Part shown: one piece after another, positions 1 to 64,000 of the stretch | Layout: each line of letters starts with the position of its first letter | Position numbering within the stretch: the first letter of the stretch is position 1 | From: Strobilurus pachycystidiatus | Taxonomy: Eukaryota > Basidiomycota > Agaricomycetes > Agaricales > Physalacriaceae | Length of the DNA: 64,000 nt | Assembly: GCA_019915135.1 (NCBI GenBank) | Contig: JAHLMK010000014.1 | Span: forward strand, 1,178,001-1,242,000 | Reading direction: 5' to 3' | Notes under the pieces: generated by a model | Told to the model about the DNA's origin: nothing | The model's input: the letters and a program-made list of their open reading frames with translations, nothing else | Database searches by the model: none | Translations under genes and position numbers: made by a program

Positions 1-2747
1 GAAGTCCGTTTTCTTTGGTGCGGGGCGTCGGAGCGGAGATCACTATTCCGAAGGCGCCATGGCCCGGAAGAGAGATCTTCTCCTTGATCTATTCTTAGTC
101 GCGCGAGTTCTGACTTAGCACGAGTAAACTCCTTGAGCCTTCTTGGTAGAGTATCTCCTGCCTGGGTACTTTCCGCAGTGCTATTTCTGGTAGGCACTTG
201 TCGTTGCATGACCGACACGGTTGAATGAACTCCTGGTTTTAAGAGTACAACGCTTGGATAATGATATTCGGAGTTAAGGAGTATGATTGGTCGATCATAC
301 CGCGTCCTAAAGGCGCGTATCCCTTAGTCCTGGAGACTTGCCTGCGTTAAGGTAGTTTCTCCGTGTGTCTCTCTGGTCGTTGTGCTGTGACTGGAAGTCC
401 TGGCATAGACTCCTACAGGAATCACAAAATTCCCTGGTTCTGGCACTAGGATTCTACAATGCGTATCAACGCGGTAGAACATGAATGTCTTTGAGGCCCG
501 TTGGCCCGTTCCGTGCATTCTCGTCAGAATCAGATAAGGTGCGGTTGTCGACAACTTGATCTTTGGAAGACTTCGCACAATGATGGCGTGGTTGATTAGT
601 CGGTGTATATAGTATGCACTGGTGTAAGGTCAATCCAGTAGGCCAAAGGAAAGGGTGAACCACGCACGAAGATCCCAACAAGGCCGACCGCAAGACGCTG
701 GTAAAACCAGCATGTAATACGCCGAGAAACGGTGTGATGAGACGGACAATCGAATGTCTACTTGAATCACTGATCCAAGACAGCATGACCAGTAGGACGT
801 GGAGCTGGCAAGATGCGGGCCAAATGGATGATGTACGAGGATCTTAGAATGCGTGAGCAGGATTGAACCATCATAAGAATACATACAACGATCTGCCGAA
901 CACACCGCGATGCGAGGCAGACTTGTAGCACTGGACGGGCACGATTGTGAGGCATACTGATACTCATTGCACAGTAGAATCATACAGAGATCAAAACCCC
1001 GGAACAGCGAACAGGAACTACAACTTACCGCATAATTAGTCGTTTCTACAGGCAGTGGATTGATTTTCAGTTGGTCAGATCAAGAGCTAGAGGACGAGGT
1101 CAGTCAGTACAACTACGGCGGTGAAGGACTGGTTTACATACCTTTGTGCCACAGCGCCGAGATTGGAGGCGTACAATTCACGCACTTTGAGCCATTTCTG
1201 GACTGCCGTCGGATAAGCAATGACATGGAAACTTATGTCGGTGACCACGGTAATTGAGCTTAGAAGATGAATGACATACCATGATGATAAGAACAAGACC
1301 CGCAGAGAGCGCTGACCCCAGCAATAGCAACGACACAAAGAAAGGTCAAGGGACTTTCTATATACATGACTGTCAATGTATACGACGGCCAGGAGACACC
1401 CGAGACGCACGCAACCAACTGGACTCGAGTTCGGCACAGAAGCGGTACAGAGCAGAGAGTAGCTCACCACTGTCGGAGCCTCGTACGCGCTACGAGCGCC
1501 TGTTTGCATGATGGAGCAAAGAGCATGCCGCCCGCCAGATATCCGAAATCACCTATAGGTGACCGATTAGCAACGAGAGAGTTAGAAGTCGAGTGTGACT
1601 GCTCACTCATATGGCGAATATTCCAGGGTGGACCGGATGATCTTGTGAGAGTGTGTATAGCTACCGGGAATGAATCACAACTAAAGACGCGTCCAGAATG
1701 TCCTTTGCCCCGCCCTGCTTGTTGTCTTGCGGCGCAATGCATACTGTACATCACGCCGCGGTTAACAACAAGTTTGATGACTGGCAGCGCGTGGGATCCG
1801 CTCCCTCATGCCAATGGTGCTTGAAGACATGTTCATGACGCATGCGGATGCTTTGAGTGTTCCGGTGCCGCTAGAGGGGATTGTGGGATAGATGACGGTA
1901 GCTGGTTGACTCCCTGGAAAGGCTCGGTGGTTGTGTTTCACCAAAGAACACCAAATGGTCCAGGATGGGAGCCCGGAGAAGGGACTCAGGGAGTTAGGGA
2001 TTTGGCAACACTTCTCTAAGAGCCACATGAGTGTAAAGATATCCCAGCAGGAGTCTGAAAAATATGCACTCAATCTTGCCAGCACATGAGACGCCATGCG
2101 AGCTCATGAGGGCAAGAAGAGAGCGAGAACATACAGCATCATGTCTCGATCACTTCCCGGAAGGACACGGAGGCCGGGGTAATCTCGGACAGTACCTAAT
2201 TAGGATACCGCCCGGATCCGCTAACCTCGGGATAGAAGCAGCGCCAACAAGTGCGCCACTGTCAGGTGAAAGTGAGATGAACCTCACAAAGTGGGAGATA
2301 GGAAGGTCAAAGTGCGGCGGCATATTGCAAAGTGAGTGCAGATTATGCAAAGTGAGATAGCAGAAATGAAAGTGGGATAGCAAAAAGTACAAGTGAGATA
2401 GCAAGGAATTTTTTTACAGTATTACCACCAAACCTAGGTTTCCCCCACGACCCTAGCCTGGGTGGTAGGTGCCACTGAGGCGGCGCAGTAAAGAAATTCA
2501 AACCTACCCGGTAGAGTGATCAGTCTCCGTTAGACGGTAAGTTCATCTTCTCGGTCAATATCAAAAATCTAACCCTCCAGAGGCGGTACCAGACCGGTTT
2601 GGCACCGACCCACTGGCAGCGCCCCCCCTCTCGCTCGAATCTTGTCAACAGTAGTCAAACGTCTGGAGGGCCATCAGTCTCAAGACCCAAAAGCCAGAAC
2701 TAATAGGTCTAGGTCGGGAAGACTCAAGGAGCACTCGTGAGCCGTTA
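1..2747. other. gene-poor flank, no supported gene
   Basis: No reading frame here shows a recognisable domain, a credible exon chain or codon structure like the neighbouring genes. Open frames are short (under about 150 codons), overlap on both strands and have no conserved motifs. The only structure I see is the short interspersed motif cluster at 2265-2405, annotated separately, and the TA-flanked edge of the DNA transposon at 2746-2747. It may be decayed mobile DNA, but I cannot name a family. Confidence 0.6.
2265..2405 (+). repeat. cluster of AAAGTGRGATAG-like motifs
   Basis: About seven copies of a short motif related to AAAGTGAGATAGCA lie within 140 bases, spaced irregularly by about 10-30 bases and all on the same strand. 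Copies include GAAAGTGAGATGA, CAAAGTGGGAGATA, CAAAGTGAGTGCA, CAAAGTGAGATAGCA, GAAAGTGGGATAGCA and CAAGTGAGATAGCA. They are followed directly by a T-run at 2409. The arrangement looks like a degenerate tandem array or a subterminal motif cluster of an unidentified mobile element. No function is implied. Confidence 0.55.
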
Positions 2748-3002
2748 CTATTAGTTACCCGGGCGTGGTTTCTCACCCCCTAGTGGTTAACCGGCTAGTA
2801 TAGGTCTGCATACGTCAATTAAAATACAGGTAACGTTCGGACATCATAATATACCTCTAAATACATATTGTATCAACTTCTGAAGTCAACAGGACGTAAG
2901 GAAAGAATTTGAGAGCATCCGGAGGAGGTGATGAGAGCTGATCACCACCACCTAATGGTCTCGGAAACGTGTTTGACGGGTTGGAAAATTCGGGCGAGGG
3001 CC
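2748..3002 (+). repeat. left terminal inverted repeat of pogo-type element
   Basis: This arm matches the reverse complement of 5868-6121. It starts right after the TA at 2746-2747 and ends near GGGCGAGGGC, where the two arms diverge. It contains no coding sequence; the element promoter is presumably within or just downstream of it. Confidence 0.93.
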
Positions 3003-3211
3003 CAAGCTTGTAGGTATATTAATCAAGTAGGTAACTAAGTGTTTCGGCTGCCACTGAAGGCAGCGGTGGTCAACCAAATGCACATTTACCTGTCCATGAA
3101 CAAAGCAGCGTGATGATGACCAAGAACAAGTGATCGCCGTGGTTGCCGATTCACGGCACAGTCAAGGTGATCACTTGACATGATGTTGGTATTCATCAGA
3201 CTGCCAATTGC

Positions 3212-5563
3212 ATGCGAGTCAAACGTCGCGCTGCTCGGGAACCAAAGTCGAGACCGACTGCTATCTCTTCACCGGGGTCCAGTCAGACGGTTAGACCGTG
3301 GACTGAGATCTCTCAAACCGAGAAAGAGGATCGCATTTCCACTTCCATCCTATACCAACATGATCATCCACACGACACTCTTGCGAGCGTTGCAAAGCGC
3401 TTTGGTGTTCCTTATACTTCTTTGCGCAACCGCTATTTTGGTCTTACTCAGCCACGTCCCAAGGCCCGGTCCGGTCAGCAGAAGCTCACACCTGAGCAGG
3501 AACGTGTCCTGCTCAATTGGATCAATCAGAAGTCAAACACCGCGGATCCACTCTCTCCGCATGACATTCGGGTTGAGGCCGAGAGGCTGCATGGGGCAAG
3601 ACTGGGCAAGAATTGGACCAGGAAGTTTGCTAAACGGCACGAGAAGGAGCTTACTGCAAAGCGACTTCCAGGACTCAATCCCAAACGCGCGAAGGCCTTC
3701 AACAAGCCTGTGGTCAATCACTACTTCGATCTTTTGGAGCAGACCGAGGTGGAGTTCAAAGGGAGGAAGATCAATCTGGCGGACATTCCACGTGAGCGAC
3801 GATTCAACGTTGACGAGAAGGGCGTTCAGCGAGGTGGTGGGAAGAAAAGCGGTCGGAAGAAGTACTTTGTTCCAAGGAACAAGGTTCCGAAGTACAAGAA
3901 GCGCAGCACAAATCTTGAACTCATCACAATCATCGAGTGCGTGTGCGCAGATGGAACTGCAATCGATCCGACATTCATCTTTCCGGGGAAGGAGATTGAT
4001 CAAGCTTGGTTGGACGAAGTTCGTCCGAATCTTTGGTAAAGTCTTTCTTCCACCGGTATATGTCCCAATCTAATCAAGTTCCTAGCGTTGCGATGTCTGA
4101 AAACGGATGGACAGATGACGGGCTTGGCCTTGAGTGGTTGCGGAAGTGCTTCATCCCACAAGTCGACAGGCGCCGAGATGACCCCGAGGACATCATTCTT
4201 CTCATGGTTGATGGACATAGCTCGCATGACACGCTTGCGTTCAAGGAGCTTGCCGCAGCACACAATATCTTGGTCATGTGCTTGCCGCCACACTGCACCC
4301 ACAAGCTTCAGCCTCTTGATGTCGGAGTATTCGGCCCATTTTCGATTGCATGGATTGACCAATGCGACGAGTGGGTGCGAAAGACGGGCTGGGAGATGCC
4401 TAAATCAAAGTTTGTGGCGGAGTATATGGATGTGCGGTCCCAAACATTCAAGGACACCACAATTATCACTGCTTGGCGCAAATCGGGTGCCTTTCCTGTC
4501 GATCGTACAGTCTTTGATGACTCTGAGTTCATGGCAAGCCACGAGTATTCAACATCAGTCCAGATCTCCCATACTCCTTCGATTCCTCCTCCCATCCCTC
4601 GGCCATCAATACTCGATTCAGTACTATCTGACAAAAACTCTGATTCGAGCTCTGATTCAGATTCTAGCTCGGAATCAGATGACGACGATTTCCCACACGC
4701 CACTCAGCTCTTATCCGCACTATCACAACCCTTGTCCGACACTACCACGACCATGACCACAACCACTACCACCACCACCACCACATCTAGTACAGGACCT
4801 CCGACTCCTTCATCATCTGTGAGCTTTATGCCACAGTCCTCTTCCACACTTCGCACTCCCCTCATTCCTGCTCGAGTTTATGCTTCAGATCCGTCGCGGA
4901 AGCTGAGCAAGAACACCCAGAAGCGCCTCTATTCCGAGACCGTTACTTACATCGACGACCTGGAGTCCGAGAATCGATTTCTTCGAGCGCAGATTCAGGC
5001 TACCAACGATCAGTACGACAATCTTGTACGGACAACAGCCTATGCCGCGGATAAGGGTAACAAAAAAAAAGCGCAAATTGAATGTCCATGCACGGCTGGT
5101 CACATCGGAAGAAGGACTGGAGCAGGCCCGGAGGGAAAATGGAGAGAAGGAGCAGGAGTTGCAACGAAAGGCAGCCAGTCGACGTGCTCGGCAGGATGAG
5201 CTGGATGAGAGAGCGCGAGCGCAAGCCGCACTTGGTCCGGATGCGCCATTTACCGGGGGATTTTCGAAGAAGCGAGCGGATGAGATTCAGGAGATTGCAC
5301 GGGCTCTTGGGCTGTCTTCAGACGGTTCACGGAACGCTCTCATGTCCGCTATCAAGGCTCATTTCAATGCCCACCCGCATCTTCGGCAGGAACCACGCTA
5401 TATTGGTCTCTTCTCACATGGCCGGCGCTCTCAGGCCTCTTCAGAGCCTTCCACATCGACCGCACCACTCTCCGACATCACCAACACTTTTACAGTCCCT
5501 CAACCAATGGCTGGCCCCAGCTCTCAGCCCGATGTTGGCTACCCAATCTTCCATTCAAATTAG
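3212..5563 (+). pseudogene. pogo-type transposase (CENP-B HTH + DDE_1), one-base frameshift
   Basis: The first exon (3212-4035, 275 codons) has a psq-like HTH (SVAKRFGVPYTSLRNRYFG), a CENP-B-type HTH domain (about residues 95-150) and the first catalytic Asp in FNVDEKG. A 50-nt GT-AG intron at 4036-4085 joins it exactly in frame to VAMSENGWTDDG. The second catalytic Asp is in MVDGHSSHDT and the third probably in HKLQPLDVGVFG. A Ser/Asp-rich and Thr-rich linker and a basic coiled-coil tail follow. In the run of nine A at about 5062-5070 the frame must shift by one base to continue into the tail ending at 5563: eight A would give a continuous protein. The copy is therefore either inactivated late in the tail or affected by a homopolymer sequencing error. 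The DDE core lies upstream of the shift. The protein would act in the nucleus as a cut-and-paste transposase on the element's inverted repeats. Confidence 0.9.
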
Positions 5564-5867
5564 TGTACTTACTTCTATGATAATCTCTACTGTAGATACT
5601 TACCCTACATGATACTTGTATATATTACATTAAACTAGACAACGCAAGCTGTGTGCGCGTTGCGCACTACTTGAACTTTCTCCCGCTCGCGCGATGATGT
5701 TGCCTGCAAGCCGTGCGAGCGGCACACCTCGGCATGATGGTGATCAGTGACCGAGTGTGACAATCTCCGGTGTGCAGGTACATTTAGTCGATTCGAGTCT
5801 TACACACAGAATATCCTCTGAAGTGTTGTAGCGAGAACATACATGCTTATCATATATACATGTTGGA

Positions 5868-6121
5868 GCCCTCGCCCGAATTTTCCAACCTGTCAAACAC
5901 GTTTCCGAGACCATTAGGTGGTGGTGATCAGCTCTCATCACCTCCTCCGGATGCTCTCGAATTCTTTCCTCACGTCCTGTTGACTTCAGAAGTTGATACA
6001 ATATGTATTTAGAGGTATACTATGATGTCCGAACGTTACCTGTATTTTAATTGACGTATGCAGACCTATACTAGCCGGTTAACCACTAGGGGGTGAGAAA
6101 CCACGCCCGGGTAACTAATAG
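5868..6121 (-). repeat. right terminal inverted repeat of pogo-type element
   Basis: This is the inverse of 2748-3002 with only a few mismatches and small gaps (for example ATACTATGATG where the left arm has the inverse of ATCATAATATA). The outer end CTAATAG abuts TA at 6122-6123. The segment 5564-5867, between the transposase stop and this repeat, shows nothing further. Confidence 0.93.
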
Positions 6122-6123
6122 TA

Positions 6124-6618
6124 CTTCTCCTATTTCTCGTTGCCCAATGTTCAATCATTGAAAATGTCTAACGTTGACGACTCGAGAGTCGACGAGCAGC
6201 ATGCGGGCTACCCCAGTTCATCGATCATGAGTGATGATATCAATCTGATGATCGGTTCAGCTTCGAGCCTTCGCATCTAACACCGTTCAACTTCCAACTT
6301 CGTGGCCTCTTGACGTTCTCATTGCAAGTAGCGCCACTATGCAGTCGCCCTGGCCGCGAAACCGCCGGGTCCATCATGCTCGTTATCTAAACTTCTAGTG
6401 TGTCCTTCATCAACAGATTCACTTACCCGTGTGCTGCTACTTATAGCGCGTACTGACAGGTATCGCAAACTGTCACCTGAGATCAGGAATATAAATAAAC
6501 TGTAGGTACGCTGCTTTGGCTGCATTTCATGACGAGAAGATCCGTGAGAAGCTGGTCTTGCGACTTCCCACTGGCAGTATCCCTATAAGACGACGCTCCT
6601 GAGAAATTGTCCCCATCA
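6124..6618. other. intergenic, upstream of the P450 gene
   Basis: No gene is supported. This stretch lies between the transposon edge and the P450 start codon and presumably holds the P450 promoter and 5' UTR. The transposon sits about 500 bases upstream of the ATG, so it may have displaced upstream control sequence. Confidence 0.5.
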
Positions 6619-8994
6619 ATGATGCTGCCACTGACGGTGCCTCTCTGTCTCCTCTTGTTATATCTTTGCGTTCGTACGACGAACCGCCGCGTCAAATACC
6701 CCCCAGGACCATCAGGACTTCCGTTCGTTGGGAACATACTGCAGCTGGTCGCTGATGATCCTTGGCGGTGGCTGTTCCCCGAATGGAAAAGGGTTTATGG
6801 TAAGTCAGCTGCAACCACTATTTAGACTCTTCAACTCTATCCCTAAAACTCTACTTAGGTTCTCTCACCTACTTTCGCGTAGGCAACGGCAACTTCCTAC
6901 TCTTGAACACCCAGAAAGCAGCCACAGACCTCTTGGATTACAGGGCTTCGATATACAGCAGCAGACCACCTCTTATCGGTAGGAAGACTTCCCAGGAAAC
7001 GTGGCCCGTCGGACTAATCTTTGGGCAGTCGCTTCTGATTACATCTGTGGTGGTCTCTTTAGCGTGCTCATGCCGTACAGCGACCTGTAAGTTACTTTTT
7101 CAGACCTTGCCTGCCTAAATCCCTCCCTCAAACACCTCTTCGCTTTGCCTTTTACTAATAGGTATCGTCGCATGCGAAAATGTGCTGAGGCTGTCATGAT
7201 GAGTCGACGTAATAACTCTATCGATGTCACCAGACCCATTCAGGCAAGGTTGTCGAGTAGACTATGCCTGAATCTTCTGCGCGGGCAGTACGTGGAGAAT
7301 TATAGCTGGTTGGACGAATGCCACAGGTTTTGATTACTCTTCTTTCTACTGGGCGTTTCCTATTGATATCTCTACCAGAGCTATGATTTCCATCTTCACC
7401 TCTTTCATCTACGGAACCTCTCATGGCAATAACGACGCTCTAGTTGGCTTATTTGAACGTTTAGTGCCCGCCATAACACATGCCACCGCTGTTGGGAACA
7501 ACGCCGTCGAATTCTTCCCGTGGCTGCAGTACTTCCCCTCCAGATGGAAGACCGAGGCGCGTCAGTTGGAGAAGGATGCTTCGAGAACATTCACGGAGAC
7601 ATTCGTTGCATCCACGCGCAGCCAAGAACCATGTCTCGCACAGATTGTGGCAACGATTCAAGAGAAGCATTCGTTAAATGACAAGGAGTGCGGGTGGTTG
7701 TTGGCGAATTTCTTGTGAGTAGGCCCTTGCTAGCAGCGACGCTCTACAATACATACTTACACGTCCTCGCGCAGTCTGGCTGGTGCGGATTCGGTAAGCA
7801 TCAATCCAGATCAATGTCTCGTCTCGTTGATTAGATGTTCACGTACAGTCGGAACATTCTTTCCGCTGGTTCATCGTGGCTATGCTACGTTACCCCGACG
7901 CACAGAGAAGATGCCAAGCAGAACTCGATGCCGTTGTCGGTCGAGGACGTGTACCACGCTTCGACGATAGGGAGAAGCTCATCTATCTGCAAGCTGTGCT
8001 TCGAGAGGTTCTTCGTTGGAGACCTGCCAACGTTCTAGGTATGATATTTCACCTTACTTGGTTTCGAGAAACTCATTGTGGAATTCAACGAAAGGCATTC
8101 CCCACGCGTCCACAGAGGTATGCGTTTGTTGTAGTCGTGTTTTCCCTTTAACGTCTCGAGCGCTCACCTTAGGACGATTTCTATGACGGATACTTCATAC
8201 CTAAAGGAACAACCTGCATTGCAAATATCTGGTAAGGCCAGTATCTCAGGAATCCTGATCCCGGTCCTCACTTGGGCTATCTCTGAAGGTCTATCAATCA
8301 TGACACTGCGACTTGGGTGAGCCAATCGCCCTCCCTTCTTGTATGGTTTTCACGAACGTCATTCTTCTTCAGGGACCCACCGCCGAGGACTTCGATCCCG
8401 ACAGATACCTAGTGAAGAACTTGGGCATACAAGAAGGCAAGCCGTGATCCTATATTCATCAAACGCTTCCTCATCATGCGCGTTAGACGGTAAGCGGCTG
8501 CCAGCACATGTTCGCTAACTCTCCTCTGACAGTGATGCATAGGACATGCATCTTTTGTAAGTTTACGAACGTGACGAAACCGTGCTGATTGATGCCTCCA
8601 ACGAATAGGGATTCGGGCGCAGGTGAATGATCGCGGAAAGTTTCCGGTGCTATAAAAGTGTGTTGATGATACCGTGACGAAGGATATGTTCTGGGCGTAA
8701 TATCGCAAAAGACAACTTCTTCATTACAGCAGCCATCATGCTTTGGGCATTCGACATTCTTCCGCCGCCGAGTGGCGTCGTTCCGGATCCGGACAAATTC
8801 GTCAGTTCAGGCATCATACAGTGAGTTCATGAGGAGCAAGTTCGAAACACGACTGACTGGCCGGGGACTGGTGCCTCCCACTCTTCTTTCATAGATGCAC
8901 GACCCCGTTTGAGTGCATGTTCACACCCCGAGGACCTGACGTGGTGGACCTGTTGAGAGAGGCTAGCGAGAGTGACGAAACTTTGCACAATTGA
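6619..8994 (+). CDS. cytochrome P450 monooxygenase, many introns, possibly frameshifted
   Basis: The ATG at 6619 opens a membrane anchor (LPLTVPLCLLLLYLCV) and the Pro-rich hinge YPPGPSGLPFVGN. Splicing gives the usual order: RASIYSSRP; the I-helix FFLAGADS (exon 7775-7793); LRYPDAQRRCQAELDAVVGR; the K-helix REVLRW (E..R); IPHASTEDDFYDGYFIPKGT; and the heme loop FGFGRR/ICSGR. The last is split by an intron just before the Cys codon region (about 8626-8686). The C terminus ends at TGA 8992-8994. Likely exons begin 6619-6799, 6859-7086, 7162-7326, 7379-7714, 7775-7793, 7849-8038, 8095-8117, 8173-8231, 8289-8316, followed by several more. Two places do not splice cleanly: near 6981, between PPLIG and EDFPGN, a base seems missing; and near 8438, an in-frame TGA lies between EGKP and the next exon. 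It may be a recent pseudogene, or have undetected introns or sequence errors. It resembles the basidiomycete P450s often annotated as O-methylsterigmatocystin oxidoreductase-like; the substrate is unknown. Confidence 0.85.
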
Positions 8995-9319
8995 AGAGTG
9001 TGATGCGGAGTTAGTGTGTTCATGAACGCATTCGAGCCGCGTTGTGACCCCAATTCTTCCCGTGGCGTCCTAGGACTTGTTAGTTGGCTCAGCTCGTCAC
9101 AACAGAACGTGTCATCCAGCCGTCTCACGCTAAATGAAAAAGCAGATAGTATTGTAGTATTAGTGTCCAAGTCAATCGATCGTGTACAATATTCGGAGAT
9201 ACAAAGACATAACAAGTTAAGACTTCGTTCGGTACCTAAGTTACTAGATGAAAATTAAACGGTTCATTAAAGACGATCAACAGATACCGAAGGCCATTGC
9301 GCCGTCGCCCCGGCATTTA
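8995..9319. other. intergenic between convergent genes
   Basis: This is the 3' flank shared by the P450 gene (plus strand) and the F-box gene (minus strand). No RNA gene, repeat or credible coding exon is visible. Confidence 0.5.
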
Positions 9320-11238
9320 CTATAGGAAGTAGTGCATGGGAGGTAATCGGCCAAACAAGGCCGACTCGAAACGCTGACTGGTCAGGGCATGCGCAATCTC
9401 CAGTCCCAACGTAACGACGAAGCAAACACCAGCCATCGCCAGCAGCGACATGCCGCTCGGATATGCATCGAACCAATATCCCAGGACGAACGACACAAGG
9501 GCCGCACCCCACAGCTTGTACGGCGTGTCGCCGGTCCCGAAATCCGGGCGACACGGAGGATAGTTCACCGCTTCCATCTCAAGTCCTCCTTTGCACGAGC
9601 GCAGGGTCACCAACCGACCCGCGTCAACACCGTACGTTATGCGCTGCCGGTAGCAGTTTGATATAGTGTGGACCTTGACGCGAGAATTAGGTGCATCCGG
9701 CTTGACATGATAGTCCATCACGACAAGGTCGATGGTCTTCATTGGCTCCTCGCATGGCGTGAGATGGGACCGTGGTCGGCGGATGACCTCAATATTGAAG
9801 TCCACAAGCTGGGGCAGGAAAGTAGCGACGTCCAGCCACGCATTCTGAGAAACGAGTTGATCATGCGTCATTCGAGCTTGAACGGCAGCTACTTACAACA
9901 GTCGAAACGACCACCTCGCCCATCACGATGTTCTTCATGGACGAAACCAGCGAAATCGACAACGACTGCAAGTTCGCGAGTTGCGATATCGCGGCAAAGT
10001 CAAAGTCGCCGCAGGTGAACATGGCCTGTTCCCATGTCATCTTCGCGAGCGTCGGCGCATGTATCGCGAGGGCCCCTGCGAGTCGTTCCCCACTATCCGA
10101 CAAACCAGAAGGCCCCACCGTGAGCTCGACCAAACCCGAGTGCAATTCCAGATATCTATAGATCCTGTCATGCCCATGACCTTCCCTTGCACCATTGGGT
10201 AGCGACAACTTCCGCAGAGGTTGCGCGAGTGACGCCAGCAGGAGCTCCAGACTCTTTCCGTGATCGTCATCATCCGATAAACATAGCGAGTTCAGATGGG
10301 GGAGCATATTGACGCAGGCGCCGCTGGTGAGCTTCCACCGGCCGTGCAGCTCCAGGTGCTGGAGAGGAATGGGCGCGGTCACCTCGCTGAGCAGATGCTT
10401 TATGTCGAGACTCCACCCGCCGCGGCCATATCCCGGCGTGAACTTGATGCAGAGACGCTCTAACCGCGGATTGTTCGCCATGAATCCGGGAAGAGCGATT
10501 TCGAGGAAATACCCAGTGGACGCTTCGATGCTGAGGTCTTGGATGGTGGTGAATAGGTCGAAGCGGATATCTCGCCAGACTGTGCCAAAGTCCTCGGTCA
10601 AGCGAAGAGTGGTGATAGATGGCATGCATGTTAGGGCCTCCATGACAAGGATAGAGCTGTGGTGCGGATTATATTTGCAGATATGAAAGCTGTACACCGT
10701 ATATGAGTGACAAGGCGCACAAAGTCGGAGATGAGGACGACGAACTCGACGCTAGCCACATTCACAAGAGTTTGTATCGCAGTGCACAAATAGCGGGATG
10801 CCTTGAAGTTCGACCACGCGGCGTGAACAGCCTAAAGACATCGCGGTTAATTTTATTAGCATTTTGGGAGGGGTTTGGGGCACGCACATTGATGTCATGC
10901 CCTTCGTATCGTTGCTCCAGAGACATGATCTGCAAGTGCTTAGCGAACCGGTTGACATGGCTCCGATCCCGCGCAAACGCCTCGAGTTGGGACGTCGCTT
11001 GAGTAAGATGATGAAGGTTGACGTGAACCGTAGAGAAGAGGAGGGGATCGACACAGTGGCATAGCAGCTTGCATGAGAGCCGGAGTGATTTCAAGGCCCT
11101 GTAGTGTCCAGTGTCATAAAGCTACATAAGTAAGTACATCATGATGAGAAAATACGTGAAACCAACCCCAGATAACTCGCGTACCTGCTCGACGATGATA
11201 TGGACGACCTCGGTAGGTAATTGCAGGAGGCCCGACAT
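9320..11238 (-). CDS. F-box/LRR-like protein with C-terminal membrane hairpin
   Basis: Five exons (11238-11185, 11121-10888, 10831-10698, 10656-9897, 9844-9320) splice to a closed frame of 568 codons. The N terminus LLQLPTEVVHIIVEQ is an F-box helix, followed by ALKSLRLSCKLLCHCVDPLLF as in the fungal F-box/LRR family. The middle has irregular Leu-rich repeats (LQHLELHGRW, LRKLSLPNG, LVELTVGPSG, LQSLSISLVS). The last about 60 residues contain two hydrophobic segments (LWGAALVSFVLGYWF and LLAMAGVCFVVTLGL), predicted as a membrane hairpin, which is unusual for an F-box protein. Family knowledge: F-box proteins recruit substrates to SCF ubiquitin ligases through Skp1. The target is unknown, and membrane anchoring is inference. 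The third intron (10657-10697, 41 nt) is short and its borders are the least certain. Confidence 0.85.
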
Positions 11239-11818
11239 TGCTGTTTCGAGAGCGATATTCGCCGAATCACATCGTTTTATGACAAGAGGCTTATGGAAAC
11301 GGGTAGACCTGTTGGGCCGTGGGCTGGGGCTGCCGTGGGTTGTGGCCGTCGCTGATGATGATGCGAGGACCGCGGTAGGTACATTGTCATCAGTCAACGA
11401 AACCCCGAGGTCACTTGCCCAAGATGACGGTTGGAGGATAGACTTCTGGAACACAAGCTGTATCATAGGCTTCGTCATGGATTGGGGATGGCACGTCTCG
11501 TAAGTGGGCCAAAGGACACAAGAGCAGTGTTGGGAAACAGCGGGGAGTTGGGGTCATACAGCGGTGATCAGTCTAGCTCGTGTTACTGTCTGTCAAAAAA
11601 TGATAAAAGGACAAGTACAATGGACGCACGATCTTTCGCATGCGGCTTTGTGGGTTCGAGGCTGCTTTTCCCATGCATCACGCCCAACATAGCAGCCGGC
11701 GGGGCAGCGGATCCACTGTCATGTATCGACCTTCGAAGTCGAAAACAAAGAGATGTAAAGTTTGCTTTGGCGTGCCCGGCAGCCCGGGCCGGGTTTTGCA
11801 CGTAGAACTTGTTCGGTC
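11239..11818. other. divergent intergenic region
   Basis: This stretch separates the minus-strand F-box gene from the plus-strand CFAP20-like gene, so it should contain both promoters. Open frames crossing it lack conserved features and look like chance extensions. Confidence 0.45.
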
Positions 11819-12668
11819 ATGCTGAGCTCAACGCTGCAGCCGCCCACCCTCTCGCTGTTCTCGTCCACGGGGTCTGATCCACTGGGTCTTTTCAGAATTG
11901 CAGTAGACGACACGCTCCGCGAAGATTCATGCGTCATCCTTCTCAACGACGCGTCCGGGAAGCCTTCCGAGTCCGAGTCTAGTAGTAATGCGAAGCTGCA
12001 GCTGATCTGTCCACCGGGAGGAACACTATCCAACACCGTGCTCCACATCCAGTCCCCCACCTTGCGGACCACATACATCCAGTCCGAAGGGGATCTGGGC
12101 ATCCGACACCCGTGGATACACCTCCAAGTACGCAATCTGGGCCGCCCATGGAGCTTCGAAGTCGGGCTGGTCGATCTCTCGGAGAGAAGGGGCACCGTGC
12201 GGTTCTCGACCTTCCAGGTGCGCCTCCGCGATTTTCGCAACGTTCTCGATCTCCAGCCAGATGAAGTTACTGTATCCCGTCCAAAAGCCCTTGAACTTGA
12301 GGGGAATGTTGAACTGATTGCACGCACAGACATCCCCCCGACTCCATCCCGGGCCATCCACTCCGCCCCTCCTCCACCTCCCTCTGTCCTTCCCCACTGC
12401 CAGACCATCCGCCTGGTGCACCATCTCAATCAACCTCCCCCGCATCTTACCTCACTTCTCAGACGCCTCCCTCGTGCACGGGCAAGAAGACGCCCCCCGG
12501 GCCCTCGTGCACCGTGACGGGCAAGAAGAAGGCGTGTATCTCGGTACCTACGCCTGCGTCTCCTACGTCAAGGTTCATGGGACCTGCCGCTTGAGAAGGA
12601 TCTGGTTCACCGAAGCAGGCCCTGATCAGGCCCGGGCGCTTCCTTGGGAATTAGAGCTGTATTCTTGA
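11819..12668 (+). CDS. CFAP20/Bug22-like (CFA20 domain, former DUF667) protein
   Basis: Exon 1 (11819-12217) and exon 2 (12330-12668) join across a 112-nt GT-AG intron in phase 0 to give a closed 245-codon frame. The order of motifs follows the CFA20 domain along its whole length: a beta-rich start (LSLFSSTGSDPLGLF, VILLND); TTYIQSEGDLGIRHPWIHLQ, equivalent to the TTYI...LGIK segment; WSFEVGLVDLSERRGTVRFSTFQ; then SAWCTISINLPRIL, YVKVHGTCRLRRIWF and the acidic end LPWELELY. Family knowledge: CFAP20/Bug22 is an inner-junction protein of ciliary doublet microtubules and also acts on tubulin modification; some non-ciliated organisms keep it. Dikarya lack cilia, so its role here is unknown. It has a longer N-terminal loop (Ser/Glu-rich, about residues 44-56) and is quite divergent. 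The unspliced frame also stays open through the intron, so an intron-retained form is possible. Confidence 0.8.
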
Positions 12669-12811
12669 TTGAGTTCCAGCCTTATACGCGTTCTGGCCCC
12701 TGGGTAGAGATGTTTAATTGGGGAAGCAGTACATTGTTGTCAGAACCACGCTTCGTGGCCCGGGTTCGTGGTTCGTCGTCTTCAAACTCACGATGTAAGC
12801 GTACATACACA

Positions 12812-14579
12812 TTAAAGTAGTATACATGGTATAGTCCGGTACAGTATTACTCTTTGTTCTTCGTACAATGAATCCAGTAAAGTATGCAAATCGTCAGTGC
12901 GAGGAGGCATAATACTCCGTGGGTCCGGTTCCGGTTCCGCGAGAGGCATCGTACACGTCGGAGGAGGAGGAGGGACTGTATAATCCTTGTAGTGGTATAA
13001 TCCGTCTAGGGGTCTGTCGACGCTACTATCAACGATAGATAGTTTTTGGAGAGGGTATGCAACGCACCGTGGTGGTAGCCCGTGGATAGCTGCTGCCTTC
13101 CGTGTAACCCCCCGAGTCTGAATATGTATACGAAGAGGTCGGCTCAGACGTGTATGATGAGTACGATAAGCTCGAGGGCGAGGACGAGTCAAAACGAAGG
13201 GACGGGTTCTGCTGTTGGCAGTATTGGGCTGGGGTGAGGAAGGTCCCAGGGATCGACGTCGGGGATTCGCTGTTCCTAGGGGTTTGGCTCCACGACGCGC
13301 CGTCCGGCGTCGTATACTGCCCAGAAACGAGCTGGGGATTTCGCGTGTATGTATCGAGCATGCGGCGGTGCCATTGAGGTAACGGGGCTGACGGAAGAAG
13401 AGTTCAGCTCATACCCATACTCTCCGAGATGGATGGATGATAAATTATAGATACTGACCGCTCGGCTGATGATGAAAATTGACCACAACGCGCCGGGGCT
13501 GGTTCAGCATATTCGAGATACCAGCCTCCGGGCCTTTGGTATCCACGGAAAGGGCCGAGCGAATCTTCCTGGCCGTTTGGATTTCTTCGCCCATACACCC
13601 TGCCAGGGACGATGAAGTCGACACTGGAAGGTAAGTAAGACGGGTGGGCGACGAATAAGTATACGGTACCCTTGTAAGTTGCACGCGGCTCCGATTGTGA
13701 TTCTCCTTCTGACTCGGACTCCTGCTTGAGTACGGCAGCAGAGTATCGTGGTATTGATGTAGGCATAGATCTGGACGGTGCAGGACGGGGTGGCGCATCA
13801 TCATCATCGTCCCGCTCCCGCTTGCGCTTGAGATCCGCTGCGCCGCCCAACACGCGATCTATGCTAGCCGGCGAGAAGCGCTCGAGCTGGTCCAAGTCTT
13901 CGTCGAGGATGCGGTCGAATTCGGGAATCCCGCTATCGTAGTCATCCAGCGCCCACTCGAACATCCGGGGTGATTCTGGGAGAGGGCCGGACTCCTCCCC
14001 GAGGTCGGGCGAGGGTGGGATCCCGCCGTGCATAGCGAACGGATTCAACCTGAACACGCCCATCATCGCGCGCATCCGCCCGCTGGCCTGCGTGGCGCGC
14101 AGTGGGACCTCAGTCGGAGGCGCAAGGGCATCGCCATCCTGGGATTCGCGGTCTGGGGCGGGAGTGCTCGCGGTGCATAATTGCAGCGCCTCGATGATGA
14201 ACGTCGGTGAGCCTGGCTCCTCCTTGACATCCGCCGGGCCCGGGGGTTTTGGGCGCGGCTTGGATTTGGAAGGCGTCGGTGGGGAAACGCGAAGAAGTGC
14301 GGGTGGCGGTTCGACGGGTGCTTGATGGGGGGAGGACGTGTGTTTCGGGGAAGCATCGCGCCAGCTGGGCAGAGCTGCGGCCAGCGACGACGAGGATGGG
14401 GATGAGAGCATAGGCGCGAGCGTGGTAGAACGCGAGGGCGGATACCAGCTGCTTCGGGCTGTCCATGGGACAGAGGTGGATTGCGGGATAAAGGTGTCCT
14501 CTGGCAGCGTCGATCTCGCGTAGTGTCGGTCATCAAACGACGCGGAAGGATGTGATGCACCCAGGACGTATTTCGGCAT
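12812..14579 (-). CDS. Pro/Ser-rich disordered protein, unknown function
   Basis: The ATG at 14579 opens a long low-complexity protein rich in Pro, Ser and acidic runs, with a basic patch (LKRKRERDDDDDAPP) that could be a nuclear signal. A compact motif FIVPGRVYGRRNPNGQEDSLGPFRGYQRPGGW follows near 13600. Introns are needed downstream: a likely donor at about 13458 and acceptor at 13388 lead to the Tyr/Ser-rich tail (about 13361-13060), and the exact 3' end is uncertain (13029 or 12812). In the stretch encoding PAPARC the best downstream frame would need one base fewer (near 13486), so either an unrecognised splice or a frameshift is present. I do not recognise a family. The start upstream of 14579 reads from a GTG and is not accepted. 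Confidence 0.55.
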
Positions 14580-16704
14580 TGCTGCCTGACCCACTGGTCA
14601 GTATCTGTGTGATATAGTTTTGGCGTAACCTACGCTGTTGCAACCGGTAGTCTGGGGAGAGAACTGCTATTCGCATCAGTGTTGGAAGCGACATTACCAG
14701 ATATAAACTACTGACCTTCAAGTGTAGGGGGAAGAGCGCGGCAAGACTAGGGCAGAGATTGGGGTGCGATGCGCTATCGGACTAGCTTCGCAGACGGGGA
14801 GATTGAAACCAGCGCATCGAATGCAGCATTTCATTCATTCGCAGGCAATGCCCCCATGAGATCACCGCAGGACTTCCCAGGGGGGCGTCCTCGTTCCACC
14901 CCCTTGGGCCCTTGAAGATTCATTCGAAGATTCACTGCAGCTCCATTTCCGGACGCTGCTTCGCCAAGGGATCCGCATGCCGTATCGGCCATCAGCGGAG
15001 CCTTAATCTCCAGTGCTCGGACTCGGAGCTCGCAACAAAGTCCGCGCTCAGCCCTTCTCCAAACGATCTTCAGGCTCCGAGGCGCGCACCGTGGACGCGT
15101 TTCTGGGAGCTGGTTATCCGAGGATGCATTGACATCCCCCCCGCTGGGCTGGCGTTCCTGCCAATACTCATTGATTCGTGATGGATGATTTACCCAAGTG
15201 CAGTGCGCTGATCAGATCGTGCATTCCAACACAAGATGGTGCTGGGATGACACGTCTCTCCACAAACAGACGCGTCAAATTGTCCAGGGGTCGCGCCCAC
15301 GCACGTCGGACGCGAAAACATGAAGCACGTCCGGAAGATGACTACTGCACACCGATACAACGGCGCCACATCTGACTTATGGCAGGTCGTACTTAGTATC
15401 AAGGGGGGATGAATGTTCGCGTTGGACGTCAGAATAGACAGCTCCCACCGGCACGCCACCACCCCCTCCGGCACTTCCTCCAAGTAGTACGCTGGAAGCG
15501 TCGTCGCGGAAATGATCTGGGTTTAGATGCGCCCTTTTCTGGTGCTTGTACCTACCTACCGCAGACAGACAAAGCTTCTCACCGGCGAGGCGTTTTAGTC
15601 CCGTTGCCTTGCCGTCCCATTCCGTGGGTTTAACAGGTCGCGGAAGAGGACAAAGCTCATCCGTAAGTAACAGACGCCGAGTACTCGTAAGACCGTATGT
15701 GTTCTAGGAAACGGCCCGAGTAACTCAGAGAATTCGATGGTTGCCCACGTAAGGCGCGAAAAAAACCACGGAAGCGCGTGGAGAGGGAAGGCGACGGGAG
15801 TCATGCATGCGGCGTGGGACGCAAACCACCCACGGACAGGCGTACACGACCAAGAACGAACGGAAAGACTCGGACTCGAATGGCGTAGTGTTAATCGAGC
15901 GCGTTCACGGCCCACGGGATTAGTTTCAGGAAGCAGTTCATCACCGGCACCGTGTATGAAAGCACCACACACATACTAGTAGTCTAAGTTGCCAGTGAAG
16001 GTGGGACCACGGGATGAGGAAAGGGCACATTGACGCCACGTTTGTGGTACTTGGGTGCGTCCCTGGAGGAGCGTGTGCTGGTTGAGGCCCTATCCTCATC
16101 TCGCGAAGCCTCAGCGGGGAAGATAGTATCGACCACATGTTTACCCACGCAGTTTCGGGAGCGAGATGATATCGAAACCCACGGAGCTCAGACCCCAAGG
16201 TGGCTTAGAATCAGAATCGAAAAAAACACAATGGCCCGGGCCCGGGCGCGAGTCCAAGTTCTAGTTGCGATCACAAGCCCAATGCGCGCTGGACCGTAGA
16301 TCATACTAGGAGGTCCGGGTCGTGAGATTAGACTCAGATATCGCGACGCGAGTGCCAGTGTATGAGGCTCGCTTTGGCTTTACCACGACGAGCAGATTTG
16401 GCCTCACGAGATAGGTGTCTTGGACTTCAGGGGAGCAAGACGCTCACCCGATCGCGAGTAGATAATAGACAATGACAATGAACTTAGGGATATCGATGTG
16501 CAGGGTCACGCTGAACGTCCGTCCCCCCACACGCCACCGGAAGCATTTCTCCAGTTCCGAGTTAAGAGGAGTCCACAGTAGATTTCCAATGAAGAGTGCG
16601 CTCGTACTTATTGATACAAGAATCGGGCCCGCGCCGGTAGTTTTAGCGATTATATTACATCAGTAGTTTTAAAAAGATTAGATCTAGAGAAGGAGGGGGG
16701 GGCG
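14580..16704. other. long intergenic stretch, no supported gene
   Basis: About 2.1 kb without a credible gene. Short open frames on both strands have no motif or splice logic. The part next to 14580 may hold 5' exons or the promoter of the minus-strand gene ending at 12812. No tRNA, inverted repeat or tandem array is evident. Confidence 0.5.
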
Positions 16705-17369
16705 CTAGCAGTTGCATCCGATGTACGCCTTGATGGCGTCGCGGCCGTGTTGTTGTGAGAGGCCGTAGCCCGCCACGTAGGCGTCGACCTCGTCGTCGGA
16801 TAGATCGTCGATGTTATCGACATTAAGGAGCGGAGGTAGGTTGTGCTGGTGTCAATCAGTTAAGGCTGGAGGGGAGGGGAGGGGAGGGTGGCTCACCGGA
16901 TCGTGGTCGGGGAAAGATCCGTCGAGGAAGGCCATTACGACATAAGGAACCGTACGGCCGTCACCGCGGTCTCGGTTGAGGAACTAGAGAGGTTGAAAGA
17001 AAAGATGAAAGAGGCGGTTTTGATGCAGAGATGGGTGCGGGCTCACTGAGCTGGACATCCGGCTTGCCCTGTCGCGGGCGGCGACCGTACCGCGAAGGAT
17101 AGGGACCTCGTTGTCGAGTAGGTAGTCAAAGACGGATCTGGTCGGTGAAGGTGCTACTGGGCGGCTACTTCAGTACGAAGGAAGAATAGCGCATGAGAAC
17201 GACGCACCGACTCCTTGCTCAAGTGAGCCACCGAGTCCCTCTTTCAGCTTCAACGCCTCCACGGTAGACTCTAATAATTTAAACGTTGAGGGAGGGACGC
17301 TTCGCTTTCAAAAAACTGACTGTTATGTATCTCCTTCGACGGGGTCTGATTTGAGAGTTCGGTGGCCAT
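16705..17369 (-). CDS. small five-exon protein, 148 aa, Cys-rich C-terminal tip
   Basis: Too finely split to appear as one open frame. The five exons are 17369-17321, 17270-17208, 17153-17047, 16983-16897 and 16845-16705, with introns of 50, 54, 63 and 51 nt, all GT-AG and phase-consistent. Together they give exactly 149 codons with stop. The protein begins MATELSNQTPSKEIHNK, has VFDYLLDNEVPILRGTVAARDRAS and RTVPYVVMAFLDGSFPDHDP, then an acidic helix VDNIDDLSDDEVDAYVAGYG, and ends IKAYIGCNC. There is no signal peptide or membrane segment. I do not recognise the family. The exact frame closure over five exons argues strongly for a real gene. The end is not a CaaX box, so it is not a mating pheromone precursor of the usual kind. 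Confidence 0.72.
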
Positions 17370-17669
17370 TGCGTGTTATAGGCAGGAGAAGGTGGAGGTC
17401 ATTAACAGAGAGCAGAATTGTAAATTAAGCCCGCTGCCACGCGAGCCACACGTGATGGTGTAGCTTGCCGAATTTGAAATGGACGACTGTTCCTGGCGAC
17501 CTCGCCAAGGCGTACTTATAGTCTCTTAGTAAGTTATCGAGAGCATGGTCAGTTCACAGCGCCATCATCGTATGGTTCCCCAACGTTCAGAGAGAGATTG
17601 ATCCAAATTATAGCCAAATACACATTTGCTATACGTTACGCTTGCCCATGAATAGAGAAATAAATGTAT

Positions 17670-18516
17670 TTAACAGAAGGTGATGGTAAGGCCAGCCTGC
17701 GTCCAGAGTGAGACATAGTCTCACAGCCACAAAGTCTTGCCACTCACGTTATCCTTGGTGCACTGGCGTTGCGCACCATAATCATCGGTCTTGTGGAACG
17801 CAGAGGTGGCAGGGCAGCTGGCGGAGGCGCCTGTCGAGAAAGGTTTTGTCAAAAACCCGAAGTTAAACTACGAAGACGATACGTACAGGAGGCACTTCCG
17901 GTGCAGCCGTTCGTGTAGGTGAAAGCGGTTTTGACATTGAAAGCATGCCTTGGGATCAGACGTTTAATGCGCTCGTCAGGTCTGGAAGCCAGAGGAAGAC
18001 GTACGGGGAGATCAGAGAGATATCAGTGCTGGAAACGCCGCCGTTGATGAGGGTGGTCTCGACGATGGAGCAGCCAGTGCCTTGGAAGCCGCATCCTGGA
18101 GGCAAAATCAATAAGAAGAAACATGATACAGGCGTCTGAGACTCCTGACCAGTATCGAGGTAGCTGCGAAAGCGAGTTTGTGAGAAGCTGAACGGATGAA
18201 AAAGAATGGTCGCGTACGCAATAACAGCAGAGAAGGGGCCGTTATGGGTGTAGGACGGTCCGTTCGACAAAGTCTGGAAGTTCTGGGAGATAATCGGCTA
18301 CATACAAACATTTCTAAGTGGTGCATGCAATGTGCGTTCTCGGGAAAGACGGACAGTACCACGGCCACAGCTAACAGGCTGGTATGAGCAAACATCGAGA
18401 TGTCAGAAATTGGATACGAACTTGTTGACGAATTTGATGGTGTGGCTTTCCGCGTTGACGGTGGCAGCACCGACAGCGAGGGCAGCGAGGACGACTTTAG
18501 ACAGGGAGGAGAACAT
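17670..18516 (-). CDS. small secreted glycopeptide-type protein
   Basis: Exon 1 starts at 18516 and encodes a signal peptide (MFSSLSKVVLAALAVGAATVNA) followed by SHTIKFVNK. Further exons at 18297-18218, 18163-18150 (a 14-nt microexon, YLDTG), 18095-18005, 17948-17887, 17830-17748 and 17696-17670 splice in phase to NGPSYTHNGPFSAVIAYLDTGGCGFQGTGCSIVETTL, STDISLISPHAFNV, YTNGCTGSASC, GASASCPATSAFHKTDDYGAQRQC and the terminal GLTITFC. This pattern (SHTIKFVN, HNGP, GC.....C, ITFC end) matches the Agaricomycete secreted proteins usually annotated as glycopeptide, which are abundant and of unknown function. With exon 1 ending at 18418 the model has 151 codons plus stop. A Cys normally following VNK may be supplied by a tiny exon between 18417 and 18298 that I could not fix. 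A decayed copy of the 3' part lies at 39797-40255. Confidence 0.8.
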
Positions 18517-18976
18517 GTTGTGAATGTTTTTGGTTCGCCAGAGATGATACCAGCTTTTATTCCCTTTCCCGCACAGGAGTGTGATATTGGCGCTTGTGCT
18601 AACACGCGTGGCACGACTATCATGAAACCGACGCATTTCGAAATCGAGAATGTAGCGTAGACTATCCCTGGAGGTTTGACTTGGCAAATCCTGTCGATAT
18701 TTCGTGATCTCGACATTATTGATTGGGAAGGTCGCGTGAATGGAAGGTATTCGTATGTGCGCATCAGCGCGTGAAGATGGGGGCGTGCCAGACGAAGCCC
18801 AGACACATGTGAGACTTGTGCGCGCCCGCCATATGCCGAACTGTTTCAGGTCATCATGCAGAATCAACAGATGTTAGAAGGTCGCGCGAAGGCAAAATAC
18901 AAGGAGGAGGTGACTCCTGACTTTTCAGAAAGACGTTTCCTCCGAGTCTTCAGTGGTTGACCGGATGAGAGTGTTA

Positions 18977-19297
18977 TCATTGACTACTTACCGTGCACAT
19001 AGTCATAGTACATACAACAGACATCGATCGCATTACACAGAGCTGTTCCAGTCTTCGAGCTTGGAGAAACCGCCCGATGTATTGGATGTGCCATGCCAGT
19101 GCCGGCCACAGAATCCAGATCGTTTCAGAGAAGGAGCGCGTAAGTGCCAAGAATATCAGCCACACCGCCAGTTGTCCGCCTGATGTCGCATCCAGAGCAT
19201 AAAGCGGAAGTGGCCAGACCGTAGATGAGTAAGAGAACGAGAAAAACGCTACAATTGTGGCCAAGGCCCAAGATGAAGGAGTCCGAGACACAAGCAC
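18977..19297 (-). CDS. possible membrane protein exon(s)
   Basis: The minus strand carries a hydrophobic frame with two or three candidate membrane helices (LATIVAFFSFSYSSTVWPL, LAVWLIFLAL, TIWILWPALAWHI). It probably continues upstream (to about 19380) and downstream through introns I cannot place. Support comes from the fact that this segment was duplicated together with the neighbouring glycopeptide gene (copy at 39797-39910). The real protein family is not recognised and the coordinates are only those of the most hydrophobic open stretch. Confidence 0.3.
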   Translation of the reverse strand: MLVSRTPSSWALATIVAFFSFSYSSTVWPLPLYALDATSGGQLAVWLIFLALTRSFSETIWILWPALAWHIQYIGRFLQARRLEQLCVMRSMSVVCTMTMCTVSSQ

Positions 19298-19694
19298 AAA
19301 ACCTGCAGAGTGGTGATACCCAGTAAAAGGCGAAAGAGAGTTTGACGTTGGACTACAGTCACACTTGAAGGGATAGATATATGTCGGGGTAAGTAGGGCG
19401 CAAAGATAGGCAAAGATCGTGAGCCCTGGACCTGGCCTGGCTGTTTATCGTAAGTTCGGAATTTGAGCGCTTGAGTTCCCGAAACCCGGGAGCAACAGTA
19501 CACCTCGGAGTCACTGACCCTCGAGTAGAAATGGACGTGAAAACTTGGGAACGTGTTATGACCGGAAGAAAGGAAGTAGCGATGTTTACTTCTGAGTCAT
19601 GGCGAACCTGAGTTTGTCGACCAAACAAAGGAGGTGCTCCTTTCTCACCATCAACTTGTCAATCGTCTATTCACGCGTCTTGCCTTCAATAACA

Positions 19695-20641
19695 ATGCTT
19701 GGGGCCTCTTTAGGCAGATCATCCGCCACGCAGTGCACCCAGATACTAGCGCGAGCGCGTCCCCCAGTCTCATCATCGTTTTCATGCACTCCATCGTCTT
19801 CCCGCCTAGCTTCGACCTTCTGCTTAAGGCCATGTCGGAACTCCCTCTCGACATCCTCTTCCTCGCGTGGAATGACGAGAAGACGTTATCAGACGCAAGT
19901 GATATCTCCACAACCTCCATCCTACCAGGCAGCGGGCCCTCCACCCAAGCCACGGAAGCCGAGAGGGACAATCGGTACGCTTTGTATAGTCCTCCACTTG
20001 AATGATACCGATATCTGACTCTGACCGCAGTGATGCTCTACGCACTTCCCGCCGTCCTGCTATATCAACTCGTCCACACGAAGTCAACATTCAACACCCT
20101 CTTCCTACCCCATGTCACAGGATCCTTCATGGTCGGCTACTACATATTCAACACGTACACCACCATCTGCCCAATATCCTCCGATGCAACGCCCCGCCGC
20201 GCCCTGGATCTTAATTCCTCCCCCTCAACCGAAGAATACTTTGCGGATCTCGCATCTCACGTCTGGACTGTCCGACGCCTGATAACATCCGACGAAATCT
20301 TGAAGCATCGTACGCGTACGAAGACCAAAAATCCGTCTACGGTAATTCTGCGTCTCAGCAGCATACCAGTGAAGGAGAGACATGCCGTGGAGAGGGCGGC
20401 TATCGAAAAGGTTCTTTGCATGTGCCGACGTGCGGATGGGTCGGAGATGAGGGAAGCGATGGTTGTTTTGCACGGCAGCGATAATAGTGAGACGCGTACG
20501 CCCCGTGTCAGTGCGTGGACGGTGCTGAAGGTTTGGTGGCTTGGTGTGAGGGCGTCGAGGGCCGTGCTCGTGGGATGTCTGGAGTTGGATATGCTCGCTG
20601 CAGGGATGCGGGAGCCTATGGAGTCGGCGATGGTCATGTAG
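19695..20641 (+). CDS. probable mitochondrial membrane protein, unknown function
   Basis: Exon 1 (19695-19974) and exon 2 (20031-20641) join over a 56-nt GT-AG intron to a closed frame of 296 codons. The N terminus is Arg/Ser-rich and lacks acids (MLGASLGRSSATQCTQILAR... up to YQTQ), typical of a mitochondrial presequence. A Pro-rich linker (PPKPRKPRGTI) precedes a hydrophobic helix VMLYALPAVLLYQLV, and a second one near SFMVGYYIFNTYTTI follows. The remainder is soluble and alpha-helical. No catalytic motif is seen. An upstream in-frame ATG at 19599 exists, but the shorter start gives the cleaner targeting sequence. Mitochondrial inner membrane location is inference from the presequence and helices. 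Confidence 0.65.
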
Positions 20642-20920
20642 ATTCCTGATCTCATTCGTTCTGAAGACTATTCTGGGATGAAGGGAAGCGACTGAAGCTC
20701 AAGTATACGTTGTATTGCTCAGTAGTTCTCGTCGAAGGCGCGTATAGTGTGAATTTGCTTGCCCTTGCGTTGCCTATCGGTCACTTACTACTTAGTGACT
20801 GCTTGCAATAAATTGGTTCTTCGGATCGGATTGATTTCTCAAGCTATGATAAAGGACCTACTTACGATGACAGAGTACAACGATACACCATAACCAATTA
20901 CATAAAGATACTACCCTGCT
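20642..20920. other. intergenic between convergent genes
   Basis: This is the shared 3' flank of the mitochondrial protein gene (plus) and the large minus-strand gene. Nothing distinctive is visible. Confidence 0.4.
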
Positions 20921-23900
20921 TTAGTTTCTCATGGCCTCCTCCAGACGTGCCTTCACCACAGTCTCGTAGCGGTGGAAGAGTTGACGACTTTTCTTGAACA
21001 ACTTTATCGACACTGTCCAGTCGGATTGACTTTGGGGCTTCTTTTCTCTCGTCAAATATCCCTCCACTTTTCTCTGATACCAACTTTCCGCGTTCACACT
21101 CCAATACCCAACGGCCAAGCCACTGGAATGCCAGCCGCTACGCTTGGGGAACCACGAAATGTCCGAGATCCCCTCATAGCAGTCCTTGACATGCTCGTTG
21201 TGAGTCTTGTATGTACCACAAATTATATCGATCTGATCGTCCGACAGCATCTCCTCCACCAGTATCTGCCCACTCTCCAACGTACTGTGCATCCCATAAC
21301 GCTCAAGGTAGCTAATCTCTGCCCCAAATGCCGTGGCAGAATCCCCGACATGCTCCATCGCCAGCCTCCATATCATCCCACCAGACATGAGCGCTGCCCG
21401 GAGCACCTCGTTACGTGAAAACAGCTTGGCGCGTCGGGCTACATATTGGTAATAATCTGTACCGGTCGGCTCGAATGAGAAACGACGCTGGGGAATGATC
21501 TCGCGCGGACTCGGCCTGGCGAGGGCACGAGGGTGGCGGTCCACCAGTAACGCGATCGAAAACCGGATGCCTCGAAGTGCCATCTGCAGTATAACCTTGT
21601 CTATATCCGCGTCAGAGGGGTCCCTCGGGAGGTGGCGCAGCATATACACGACGTCAACGGCGCGGGCAAGGATCAGACGATAGGGACTGGGCGGTCGACG
21701 AATGAACATCTGGTATGCTTGTCGCTCGGTTTGTCTTGGCCATGCCATCTTGGCTATTCCTAGCGCCTTGAGGTCGTGGCGAGACAGTGTGCGCGAGAGG
21801 TCTTCCCAGTCTGCCCAGGGGCGATGTCCCGCCGCCTCTGATCCCGAGTCCAGAATCCCATCCAGGAAGGATGCCACGAGGAGAAGGCCCTCTTCGTTGA
21901 TAACTTTCTGCTGGCTCATGCCGCCGCCACCGAAGCTGGTGGACAATAGCTTCTCGCAACGCACTAGTTGACCTTTTGGATCGAGGGCAGGAGTACTACT
22001 GATTGGTGGAGGTATCATGTATTGCGGAGGAACATGCAGACCGAATACATCCGAGAGGATCTCCTCTTTAGACATCGTCGGTGGGTGCCGGGTCTCGAGG
22101 CTGGTGGCGTTGACCGCAAGGAGGCCGTGCTGTCGGTCCGAGTCGACTTGTGTCCAGTCAACCCGGGCTCTCACGCCGCTACACGATTCGGGCAGCTCGC
22201 CTTCCTCGAGATCCAGTTCAAGGTCAGTGTGATTGCCTTCTGGGCTATCTCCCTCAAAGCTGAGAGGAGACACAGATTGCGATGAGTGCTCGCTGTCATC
22301 TACTACAATCTTCGGAAGCACAAATTCAGAATTATGTACATCTAGGGTGACAGGTTTCTTCGCTGTTTCCGCGGCAGTCTTGTCCTTGATCCTTTTCCGC
22401 GATTGCCCAAGGTCTTCGGAGAGATCCCATTCATCAAATGCAGCGCAGTAAACACGCTCCTCCGGATAGTACTCTGCCCACACTCTTCTCGCTTTATGCG
22501 CGCCTACTCTATGGCGCACTATACATCCAGACTGATCCAACTTCCACTGGAACACTGTCGACATAGTGTTCATAGCCCCCTTGTCTGCGAACCCTTGTCT
22601 CACAGCATTGATCAGCCTATCAACAAGCCCCAAAGCTGCCTGTTTCCACAGGAATTTTTCGCGACGAATGAAGAAGTCATCGATGGTCTCTTTCGGGAGA
22701 GGCGCAAACTTTGTATCAGGAGTCGTGATTTGAAGTTGCAAACTCGGTCGGAAAGCGACAGTGTCGAGACGCATTGGATTGGCACCGTCCTCGGTCAGAG
22801 CTTTGGTCTCGTACAGAAAGTCCCTGACCATGTCTTTAGTAAAGCCGTAGCGCGTGACGAGGAACGCATGTCTCGGTACTACTACATGCGTCTTGACACG
22901 CGTACCCCACCAAAACCAGACCGGTATATTGCCCTGCTCATAGGCCAGCAAGCCATGCATGAGGTCGCAGTCGCAGATGTTAACGAACATACCCTGACGC
23001 GGTATGGATCTGAAACAGTCTCCCTTTCCATAGCCATCGGGATGTTGGGCGGTGTGGTAGCCAGTGCCTGGGAGAAACAACCATGACTCCTGGATGTCTT
23101 GGATCAGACCGTCATGGTGGATCTCATCATGGATGGTAATGGACAGCAGTTTTGCAACCGCTGGTACGAGTTGGATCGTAAAATAGAGGTAACTAATCTC
23201 TGCCCCAAGGAGCACAAACGCGTAACGTGCATTAACGAGTCGTTTGATAAGGAGGTCGCGATCAGGATGTAACTCGTTGTACCGCAAAGAGCTCGGGGTG
23301 GGTGCATGCAGGTGCTGCTCAGTGAGGGATTCGGGTAAGACGCGTAGAAGGATGCCACGGAGACCGGTGAGTGTATATTCGAGTGCTACCCAGTGGACGG
23401 AAAGCTCGGAATCAAGTTTCCACTGTTCAGATGGCAGTTGCTCGACGCGAACAAAATACTTCTCAGCGAAGACCGGGCCAAAGAGAGGATCGTCGAAACA
23501 TGCTCGATAGGGATTCACCGGGATGAAGCCAAGGTACGGCCGTGCGTTCTCAGACCAGTTCGTCCCCACACAGAGATATGGATCCATGAGCTCTGACTTT
23601 TCGTCTTGAGACGGGGGAGCTCCTGGAATTTGAGCAATAGCGTCCCCATTGAGGATACAGTAGGAGTGCTCGAGGCGATTGATGCGAAAGCAGCGTCGCG
23701 GCGAGCTATTGAAATGATTTAGCTGACAATTCCCCAAGTCAGGACTGGAAAACATACGTTGTTTTCATATGCTCACGGAGCTGCTCCCTGAATCGACGAT
23801 GTGATACTCTGTAGCGGTGTATCTCAGAGGACCTGGTAGCAGTGGCAGGGGCTCCTGAGCCCACGGCTCTGGAGGAGCGCTTCGGGTGGTCCTTGTAGTT

Positions 23901-24018
23901 CTGTTCCGGTCGACGCGTCAATCAGAGCGCTGCAGGGATCTGCACAGGGAAGAAGACTAACCCCGGACGGAGGATGCCGTGTTCTGTCTTCCTTACGAGG
24001 TGTCCGGTGTGGCGCCAT
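20921..24018 (-). CDS. large lineage-specific protein (~994 aa), unknown function
   Basis: Three exons (24018-23962, 23900-23758, 23705-20921) splice to a closed frame of 994 codons. The start MAPHRTPRKEDRTRHPPSG is basic; RVSHRRFREQLREHMKTT leads into the conserved core FRINRLEHSYCILNG, then PYLGFIPVNPYRACFDDPLFGP and DGYGKGDCFRSIPRQGMFVNICDCDLMHG. A low-complexity acidic region follows (about residues 520-580: LELDLEEGELPES), then a second ordered half ending RYETVVKARLEEAMRN. This architecture is familiar from high-copy hypothetical proteins of Agaricomycetes; I know of no assigned function and see no catalytic or membrane motif. High copy number in such genomes could mean association with mobile DNA, but no inverted or terminal repeats are seen here. 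Several long frames on the opposite strand are shadows of this exon. Confidence 0.8.
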
Positions 24019-24739
24019 GATGAGGAAGTGATAACCCAAGTTCAACTCGGCGTTAACACCTCACGACTCATTCAGATAGGCAAGCGAAGATTCCAGCGCG
24101 CTTCCAAAAGATCGCAGGAGGAGGCACCCTTTAGGAGAAGGCGATATCGGGAAAGGGCCGTAGAACAGCACCTTTTATCACGTAGAAATTACTTCGACTA
24201 GACGGTGATATGATAGTAGAGCTTGGAGGTGAGGGTAAAGAGGAAAGCAGGGCAAGGATGTTGCCAAACAAAGCCACCACGATCGCAATTTGAGATATTC
24301 TATCAAGCTGCGCGCAACGCCACCACTTTGAACGCGTCGATGTACTCGTAGGTTACTTCTGCTGGCAGCACTCAGAGCTTTCCATGCATGAGGCCCGCGC
24401 CTCACGGCTAAACACGACAATAAGTACCGAACGAAGAACTACTCGGACAATTCATCGCGTCTTAGTATGGCGTTCTGTCTCTGAGTATCTGCATGGTGGC
24501 ATCGCGCCACGCGTCCTGTTCTATACGTCCCCGGAGAACGTGGCGCAAGTTAGGGAGCATACGGCCATCTAGCACAATGCACGACAATGTCACGGTTTGC
24601 CGATTGCCGGCGGACTCCGACGTGTCCCAGCACTTTGACGTGTTCGCAACTGATTCAAAGTGTCGTAGGTTACAGGACTCTCAGAGACTGTCATAGGAGG
24701 TAAGGTGACCATGAACCATGAGTACGGTACATTTGCGCG
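24019..24739. other. intergenic with one arm of a direct repeat
   Basis: No gene. The stretch 24425-24570 is related to 25575-25715 (see repeat entries), so this region is part of the rearranged block containing the MTHFS pseudogene. Confidence 0.45.
24425..24570 (+). repeat. direct repeat flanking MTHFS pseudogene, left copy
   Basis: Blocks shared in order with 25575-25715: ACGAAGAAC, then GTATCTGCATGGTGGCATCG, CGCCACGCGTCCT and GAGCATACGGCC, with diverged spacers. Both copies are on the same strand and bracket the MTHFS pseudogene. The origin of the repeated unit is not recognised. Confidence 0.55.
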
Positions 24740-25450
24740 CAACTTGACTCAAATTAGCACTGAGTCGATCATACGCATCTTGAACCGGGACCACCATCAC
24801 CGACATGTCTACACTCAAAGCGAACTACAAGCATTGAGTAAAGCAGTCTCCGCCACGCTCAGAACACTATCGGCTGCATCTATCGAGGAGCAATGTCCAT
24901 CTGACTCGAACTCAATGAACTGATGTCCGTGATTATTTGACAGCAACCGCCATACGCGAACGCATGCTCGCCCTCCCTTCCTTTCGGCGATGCAGATCTA
25001 TAAGCTGCTACCTCAGCATGCCCTCCGGCGAGCTGGACACGTCTCCCCTCGTTAGAGAGATCTTGAACATGGGTCAGTACCGCCCAAGGTCGTCGGCAAG
25101 ACTGAGCTGAAGCTCCTCCGGATACACGACCTCGCGGATCTAGACGCGCTTCCCGCTGGGTTGTGGGGTATTCCCGACCCGCCAGAGACGTACAATGGGA
25201 GGGGGATACAGAATGGTCAGTGCTCATTGTTTGCAATGGGTGTTGGCTCATATGCATGTAGTATTGAACTCTGACGCTGAAAACCTGGATATGATACTCG
25301 TTCCAGGCAAGTACCTGCTGATACTTGTAACTTCGAATGTAGTGGCACTTTCTTTACTGTTGGAGGACAGCAGCGTGCCGGTGGGGGAGCTTGACTGGAA
25401 GACGGACGCGGTCGTCAGACTCGTCACGCCTGATCCAGGACCTTCAGATG
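24740..25450 (+). pseudogene. decayed, inverted copy of MTHFS (5-formyl-THF cyclo-ligase)
   Basis: This plus-strand segment matches the minus-strand MTHFS gene at 31680-32594 and its upstream flank to about 32660: the shared promoter-proximal block CGGGACCACCATCACYGACATGTC is visible, then the first exon (AVSATLRTLSAASIEEQ), [49 protein letters not shown] and, after a gap, LLEDSSVPVGELDWK. It has lost the exon that carries the conserved substrate/ATP-site segment ([12 protein letters not shown] in the intact gene), has a shortened third exon, and has acquired frame changes and an altered splice acceptor after the first exon (TTTGACAG). It cannot encode an active cyclo-ligase. Confidence 0.88.
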
Positions 25451-25574
25451 TGATTGCTCATTCTAGGAAGTAGCATGCACGCGATCACGAAGATCGTGAT
25501 GTACGTGTCGATGTACTGGTATGTTTCTTTTGCCAGCTGTCCTCACGGCTCTCCGTGCCTGACACTGCGCAGCT

Positions 25575-25715
25575 TGAGTACTGAACGAAGAACCGCTCGT
25601 ATGGCGTCCAATCAATGCTTCAGTATCTGCATGGTGGCGTCGCGCCACACGTCCTCTTTGGCATTCTTTTTCCAGATCTCTGGTGCAATTGAGAGAGCAT
25701 ACGCCCGTCTTGAAC
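25575..25715 (+). repeat. direct repeat flanking MTHFS pseudogene, right copy
   Basis: Related to 24425-24570 through GAACGAAGAACC, the 20-base block GTATCTGCATGGTGGCGTCG, CGCCACACGTCCT and GAGCATACGCCC. The open frames crossing it on both strands have no recognisable domain. Confidence 0.55.
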
Positions 25716-26364
25716 ACTTCTCGATCCTCTGTAATTGCAGAACAGCCTCACACAATCCCAAGTCCATTTTACTGCTCTGGCACTCACATCTGGAGATCTT
25801 CCGGAGTTCCAGGTACATTGCGCGTGGGTGTCCTCCATCTAAAAATACGCTACGATTCAGAGAATCTGGCGGCGATGTGTACCGCCGTCGTACCGTCGCT
25901 TTGTGAGATATTCATTCGTCAGGAGACGCAGTTTGAATCAGTTTGACCATGATTGGCTATCTCTCAGATCCCTCACGATATACAACACAGTTACAGCACT
26001 GCCAAAAATCGTTCAGATAGTGATCGTCGCCCGAATGATTCGCGACGCCAAACGCGACCGTAAAATTCTGATGGACGACAATACAATAACGAGACACTGC
26101 TGAAATCAAATGACTGATTTGCAGTCTGTGGCGCTATAAGTACAATGTACCTAAGATGATAGTCATACCACAGATGAGTGGACGCTGTGCCCCTGGATGG
26201 GTGGCTGATCTCAACACCGAAAGAAAAGCTGTAATAATTGATACAGTGATATCATTACCAAACAAAGCGCTCGAAATACAAGATATGGGAGAGAGAGAGA
26301 GAGAGAGAGACAGTGGTGTACACACATAATAAGTAAAACAAAAAAAAATACCCCCAATGAAATA
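25716..26364. other. intergenic with a GA microsatellite
   Basis: No gene supported. A (GA) run of about 11 units lies at 26288-26310, just downstream of the phosphodiesterase stop codon on the other strand, so it may fall in that gene's 3' UTR. Confidence 0.5.
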
Positions 26365-28061
26365 TCAAGTCCGTGCGACGACGATCGTCGGACTCCACGA
26401 GTTCCGGTTCAGTATGCTCTTCTGCTTCCGCAGCGCCTTGCCCGCCGCACCGCGTATGGCGGCATGGCTCTCGCCGCGCATGGCTGACGTATCCGAGCCG
26501 GTGACGCTGGAGAACACAGTCGAAGAGGCGATAGAGTCGCTCTCGTCGCTCTCCGAGGAATCACACCAGTCGGGGGGGAGCGTGAGCCGGAAGGCGTTGA
26601 GAAAGTCGCTGCCGAGCTCGGGCGAGTAGTCCCGCAGGACGGGCGAGGGCTGCGGCTGGGTCTCGAGGTCGGCCTTGCGTTTCTCCCACCGCTGGAGGTT
26701 CGCGGTACACTGGGTGGCATACATCTGCATCTCGGGCACAGCTTGCACGACGAGCTCGAGCAGCGGCTTGGCGAAAGCACGATTGAAGAAGATCTGGCCG
26801 CTCGCCTCGCTGAGCGCGTCCTCTGACGAGCTTACCGTGCACGGCAGAGAGAGCTGCTTCTCAAACATGGCCTGGCAGTTCCACTCGCGCATGAGCTTGG
26901 CCGCCCAGTGCTGGCAGACATGGTAGGGCCGGCTCGGGTTGCTGATGTCGGCGCACTTCATGATGGCCTGGCAGATGAGGACCTTGCGCTGGGATATCGG
27001 GCCCTGTTCGCCGCGGGTCATGTGGGCGAAGCTCTGCATGAAATCCGCGTGCACGCTCATGTCGGTGGCCATGACGGTCTCCCACAGTAATTTGCGAGCA
27101 TGCGGACGGTCGAGAAGGGGCCCGAGGCCGTGGTGGCGCATGATGCGGGTAAGCAGGGCGCAGTGCATCTGCTCGAGCGCAGAGCGGTTGCTGAAGACGA
27201 CGGAGAGCGGGGTCTGGGCGTTTTTCATAAAGTTGTTCGTGAAGCCGGGGTGGCCGACGTCGTGGCCGATGGCGGCAATGTAGAGGAGGAAGATGTCGGG
27301 GAGATTGAGGCAGGTGATGAGTGGCCCACTGTCGTACGGTCGGTCTGTCCGCCACATACGATTGTTCTGGAAGAGAATGGATAGTGATGGGACGATGCCG
27401 GCGGAGCGCAGGAACGAGTATGCTGCCTGCAAAACGTCCAGCGCGTGCTGGAAATTGTGATAAGAGTTTTCGAGGCGGTAGACGCTGCGTAAATGTCGGA
27501 TGAAGGGGGACATCTGGTCTGGATTGTACGGCAGCGTAAGGGCCAGGCACAGCAGAGAAATAGGCAGGCAACATACCGAGCGGTATCCCGACGGCGTCGC
27601 GCATGCCGTCGATGCGCCAGAGGCCCTCGAAGAGCAGCAGCGTGCACTGCAGAGCCTCGGTGTCGCCGAGCTTGTGCGGATCAAAGTTCCACGAGTCGAG
27701 CGAGCTGATGAACCGCCTGCGGGTCTCCGGTGAGAGATCAGATGCCAGAACGCTAGACGGCGATGAGCAGGCGCAGCAGATGCAGTGGCGACAAACGTAC
27801 GGCTCGTCGTCGGGCTCGTTGAGGGCATTGAGCGTCTCGTTGTACATATCGCTGAGCAGCTCGGCAAATGGCGTCCTATGCAATGTTATCAGTGTGATTG
27901 TCGCTGCCGACAGCGCAGCCCACGCACTGCAGGTCATGGCCATCGCCTAGCCAGCCATGTCCGTGCGATTCGCTGACGGTGGCGAGATGCAGGCCGCCCA
28001 GATCCGCACTTTTTGGTCTGTGCTTGCCGAGGACAGAGCGGGATGTCGGCGCTTTGCACAT
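26365..28061 (-). CDS. 3',5'-cyclic nucleotide phosphodiesterase (class I, PDE2-like)
   Basis: The main exon (27518-26365) carries the full PDEase I HD domain: SYHNFQHALDV (first metal His), AAIGHDVGHPGFTN (HD pair), ALEQMHCALLTRIMRHHGL, then KCADISNPSRPYHVCQHWA with the third metal Asp. Upstream exons 27752-27577 (VLASDLSPETRRRFISSL...LLFEGLWRIDGM) and 27875-27801 (PFAELLSDMYNETLNAL) are in phase. The first exon is uncertain: ATG 28061 gives RPKSADLGGLHLATVSESHG, which resembles the family N terminus, but no standard donor in the phase needed to reach 27875 is present. ATG 27943 instead reads straight through. The C-terminal 80 residues are Ser/Asp-rich. Family role: hydrolysis of cAMP to AMP, ending PKA signalling in nutrient sensing and development. 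Confidence 0.9.
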
Positions 28062-29760
28062 GATTGCTGATGCTTATCGGCGGGGTATACAGCGGCAGTA
28101 AGGGTGCCACTCGGCGGCGATGGGCGGCACAGTGGCGGACGGGGCGGGCGGAGAGAAACAGTGCTCGTCGTCGTTGGGAAACCCGCTCGCGTGGTGGAAA
28201 GAAGTGACAGCTGGCTCGTGGCCGCCACATGGTTTTTGTCATGATCATCCCCATATTACGTATCATTTGATTTCCTTGCGCGCATTGTTCCGCGCACTTG
28301 GACCTTTCCAATCTCCTTTGCCGTCGTCAAGGCGTAACCTTGGCGATGATGGTCGTCTCTTCAGTCGTCTCTTCATGCAACAATTGCTCTTCAACACACA
28401 CTCAACACAACCATTGTTTTCCTCTCGTCTCCACCCTCACTCGGTAACCTTTATTCAAAGAAGTACTGTGATTTGGCATGAACGTCCATCATCATTCTTT
28501 GGATGGTATCTTTCATCGTTCTCCGCTCGCTCCGCACTGATCTACTCCCTGTCCGAGTTGACCGTTCCCGGTTGCATTCAGCTCTTCTCTCGATTTGATC
28601 CTTCTCCCCAGGGCTCCGAAGAAAAAGGACTTCGCTCCGATATAGGCTTGCATGCAGGATGCCAGAGTCGAATCTCCGCTTTTCATTGTATCTCGTGGCA
28701 CTTCGCTCGGCGCGTCGCCTCCAATTGTTCCGCCCCGGGTACCACCTTGAATTTGGGATGAACTCAGCCAGAACTTTGTTTCAGCTTCGGATTCGGTGAC
28801 TTTTGCGATCATCTTGCAGCAGACTATTCGGAAAAGATAACGCCATCGTAAGTGTGTGTGGTGTGAGCAGCATCAAGCAGAATGATCAGCTTTGACATCG
28901 AAGTCCTCGGCAATCAGATTCAGTGGGGCGAAACGCGTTTGATACAGTACCGATTGAATCAAGACGCGAATAATTCACGGTTCTAGCCTGGAAGTTTGCG
29001 TAGCGCCCACCTGAAAAAATGTACGGGCTCCACATCTCCCCCAACCCGTCCAGTAGATGCCAAGGACCACGAATGCTCGGAGGTCGAGGGAGCGAAGAAC
29101 TCTGGCGCCGAGCGATCCATGACTCAATGTGACGAGCAGTGGGTCTACGTACCGAGTTTCAATAGAGTAACAATTCATAGTCGGGACGAGATACTAACGT
29201 CCCGTAAATTTTCGCTGTCTACCTTAAGAATGACATCAGCAAATCTGGGAAAAGCTGATACGGGTTATAGTTACCGATCGTCTGGAATCACGGAGATGTC
29301 AGATTATAATGCTCCTATAATCCGGTATAGACCTTCTGTGATATTATAGTTGACGACAATATGATAAAAAGGTTCTTGTCAATAACTAGGTCATTATAAT
29401 ATTTACAGCATATCATATCATTGCAGCACCCGCGTCACTCAGAGGTTGGGAAAAAATCATATGGAGAACAGCGTATGGTTCGATTTGTTGATGTTACAGA
29501 AGCCTGGCGTGCGCCTGTCTGACCATTATCGTGTCAAAGTGTCTCGTTCGCTGAGCAGTGCGGAGAACGGGACAGAACCGCTCAAAATTGTCAAGTCCAT
29601 TTCGAGCTCCGATCGGTCCGAGTGCTAACCGGTTGCCGAGGATAAAAAAACCGTGGTCAAACAGAATTCAACAGAACGTTGCTTGCCCCTCGACTACATC
29701 CAAGTCCGACTGCCTCCCACCGTGCGCTCGAGCCTCCACTGGTTGACTAGCCAGCCGGCG
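28062..29760. other. gene-poor repeat-like region
   Basis: No coding exon is supported. The block around 28485-28585 resembles 40295-40385 (shared TTTGGATG.TAT.TTTCATC, CC.TGT.CGAGTTGA and CCCGGTTGCATTC), so it belongs to a dispersed repeat family. A 19-base sequence at about 29234-29252 (CATCAGCAAATCTGGGAAA) recurs inverted at about 30655-30673. Confidence 0.5.
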
Positions 29761-29799
29761 AAAACCCTTACACATGTGGTACGACACGCGTATGCCAGC

Positions 29800-30000
29800 C
29801 GACCGCCACCGAACGACCTTGCCCACCGACCGACCTTGCCCACCGACCGACCTCGCCCATCGACCAACATTCCGCCACGGCCGACCCACCGACATTCCGC
29901 CACGACCGACTTTGCCCACCGACCGATCTCCCCCCCGACCGACCTTGCACCGACCCACCGACCTTGCACCGACTGAGCTTGCCGACCGACTGACCTTGAC
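29800..30000 (+). repeat. GACC/CCGACCGAC minisatellite-like array
   Basis: About 200 bases consist of imperfect copies of a unit close to CCGACCGACCTTGCCCA, interspersed with shorter CCGACC and CATTCCGCCACG blocks. The frames it opens on the minus strand (Gly/Arg/Ser/Val repeats) are an effect of the repeat, not a gene. Confidence 0.8.
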
Positions 30001-31679
30001 AACGCCAATCTGCCCCTGACGACCGACTACCTGGACGATCGACGACGGCCTGCCAACACTGCAACGATATACGAACCGCAAATTCTCGCAATCAAGGCCC
30101 CGCAAGCTCCGAGCCCGCCAAAGACTCCTCCTCGTGTATGTGTGTGTGCTTTTTTCCCATTTATATGTATCCATTGTTAATCCTACTTCCTTCGTTCTAG
30201 TGCGCTCATTCACGATCTCCGCGACCGGACTCCCTCGCATCCTGGTCGCTTGACGCGTCAACCGCTAGCAGGGCGGCGGTGAACTTGCATGAAGAGGCGC
30301 TGAGCAGGAGGCAGAGGATGCGGCGGCGGCATTTAATTAGATATTCGTCTGTATCGTGCCATACCTTTTTATACATCTGATTTCCTCTACTCTCTACGTG
30401 TTGCTACGATACTACCCTGAGCAAATCCCAAGTGGTATCAAAAATGCCTCATCATCTGTTATCGAGTCTGATGTGACATTGTCGTCAGCTATAATCACTC
30501 GAAATCCTTATAATGGCTGTAAGCATTATACCAGACTGTAAATATTTATGCTCCAGGGAAGACCTATATAATGTGACTATAGTCGATGGTATAAGGCTGA
30601 TACGTTATTACAGTGATTATACGAGACTCCAGTGGATTATGATCGACTATCGGACTTTCCCAGATTTGCTGATGGATGTCTGAGGTTTGGAAACCTCTGA
30701 CCTGTAATCTGTAATTATGGGCCAACTTGAATCCACTGAGATAAATTAGTTCAGCATAACAGATGGCGCACATCTAGAATAGAAATGCTCATGAGCATCG
30801 ACTTTCCGGCATCACGAGAGCCGAGTCTACCACTTCAATACTGCGAAGCATTGTGATCGCATTGATATTCGCGCGACATCGATCCGAACCCGAGGAAACG
30901 CCTTCGCGGACATGATCAGCTCTACATGAAGCCAGCACCTTGGCACCAGATCTGGTGCTGAGAAATAGCAGCGCAACCCTTGGCACTGTATTCCTAATTG
31001 ATCGAATAGAATGTGGCGTAAAGCATGCGAAAGACATCTCGTTTGTACCAGAATCTAGAAATCCAAATGTGGCGCGGGATTCTTCGTTATCACCTAGTCG
31101 TTGTCCTCGTTACTTGGAGTGACCAGGACAAGATCAGGAGGTCCCTGATTAATGCGGCCGCACTCAAGAGGATTTGATCCCGCCACTCAGCGAGTAGACC
31201 AATCAAGTCGATGCCGGGTCTGCATCCCTGTTATTTCATGACGGATTCAACCCGAAGAGACGAGTCAAAGAAGATTGGCGGTGGTATCAAAGCAGCTCAC
31301 GATCGGCGCCTCCCAAGGATCCAAGTCGAGCAGTTCCAAATAATTGAGTAGATGCGCCATTTACCCCTTTCGGATACCCGCCTTTGCATAGCTACGGACG
31401 TTGTTCCTGTAGGAATGCAGAGCCGCCTGATCACAGACTAGCGGGAACCTCAGTAAATTTTCGCGATGATGGCCTGGCGGTTGATTGAACATATAACAGC
31501 GACCAGGATCGAATGATGAACTATGGCACAACGTAGTATCAAATCGAATATCAGAGAAGATGATCTCGGTGCGTTACTTACGAGTTCGTGCTCTGACACG
31601 AAGGCACCTGATATAATGTCTTGATTCCTATTCGAGGATCAATACAACCTCCACGCTTGAGAGCAACAACGAACTGAAG
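30001..31679. other. gene-poor region
   Basis: No gene is supported. AT-rich segments around 30350-30700 contain several TATAATC-type motifs in both orientations, and the inverse of the 29234 motif lies near 30655. This suggests remnants of a small nonautonomous element, but clear terminal repeats and a target duplication could not be defined. Confidence 0.45.
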
Positions 31680-32594
31680 TCAACTAGCAACCGCATCTGT
31701 ATCAGGAGTCACGACCACATCCATATTCCAGTCAAGCTCCCCCACTGGCACGCTGCTGTCCTCCAACAGTTGCTCCCGTAAAGAAAGTGCCACTACATTT
31801 GAAGTTACAAGTATCAGCAAGCATTTCGCCACGAATCGCAAGGGCTCACCTAACAACGGCCTCGGTCTCCCAGAAGCGACGTACGACGCAATGAACCTAT
31901 CGTAATATCCCTTCCCATGTCCTAATCTCGAGCCCGAGCGGTCGAATGCCACCCCTTGTTGATGAGCAAGTTAAGTACCTGAGTCATACATACTTCCTGG
32001 CGCTTGTACTTGCCTGGAACGAGTATCATATCCAATTCCTCAACGTCAGAGTCCAATACTACATGCAAATGAGTCAACACCGAATGCAAACAATGAGAAC
32101 CGAGCACTGACCATTCCGTCTCCCCTTCCCATTGTACGTCTCCGGCGGGTCGGGAATACCCCACAGCCCCGCGGGGAGCGCGTCCAGATCCGCAAGGTCT
32201 TGTATCCGGAGGAGCTTCATCTCAGTCTTGCCGACAATCTTGGGCACGTACAGCGTTTTGCCTGCCAGTGACGCGTCATAAGTTATAGCATCCTCAAAAT
32301 AGTGCCGGTACTGACCCAGATTCAAGATCTCTCTAACGAGGAGAGACGTGTCCAGCTCGCCAGAAGGCATGCTGAGGTAGCAGCTTACAGACTTGCATCG
32401 CCGGAAGGAAGGGAGGGCGAGTATGCGGTCGCGTACGGCGGTGGCTACCAAATAATCACGGACATTAGTTCATTGAGTTCGAGTCAGACTGGGATTTGAG
32501 GACATTGCTCCTCGATAGATGCAGCCGAGAGTGTTTTGAGCGTAGCAGAGACTGCTTTCCTCAATGCTTGTTTGTTCGCTTTGAGTGTAGACAT
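31680..32594 (-). CDS. 5-formyltetrahydrofolate cyclo-ligase (MTHFS)
   Basis: Six exons (32594-32504, 32444-32316, 32261-32112, 32058-32014, 31954-31850, 31792-31680) splice to a closed frame of 210 codons. Motifs in order: [84 protein letters not shown], the conserved 5-FTHF cyclo-ligase signature; and VPVGELDWNMDVVVTPD. The intron after LVP starts with GC (GCAAGT), a GC-AG intron. Family role: ATP-dependent conversion of 5-formyl-THF to 5,10-methenyl-THF in one-carbon metabolism, cytosolic or mitochondrial. A decayed inverted duplicate lies about 7 kb away at 24740-25450. Yeast FAU1 is the presumed orthologue. Confidence 0.93.
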
Positions 32595-33080
32595 GTCAGT
32601 GATGGTGGTCCCGGTCCAAGATGTATCTGATCAACTCGGTGTCAATGCAGGTGAACTTGAATCTGCGCGCGACTGCACTCTCCTTGAAGTGATAGCTCAT
32701 AGCTCACCTCACCTTCCTCTGAACCTCTTGGTATCACGTATGACACGAGTCATAGATGTCGCTAGACTCGCTACCTCGTAATTTACTAACATCACTGGTT
32801 GTCAGTTTTGAGGCTTAAGTAGTGGAACCTTGAAGAAAGCGCGTCCTTGTCTGCGATGAGGTCTTTAAGGAGTGTTGTTATTGCTATTCAGGATAATCTC
32901 ACAAACATAAATCGACGACAATACAATCGAACAAAAGGAATGGTATATGTAGTCTTATCATAGGGAGAAAAGAGAAGAGAGTTCATTATAAAGATCATAG
33001 CAGATAGGGCGGGAATCCAAAAGAAAAAATGAAAGTGAACTATGTACGTGGTGTAGACCACCAAGAAGAAACCCATGCAA
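32595..33080. other. intergenic, MTHFS promoter side
   Basis: No gene is seen. The first about 65 bases upstream of the MTHFS ATG are preserved in the duplicated copy near 24740-24805. The remainder is the 3' flank of the Num1-type gene. Confidence 0.45.
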
Positions 33081-36000
33081 TCAGTTGATCGTAGGCGCCT
33101 TGGCTGACCGTTTTGAGCCAAAGCGTAGCTTCCCATCGCCCCACGAGAAGATGCTCGTGCCCGTGTGATCATGGTCCGTCGTGCTGCCACTCCTCGAGCG
33201 GAACGACCACGCCGAGGGCGACACCGGTCGTGCATTCTCCGGCACTTGGTTAGGATCGAGGAACCCGTCGCTGCTCTGCCTTTGATGCTCATGCTGGTGG
33301 TGGTGATGATTGTGCTGGTGCCGACCACCCACAGTATGCCGCCCATCGCAGCACGCCCGGACGTTCTCCAGCCCCTCAAATCCTTCATCCTCACCCGAAC
33401 CGTCGTGCAGCTGGAAGTCTAGATCATGATCGTCGTCATCATCCCCGTGGTGTGAGTGGATGAACGACTTCGTCGGACTATATGGACTGTCCGGCCCAGT
33501 CCACCGCAGGTATTCGGCAGCAGGTGTCCCCGACCGTTTCCCTATCGAGCCATGCATCGACAGTTGTGAGCGACTTCGTTTTCCGCGTGGTGTCGTATTC
33601 CATACTTGTGCACTTCGACTGCTGCGCTGACTTTGTGGACTCGCAGTGAGAGTCGCGTTGTGCTGCAATGCGTTGTGTCCATCATCAGAGAAGTCGGGCC
33701 CAGACATTGGACTGTCCGGGACAGCACCGGCATTCCCAGGCGAGCCCACACCGGCGACACTTGGTCGAGCAAGAAGATACTTCAGCGCCTATGTCCAGTA
33801 CACAGTCAGGAATGGCCAAGCAAAAGAGTCTCGTCCTTCACGTACATTCAACCAAATATCATGCCTCTCTTTGGTGGGTGCCGTGATCTTCATCTCCCTC
33901 TGTGGCGTAGACACAACAACGCTGTACTGATACAGCCCCGGTGGCATCGGGTTCGGGTCCAGCACCGACCGCACACCCTCAATGAACGCTAAATGAGGAT
34001 GGTGCTCCGTCAGTCTCCTGGTTCTCCCCACGAACGGCAAACGCCACGTACCGCTCTTCGCACTCGACTCTGTCACACTCGTACTCCCCGGATCCGCCGA
34101 GCTCCAATACAACGTTTTCGTGTACGGATGCACCCAGAAGAACCTCTTGTGCCGCTTCTCCCCATACCCTTTCCCAATTGCCTTCCTGGTATACTTGTAC
34201 AAAAACTCCCCAATCATCGTCTGCGTGATCGCGTGGATCACTGCTGGGTCCGTCGGGTTCATGGGCGGCGGCGCCTTCGAGTCCGATGGCACCCTCCCGG
34301 GCGTTTGCGGCGCGCGATTCACGAACGGATTATGATGGTCAGACGACATTGACGACCTCGGCGAGCGATCGGACACCAACGATGTACTCGACATCTCCCG
34401 CCCCGTACGGAAGGACGACATCCCACCGAGCGATTGCTGGGCATACGCCGACGCCGCATTGGCCGCCGACCTGAAGCTGCTGGTCGACGGCAACTGCCGC
34501 AGGCCCGCTTGCATAGGCGGCATGCTCGATCCGTGTTGGCGCTGGCTTCCCCGTGGCACGGACAGCACGGAGCCAAACGTCGGCGTCGTCGCACGCTGTA
34601 TAAGTTCTGGCGGTGGTGGTGATGAAGGCCGAGGTGGAGGAACGTCGAATGTTTGCATCCTGCGCTCTGGGATAAAGTTCGGCGGGGGCATACTGCCGGG
34701 AGGAGGAGGTGCCCGAGGAGGAGGCGGCAGCACCATCATCGGCGGACGTGTCTTATCTATCGGCGCAGGGCTTCCCAGTGGCCGAATGTTCGTCGGCGTC
34801 GGCCCGTCATCGTATATCGACGACATCGCTGATTCAATGGACTGCCGCCGTGAGTGCGAATCTGTCGAAGAACGTTGGTTGCGAACGCTTCCGAACCCAT
34901 TGCTCGTCTCCCGGAATATGTTGGCAGAGGGTGTAGGAACGACAGCAGGAATGGGGAGTTGGTCCTTGGCAGGAGGCGGAGGGGCAGATGATGGTGGTCG
35001 GGGAGGGATGAATTGGAATTGTTGTGTTGTGGCTCCGACACGATAGAGAGCTGGACTGGGACCGGCAGGCGCTTCGGGTTTCGGTGCAATGAATACGGAA
35101 GCCAGCGATGAAGGGGCGGCGACCGGTGCTGGGGGTGGCGGTGGCGACCATTCCTCCGTCTGTATCGAGATCTCCTTGACTTCAGGTTTTGGTGGAGGTA
35201 GCAGTAACGGTGCGGGGGGTTCGTCGATGATGTTGACCTCGATCGACTTGGTGTCGTACTCCACCACCGGAGGAAGTACAGGAGGTGACGGTTGGATACG
35301 CGACGCCTTAATGCTCTCCGCATCGTCCTCGTCGTCCTCATAATCCTCAACATCATACTCGTTATCCGTCATCGTCATCACCGAATGGAAACTATCCTTC
35401 GACGCAGAGAACGCAGACGAGAGCGCCATGCTCTGCCGCGCGTCGTGGAAATTGTCCCGAGACTGCGACGACGCCGACCCAAGCATGATACTCTGACTGG
35501 CATCGTGATAATCGTCCGCATCTGTCTCCGTCTCCGTCTCTGCGCCAGTCTCTGTTTCTGCATCGGACTCCTCCTCACGCGATGTATCGAGGAAAGGCCG
35601 AGTAAGACCCCCAGAACGAGTGACGGTAGCATTCGACGCGATCCTCTGCCTTGGTGTGCTAGTGATCTGACCAAGGGACCAGTTGGAGATATCCTGCGTG
35701 GTCAGGGTTGACCTCCTCCCAAGCGGATCCTCTGGCATAGTCTGGATGTCGATCTCCTGCGTAAACACATGAGGCGTTTGCACTTCAGCCTGTACCAAAA
35801 CAGGAACAGGAGGCGCCGCCACCACTTCTGGCTCGGTATTCGTCGCCATGTCGAGCAAGATTGGTGCCGGAATCGGTTCTTCGACGTCCGTCTGCATAGA
35901 CATGTCAGAGAGAGGCACAGGAACGGGTTGAGGCTCTGGCTCGGATTGAATGGCCATATCCACCAGCTCCTTCTCCGGAGTCTCTTCGAAGTCTGTCTGG

Positions 36001-38058
36001 CACGCAAACTCTGCCGTCTCGACCACAAACTCTTGCTCCATAGCCAAACCCGCACCACGAAGAGGCGATGCCCCACCCAATGCAGCAGCCAAATCCTCAG
36101 GTTGACCAACCAGTGACGGAGGACGCGTGCTTTCTTGGTACGCCATACCACGCCTCCTTCCACGCGTCGCCCGACGAAGCAGCGACTGGTGTAGTGGACT
36201 CGTATTTGGCGGTATGGAACTAGTAGATGGTGTCCGTCGAAGGACATTAGCGAAGGCCGGATCCATACCATCGACGCTGGCTCTGTTCGACGGCGGGGAT
36301 GGTTGTTCGATAGTGGTATCATTGTCGTCCTTGAAGATGTCTTCATCGTCATCCTCGGCAGTGGCGTCTTCCATATCGTCGTCGTCAGCACCCTGGTAGT
36401 GAATTGGCGGAACAGATGCGGGGGAGGCATCGTATTCACTGGCGCCAGGACTGTCGGATGCAAGCATGCGATCGGCGAGGGATATGCCACCGCGACCACG
36501 TCCGCGTCCTCGCCCGCGTCCGCGTGCTGCTCGTAACCTGAGACGGGAACCAACCGGTTTGATGTTCTCTTCCTCCTCATCGACATCTTCAAAGTCATCC
36601 TCATCCTCCGCATCCTCGAACACTCCAGCTTTGCCTTTACCCAACCGCTCCCGCATTAGCCCACCCTTGAGAGTCGCAATTTGCCGGTGCGCGTGAGCGA
36701 GGCGCTGCTTCAGCACTTCCATCTCGTTGACAGGGTGATTGGCAGCCAAAAACGGTGATCTGCCCATGGGGCTCTGGTCGGGGGACAACTCGCCATCCAT
36801 AGCATCGCCCAACACAGATCCGTCCGGTCTTCGTCTATTCGTGGAGGCCGCGTTGCTGTAGATGTCATCGCCATATCCGGCAGGAGTGAGGAAGCCGACC
36901 TCGTCTGCAGAAGCATCGTCGTGGGAGGGCGTCGCGGGACTGCCCAGGCGGCCGAACTTGCGAGTAGCCCGTTCTTGATCTGCCTTGAGCCTGTCAACCG
37001 CCTGTTGCAGGTCGCTCTTGTCCCTGACCAAGCCTGCTGCGTGCTTCCGAGCAAGAGCAACGTCTGTCTCATGCTTCGCAGTGAGCTCTTCGATGGTCGC
37101 CTGCAGCTGGGCGTTTTCGTTCTTGTACTGTTCGGAGGTGTCAGATGAGGCGGCGAGGGCTTTGTTGAGGCGTTTATGCTCTGATTCGAGGCGTTGCACG
37201 GCAGCCTGGGCGTCGGAGAGCTGCTGGCGGAATTCCTGCAAGGACACTTCGAGGTTCCAGTTCTCTTCCTTGTACTTGTCTGGGGGAGTGCATTAGCAGT
37301 GAAAGGCAAATCACTGCGATTACGTACCTGCGCTCTGCTCCTGTTGCTTCAGCGCGGTTCTAAGGCTCTCGAGCGTGTTGTCCAGATCATCCTTCTCTTC
37401 TTTCATATCCTGGATGGCCTTGTCCCGTTCGCCGAGAAGACTCTGCAACCGCCGCACTTCATTTAGTAGTCCGCTGCCGATTTCGAAAGCAAATTCTGCG
37501 AGATATTGAGTTGGGCACGTAATAGTAGAAGCACAGGCGGCATACCGACGTCGTCTGCGCGATGGGCGGCATTTTTGGCACGTCGCGACTGGGCGGCTGC
37601 CGACGTGCTGGTGGATGTGCGCGACCGTTCGCTCGGCTCATCCCGCGGAGAAGAATCGGAAATGGGGATGTGTGGCGATGGCTCTAGGCCATTTGCGAGA
37701 CGCTGTTGTTATATTGTTGAGCAAATCAAGACTCAGAGTCCACAAAGTGGCTCCGCACCTTTGAACTGCTGCTGAACACACTGGACAATTCCGCATTCTC
37801 GCTGTCCCAGCCCATAACCGTGTCGGCAAGCTCCTTGTACTTGTCAGCCGCCGCGGGATCAACGTCGTCGTCCTCGTCCTTGTCGGCGTCGGCCTCCTGC
37901 AGCTGGCGGATGCGTTCTTCGAGCTCCATGCGCTGGGCGAGAACCCGCTGCCCAAACGTCGCCGCCTGCTGCAGCTGGTGCTCCTTGCTGTCCAGGAGAC
38001 TCTGCAGATGCGCTTTCATGTCGCCGGCGGACGTAAAATGCCCGTTGACGCTGGCCAT
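33081..38058 (-). CDS. Num1/ApsA/Mcp5-type cortical anchor with PH domain
   Basis: Five exons (38058-37759, 37702-37546, 37495-37328, 37279-33846, 33788-33081; introns 48-57 nt) close exactly to 1588 codons. The N-terminal third is coiled coil (LQSLLDSKEHQLQQAATFGQ, LQEFRQQLSDAQAAVQRLES and on). A long disordered middle follows with an RG-repeat patch (GRGRGRGRGRGG), acidic blocks and repeated short motifs ACQTDFEE, MAIQSEPE, MSMQTDVE, MATNTEPE, DIQTMPED, ISIQTEEW, which look like degenerate tandem segments. Near residue 1250 is the Mcp5-type PH domain, MIGEFLYKYTRKAIGKGYGEKRHKRFFWVHPYTKTLYW. Family role: binds phosphoinositides at the plasma membrane, clusters through its coiled coils and anchors dynein (and mitochondria) for nuclear migration. 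The C-terminal tail is His/Asp-rich. Many shadow frames lie on the opposite strand. Confidence 0.93.
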
Positions 38059-38450
38059 CGTGGCTTGCGCGTCGCCGTTGACGCTCGGTCCTCGTTGGCA
38101 GGAGAATGCAGAGTATTAAAATGTTCCCACGGTCAGATGACCACATTAAACAAGTCTCCCCATCAAATTCAACAAGTCATCAACTTCGCGTTTCTCTCTG
38201 TGCACGCTTGCAGACAGCCATCGTAAGCTGCCATTATGATAACTTACTTACTTATAGCTTACCAGAGTGTAATCAATGCTGTAACAGTCGACATAGGCCC
38301 TACAAGGCCTCCATCACTACAAAAGGATTTCATCATTATCATCAACTCCGGCCCGATTTCCGCGGCTCTGCCAGTCTCCACCTCTACCCCACAAAGTTTG
38401 TGCTCCAATTCACTGCCTTTCTCGACCTGCCCCACTATACTGCCCCAGTA

Positions 38451-39484
38451 ATGCTACCAGAATCACGTACGGCTGAATACCCATTCAATGAACAGTCAGA
38501 GCTAGCGGACATAGTCATTCGCTCGGCCGACTTGGTCGACTTCTTCGTGTTCAAAGCTCTCCTCTGCATCGGCTCAAAGTCCTCCTTCTTTGGGCACCTA
38601 CTCGCCGACTCCCAGCCTACCGCGGAGACGCGCAACGGGCTTTCTGTCCTGTCTCTTCCCGAGCCGAGCGCCGTTCTGCGCACCGTGCTCCTGTTCTGCT
38701 ACCCACTCGATGCGCCAGTCTTGGGGGACATCAAAGAAATCGCCCTCGTCGGCGAGACGCTCAACAAGTACTGCCTGGACATGGCCGTCGCGCGGCTGCA
38801 GAACAGCGTCACCACCTCTGCCCTGATAAAGGCCGAGCCATTACGCGTGTTCGCGCTGGCCGTGCACTACGGATGGAAGGTCCTCGGGCGGGCTGCTGCG
38901 AAGCATACCCTCGCCACCCCGATAGACACGCTCGTGCCCATCCCCGAGCTCGCCATGATCTCCGCGTTGGACCTCGCCCACCTCATGGAGTACCACCGCG
39001 AGTGCGCGCGGGCCACCCAGAGTCTGGCCGAGCGCAGGGACTACGCGCTGGGCATGACCATGTTCTGGCTGAACGGACGTGCCGCAGCGAATGAGCTGTT
39101 GTTCAGGCAGACGGCGTGGTGCAAGTGGTGCAAGGGCCGCCTGTCCTATCGCATTGCATTCGGGGACGGGCATGGCCAGGGAGACGTCCACAGCTGGGCG
39201 ACCACGTTTGTCGAGCAGGCTATGGTCCAGCTGCGACGCAGACCGTGTCCCGACGCGATCATCGACGAGACTCTCCTCGGGAACACCATCATCCAGAGCA
39301 TCACCGATTGCAGTTCCGATGGCTGGAAGTCTATCGCGTATACTCAGATACATTGCTTTGCCCGACTGCTGGCGGAGGAAGTCGATCGGTTGATATCCCA
39401 GGTATGTCCGCCTTCTTGTCTTCTACTCTACTGATACTGTGCCAGGTCGAACTCAAGATTGTCTGGCCTAGCGACACACCATAG
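38451..39484 (+). CDS. BTB/POZ domain protein
   Basis: Exon 1 (38451-39401) and exon 2 (39446-39484) join over a 44-nt intron to a closed frame of 329 codons. The N terminus is a typical fungal BTB domain: ADIVIRSADLVDFFVFKALLCIGSKSSFFGHLL, then LLFCYPLDAPVLGDIKEIALVGETLNKYCLDMA. A helical C-terminal part of about 200 residues, with a small Cys-containing patch (WCKWCKG), follows. This is the lineage-expanded BTB family of Agaricomycetes. Family knowledge: BTB domains mediate dimerisation and may recruit substrates to Cul3 ligases; the partner here is unknown. The upstream open frame (38106-38450) is not preferred as start because the BTB fold begins right after ATG 38451. The gene is divergent from the Num1-type gene with about 390 bases between the ATGs. 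Confidence 0.85.
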
Positions 39485-39796
39485 CTACCTGATTACGGTA
39501 TACCCGTTGTATATATACCCCGTTACGCACCCCACATGTGTGATCGATGCCTGCAAACGCGTTGTTGACGCGTTGTTGGTGCGTGTCATTCCAATCAGCC
39601 GATGATTGGTCCGATCTCGTTGCACGTTCGAGCGGGGTAGGCTTGGGCAGATTCTGTATTCCTAATCGCGATATCTGTCTGCTTACCTCATTTCGAGCCT
39701 TCAAGTTGTCAGAATCCACAGATCACAGGCATGCGCCGTCGGTCTACCCGACTCTCATTGTCAACCTGTACATTGACATGTATGTGCATGCCCTGA

Positions 39797-40255
39797 CTCA
39801 TCTACGGTTTGGCCACTTCCGCTTCTACAAGTGGCGGCGTGGCACTGGCAAAGCCTTGCTGGTATGGCCCTTATACGCGTTCTGTCTCTGAAACGATCTG
39901 GAAGCTGACAGAATTTTATGACTGGTGGCAACACAGTACACGAACAACACCTGCTTTGTGGGTATCGTCTTCATAGTGTGGGGTTTCGGTCTCTGAGATT
40001 TTGACAGGCCCCTCCGCCGACTGCCCTGCCACCTCTGCGTTCCATAAGAGCGATGATTATCTTGCGCAACGCCAGTGCGAAGTGAATAACTGTAGTGACG
40101 ACATTCAGTGTCTGAGACTGAATTCTCACTCTGAAAGCAGGCTGACCTTATCATTACCTTCTGCTAAATCGTTCCATCATCCATGGGCAAGTAACGTATC
40201 AAGCAAATATGTATCTGGTCATAATTCAAATCGATTTCTCTCGACGTTACATATG
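39797..40255 (+). pseudogene. decayed inverted copy of the glycopeptide-gene locus
   Basis: This plus-strand stretch follows the minus strand of 19237-17585 with large deletions. Matching blocks in order: CTCATCTACGG then TGGCCACTTCCGCTT (hydrophobic exon at 19200); CTCTGAAACGATCTGGA; an intron ending TATCGTCTTC...GACAG; the exon CCGACTGCCCTGCCACCTCTG encoding CPATSAFHKSDDY; the last exon ending CCTTCTGCTAA; and 3' flank CATGGGCAAG...AACGTAT...GCAAAT. The signal-peptide half is missing and frames are lost, so it is a truncated segmental duplicate about 20 kb from its source and in opposite orientation. Confidence 0.82.
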
Positions 40256-40726
40256 TCACTTTCTCAGGCGAGCCAACGTTTAAACGTCCATCAAATCCTT
40301 TGGATGCTATTTTTCATCCTTCTCTTCTTTGATTGACTCCTTGTTCGAGTTGAACGTTGATCAAGCCCGGTTGCATTCTGAGGCTTTCAAATTTAAAGTA
40401 CTTTCAGGTACTTTGACCGATCGGCACTTGCCGAGGCTTCTTCCCCTTCAACCACCTACTCTCCGGCGTCCGCTAACAGATACACAACTCGACATGCACA
40501 CGAAAGCCTCAGATTCAGAATGCTTTTGTTCTGGAGCGGCATGAGCCCTTGACACAGGGCTACAGTTCCGTGGTCCAGAAGTCGGCCCAGACTCGCTAGG
40601 ACTCGACGCGACGCCATCTCGACTCGCCCGTGTCAGCTCACCTAAAAGTGGTGTGTTTTCTATTCAAAATTCCGCCGTATATTAAAGGCGAACTCTCGCT
40701 ACAGGGTGACTTACACCATCTACGCC
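40256..40726. other. intergenic with dispersed repeat fragment
   Basis: A repeat fragment at about 40295-40385 resembles 28485-28585. The rest is upstream sequence of the ERG25 gene. No other gene is supported. Confidence 0.45.
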
Positions 40727-41946
40727 ATGGGCTACAACGCGACCCACCCCACCTCCTTCGCGGACGTCTACGCGGACACAGACATGCTGTCGCTCAATTG
40801 GGCAGAGCGGCAGTGGGTTGCGTGGTATGTGTGGATAAATAATCCAGTCATCGCGACGGGCTTGATGAGTTTCCTCATGCATGAGGTGAGTTGCGACCAT
40901 TAGCAAGTCAAGTCCCACTGATGAGGGAACAACAGATTGTATATTTCGGACGTTCCATACCATGGATAATAATCGACGCGACGCCATACTTCCGTCGCTG
41001 GAAATTGCAGCCCACAAAAATTCCCACCGCCAAGGAACAATGGGAATGCACGAAATTGGTTCTGTTCTCCCATATTACGGTTGAGCTACCGACGGTCCGT
41101 CCTCCGTAGCGTCATTCCTTCAAAAATCCTCATCAAGCTTGAAACTAGATCTGGCTATTCCACCCTCTCGCAGAGGCCATCGGCATGTCGACGTACCAGG
41201 TTCCTTTCCCACCATGGCAAACCATGGTCCCTCAAGTTCTTCTCTTCTTCTTCGTTGAAGACCTATGGCACTGGGCAGGTATGATTTTTCCCTCTTGACT
41301 CTATTTTATGTCCACCATCTCAAATTGTCCTCGCAGCTCATCGCGCCCTCCACTACGGCGCCCTCTACAAGCACATCCACAAGATCCACCACAAGTATCC
41401 TGCACCCTTCGGTTTGGCCGCTGAATACGCCCATCCGGCCGAGGTGCTGATCCTCGGAACCGGCACCTTGCTTGGCCCACTCTTATATTGCTACTTCACG
41501 CGCAACTTCCACATCCTCTCCATGTACATCTGGATCACCCTTCGTCTCTTCCAGACCATCGATGCACACAGTGGTTATGGTACGTCTCCCATCTTCCTCC
41601 CTCTCAGCTCGATCCGCTCATCCTTTCCCATCCAGACTTCCCCTGGTCTCTTCAGCACATCATACCCTTCTGGGCTGGGGCCGAGCACCACGACTTCCAC
41701 CACATGACCTTCACGAGCAACTTTGCCACCTCCTTCCGGTGGTGGGACAGGCTCTTTGGCACCGACAAGAATTACTTGCGGTATAGGGAGCAGCTGAAGA
41801 AGACTATGGCCGCGAAGAAGGGGATGTCGAAGCAGGAAGTCGCTGCGATGGAGCAGAAGCTGATGGAACAGTTCGAGGCGGAGGGTGTTGTGGCGGAGTC
41901 GGATGTGTATAATGGGGAGCATAAAGCCAAGGCAAAGGTTGAGTAG
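40727..41946 (+). CDS. ERG25: C-4 methylsterol oxidase (ERG25)
   Basis: Five exons (40727-40885, 40936-41094, 41149-41278, 41337-41579, 41636-41946) close to 333 codons. The fatty acid hydroxylase/sterol desaturase His clusters are present: HRALHY (HxxxH), HKIHHKY (HxxHH) and HHDFHH, together with the membrane segments [31 protein letters not shown] and [18 protein letters not shown]. Role: ER-membrane di-iron enzyme that oxidises the C-4 methyl groups of 4,4-dimethylzymosterol in ergosterol synthesis. The C terminus carries an extra charged stretch after [13 protein letters not shown] ([20 protein letters not shown]) of about 50 residues, longer than in many fungal orthologues. The ATG at 40727 is chosen because the conserved N terminus begins within 20 codons and the frame upstream opens with GTG. 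Confidence 0.95.
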
Positions 41947-42206
41947 CCTATGGGAAGCAAAATTGGTACTAATCGAAAAAAAGATCATAATTCGGGTCAC
42001 TAAGTACCTTCGTTGGTATTACAATCACATCCTTAGTTGCCCTACGCGCATTGGTCGTTGGTGCTCAGTATTAGTATGAGGCAATGGTCAAAGATGAGAT
42101 GAAGCGTCGATGAAGGCCAGCCATTTGTAAGTTGTTATATTTAGTTAAGGACCAACAGCCGGATTTAACGCGGATATGTCCTCTTCTCCTCCTCCCACCA
42201 CGCGCC

Positions 42207-45200
42207 ATGTTCAGCGATCCCGAAGAGGCCCTCCTAGGCGATGATGCCCTCCATTCTACGAGCACAACGAGACATGCACTCACCACGGCACCCGTCTTCA
42301 CTGCAGACGCATTGGCCGCTCTTGGGGAGGACACCGTTCCGCAGCGCGCTGTATACGGTCGCGTCCTAGCACAAAACGCTTCCGGGTTCCCGTCGCACCC
42401 TCAGTCGCCCAAACTCTACGTCAACACAAATGCTCCGTTCAGCGCTGTTGTCTGTGGTGTCCAGGTGAATACCGTCGCGGACTTTGACCTATCGTTTTTT
42501 GAGTGCTGATTGCTACGCAGGGTTCAGGCAAAAGCCACACGACGTCGGTCCTTTTGGAGAGCTGCTTAATACGTGATTCACGCTTAGGAACTCTTCCACA
42601 ACCTCTGAGTGGGCTTGTGTGCGCTATATTTTTTATCGACCGGGAGGTTGTACTCATCCGACGATGTCCAGATTTCACTTTGATACCTCAGCTGGGGGCG
42701 GGCTGGTCCAACCCTGTGAAGCAGCGTATCTAGCGTCATTGGATCCATTTAGGGGAGGCAATGCGACTCCGCCACAGGTCAAAGTGCTTGTGTTGTAAGT
42801 CTGGGATTGCAAGCACATATCGATGCTGCCTCATCTGGTTGTTTGCAAGGCCAGGTAACCTAGCAGCAATGAAGAAAGTGTACGCTGGTCTTCCTGGTGT
42901 CTCGGTCGAATGCCTGCACTTCGGGCCTCAAGATATCAGCGGCGATCGCCTGCTGGCGATGATGAAGGTCGACGATGGCTCCCGTGGGTTCTTACGCTGG
43001 TAGAATGAAGCGAAGTGTTGACACCACAGTTCATAGACATACCTCTCTACATGGAGTGCATCATGAACATCCTACGTTCCATGGAGGGCGCATTTGACTA
43101 CAACACATTCCGACGTCAACTGAAAGCGCAAAAGTTCAGCCCAGTCCAGCTGTCGATGCTCAATCTCCGCCTCGCTCTTCTTGACTCGTGTCTCAAAGGC
43201 GGCAATGATGCGAACAGGGTTTCGAATCATTTCATGCAAGGGCAACTCACAATCATCGAGTAGGTATAAGTCTTTGACGGTCGACATGAACACTGACCAT
43301 TCGGCAGTCTGTCCTCTCCATTCATGGACGCCTCCTCTGCATGCGGATTCTTTGATATGATACTGGGTTTATTTGTTGAAGCGGACGCTGGCGGCGCCGG
43401 CAAGATAGTCGGTAAGCATCGACCTTGCATTCCGTGACATGCTAACAACATATCTCTGACCACCAGTACTCGACGAGGCTCACAAGGTAATCATAACTCC
43501 AAGTGCCCATTGAACATGTCCACTGATACATGTTCTCTCTAGTACATCTCACAAAATGAAACATCGTCTCGCTTGACTGAGTCGCTGTTGACCGTCATTC
43601 GACAACAACGCCACTTCGCAACACGCGTCGTCATCTCGACACAGGAACCCACCGTCGTTCCGACCAAATTCCTCGATCTGTGTTCCTTCATCATCGCTCA
43701 TAGATTCTCTTCGCCGAAGTGGTTGAAATTGTTAGCAGACCACGTCTCGGCAGGAGAGTCAATGACAGACGAACTATTTGAGAAGGTTAGCTCTTTACTT
43801 TGTTTCGTTGGACTGTGAATTTGACAAGGGCCAATACAGATCGTTGAGCTGCGCACTGGGGAAGCTATCATCTTCTCACCGAGCGGCATTGGTCTGCGTT
43901 CAGACCAAGAAAGCCAGGTTGGACCGTTCGGACGGGGATACCTGCATGTACGGTCGCGCCTCCGCATTACGCGTGACGGTGGACATTCGTTGCTCGCTGT
44001 ACGGAACTCGGACAGTGCGACACGTCTTGGACGAGTCAGGCTGTATGATCCAACACCTACAATCACGGGAATGCCACTACCTCCACCTTCTTCCACCGAA
44101 GTGCATGCCGCTGTTGAACGGGGAGCCCAAGTCCCAGGGAACGCTGTCCTGTCTGTTCAACCGTCAACCTCGGTTTTGTCTGGAAACGTGTCTTTAACGG
44201 TACGCAAAACGCCGGTACCTCCCACTAGCCAATCAAAATCACCTCTTGCCACAACGAACACGGAAATTGACGGTGCCGCACCAGATTACGAGCCACTTCT
44301 TCGGTACCTTCGTGGAGAAACTTGTGTTACGTTGAAGCGGGCGCGAAAGTTCTTCCGCCGCCAGAGGCCAGAGGTTTATGGGAAGAGTCCGAGTCGTCTC
44401 AAGTCTCTCTTCAAGGAGGCGGAAAGACTCGGTCTCGTTCAGTGTGGTGGTGATGGTAAAAAGCAGTGGATGAAGATTGCAATTGACGGCAGCAATGCGA
44501 ACGCTGGTGTTGTCCAATCACCTCGCATTGTCTCGCACTCTCCAGTTCATCCACCTCCGCCAGATTTACCGGATACTGGGGCACCCACAGCAACGTCGAT
44601 CGCTTCTTTGCCACAGCCTCCTGTGACAGCTGCAGGCCCACCCGAACCCATCACGACTTCGTCGACTGCCCCACCGAACTGGGAGCCGCTCGTCGATTAT
44701 CTTCGTACCCAGGAGGCTCAAGGACAAACTCGAACTACGTTTACGGTTGCGCGTAGGTTCTTTCGCCGACGGATGCCAGATGTCTACGGGAAAAAACCAA
44801 GCACTCTGAACGCGCTGTTCAAGCAGGCGGAAAGCCTGGGCCTTCTTGAATGCGGCGGCTCCGGCAAGGACAAATGGATGGAACTTCGTGCTTCCCACCA
44901 TGGATCGGAACCATCGACAGCGACGGAGCCTGTGGCAAGCACGTCTGTCCCAGCACGAGATCCTCCGAATACTTCCGGTGTTGACTCTGATGATGCTGTC
45001 TCGATGGTGCTTGTCCGGTATCTGCACCAAGAGCGCTCTCAGGGTCGAAAACGTGTTTTGGCTAAGACGGCTCGGACACATTTCCGCCGTGCCACTTTTG
45101 GGGCGTATGGCAATTCTCTGGAGGAGGTGAAATCTGTTCTCACGAGGGTGGTGAACTTGGGATATGTCACATTAGGCGGCGAAGGTGCAGAAGAATGGAT

Positions 45201-45219
45201 AGAGCTGGTTGGTAGTTGA
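42207..45219 (+). CDS. HerA-like P-loop ATPase with three C-terminal LOTUS/winged-helix-like repeats
   Basis: Nine exons (42207-42464, 42521-42618, 42672-42794, 42850-42983, 43037-43259, 43308-43411, 43467-43486, 43543-43785, 43840-45219; the seventh is 20 nt) close exactly to 860 codons. Walker A is VCGVQGSGKSHTTS, split by the first intron right before GSGKS. Walker B is KIVVLDEAHKYI, followed by RLTESLLTVIRQQRHFATRVVISTQEP, CSFIIAHRFSSPKWLKLL and IVELRTGEAIIFS. This order is that of the HerA/FtsK-like ATPases (DUF87-type). After a Pro/Ser linker come three copies of a ~70-residue module (about residues 525-590, 665-730, 770-845) with the core RARKFFRRQRPEVYG....LKSLFKEAERLGLV, ARRFFRRRMPDVYG....LNALFKQAESLGLL and ARTHFRRATFGAYG....VKSVLTRVVNLGYV, each ending in a Gly-rich turn and a W[MI][KE][IL] strand. 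They resemble OST-HTH/LOTUS or other winged-helix modules (inference). Function is unknown: an ATP-driven nucleic-acid motor or remodeller is the plausible reading. Confidence 0.85.
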
Positions 45220-45470
45220 ACGTTGAACGGCCAACACTCATTGTGCTTCTTTTTTCATGGTTTCGATTTTGAGCTCTCGAAGATTCTGCACATGCGTATC
45301 TCCAAGTCTTTGCATCGTTCAAAAAATTTGCTTGTCATCTGCTCACGAGTCTATTCCCTATGTACAACACGATTTTCAGATCATAGTAGTTTAGTAATGA
45401 CCATTGTCAATATCCACAGCAATTCGAAAGCATAGTCAGTAAGTATGTTCTTCTACCCATTCCGAGTCCA

Positions 45471-46077
45471 TTAAGCAACCGTGAGCTTCCCCGACGCGCT
45501 CATCACCGGAAACACCGCATCCACATCGGCCGCACTGACTCCACACAATCGCGGCTCAGAGAACGACGGCCCGCGCCAATGGTTGACGACAGTCAGCTTA
45601 CGCAGACAGGGCCACAACGCGATGACCGTATCCAGCGCGAGCCAGTTGTCAACGAACTTTTCCAGATCGTCCTGCACCGAAAACTGCACCAACTGGAGGG
45701 TACACTCCTCTATTGCCACATCGCCTCTATGCCTACCAAAGGAGTCGACTAGCCACTCGATCCACCGTTTCGGAGCGGGCATCTCTTCGCTTGAACTGCT
45801 CGTCGACTCGATCTTGAAATCAACCGACTGCAAACGTGTCAGGTCAACTAGCTCTGATAGCGACTCTGCAGATGGGCGAATGAGTAGGGACGTCTCAGCG
45901 TTGGGATAAAACGCACCGTTGAGATAGATGTTGAGTGCAAGATGTCTCAACGTATCCCTGTTCTGGATCAACACCTCCTCCGTCGTTTCAATGACGCTGG
46001 AATCCCCGACGACATAGCACATGCTAACGTGAATCTGTAATCGGTTGAGATGATCGAACCTGATCAAGTCCTGCGAT
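45471..46077 (-). pseudogene. 3' half of an F-box/LRR gene, cut off by a retroelement
   Basis: The minus strand encodes about 200 residues of LRR-like C terminus (FDHLNRLQIHV, TLRHLALNIYL, LTRLQSVDFKI, CLRKLTVVNHW) ending at 45471. Upstream it begins abruptly at a (TCTA)n tract, and the N-terminal F-box half of such a protein lies on the same strand beyond the reverse transcriptase (48.8-49.64 kb). Together the two halves would have the size of a normal F-box/LRR protein, so this is best read as the 3' half of the interrupted gene. It has no start of its own. Confidence 0.75.
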
Positions 46078-48850
46078 GGATAGATAGATAGATAGATATA
46101 TTTTAACGTGCATCTAGCCCCTAAAGAACACAGCACGGTCCGTACTACAATAAATACATGCTACGGTACCGAACCCAACTACCACCTAACTGATTTGAAG
46201 CAGCCCCCGTAGGGTAAGTCCTAACAATGCTCAGTGGTAGGGGGTGACATTTAGATAACCATACTGCCATACGGCGGTTCTCGCTAGTGCATTTCACGGG
46301 TGCATCAAAACCCTGCTGGAAAAAACCCCTCACAATCGCGGCGCATGAGAAAACCTCACTCGAGGACAAAGATCAAGGCCAGCGTTGGAGAGGGAAAAAT
46401 TCATTACAGGGAAAGCTACCGGGACGCAATACACTGGACGCAACCACCAGATGTATATCATTCACTGGTACCATTCCGGTACATACATAGGAACATCACG
46501 GACAAGTTCAGACACCTCGTAAACGAACGCTGCTATGTGCGGTATAAGATTGTCATATTCCATCACCATCAGCCACCAACCCAGCGGCGTATGCGCGCGA
46601 CCTATGAGCGCGGGGTATGCATTCCACACTGCTAACAGCAAGATGCTTCTTCGCTCGACAATCTCGGGGTGGGTGCATTCCATGATGACATGAAGCTCGT
46701 CTTCGACGTCGTCTCCGCACATGCGACAAAGCCTCCAGACTCTTGGTATTGGATCTCTCCATCCCGGTGGCTTTGGGAACCACTTTGCAGCCTCGACGCC
46801 TAGGGAATGAGATCCAGTTACCAGGCGAGTCAGCGCAATGCGATGGGCCGGTATACGAGTGAGCAAGTAAGATCGAAAGACAACTGGTGCACCGGACCAT
46901 TTCCCTTTCACTCTCTCCCTTCGTCCTACAGTCATCGGCAGGCGCTGTGCGCCTAACTGCCCAGTAACCCATGCGTCACTTGCCTCGCGTACTGCACCCA
47001 ACAACTGATTGACGCCGTCAACTGTCATGAGGCATTGCAACCAGTCATCAGATCCCTTGACTTGTAGTCTTTGGAGCGCATTGGCAATATCGCTCAACCA
47101 CCCGGGGGCACCATGCCGCCACAACGCCACAAAGGTGCGTAGACAGCGGACGACAAGTCTCGTGTCCGGGAGGTTGAGAAGCTTGCGGAGGAATTTGAGA
47201 GGCCTGAGAGCGCGGGAGAAGCGGAGTGGAACGATGCCAGTCTCAGAGTAGACAATGACAAGACGAGAACGGTCGTGGACATGTAGTATGCGGCGCAGGA
47301 AGTAAACCTCAACGGCCTCCAGTACGGCCAGTGACGCGGGTCGGACGTCAACGGCGAGCTCTGCCGCGTACGTGAGATGCGCCGCTATGCGGGCTTTGTA
47401 GATCACCAGTCCCAGAGCCGGAGGGAGATCACCGAAGTGTTTCTGCAGCCGTAATGCCACATTTGCCGTCTTACGAGCCGTTATGCCCTTCGCGTCGTAC
47501 ATTTTACGAAAGAGACCGCCACTGCGAGAGTGAAACAGAACTCCGAGATACTTGTGTTGGTCAGTCCATTCAATCACCTTGCCCTGGAGATACAATGTGG
47601 GGAGACTGTCTGGGATTGCTCCGAAAACCATCGCCTATGACAACCCATGAATTTGCGGGCTGCACCGACCCATAGGTAACACACCTTTGTCTTAGGTACA
47701 TTGACCATGAAGCCTTTTCGACTGGCATAGGACCCATACTCGTTGAGATGAGCAATAATACCATTTGGGCCGGACCACATCGCACCATCGTCAGCATGCA
47801 GAAGATGATTGATGACGAGATCGTCCATCCGAGTGTCCTCAGGATGAGCAGTAATCTGGAGGTCGCTGGAAACGAAGGTCCATAGGCCCGGTGAAGTTGT
47901 TTCCCCCGTGAGAATACCAATCGTAGTCGCAAACGGCGCAGACACTTTATCGCCAAGACGCACGACGTAACTCATACATCGGTACAACATTCTTAGCCAG
48001 TCAAAGATGGGCCCGCCGGCGCCTTTACGGTAGAGGCCCGACCAGAGTACCCCGTGATTCGTCCAAGGAAAGGCATTGGTGAGATCTGGAAAGACGACAT
48101 ATAGTGTCTTCTTTTCTGCCGCCGCCATCTGGATTGCACACTGAAGAATCCATGGCTTGTTCAGAGCGTCGTACCCTTTACGAAAGCCATTCTGTGTCTC
48201 GGGGATAATGCCGAGCCACTCCATCCATTCCTGTATGCGTATGTCGATGAGGAGAGTGAGCATCTTGAGTATGCACGACTCGAGGCCAATGAGACGATAA
48301 CTGGAAGCGACCTTGGCATCCTTCCCAACTTTGAGAATGCCGATGAGGACGGTAATAAGCCATAGTCGAGGTGCACCTCTCAGCTGGATGCAACGGTTGA
48401 AGAGGTGACAGAGTCGATCGTTGGGAATGCGAAGGAACAGGCCGTAGGTCGTACGATCCCACCCTGCCGCGCCCGAGAGATCCCGCCTCATTTTCTCTTT
48501 AACCGTCTCAATATCGGGCACTGTCCATGGACGGGAAAAGAACTGGTGAGGAGTAGTATCCTCCGTCTCCAGAGGAATGGCATCCGCCTCCATCATCACT
48601 CTTTCCAAAGCTTCGACGTCAAACTCGGCGGGCATCGTCGGCGGCATGCTGAGACGCTCTTCAAATTCATCGGCCATGATCTCGATTGTGATCTGTGGTT
48701 CGCACATCTTGGGGTCTGTTATGTCGCGTACCATGTCCCACATGCTTCCGTCGCCCTTTGACGCTGCACTGACAAAGTCACCCAGCATATCCCATCTCTC
48801 TGCTCTGGTCGCTGAGCGACCTCCATGAGATCCATTGAAAGAGGCGGGCA
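46078..48850 (-). mobile_element. non-LTR retrotransposon-type reverse transcriptase insertion
   Basis: Between the two halves of the F-box gene lies a reverse transcriptase with non-LTR character: no LTRs, an RT domain followed by a zf-RVT-like Cys/His motif (CRMCGDDVEDELHVIMEC), about 360 bases of 3' non-coding sequence, and a simple-sequence (TCTA)n tail at 46079-46103 (written on the minus strand), typical of LINE 3' ends. The 5' boundary is not sharp (about 48780-48890) and no target duplication could be recognised, so 5' truncation is likely. It also contains a spliceosomal-type intron (see the gene entry). Confidence 0.72.
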
Positions 48851-49640
48851 CTTCCTCCTCCTCTCCATCGAGCAAGACTCCGACTCGTGGACGCGGGATA
48901 GCAATGCGGGGAAGAGAAGTTGATGGGAACTCCCTGTTCAGCAGCCGCAGGAAGAGATATTTGCCACCGGAAACCAAGAGTGTATCTAGATGCAACTCTG
49001 GAACACGGGGGTAAAGCGACAGGTCAGAGTTGCTAGCACAGGTGATCATTCCGAGGGAAAGGTTCGTAATCTGGGGGCATTCGCTGAGTAACGCGAAGAG
49101 CTCGAATGCGGAGCCGAAGGGCATGTGCAAAGATATGAGTGTCGGACGGTGGAGGAGATTGATCAAACTGTCGCGGACGGCATTGGGGCAGTGCGTAATG
49201 AGTGGGTGCATGAGATAGTTGGTGAACATGAATTTCTCGACGCCGGTGAGCCCATTGATGATGAAGGGCAGGTAACGATACCAGACCTTGGAATCTCGGC
49301 TCTGGAGAAAGCACGAAGGCGCGTCTAGGAGGGCTTTGTAGCGCCAGTAATCTCCGTGGATCTTCAAGGTAAAGTTCCGGACGTATGACAGGAGGTGCGG
49401 TGCCTTCTTCACCGCCTTGTACAGCGGCCGGATATCGGGTCTGATGCGTACCGTCTCCCGACATGGCGGAATGCGCGACTTGGAGCGCACGTAGACGGGG
49501 ATTGTGAGATCCCTGAACAGTACCCGCTGCATCCGAGGTCTCCAGGATTGGCAGACCCGCGCGCAGGCATGCACAGTAGCTCGATCATCGTGAATATGTT
49601 CGAGGACGAGATCGAGAAGCTCGGTCGGAAGTTCCTGCAT
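46462..49640 (-). CDS. chimeric F-box :: reverse transcriptase gene
   Basis: ATG 49640 opens an F-box (MQELPTELLDLVLEHI...CARVCQSWRP) and LRR-type residues to about 260. The same frame then runs into reverse transcriptase: WDMVRDITDPK, PWTVPDIETVKEKMRRDLSGA, SYRLIGLESCILKMLTLLID, TQNGFRKGYDAL, VVFPDLTNAFPWTN, GILTGETTSP and the catalytic HADD (in place of YADD) in LLHADDGAMW. After VPKTK a 50-nt GT-AG intron (47684-47635) joins in phase to AMVFGAIPDSLP, and the protein ends after a zf-RVT-like motif at 46462, 1042 codons in all. HADD is, as far as I know, common to this Agaricomycete RT family. A spliceosomal intron inside an RT frame is unusual for a self-copying element. Whether the fusion is transcribed from the F-box promoter is unknown. 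Alternatively the two parts are an accidental in-frame join in a dead gene. Confidence 0.75.
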
Positions 49641-50529
49641 TGTCTGCAAAGACAAATAAGACAGAAGACAAAGGGCGTCCAATTAAGCGCACGTTTGCAC
49701 GTCTGGCCCGACAAGAAACGGGAAATTCTGGCAAAGACAGCTCATTAATAACGATCAGCGCTGGTGTTCAGGTCAAATAAGAAACGCACAACAAAAATTC
49801 CTTTGCCGTTCTACAGCATGCTCCAGCTTATAGCACCTCCTTGGGTCCTCACTGTTGCCTGTGGCACCAAGGACGGAGACACGTCGAGTTGGTAGTTGAT
49901 GGACAAGAGCAGACACGGTGAGCGTTATGTGAGAGGTACATATGTAGATGTCACGACCATTTCAAATATTTAGCTGCGCCACAAATGATGACTGCGAATG
50001 TAGATGGGCCGCGCAGCCGCTGATCCTCCTTCCTCAATTGGTACAAGTCCAATAAATTCTTAGTATTGCTTCTGTTTCATAGCATCTTCATTCCTTCTTC
50101 CCGTCCAGCTGAGATTCAATTCGAATTTGATGGCATTCACACTTCCCTAACACCACATCATGTTACAAAGATGAAAGAAACCTCGATAGAAATCACAGGT
50201 GGTACATAGAACGGTGCGCGATCATACGTTGATCATGTCTCTAGAAATGGCCAAATCCATCATCATTAGGACGAGTTCCTTACTCTGCCTCTCAGTCACA
50301 TTTCCATCTCTGCACCGTCGCAAGACCTCTTCAGACTCCAAATCAAGCGCTTTGAACCCTTGTCCAGAGATCTTCATCTTTGAAGCAAAGTCCTTCATCG
50401 CCTTGCACAGGTGCTTGTGGGGCCCAAGGTCCTTGCCCCACGCCTGCTTTTGGCATACCGACGAGCAATTTCGGAGTACCTACCAGCCGATCTGGCTGAC
50501 CTGGTGAGAGCTATTATTCTCGCTCTAAT
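49641..50529. other. intergenic, F-box promoter side and decayed P450 sequence
   Basis: The part next to 49641 is upstream of the F-box start. From about 50250 the sequence may be decayed P450 coding sequence leading into the fragment at 50530, but it is too degraded to align by eye. Confidence 0.4.
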
Positions 50530-51141
50530 ACTACGCTACATCCTGATAAAGAACACGACGAACATCGAAAAATTGAAGCATCTTTATGCTTGCATCTATG
50601 AAGGCATGCGACTCATATGTTTGTCGTCGTTTCTTCTCTCCCATGGCCAGTTCACTCTGGCTCAATGAATTGCACAGCGCCAGTAAACCAACTTCCTCGA
50701 ACTGTCACCCAAGACACCCTTATCCACAGTACACGTCCCAGAGAGAGGGACATATACTTGCGCCGAGGAACACTTGCTATTGTCGATATGTTCTCAGTTA
50801 GTGCGTCGACGTCTTTAATGTTACCAACAGTAACTGACGCCACATTTACATTAGCCCACAACCCCAACGACTACCCCGAGCCCGAATCGTTCATTCCCTT
50901 GCGATGGTACGATAAACCCGAGAACGACATACCCATCATGTTCGGGGCGGGTCCGCGAGTTTGCATCGGACGTAAATTTGCCATGACGGAGATGGTTGTA
51001 TTTCTGGTGCATCTGTTCAAGGAATGGAGGCTTGAGACACCTGAAGATGGTCTGGCACAGATCTTGAAGGAAGCCGCGTGGAACAGGACTACGTTTACGC
51101 TGCAATCGGTTCCGCTGAAGGTTGTTCGAAGGGTTGACTAA
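50530..51141 (+). pseudogene. cytochrome P450 C-terminal fragment
   Basis: Only the last third of a P450 is present: the K-helix ACIYEGMRL (E..R) near 50590, a degraded stretch, then RRGTLAIVDMFS, a GT-AG intron (about 50788-50854), AHNPNDYPEPESFIPLRWYD and the heme loop FGAGPRVCIGRKFA, ending LKVVRRVD at 51141. The heme Cys and the ExxR pair survive, but the N-terminal anchor, I-helix and oxygen-binding motif are absent upstream, and the frame is disturbed between the K-helix and RRGTLA. It is a relic of a different P450 family from the gene at 6619 (FGAGPRVCIGR versus FGFGRRICSGR). Confidence 0.8.
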
Positions 51142-51344
51142 TAGTAATAGTACACGATGTTTGGAAGGAAGTAAGTACAATGCTGTTGATAGAGATGTCG
51201 CATAAAACGGGGGGTAAGAGTAAATATGTCGCGTCGAGAAAGAAGAATACTAGTACAATGGTTTTTATAGAGATGTCGAAAGAAACGGGGGGGGGAAATC
51301 AATATGACATGGCGAGAAAGAAGAATATCCACGTAAATGAAGCA

Positions 51345-52550
51345 TTAGCGCCCAACTGGGTATGGGTAGCGCATATTTTCCTGCGGCGGCGGACCCCCAT
51401 AGATGTAGTTCGGCTGCTGGTGACCATAATCCCCAGGATATACCGCCCGCCGACCTGTTCCATTCTCCACCATGATCACTGGTCCGGGATCTTCACGCGT
51501 CAAGTCAAACGGCTCAACGCTATACCACGTCGATCGCGAGGGCGCCCTCTTGATCGACCTCCTGCCTCTCCTCCTCTCCTCATACTCGTGGTTCTCGACG
51601 GTCAAGCGATGTATGGGCTCTCCCGGGACGAAATCCGCGGTGATGCGATCCGCCATCCACGGGAGATCGTTCAGCGTGCGGAAATAATCGTGCATGCGGC
51701 CGAGGAAGACCTTGAAGGTGGACATCTCGCCTGGAGGCGGAGGTTCCATCTTGGCGTAGTCGGATGCAGGGCGAAGTTGGGGGCTCGCGTGAACGGGACT
51801 CCCAGGGTGGATGTGAGTGATTTCGTGCCCAACGGCTGTGGTGCCTTCGAGAGTCATGTCATGCCCGAGGGTCGTTGGAGGTGCGGGAGTGGGAGAGTAT
51901 ATAGGTTCCTCCATTGCGCGAGGACGTATGGAGACCGATGGCGGTGCAGTCATGACGGGAGGAGGGATTACAGGTTCTAGACCCCGAGAGCGCACGCTGG
52001 GTGTAGGACGCACACTACCAGCGGCGTAAACAGCATTATCCAGAGGTCGGGAACGCACGCTGCCAGACGGCTGGTATATGTAATCACCGCGTACGCTGAC
52101 AGGGACTGGACTGGCGAGCCGCTGAGTCATGGGCGCTGCAGCAGGCATAGGAAGAGGCATCTGCGACGAGGATGCCGATTCGGAGTCGGTGTGTTCAGAG
52201 GGAGGAGGCCTCTGCATGCCAAACAACTTCTTAAAGTTCCATCCGCCTACAAAGCCAGGCGCGTGGTTGCCACGAGGCGGCGAAGATGCATTTTGCCCTT
52301 CGTTCATGCCGCCATAGGCATGGAAAGATTCCTCAGGGTTTACACCAAAGACGTCGTCTGCACCAACAGGCGCAGGTCGATTGGATGGGCCTGGTGTGGG
52401 TGGGTGGTAAATCGGACTTTGATGCTGCACGCTGGCATCTCTGCTACGATGACTGCGATGGCTGCGATGAGATCTGGGTGAGCGAGGATTGGAGATCCTC
52501 CGAGCCATCAAAGGGGACCGCTGGTCGTTGGAATGTCGTTCGTCGTGCAT
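51345..52550 (-). CDS. Pro/Ser/Arg-rich disordered protein, unknown function
   Basis: A single-exon frame of 401 codons from ATG 52550. It starts MHDERHSNDQRSPLMARR and has an SHRSHRSHRSR repeat. Repeated short motifs follow (GSVRSRPLDN, GSVRPTPSVRSRGLE, VSIRPRAMEE). One more ordered patch lies near residue 280, STFKVFLGRMHDYFRTLNDLPWMADRITADFVPGE, which looks like a helical domain and is probably the conserved core. The C terminus is Pro/Tyr/Gly-rich (YIYGGPPPQENMRYPYP). No signal peptide or membrane helix. Function not recognised. Upstream in-frame starts exist, but 52550 is the first ATG after which the composition is uniform. Confidence 0.65.
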   Translation of the reverse strand: MHDERHSNDQRSPLMARRISNPRSPRSHRSHRSHRSRDASVQHQSPIYHPPTPGPSNRPAPVGADDVFGVNPEESFHAYGGMNEGQNASSPPRGNHAPGFVGGWNFKKLFGMQRPPPSEHTDSESASSSQMPLPMPAAAPMTQRLASPVPVSVRGDYIYQPSGSVRSRPLDNAVYAAGSVRPTPSVRSRGLEPVIPPPVMTAPPSVSIRPRAMEEPIYSPTPAPPTTLGHDMTLEGTTAVGHEITHIHPGSPVHASPQLRPASDYAKMEPPPPGEMSTFKVFLGRMHDYFRTLNDLPWMADRITADFVPGEPIHRLTVENHEYEERRRGRRSIKRAPSRSTWYSVEPFDLTREDPGPVIMVENGTGRRAVYPGDYGHQQPNYIYGGPPPQENMRYPYPVGR

Positions 52551-52849
52551 GGTCGTGAAGGGTAGGACGTGGTACGGAGACAAGTTATATTGGTGAGAAC
52601 GACGGTCATATTCAATTGTCCAAATCGAGACACTCAGGGTCAGAAAGCGGCCAGAAAGCGGCAATGACTGACCGTTCCGCTATTCTAAGGCTGTACGTTG
52701 TGCTCTATCCAAGTAAGAAAAACTGTCAAAATGATTCGAATGTACTGGCGTGTATGATCTTGAACGATCTGATGCATGAATCCTTTCGAGTTGATTGAGT
52801 AGGCAAAGTTGCGCCACAAACTCCATTGGCAGATCTGATTTTCACGTGC

Positions 52850-52949
52850 GACTCCATAGCTCAGTGGTTTAGAGCATGCGATTGCAGTCCTGGAAGTTGC
52901 CACTCTACAGTATATCGCAGGGTCCCGTGTTCAAATCACGGTGGGGTCT
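52850..52949 (+). tRNA. tRNA-Cys (anticodon GCA), with intron
   Basis: A full cloverleaf can be drawn: acceptor GACTCCA (52850-52856) with TGGGGTC (52942-52948, one G-U); D-stem GCTC/GAGC; anticodon stem TGCGA (52877-52881) with TCGCA (52915-52919); loop TTGCAG with anticodon GCA at 52884-52886; T-stem CCGTG/CACGG around TTCAAAT. A 26-nt intron (52888-52913) sits at the canonical position one base after the anticodon-adjacent purine (37/38), as expected for eukaryotic nuclear tRNA genes, and would be removed by the tRNA splicing endonuclease. The LTR retrotransposon begins 131 bases downstream. Confidence 0.96.
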
Positions 52950-53079
52950 TGAAGTTAACATTCGTGATGATCACCTTCTTTTTGCCACCATTGCCAAAAT
53001 TAGACAAATACATTTACTCAGTGGCGAGCAGGGAGCGGGAGCCCAGAGCCTGCTCAGTACTCAGTGCTATGTGCTTATT

Positions 53080-53511
53080 TGTTAAAGATATCGAGTAAAT
53101 CGGAAGATTTGTTAGTTCGGCAAGTCGATGCCGAAGTCGAGGGTTCGATCGTGTATCGAAGTAATGTTGAGATTTAAATGAAGAGCACGTTTCGTTACGT
53201 GCACGAGAATCAGACGGGAGAGATGAGACGAGAAATGAGAATGAATTGAGAAGGTAATCGAGATGAAACAGTATACGGAATATGTGTGTCTAGTTGTGGG
53301 CATGAAAATAGGTAAGTCATGGGGATGTTACACCCAAGCATTTATAGTACATAAGGCAGTGCAACCGAAGGCTGTACTGACGCGTAAGTGCTAAATATCG
53401 TAAGAGTCATGAAGCAAAGAATAAGAAAGAATTTGGAGGAATATTACGCGTTGAGCAGAAGGCCGGGATGCCGGCGGCAGTGCGTGTCTGAAGTACGCCT
53501 CATCCATAACA
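53080..53511 (-). repeat. 3' LTR of the Ty3/Gypsy element
   Basis: 432 bases, TG...CA ends within the 5-base inverted repeat TGTTA/TAACA. It appears identical to 63360-63791 over its whole length. Preceded on the plus strand by TTATT. Confidence 0.96.
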
Positions 53512-53539
53512 TAGCCCCCCCAGCGTAATATTACTCTGC

Positions 53540-55194
53540 TCAGGAACGCTCAAGGCCTCGAACAAAACGGCGCTTCAGGCGCGGAGCAGCTTCCGTGTCG
53601 CGATCGATCCTTCCGAAGACCGATCCTGGCTCGCGCAACGCGATAATGATCGTGTCGTCCGAGTCGTACGCTAGTAGGCTCTCGCAGGATGAAGAGGATA
53701 CCGACTGCAAGCTCGGCAATGAGCCGGAACTCGACGCGTGACCTGCTTGGTACGGGATGTTGTCGTCAAGGCGGCGCAGATAAGTCGGTTTGTCGATGAG
53801 TGACTCTTCAGAATAGTTGCTGTAAGCGTCGTCGGACAGGCGCCTACAGCGCATTCGCAAAGACGCCCCGAACCTTTCTTGATTGAATCTGTATACGCAG
53901 TCAGCACCATATCGATCTGCAGAGATCTTTTTAGGCACCTAAAAACTTCCTCCTCATCTGACGAGTATTCCGAATGAGCGTCGTCTCGTTCAGGCAAGGT
54001 ACCGAGTATCGGGCTCGGGGACTGGGCTAGAATATGCCCGATATCCAAGATGGACAATTGGAGACGGTCCGAAGAAGGGAGGTTGCGAGGATGGTAATAT
54101 AATGGGTCGTTTGCCGGGGAGGTCTGGACTGACCGAGCTGCGTTGCATCGCATGGACCAACTATCCTCGTCGCTGTCTGCATCGGGACTGTCAAGGCTGG
54201 AAGGCATGTCCTCGTCTCTGGAGAACAGCAATGATCGCTCGGGCTCATCGTCACTGATAGACAGGTGTTCCGTCCCGAGAACGACATGTTCGTAGCCCTC
54301 GGCTAGAGGAAGACGGTTGTAGATTGGCTCCCAGAATGGTGAGGCAGGGGAATTGGAAGGTGGTAAACAGACGATGCCCGTGGAAGGGGAAGGCGAAGGA
54401 GGCCGATTCTTAGCTCCTGAGAATATGGGAGTGCAAGTCTCGGTAGTATACCCTCCTAGCGCTAAGCGGAGGTATTCGACGGAAACACCCTGACGAGCGG
54501 CTTCAATATGCACGGCGTATGGTGATAGATACCACATGAAATCTATGCTCCGCCAAGCTTGGCTGTTCGGGAGTGTCCAGAGATGATAGAGGTCGCCGGC
54601 GATACTGTACTCCAGAAGGATAGCCAAACCGACAATCATACGGCGCATGGATTCACGAACGCGGTTCTCGTGCGCGAGCAAGGTGTCGAGTGAATCCCAA
54701 GTTAGCTCCTTTCATCGGTTGAGCGCCTTGTTTCGTTGAGAGTAAAGGCGTCTTACCAAGAATACCATCCGAATGCACAGTCCTGCAGCACAGAGCATGG
54801 CTTCGAAATCCTCCATCCTCATCGGTCCTTCGTTGGTATTGAGGTTAAACAGTAGGCGCGACATTTCGAGCAACGTTCCCACTGTCCAAGAACTTGTTAG
54901 TACAAGTAGACAAGAAGGAGTGTCGCGGAACTAACGCAAGAAACAGAAGGCTTGTAGTACGGCGATTCGGCGTCCGTAAACAATGAAGAAATTGCCGTCG
55001 CGCTCACGAATGTCCCCATCAGAAAGATCGTCGAGCGCCGGCTCAACAATAGTGGACATGACATTGATGAGGTTTGGAGAGGATATAGTCGAGAGTCGTC
55101 GGTACAAGGGGTCGTCAAACTCGAGGGGAGTGGGAGCAATAGAGCGTATATGTGCTGGGAAGTTTGGTATGTTGTAGGGGGTGAATGAAGCCAT
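53540..55194 (-). CDS. extra gene inside the LTR element, between pol and 3' LTR, unknown function
   Basis: Four exons (55194-54936, 54881-54757, 54705-53939, 53888-53540) with GT-AG introns of 54, 51 and 50 nt close exactly to 499 codons. The protein starts MASFTPYNIPNFPAHIRSIA and has three hydrophobic helical stretches (VLQAFCFLLGTLLEMSRLLF, AMLCAAGLCIRMVFLL, MIVGLAILLEYSIAGDLY). An ordered region follows (WRSIDFMWYLSPYAVHIEAA), then a long Ser/Pro/Asp-rich half with acidic clusters (SDDEPERS, DADSDEDSW, YSSDEEEVF) and a basic tail (RLKRRFVRGLERS). There is no signal peptide and no fusion-peptide or furin-like site, so it is not a classical envelope protein. It lies on the pol strand in the position that env occupies in retroviruses. 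Introns survive because full-length genomic RNA is packaged unspliced. It is not recognised as any known family; it could be a captured host gene or an accessory gene of this lineage. Confidence 0.78.
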
Positions 55195-55546
55195 GATTAG
55201 TACTGAAATTCGGTAGTCCTTAAATACCGAATCTCGGCTGAGTACGATTGTAGAGCCGTGTACGCGTAACCGCTCTGTCAAGCTGACGAGGTACGTCCTG
55301 TCCGTACAAGCAGCACTTTGTCAATTCAGATGGGCAACGCGCTTGGGATAAGACGCGTGTTCAGGGAAAGCTCCCGTGATGATCGACTCGATGCGGATGA
55401 GACCTCTTCATTAATTCCCCTTTTAGTCTGGACCTTGTCGTGACTGGTCTTGCATGTTAGTATAGATACCTATAAATCTAGAAATCGAAATAATGTCTTT
55501 TATGATTATCTGTTGGCCTGTGTGATTCCGGAAAAAGGGTGTGACT

Positions 55547-58500
55547 CTACTGAGCCGGCGCCGAGATTGATGGCATCATTGCAGACCCGGGAACAGAAGA
55601 ACGCGCTTTGATCCATTCTTCCAACACGTACGGTGCATTCTTCAACTCTTTCGCCGTTTTCCACTTGTCTTGACTCTCATCCTGATCCTTCCATCGAACG
55701 AGATACTTTCTCACCCGCTTGTGCTTTCCTCTGGATCGCGTCATCTTCTCGGCAACTATTTTTTCGATTTCCGTCTCCTTCTCGAAATCATCGAGATCTG
55801 ACGCGTCAAACTGTTTAGTGGGTCTTGAACCGAACTCCGGGGGTGAGACCTCGTATTTTTTGAGATGAAATATATTCAGAATCGGATGAATCTTGCTATC
55901 TGCCGGCATTCTAAGTTGGTAGGTGACCGGACTTAGCTTACGAACTATTTCGAACGGTCCGTCGTACTTTGGCAGCAACTTGACTCCTCGCCCCTTCTCT
56001 TTCTTCTTGAGAAGCTCCAAACTATGAGGATTCAGGACTACATGGTCCCCTTCCTTGAATTCAGTGAGCAATTTCCCTTTGTTGTATGATTTTTCTTGGA
56101 ATGCTTTGCTCACCGTTAGCGTGTCTTTAGCGCGGCTTCTTGCAGCCTCGAATTGCTCGACCATGTCGACGGCTAAGTCGTCCTCTCTTGCCATGTGGAT
56201 CTTGTCTGGTTTGCCTCCCGTGGTGACGAGATCGTCAATCGGTCGCGGAATGTACTCCGGGTCACTTAACAAAGACGCCTCAGTGACAGGATGAAATCCG
56301 AACAGCAGAAAGGAAGGTGAGTATCCTGTACTTGAATGCGGACTTGTGTTGTACGCTAAAGCAAGTTTACTCAGCCAAACATCCCAGTCATTGCGTTCGG
56401 GTCCCACGTACGCACGGAGCGTTATTTCAAGACCCTGATTCAGGATTTCGGTTTGTCCATCCGCTTGCGGGTGATGAGAAGTCGTTAAACTTCGTCGCAT
56501 ACCCATCAGTTCACAGACGTCTTTCCAAAAGGCGTTTCGCCATCGAGTGTCACGGTCCGTGATCACTTGCATGGGAATTCCGAAGGTGCATATTATCTTT
56601 CTGAAAAAGATTTCTGCTGTTTCCTGAGCCGTGATCTTTATTGAGCAGGGTATGAAGAAGGCGAATTTAGTAAGCTTGTCTACTATCACTAGAATGTTGT
56701 CAAACTTCCCTGATGATAGAAGCAGTTCGGGAATGAAGTCCATCGTAACTACTTCGAAAGGTTGAGTCGGGATCGGAATCGGCTGTAACAGTCCAATGGG
56801 TGCGTGCCGTCTGGGCTTGATCTTTTGACAAACATCACAGGTACTGACGAATTGTTTGAGATCCCGGGACATTCCAGGCCAGTAATAACTGGATGCCAGT
56901 CGGTTGTAACAGCGATGATACCCGGCGTGAGCACTTTCCATTGCTGAGTCATGTACGAGACTCATTACCTCCGTTCTCAGTGCTATTGGGACGCAGAGCC
57001 GGTGATTCCCGTTTGCGTCTTCGAAAAAGATCAGTCCCGAGTCGGCGTAGTGGTACTGAGGGAATCGAGGACTCGAATCGTAATCGGGGCTCTGTCTCGA
57101 GACTATAACGTCTGAAAAGTGAGGGTCTTCTTGGTAAGCGTCTCGCCATCGATTGACCTCCTCGGACATCATACTGATATCTATGGAGTAGCTCTGACTA
57201 CAACTAACTTCTAAAGTCACGTCTTCGAACGCTTCGACCTTCTCGGTGATGAGACAGTTGCTTTCTTCGAGTTGACTTAGAACATGTTGGTTGGCTACAG
57301 TGAGTAACTTTTCCTCAAATCGAGGCCCTAGTTCCTGATACATGTTTCTCAAAGCATCATCGTTGGCTCGCGTTAAGTCTACGGATAGTGTAGTATCCGA
57401 TTTCGGACCGTTTTCAGGAGGTACTCGACGGCGCAGCCTGGAGATGGGATCCACGTTCGAGTGTACCCTTCCGGCTCGATGCACTATGTGCATGTTTGGA
57501 AACGCTGCAAAAACGGTCCCCCAAGTCAGAAGTCGCCGATTCACGTTCTGGAACGTTCGGCTCCAGGTTAAGGCAGCATGGTCAGTGATTGCTAAGATCG
57601 TTCCACCCTCTATGAAAGGCTGAAATTTGATCAAAGCCTCCTTGAGGGCTAGAGCTTCTCGCTCTGTAGGTGAGTAATTTCGCTCTGGTGATTTCAATAC
57701 TCTTGACCAATAACTAACAACGCGTTCGACGAATACTTCGGTCTCCTCGAAGGTATCATGCCAAGTTGTAACTGCAGGTACGTCGTTCCATTCCTTAGAC
57801 AGGGTGGTGACTAACTGAGGAACTTCCTCACCGCTTTCAAACGCTTTCTTCAATCGATCGTACATTCTAGTACCCCGGAGATCCTTGATCAGAATCGGTT
57901 GTACTTGCTGCAGGATTCCGGCAAGGCCATAGTCGCAAGCGTCTGTATATACTCGATACGGTAAGTCTCGCATTGCGTACGCCCTCACCGGAGCGTTGGA
58001 AAGTACTTGTTTGCAGAGCTCGAAAGCCTCGTCATGCAGAGGTAACCATTCCCAATCTCTATCTTTCTTCAAAAGCTGAAAAAGGGGTTGTGCGATCCAT
58101 GCGTAAAACGGTACGTACGAGGAAAAGTACACCATCATTCCTAGGAATGTATGAAGCTCTTTCGTGTTCGTCGGTGTCTCGAGCATCAGAATTGCTTCCA
58201 CTTTCTCTCGGTGAGTCGACATACCTAGTCTCGAAACTTTCTGACCGAGAAGTAGTAATGACTGGTATGCGAAATGACATTTGGTCGGAGACAACGTTAT
58301 GCCGGATGTTCGGATTGCGGATAGTACTTTATCAAGATGCTCGAGATGTTCGTCAAAGTTTAATGAGAATACGACTATGTCATCGATATATACCAGTGCG
58401 AATATCCATAAGAACGGAGCAAGAACCTCTTGCATAACTCTCTGGAATACGCTAGGTCCGTTACGATAACCGAATGGCATCCGAGTGAAGCGCCACAAGC

Positions 58501-61500
58501 CTCGATGGCATCGAAAGCTGAGAGGGTCTCGAGAATTGTCATGCATAGTCAGCTGCGTAAACCCTGAGAGTGCATCCAGAGTTGTGAGCCACTGTGCCCC
58601 GCTCAACGCTTGCGTTATATCTTCCTGCTTTGGAAGCGGGAATTCATCGGCAATCACTGAACTATTCAGTCGACGATAATCGACGACCATACGGGGCTTA
58701 CCATTACGGTAGACTATGAATGTCGGAGCGGCCCACGGACTCGTTGACGGCTCAATGACTCCGAGCTGGATCCAAGAATCCATCTGCTTGTCAATGACTT
58801 CGCGGTTAGCCGGTGAAGCGGGAAAGGGAGGGAGTGATACTGGTACCGTACCAGGTTTCAACTTGATCTCCACCTTAGCCTCATAGTTGCCTAGTCGTCC
58901 GTCAAGTCCGAAAGCATCACGGTTTTTCTCTAATACTTTCACTAGTCGGGCTCTCTGATCTTCATCCAAGTCCGGAGATATCTTCACTGACTTGATGAAT
59001 TCGTCAGACGAAGTTGGTTCGGGCGCCGTTTCCGCGGTCTTGGGACCTCCCTCCACTGGTGCAGTAGCCGCGGGGTCATCAGGTTCAGTGGCGTTACGTT
59101 GAGCTTTCGAAGATATCTCACTCGAACTTTGAACCACCGCCGATCGGGATGTCGGTCCGATATCCGCATCTTTGCTTCCTTCTAATAGCTTCTGGATGAA
59201 TACTACGTGTCGCTGTTGCAAAAGACGTGTGGAATCGTCTCGAGAAGGTCTATCGAGTGCGTTCCTTGGATTAAAGGCCTTGGCGACCACTTGACCCTCC
59301 GCTATGACTATAGCCCTATCGGAGAAGTTCGAAATGTGCAGAACGCAGTTCTCGCGACTGATCAACGAGTCTGGTGAGCCCCAAAATCCATTTTCATTAC
59401 TATCTTGGCTCATGGTTCTTTCGACGAACAGACTATCACTTTTGACGGGAAAGTATGCGATTACGGGTACCTTTACGCAACTCTTGGGTCCTATCACGGT
59501 GCGCCTTTCTGCTCGCACTTCACCTCTGGATTGGCGAATCTTTGCTCTCCGTTTCAGCTTCTGAGACTTTCTATGCGATGCCAGCGCTCTATTTCGGTCT
59601 GACTTACTGTTCACGACACATGTTCGGACATTGAACGTCTCGCCGTTTTCCATAGTACGAGGATTGTTTAATGAATTCTCGACTTCCGCTTCCCTTCCTG
59701 TGTCTGAGAAATTGATAAAGGTATGCCCTTCTCTCCTTATGATGGATAAAGCGTACTGATCTGCGAAGTCATTGCCCAAAATGAAAGGTGAACTCATTCC
59801 TTTTACTATGTACGCGTCGACGTTCAACAGCACTGGTCCTCGGTTTGTGTCAAAGAACAGGTCAATATTGACGAATTCTGCGATGGTTGAGGTTCCCGTA
59901 ACTTGTACTAGACTGATTCGCTGCCCTTGCTTTGCCTTGGGCTTAGAGGTCAGACTTTTCCACGTCTTTTCCGAGATCAGTGTGATGTCTGATCCAGAAT
60001 CAACAATGACAGGAATTATGTCCGCCTCAATACCGTTAATGCTAGCATTAGTCTGGGTAGCCTTACTTCCCAGGAACGTGCATCCTGGTGGCCTGGCTAT
60101 TAGCTTCTTCAGCTCCAGGAGCGGTCGCGCTGGATGAGCGGCAGAGTCCGCCCTCACTCGATAGCTGGTGCGTTCGATTTCCTTGGCCAGGCGTCGTCGT
60201 GATCTTCTGTTTAACGCTGGTTTCTCGTAGAATGCTGTGCATGCTCTGGCTGTCCGCGTAGCGAAGGACGAAGAAGGAAAACTATCCGCACTCCTGCCCC
60301 CCGTGCTTCTGAGACCTTCGTTGAGGTACGTGTCCTCTTCACCGCTTTCAGACTCGCTGACGTCCTCATAGGCGTCGATTTCGTCCAGAATATCGCAGTA
60401 TAAGTCCTCATACTCATCTAAAGCCTCTCGCAAATCGCTGTCAGTTTGTGCAAGGCGAGTACGAGCGGTTCTCATAGCCTTATTTGCATACTTACATTCT
60501 CTGTCCCAGTGCATTTCACTGCCACAGTGTCTACATGCACGCGCGCCTCTTGCTTTTGGGGTCAGTCCACGCGTTGTTACGTTTGAATCATCCTTAGGAA
60601 AGCTCGGAGGTGGCAACTTGGCAGACGCACCGACTAGATGAACTCGCGCTGAAGGTTTGTCGCTAGCTCGTTCACGAAAGAACCGTTCTTCAAAGCGATT
60701 CCGAGTAGGTAAGCATTCAATCAAGGCTTCTTCATGAAATCTGATTGCTCGCTGAAGATCTACTACGCTCTGGTATAGATGTGATGTAAGTATCATGTTC
60801 CACTGACTTGGTACGCCGTTCATGATTTCAGCTATCATTTCAGAATCATCAAAGTTATACGCCGTACTCAATAGGTCGGATTTGCGAATGAAGTATTCAC
60901 TGGGTGACTCTCGTGCATGTCCTACTTCACGAAATTTTGAGTCCGTTGCTCGTTTTCGCAGCTTCTCCCACCATTTCCGCGTCATGAAATATCCGGTGAT
61001 TGCGACACGAAGAGTAGTACTCCAATTCGCCTCAATTGTTCTGCGATGTTCAAACGGAAGAGACCAGTACCATTCACCAGCGGCTCCGGTGAGTCTTTTG
61101 GGTACCACTTTTCCTAATTGAATGTTCATTCGCTCACTCATACTGCTCAAATCATCCATTTTTCGTAACCAATGGATAATGGTGTCAGTATCACCGTCCC
61201 AGGTAGGAACATCGCTCAGTTTCAACTTGAAATCAAAGTGTGGTTCTAAGGCGGGTCTGTTTAGATCAGCAGCATTGCCGGCGCCTCCTGGAGGGCCATT
61301 TCCGCCGCCGCCGCCTCCTGGAGGACCACCACCAGGAGGACCGTGACCGCCGCCTCCGCCTCCTGGACCAAAGCCGCTGCCGCCTGGAGGACCACCTGCC
61401 GGAGGGTATCCGCTTCCGCCACCCCTTCCGGGACCGTTTCCGCCCCAAGGAGGACCACCATTTCCACCTGAAGGACCCGAAGGACCTCCTCCGCCCGGAT

Positions 61501-63286
61501 ATCCAGGGAATCCGCCGCTAGGGTTAGGATTACCGTGACCGCCGGGTTGCTTGAATGTGTTCGAAGACGGTCGCTGTGACTGTGTTGCCCCTGGTAGGTG
61601 AGGTACCTGACTAGGGTTGAACTGAGGCTGTACTGATGAAGTATAGGGCGGAGCTTGCGTCGCCGCCTGGCTTATCGGCGGGCGCGTTCCCGAAGTAGCT
61701 GATTGATTGTTAGCAGGCACCGCACCTGCCTGGTTTTGCATACGAGCTGTCGCTTGAGCAAATCTAATCGAGCTAGCGTCCGAGGGTGTCGGACTGACAT
61801 TTGACTCACGAACCGGTAATGAATCGGATAAGGACGCGTCAGCGCCTCGAGGCGCGTCAGATGGCGCGGTCTTCTCATTGCGACTAAGATCTTGCCCGAA
61901 AGGGTTGACCATTCTACTAGTATGAGTTCCCATCATAGGAGCTGTTTGTCCAGATGTGGGCAATACAAAGGATACCCCCGGAACGTCTGTACCGACGTAC
62001 TGAGAAGAGTCAGTGGGCTTACTAGCCTCAAATGGACCTTTACCCGCGATATTTCCGCCGCGCGTCACATAACTTGTAGGATGAAATCTTGCTGTAATAG
62101 AGTCTTCCTCCGTACTGCTAGGCTGAACACGCGATGGATCGTTTCTAAAAGGTGGTACATTTGGGACTTCAGTTTCCTTCCTCTGAGTTAGATATTCTGA
62201 GATTGATGTGACTCCTTGTCCCTGTGTAGGACGAGTTATCGGCATCACCGTAGATATCGAGCCACGGTTAGAATTCAGTCCGGAAGTTGCCGATGCTTGA
62301 TACTGAAGAGCGCGTTCTAGAAGGACGCGTGTAGTATGATCCGACTGTCCTCTGCGAGGTGCGCCGGTTTGCCAGTCGTGATATTCTCCCAGAGTTACTA
62401 GCAAGTCTTCTGTCTGAGCAATCAAACCTATCACATAGACCTCGTAGTCGTGCGCTGTCAACCACGCGTCAGCATCGTTTCTCGGACCCCATTCCGGCAG
62501 TGTGATAGTGAGTTTACCATACGTTCTAAGTGATCCCGATGCAATGTCGACTCTTTGTGATAATTGTTGAAAGAATCGGAGATACAATCTGGACTTAGGT
62601 CGGTACCCATGGATCACACTGAACGGACCCACAAGAGCGGTAGGATGATATATCAAATCTGTCAGCATACTCAGCTCGTTGTGGTAAGTCATATTTATGT
62701 CCGGGAGTTCTAATGTCTTCAGAGAAGGGAAATGTATGTCGCTGTTCTCGTTCAAGAGAAGTTCCAATGCGGCTATCCTACGCTCTGTCCATTTAGAGAG
62801 TTCGCTCTCAAAATGATCAGGCTTACCACTGTACTGCTCCCCCAACAAGCGTCGGATTGCCGCTTTGGGCTGAAAGTGAACAAGTGGCGGAATCTGCATC
62901 TCCGAGATCCGAAGGTCCTGCCAATCAGCTCGTTCCCTCAAGTCAAATGCCCCTTCCAGATATTCGGAAAGGTCCGGCGCATCGTCTAAATTGCTCGTTC
63001 TGAGTTCATCAAAGTCGCCGGACATGTCAATCCTCACAAAACGGTCACCGCGCGCTTTACCTCGCACGTCCTTATTGACGAAGTCGTCGTCTTTCACAGG
63101 CGGCAAATCCGATTGATTGGCTGCAGTATTTGAAGCTACATTTTCGGGTTGCTTACCGCTAACAGACGGACTTGCTAATCCGCCCGGAAGCGCTGGTGAA
63201 GGCTGTCTGGGACGCGCGTCGGAGCCTTGCCCTTCCGATGCCTTCGGAGGCACGATGCCTGAGTCTTGCGAAGGCTGATCTGCCAT
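55547..63286 (-). CDS. Ty3/Gypsy Gag-Pol polyprotein with chromodomain
   Basis: One uninterrupted frame of 2579 codons from ATG 63286. Approximate order: a disordered N-terminal region; a Gly/Pro-rich collagen-like stretch (about 582-674); Gag core (PTWDGDTDTIIHWLRKMDDL, to about 855); zinc knuckle CRHCGSEMHWDREC (about 922); aspartic protease VIVDSGSDITLIS (about 1097); reverse transcriptase with MVVDYRRLN, DALSGFTQL and the catalytic YIDD (about 1630); RNase H VYTDACDYGLAG (about 1780); integrase HHCC motif HDSAMESAHAGYHRC...CDVC (2110-2152) and DDE residues in VTMDF, VITDRD and GQTEIL; and a C-terminal chromodomain (KYLVRWKDQDES, about 2507-2562). The chromodomain places it among chromoviruses, whose integrase is steered to heterochromatin marks. 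All catalytic motifs are intact, so the element looks autonomous. Confidence 0.96.
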   Translation of the reverse strand: MADQPSQDSGIVPPKASEGQGSDARPRQPSPALPGGLASPSVSGKQPENVASNTAANQSDLPPVKDDDFVNKDVRGKARGDRFVRIDMSGDFDELRTSNLDDAPDLSEYLEGAFDLRERADWQDLRISEMQIPPLVHFQPKAAIRRLLGEQYSGKPDHFESELSKWTERRIAALELLLNENSDIHFPSLKTLELPDINMTYHNELSMLTDLIYHPTALVGPFSVIHGYRPKSRLYLRFFQQLSQRVDIASGSLRTYGKLTITLPEWGPRNDADAWLTAHDYEVYVIGLIAQTEDLLVTLGEYHDWQTGAPRRGQSDHTTRVLLERALQYQASATSGLNSNRGSISTVMPITRPTQGQGVTSISEYLTQRKETEVPNVPPFRNDPSRVQPSSTEEDSITARFHPTSYVTRGGNIAGKGPFEASKPTDSSQYVGTDVPGVSFVLPTSGQTAPMMGTHTSRMVNPFGQDLSRNEKTAPSDAPRGADASLSDSLPVRESNVSPTPSDASSIRFAQATARMQNQAGAVPANNQSATSGTRPPISQAATQAPPYTSSVQPQFNPSQVPHLPGATQSQRPSSNTFKQPGGHGNPNPSGGFPGYPGGGGPSGPSGGNGGPPWGGNGPGRGGGSGYPPAGGPPGGSGFGPGGGGGGHGPPGGGPPGGGGGGNGPPGGAGNAADLNRPALEPHFDFKLKLSDVPTWDGDTDTIIHWLRKMDDLSSMSERMNIQLGKVVPKRLTGAAGEWYWSLPFEHRRTIEANWSTTLRVAITGYFMTRKWWEKLRKRATDSKFREVGHARESPSEYFIRKSDLLSTAYNFDDSEMIAEIMNGVPSQWNMILTSHLYQSVVDLQRAIRFHEEALIECLPTRNRFEERFFRERASDKPSARVHLVGASAKLPPPSFPKDDSNVTTRGLTPKARGARACRHCGSEMHWDRECKYANKAMRTARTRLAQTDSDLREALDEYEDLYCDILDEIDAYEDVSESESGEEDTYLNEGLRSTGGRSADSFPSSSFATRTARACTAFYEKPALNRRSRRRLAKEIERTSYRVRADSAAHPARPLLELKKLIARPPGCTFLGSKATQTNASINGIEADIIPVIVDSGSDITLISEKTWKSLTSKPKAKQGQRISLVQVTGTSTIAEFVNIDLFFDTNRGPVLLNVDAYIVKGMSSPFILGNDFADQYALSIIRREGHTFINFSDTGREAEVENSLNNPRTMENGETFNVRTCVVNSKSDRNRALASHRKSQKLKRRAKIRQSRGEVRAERRTVIGPKSCVKVPVIAYFPVKSDSLFVERTMSQDSNENGFWGSPDSLISRENCVLHISNFSDRAIVIAEGQVVAKAFNPRNALDRPSRDDSTRLLQQRHVVFIQKLLEGSKDADIGPTSRSAVVQSSSEISSKAQRNATEPDDPAATAPVEGGPKTAETAPEPTSSDEFIKSVKISPDLDEDQRARLVKVLEKNRDAFGLDGRLGNYEAKVEIKLKPGTVPVSLPPFPASPANREVIDKQMDSWIQLGVIEPSTSPWAAPTFIVYRNGKPRMVVDYRRLNSSVIADEFPLPKQEDITQALSGAQWLTTLDALSGFTQLTMHDNSRDPLSFRCHRGLWRFTRMPFGYRNGPSVFQRVMQEVLAPFLWIFALVYIDDIVVFSLNFDEHLEHLDKVLSAIRTSGITLSPTKCHFAYQSLLLLGQKVSRLGMSTHREKVEAILMLETPTNTKELHTFLGMMVYFSSYVPFYAWIAQPLFQLLKKDRDWEWLPLHDEAFELCKQVLSNAPVRAYAMRDLPYRVYTDACDYGLAGILQQVQPILIKDLRGTRMYDRLKKAFESGEEVPQLVTTLSKEWNDVPAVTTWHDTFEETEVFVERVVSYWSRVLKSPERNYSPTEREALALKEALIKFQPFIEGGTILAITDHAALTWSRTFQNVNRRLLTWGTVFAAFPNMHIVHRAGRVHSNVDPISRLRRRVPPENGPKSDTTLSVDLTRANDDALRNMYQELGPRFEEKLLTVANQHVLSQLEESNCLITEKVEAFEDVTLEVSCSQSYSIDISMMSEEVNRWRDAYQEDPHFSDVIVSRQSPDYDSSPRFPQYHYADSGLIFFEDANGNHRLCVPIALRTEVMSLVHDSAMESAHAGYHRCYNRLASSYYWPGMSRDLKQFVSTCDVCQKIKPRRHAPIGLLQPIPIPTQPFEVVTMDFIPELLLSSGKFDNILVIVDKLTKFAFFIPCSIKITAQETAEIFFRKIICTFGIPMQVITDRDTRWRNAFWKDVCELMGMRRSLTTSHHPQADGQTEILNQGLEITLRAYVGPERNDWDVWLSKLALAYNTSPHSSTGYSPSFLLFGFHPVTEASLLSDPEYIPRPIDDLVTTGGKPDKIHMAREDDLAVDMVEQFEAARSRAKDTLTVSKAFQEKSYNKGKLLTEFKEGDHVVLNPHSLELLKKKEKGRGVKLLPKYDGPFEIVRKLSPVTYQLRMPADSKIHPILNIFHLKKYEVSPPEFGSRPTKQFDASDLDDFEKETEIEKIVAEKMTRSRGKHKRVRKYLVRWKDQDESQDKWKTAKELKNAPYVLEEWIKARSSVPGSAMMPSISAPAQ

Positions 63287-63341
63287 GGTCGTATGCAAAT
63301 AGGGTGTAGAGAATAGTGTAATTGGCTTCGAACACGATGAA

Positions 63342-63358
63342 GTCTTATGTGTCCACCA
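63342..63358 (-). other. candidate primer-binding site
   Basis: Immediately inside the 5' LTR, after one C, the minus strand reads TGGTGGACACATAAGAC. It begins TGG, as expected for complementarity to a tRNA 3' CCA end. I cannot name the primer tRNA by eye. Some chromoviruses use self-priming instead, so the call is tentative. Confidence 0.4.
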
Positions 63359-63359
63359 G

Positions 63360-63791
63360 TGTTAAAGATATCGAGTAAATCGGAAGATTTGTTAGTTCGG
63401 CAAGTCGATGCCGAAGTCGAGGGTTCGATCGTGTATCGAAGTAATGTTGAGATTTAAATGAAGAGCACGTTTCGTTACGTGCACGAGAATCAGACGGGAG
63501 AGATGAGACGAGAAATGAGAATGAATTGAGAAGGTAATCGAGATGAAACAGTATACGGAATATGTGTGTCTAGTTGTGGGCATGAAAATAGGTAAGTCAT
63601 GGGGATGTTACACCCAAGCATTTATAGTACATAAGGCAGTGCAACCGAAGGCTGTACTGACGCGTAAGTGCTAAATATCGTAAGAGTCATGAAGCAAAGA
63701 ATAAGAAAGAATTTGGAGGAATATTACGCGTTGAGCAGAAGGCCGGGATGCCGGCGGCAGTGCGTGTCTGAAGTACGCCTCATCCATAACA
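63360..63791 (-). repeat. 5' LTR of the Ty3/Gypsy element
   Basis: Apparently identical to 53080-53511. In the element's orientation this is the promoter-bearing LTR. It is followed on the plus strand by the target duplication TTATT at 63792-63796. Confidence 0.96.
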
Positions 63792-63796
63792 TTATT

Positions 63797-64000
63797 GCTC
63801 ACTGCTAGTGCTAAGTGCTAAGTGCCAAGCACTGCACGCCGCACGGTGCAGTCCCTGCTTACCAGTTTCTACCGACCCCGCCGGTCCCCGAAGTTGGCAC
63901 TGCTTGGACCAGGTAGACCTAGGTAAAGCTCAAACGCTCTCCTACGGCGTCCGCCGCTCATACGTTGTTTGTCGTCCTCACTCACGTCTCGAAAAAACTG
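63797..64000. other. window edge, no gene
   Basis: Host sequence resuming after the LTR element, with a few short direct repeats (GTGCTAAGTGCTAAGTGC). Before insertion it was continuous with the sequence left of 53075, just downstream of the tRNA-Cys gene. Confidence 0.5.

Follow-up and report, generated by a model that had tools for sequence, protein, structure and literature searches.

The window, a 64,000-nt stretch of contig JAHLMK010000014.1 from Strobilurus pachycystidiatus, contains a complete Ty3/Gypsy chromovirus on its minus strand (53080–63791; 10,712 bp), and a third gene lies between the chromodomain of its pol and its 3' LTR (Table 1). The initial annotation had described a 10.7-kb element with seemingly identical LTRs and a perfect TTATT duplication, and the description held: the two LTRs differ at no position, and the element is flanked by a 5-bp duplication that reads AATAA in the orientation of the element (TTATT on the plus strand). 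Within the single gag-pol frame, Pfam recognized an aspartyl protease, a reverse transcriptase, an RNase H, the zinc-binding and core domains of an integrase (the core scoring 29.0 against a curated cut-off of 32.6), SH3_Tf2-1, and a chromodomain; in the 2604-residue reading, the protease occupies residues 1106–1199, the reverse transcriptase 1553–1708, the RNase H 1879–1954, and the integrase 2124–2298. The PR-RT-RH-IN order is that expected of a Ty3/Gypsy chromovirus, and with the TG...CA LTRs, the short duplication and the C-terminal chromodomain, it agrees with a chromovirus in each of the features compared. DNA searches of the 51.8-Mb genome found two copies of the LTR, both belonging to this element, and the nearest other pol stretches were 66–73% identical at the DNA level (these counts being lower bounds). 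Because the LTRs are identical and no further copy of the LTR was found, the element is young and, as far as seen, single.

Table 1. Features of the chromovirus and its third gene, by position in the window.
Feature	Positions	Strand	Remarks
Left target-site duplication, as the element is read (AATAA)	63792..63796		Flanks 5' LTR
5' LTR	63360..63791	-	432 bp; 0 mismatches to 3' LTR; TG...CA ends
Putative primer-binding stretch CTGGTGGACACATAA	63345..63359	-	Directly after 5' LTR; similar in C4, C5, C43
gag-pol, single open frame	55547..63286	-	First ATG (63286) to stop; from ORF listing and Pfam
Chromodomain, C-terminus of integrase	55607..55771	-	PF00385, E 1e-6, residues 2531-2585
TATA-like box TATTTAAG, proposed promoter of third gene	55219..55226	-	TWTAAR core starts 30 nt before ATG
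Exon 1	54936..55194	-	259 nt, ends in phase 1
Intron 1	54882..54935	-	54 nt, GTTAGT...CAG, with TACTAAC as branch-like site; place and phase conserved in all seven copies
Exon 2	54757..54881	-	125 nt, a length shared by all six copies in which both neighbouring introns are present
Intron 2	54709..54756	-	48 nt, GTAAGA...AAG, phase 0; same position in 6 of 7 copies
Exon 3	53939..54708	-	770 nt; end of helical core and acidic, Ser-rich tail
Intron 3	53889..53938	-	50 nt, GTGCCT...CAG, phase 2; private to window copy
Exon 4 and stop codon	53540..53888	-	Conserved C-terminal motifs SLPSL, SDD-TIII, FGR-DRD; basic end
G-rich polypurine tract GGGGGGGCTA	53512..53521	-	Adjoins 3' LTR; 18 nt past third-gene stop
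3' LTR	53080..53511	-	432 bp; TG...CA ends
Target-site duplication, right copy (AATAA on element strand)	53075..53079		Flanks 3' LTR

The third gene is read on the same strand as pol, from an ATG at 55194 to a stop at 53540, 28 nt before the 3' LTR. Its four exons are joined in frame across three GT-AG introns (54, 48 and 50 nt), as had been annotated; the product is 500 aa long, not 499 aa. The weak points of the model are intron 2 of the window copy, which has an AAG acceptor and lacks a CTNAY branch-like site, and the GTGCCT donor of intron 3; such a branch-like site is missing from 4 of the 14 introns modelled. Intron 3 is supported by the conserved tail motifs that are read downstream of it.

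We examined ten loci of the window pol lineage, namely the seven in which the third gene is recognizable by sequence (C14, which is the window copy, C1, C2, C4, C5, C10a and C13) and C10b, C43 and C35. A search for other copies that carry the gene had been proposed at the outset; seven elements have it in the same place and on the same strand; at all six of the other loci pol lies upstream on that strand, 65–79% identical to the window pol over the aligned stretches. At C10b and C43, an ORF region occupies the third-gene position and is weakly similar (single-pair hhalign E 0.041 and 0.0037), and no third gene was seen behind the pol fragment C35. LTR pairs, 99.5–100% identical, are present in five of the ten loci (C14, C4, C5, C10b and C43; for C4, C43 and C10b the BLAST boundaries were adjusted by 1–4 bases so as to coincide with TG...CA), and a G-rich tract precedes the 3' LTR in C4, C5, C43 and C10b as well. 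A perfect 5-bp duplication flanks each of the five elements with LTR pairs (AATAA, ACTTG, GCGGG, TCGCC and GCCAC), with the proviso that two of them (C10b and C43) have only the weakly similar third gene. As to the further question whether homologues are always flanked by LTRs, C14, C4 and C5 have LTR pairs, and at C1, C2, C10a and C13, as at C35, no LTR pair was found in the flanking DNA examined. C10a is interrupted by another element, and the contig ends close to C2; C1 and C13 have broken third genes, and the part of C2 behind the core is likewise broken. A decayed fragment of a C10b-like third gene was also seen at C9:1164387–1165086, where there was no pol match.

Intron 1 lies in phase 1 in seven of seven copies and intron 2 in phase 0 in six of seven, the phases in C1 being taken from the frame at the exon ends because its exon 1 is frameshifted. 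Copies that have diverged thus share the place and phase of introns 1 and 2, and exon 2 is a constant 125 nt, which is more than chance would give. That the extra gene belongs to the element and has survived mobilization with its introns, as the initial annotation proposed, is supported by the retention of introns 1 and 2 across the seven loci. The exception is C2, from which intron 2 is precisely absent and in which reading continues without gap or insertion; this is what an RNA that had been spliced and once reverse transcribed would give. C5 apparently has one private intron of its own. In C1, intron 2 has grown to 517 nt (L025:5341–5857); it is AT-rich and contains GAATA-like repeats, as though a repeat had inserted there.

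Selection on the third gene is best read from C4 and C10a, which over 458 codons differ by 136 synonymous and 51 nonsynonymous changes (dN/dS 0.079). The core (first 224 codons) accounts for 78 synonymous and 8 nonsynonymous of these (dN/dS 0.019) and the tail for 58 and 43 (dN/dS 0.173); the integrase of the same pair gives 0.035. The introns of the pair are 74% identical, and exons 1 and 2 are 90 and 88% identical. In this one well-measurable pair, the differences thus indicate strong purifying selection, while the values for the window copy against C4 and C10a (0.29 and 0.39) are unreliable because dS exceeds 2. Identities in the integrase and in the third-gene core were correlated among the seven copies (r = 0.874; 18 of 5040 permutations), a correlation that depends on three closely related copies (C4, C10a and C13); when each lineage was represented by one copy, it was not significant (r = 0.258; 32 of 120). 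The integrase of C2 is nearest to that of C4 (0.80) and its third gene nearest to that of C14 (0.50), and third genes may possibly have been exchanged between elements by recombination. By all indications in these sequences, the third gene is real, owned by the element and under selection, and is not a passenger.

The initial annotation could place the protein in no family, and the database searches agree. The 500-aa protein had no match among 5.8 billion proteins, an alignment of five third proteins had none there or among viral contigs, and Pfam, PHROGs and PDB sequences likewise returned nothing, Env and fusion proteins included; in the protein database and viral contigs searched, no relative was found outside the organism's own genome. 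This search was limited by split exons, a length filter and fast evolution, but its emptiness is not for want of related elements, because 402 related pol proteins, at E values up to 1e-30 (the best 70% identical), are present in the same database, with relatives in Mycena, Trametes and Rhizoctonia among the 120 of 402 matches listed. Structure models made from exon pieces were mainly helical, with a quality (mean pLDDT 58 and 54) too low to support a fold search. The tail is acidic and Ser-rich, and short motifs are kept across the six tails compared, in copies only about 30% identical: YYHP or YLHP in six of six, an FxHxA-like motif in all except the window copy, an S-M/L-P-S-L-like motif, and SDD or SND ahead of a largely hydrophobic stretch; most tails also have FGR with DRD, and most have a basic end. 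The acidic-hydrophobic, SDD-VVIA-like stretches are, we assume, reminiscent of SUMO-interacting motifs.

Fungal chromoviruses are usually regarded as gag-pol only. Taken as a whole, the observations are best explained if the third gene is an accessory gene that a clade of these elements carries as its own, an explanation that we regard as probable. The introns kept through reverse transcription and the core dN/dS of 0.02 (C4/C10a) would mean that the elements need more than gag-pol, and introns kept in the third gene would mean that part of the element RNA must be spared splicing. The origin of complex, retrovirus-like regulation thereby becomes testable in fungi. Caution in annotation is also advisable, as third genes of this kind could be entered as hypothetical proteins of the host.

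The nearest tested parallel, judged by description, is CERV of Cer1, a Ty3/Gypsy element of Caenorhabditis elegans. CERV is encoded by a large ORF between pol and the 3' LTR and made from a spliced multi-exon mRNA; it is reported to be a protein of about 500 aa that is not Env, is highly divergent, has no obvious homology outside nematodes, and works on the nuclear export of unspliced element RNA (PMC10309623). The window gene resembles it in being a multi-exon gene with introns, in its location, and in a product of similar length. However, exons 1–3 of CERV are in the gag frame, whereas the window gene starts at a conserved ATG of its own, takes no exons from gag and probably has a separate promoter. 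Of the two, CERV is the one with a tested function.

Additional ORFs of fungal Gypsy elements have already been published, and introns, selection and promoters go unmentioned in the Figure 3 legend that presents them, which is the description compared here (PMC2864245). In barley Bagy2, a sense additional ORF lies between pol and the 3' LTR, and a splicing event is reported (PMC7264820); the window gene is likewise sense and likewise placed, but plant ORFs of this type are termed env-like partly for their transmembrane domains, and such domains are not consistently seen in the window family. The ORF3 genes of bdelloid rotifers are described as separate transcriptional units with spliced messages, and there, as here, related LTR families have differing third genes (PMC5408684); the rotifer genes are of env, esterase, exonuclease, coiled-coil or TM types, whereas the families here match nothing searched. 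Boty of Botrytis is a fungal LTR element with an additional gene, brtn (PMC8365987, PMC7264820), which is antisense, while the window gene is sense and, by our model, spliced. Conserved introns or an own promoter for a fungal chromovirus third gene were not found in print, in a search that covered few subscription journals. What is new here is that the introns are conserved, that the gene is under selection and that it has a probable promoter; additional fungal Gypsy ORFs were already known.

As to what the native gene does, a role outside RNA export and splicing, namely in silencing, chromatin targeting or particle assembly, is a serious contender that falls somewhat short of being probable. 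The acidic tail and the short conserved motifs would suit it, and Pfam recognized no RNA-binding domain in the third protein; nothing direct speaks against it, but the retained introns make a role on the RNA side at least as natural. With its helical core, its acidic, Ser-rich tail and, in most copies, its basic end, the third protein might tentatively be likened to CERV as a soluble regulator and not an envelope, which would act on the element's own RNA or on host factors that limit the element; this is our working model, although we regard the assignment as doubtful. A still more speculative proposal, and in our judgment an improbable one, is control of the kind seen in complex retroviruses, in which a separate promoter would drive a spliced regulatory gene whose product would protect intron-bearing genomic RNA from splicing and allow it into the cytoplasm, with sister lineages using an unrelated third ORF instead.

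A TWTAAR box (in the forms TATTTAAG, TATAAAAG and TTTAAG) starts 30–33 nt before the ATG in all seven copies. The chance of such a hit 25–45 nt before the ATG in shuffled sequence is 0.01–0.03 per copy, and with one copy taken per lineage, the boxes of five of five fall within a 4-nt window, which 0 of 1000 shuffles equalled; the pattern was picked only once the sequences had been inspected, and three of the seven copies (C4, C10a and C13) are closely related. C10b lacks the box, so seven of the eight copies inspected have one. The distance of 30–33 nt is unusually short and leaves scarcely any 5' leader. We read the box as a promoter, and the third gene is probably transcribed from it.

The initial annotation had instead envisaged a spliced subgenomic mRNA, as with env or accessory genes. 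The LTR-promoter transcript would then be spliced from a donor in the leader or gag to an acceptor before the third-gene ATG. Some features of the window copy would fit this: strict splice donors occur within 460 nt of the 5' LTR in C14, which also has GTAAGC some 130 nt inside gag and TTTCAG 8 nt before the ATG; YAG sites lie 80–82 nt before the ATG in five of seven copies (C14, C4, C10a, C13 and C1); and Cer1 CERV uses a spliced mRNA route (PMC10309623). However, the other three leaders (C4, C5 and C43) have no strict donor within the same 460 nt and no donor is common to the four, while the sharing of acceptors does not exceed that in shuffles, as the three of five lineages whose YAG sites fall within a 3-nt window were equalled by 346 of 1000 shuffles, as compared with 0 of 1000 for the TATA-like box. 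Reading the box itself as an AAG acceptor fits poorly, since none of the seven copies has a CTNAY site in the 45 nt upstream, though 4 of the 14 modelled introns also lack one. The LTR-subgenomic route therefore appears less likely than an own promoter, and we consider it unlikely in itself. Our favored account, which we think likely as a joint proposition, is that the TATA promoter just before the ATG would drive the third gene, whose transcript would then be spliced, that genomic RNA driven by the LTR would be copied unspliced, and that occasional copying of spliced RNA would have led to the clean loss of intron 2 in C2.

The position of the gene also invites comparison with env, and hydropathy maxima of 1.47–1.84 together with a hydrophobic N-terminal stretch in the C5 protein could be taken to suggest an envelope or fusion protein with which the element exits the cell. 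The maxima are borderline, however, and fall at residues 69, 149, 149 and 29 in C14, C4, C10a and C5, so that on hydropathy the four proteins have no peak in common, and the peaks hold charged residues; the N-terminus is not signal-like in three of the four (C14, C4 and C10a). The evidence leans against a signal peptide with a transmembrane anchor, and with an acidic, Ser-rich tail and no match in Pfam or the PDB, the env-like role is not supported and an envelope is highly improbable.

Whether the gene has homologues only as a single host gene was raised at the outset, and the genome speaks against this. A whole-genome search with the window protein at E values up to 10 gave 19 matches, of which 2 are in the window, 16 in the six other places and 1 elsewhere, so that 18 of 19 lie within third-gene loci; with the C4 protein, 20 of 20 lie inside the seven loci, and no host copy was found in the own-genome search. 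The outlying match (C4:1387229; E 0.0016) has two stops, covers the acidic tail only and has no pol in the surrounding 10 kb, and it looks like a chance hit. A host gene captured once by the window copy, with no function for the element, might be suspected because one copy of the gene at the DNA level and one LTR pair were found in the genome and because the introns are host-like, but six other elements have homologues that share its introns, and this, together with purifying selection and the want of a host copy, refutes it within the organism's own genome, and we give it practically no credence.

A sister lineage is represented in this genome by eleven chromovirus loci at a greater distance, their pol being 36–63% identical by stretch. 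A third ORF of about 1000 aa from one sister element was matched behind pol in 8 of the 11 (C9, C4, C6, C17, C2, C15, C9b and C14b), down to 22% identity, in frames of 659–1119 aa with an internal stop in three of eight; it had no Pfam match and no detectable similarity to the window gene. In C9 and C4b (L045:1–3363 and L046; C9:1473501 on and C4:2412600 down), pol ends in TTA TGA CTG and is followed in the same frame by a third ORF of about 1000 codons that is conserved between both, which suggests stop-codon readthrough at a single TGA, a prediction for these two loci; the third ORF of C4b holds further stops. The same-frame arrangement was not found in C6, C17b, C9b, C2b, C15, C14b and C51, all seven of which close within about 110 codons after the pol stop. 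A search with pol in viral and prokaryote contigs found nothing, and P0055, a metagenomic pol relative, has a 353-residue in-frame tail behind the chromodomain region; the window-type third protein, the sister-type third ORF and this tail have no mutual similarity.

Near the element in the window, Rfam placed a tRNA gene at 52850–52949 on the plus strand (52.5 bits; 100 nt, probably with an intron), which ends 130 bp from the 3' LTR and was not listed by an ARAGORN run. Insertion beside tRNA genes as a rule was not supported, as one tRNA was found in the 12 loci scanned around six other elements, about 2.2 kb from an LTR. On the minus strand at 47574–49682, a 702-aa open frame combines an N-terminus resembling an F-box (Pfam E 0.001, which falls short of the curated cut-off) with a reverse transcriptase that is presumably LINE-type; its residues 1–260 are 97% identical to C14:1134117–1134896 and its residues 304–688 are 71% identical to C3:2558612, and the frame has the look of a recent chimera. 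At 51174–51327 there are two 76-nt units in tandem that are 79% identical.
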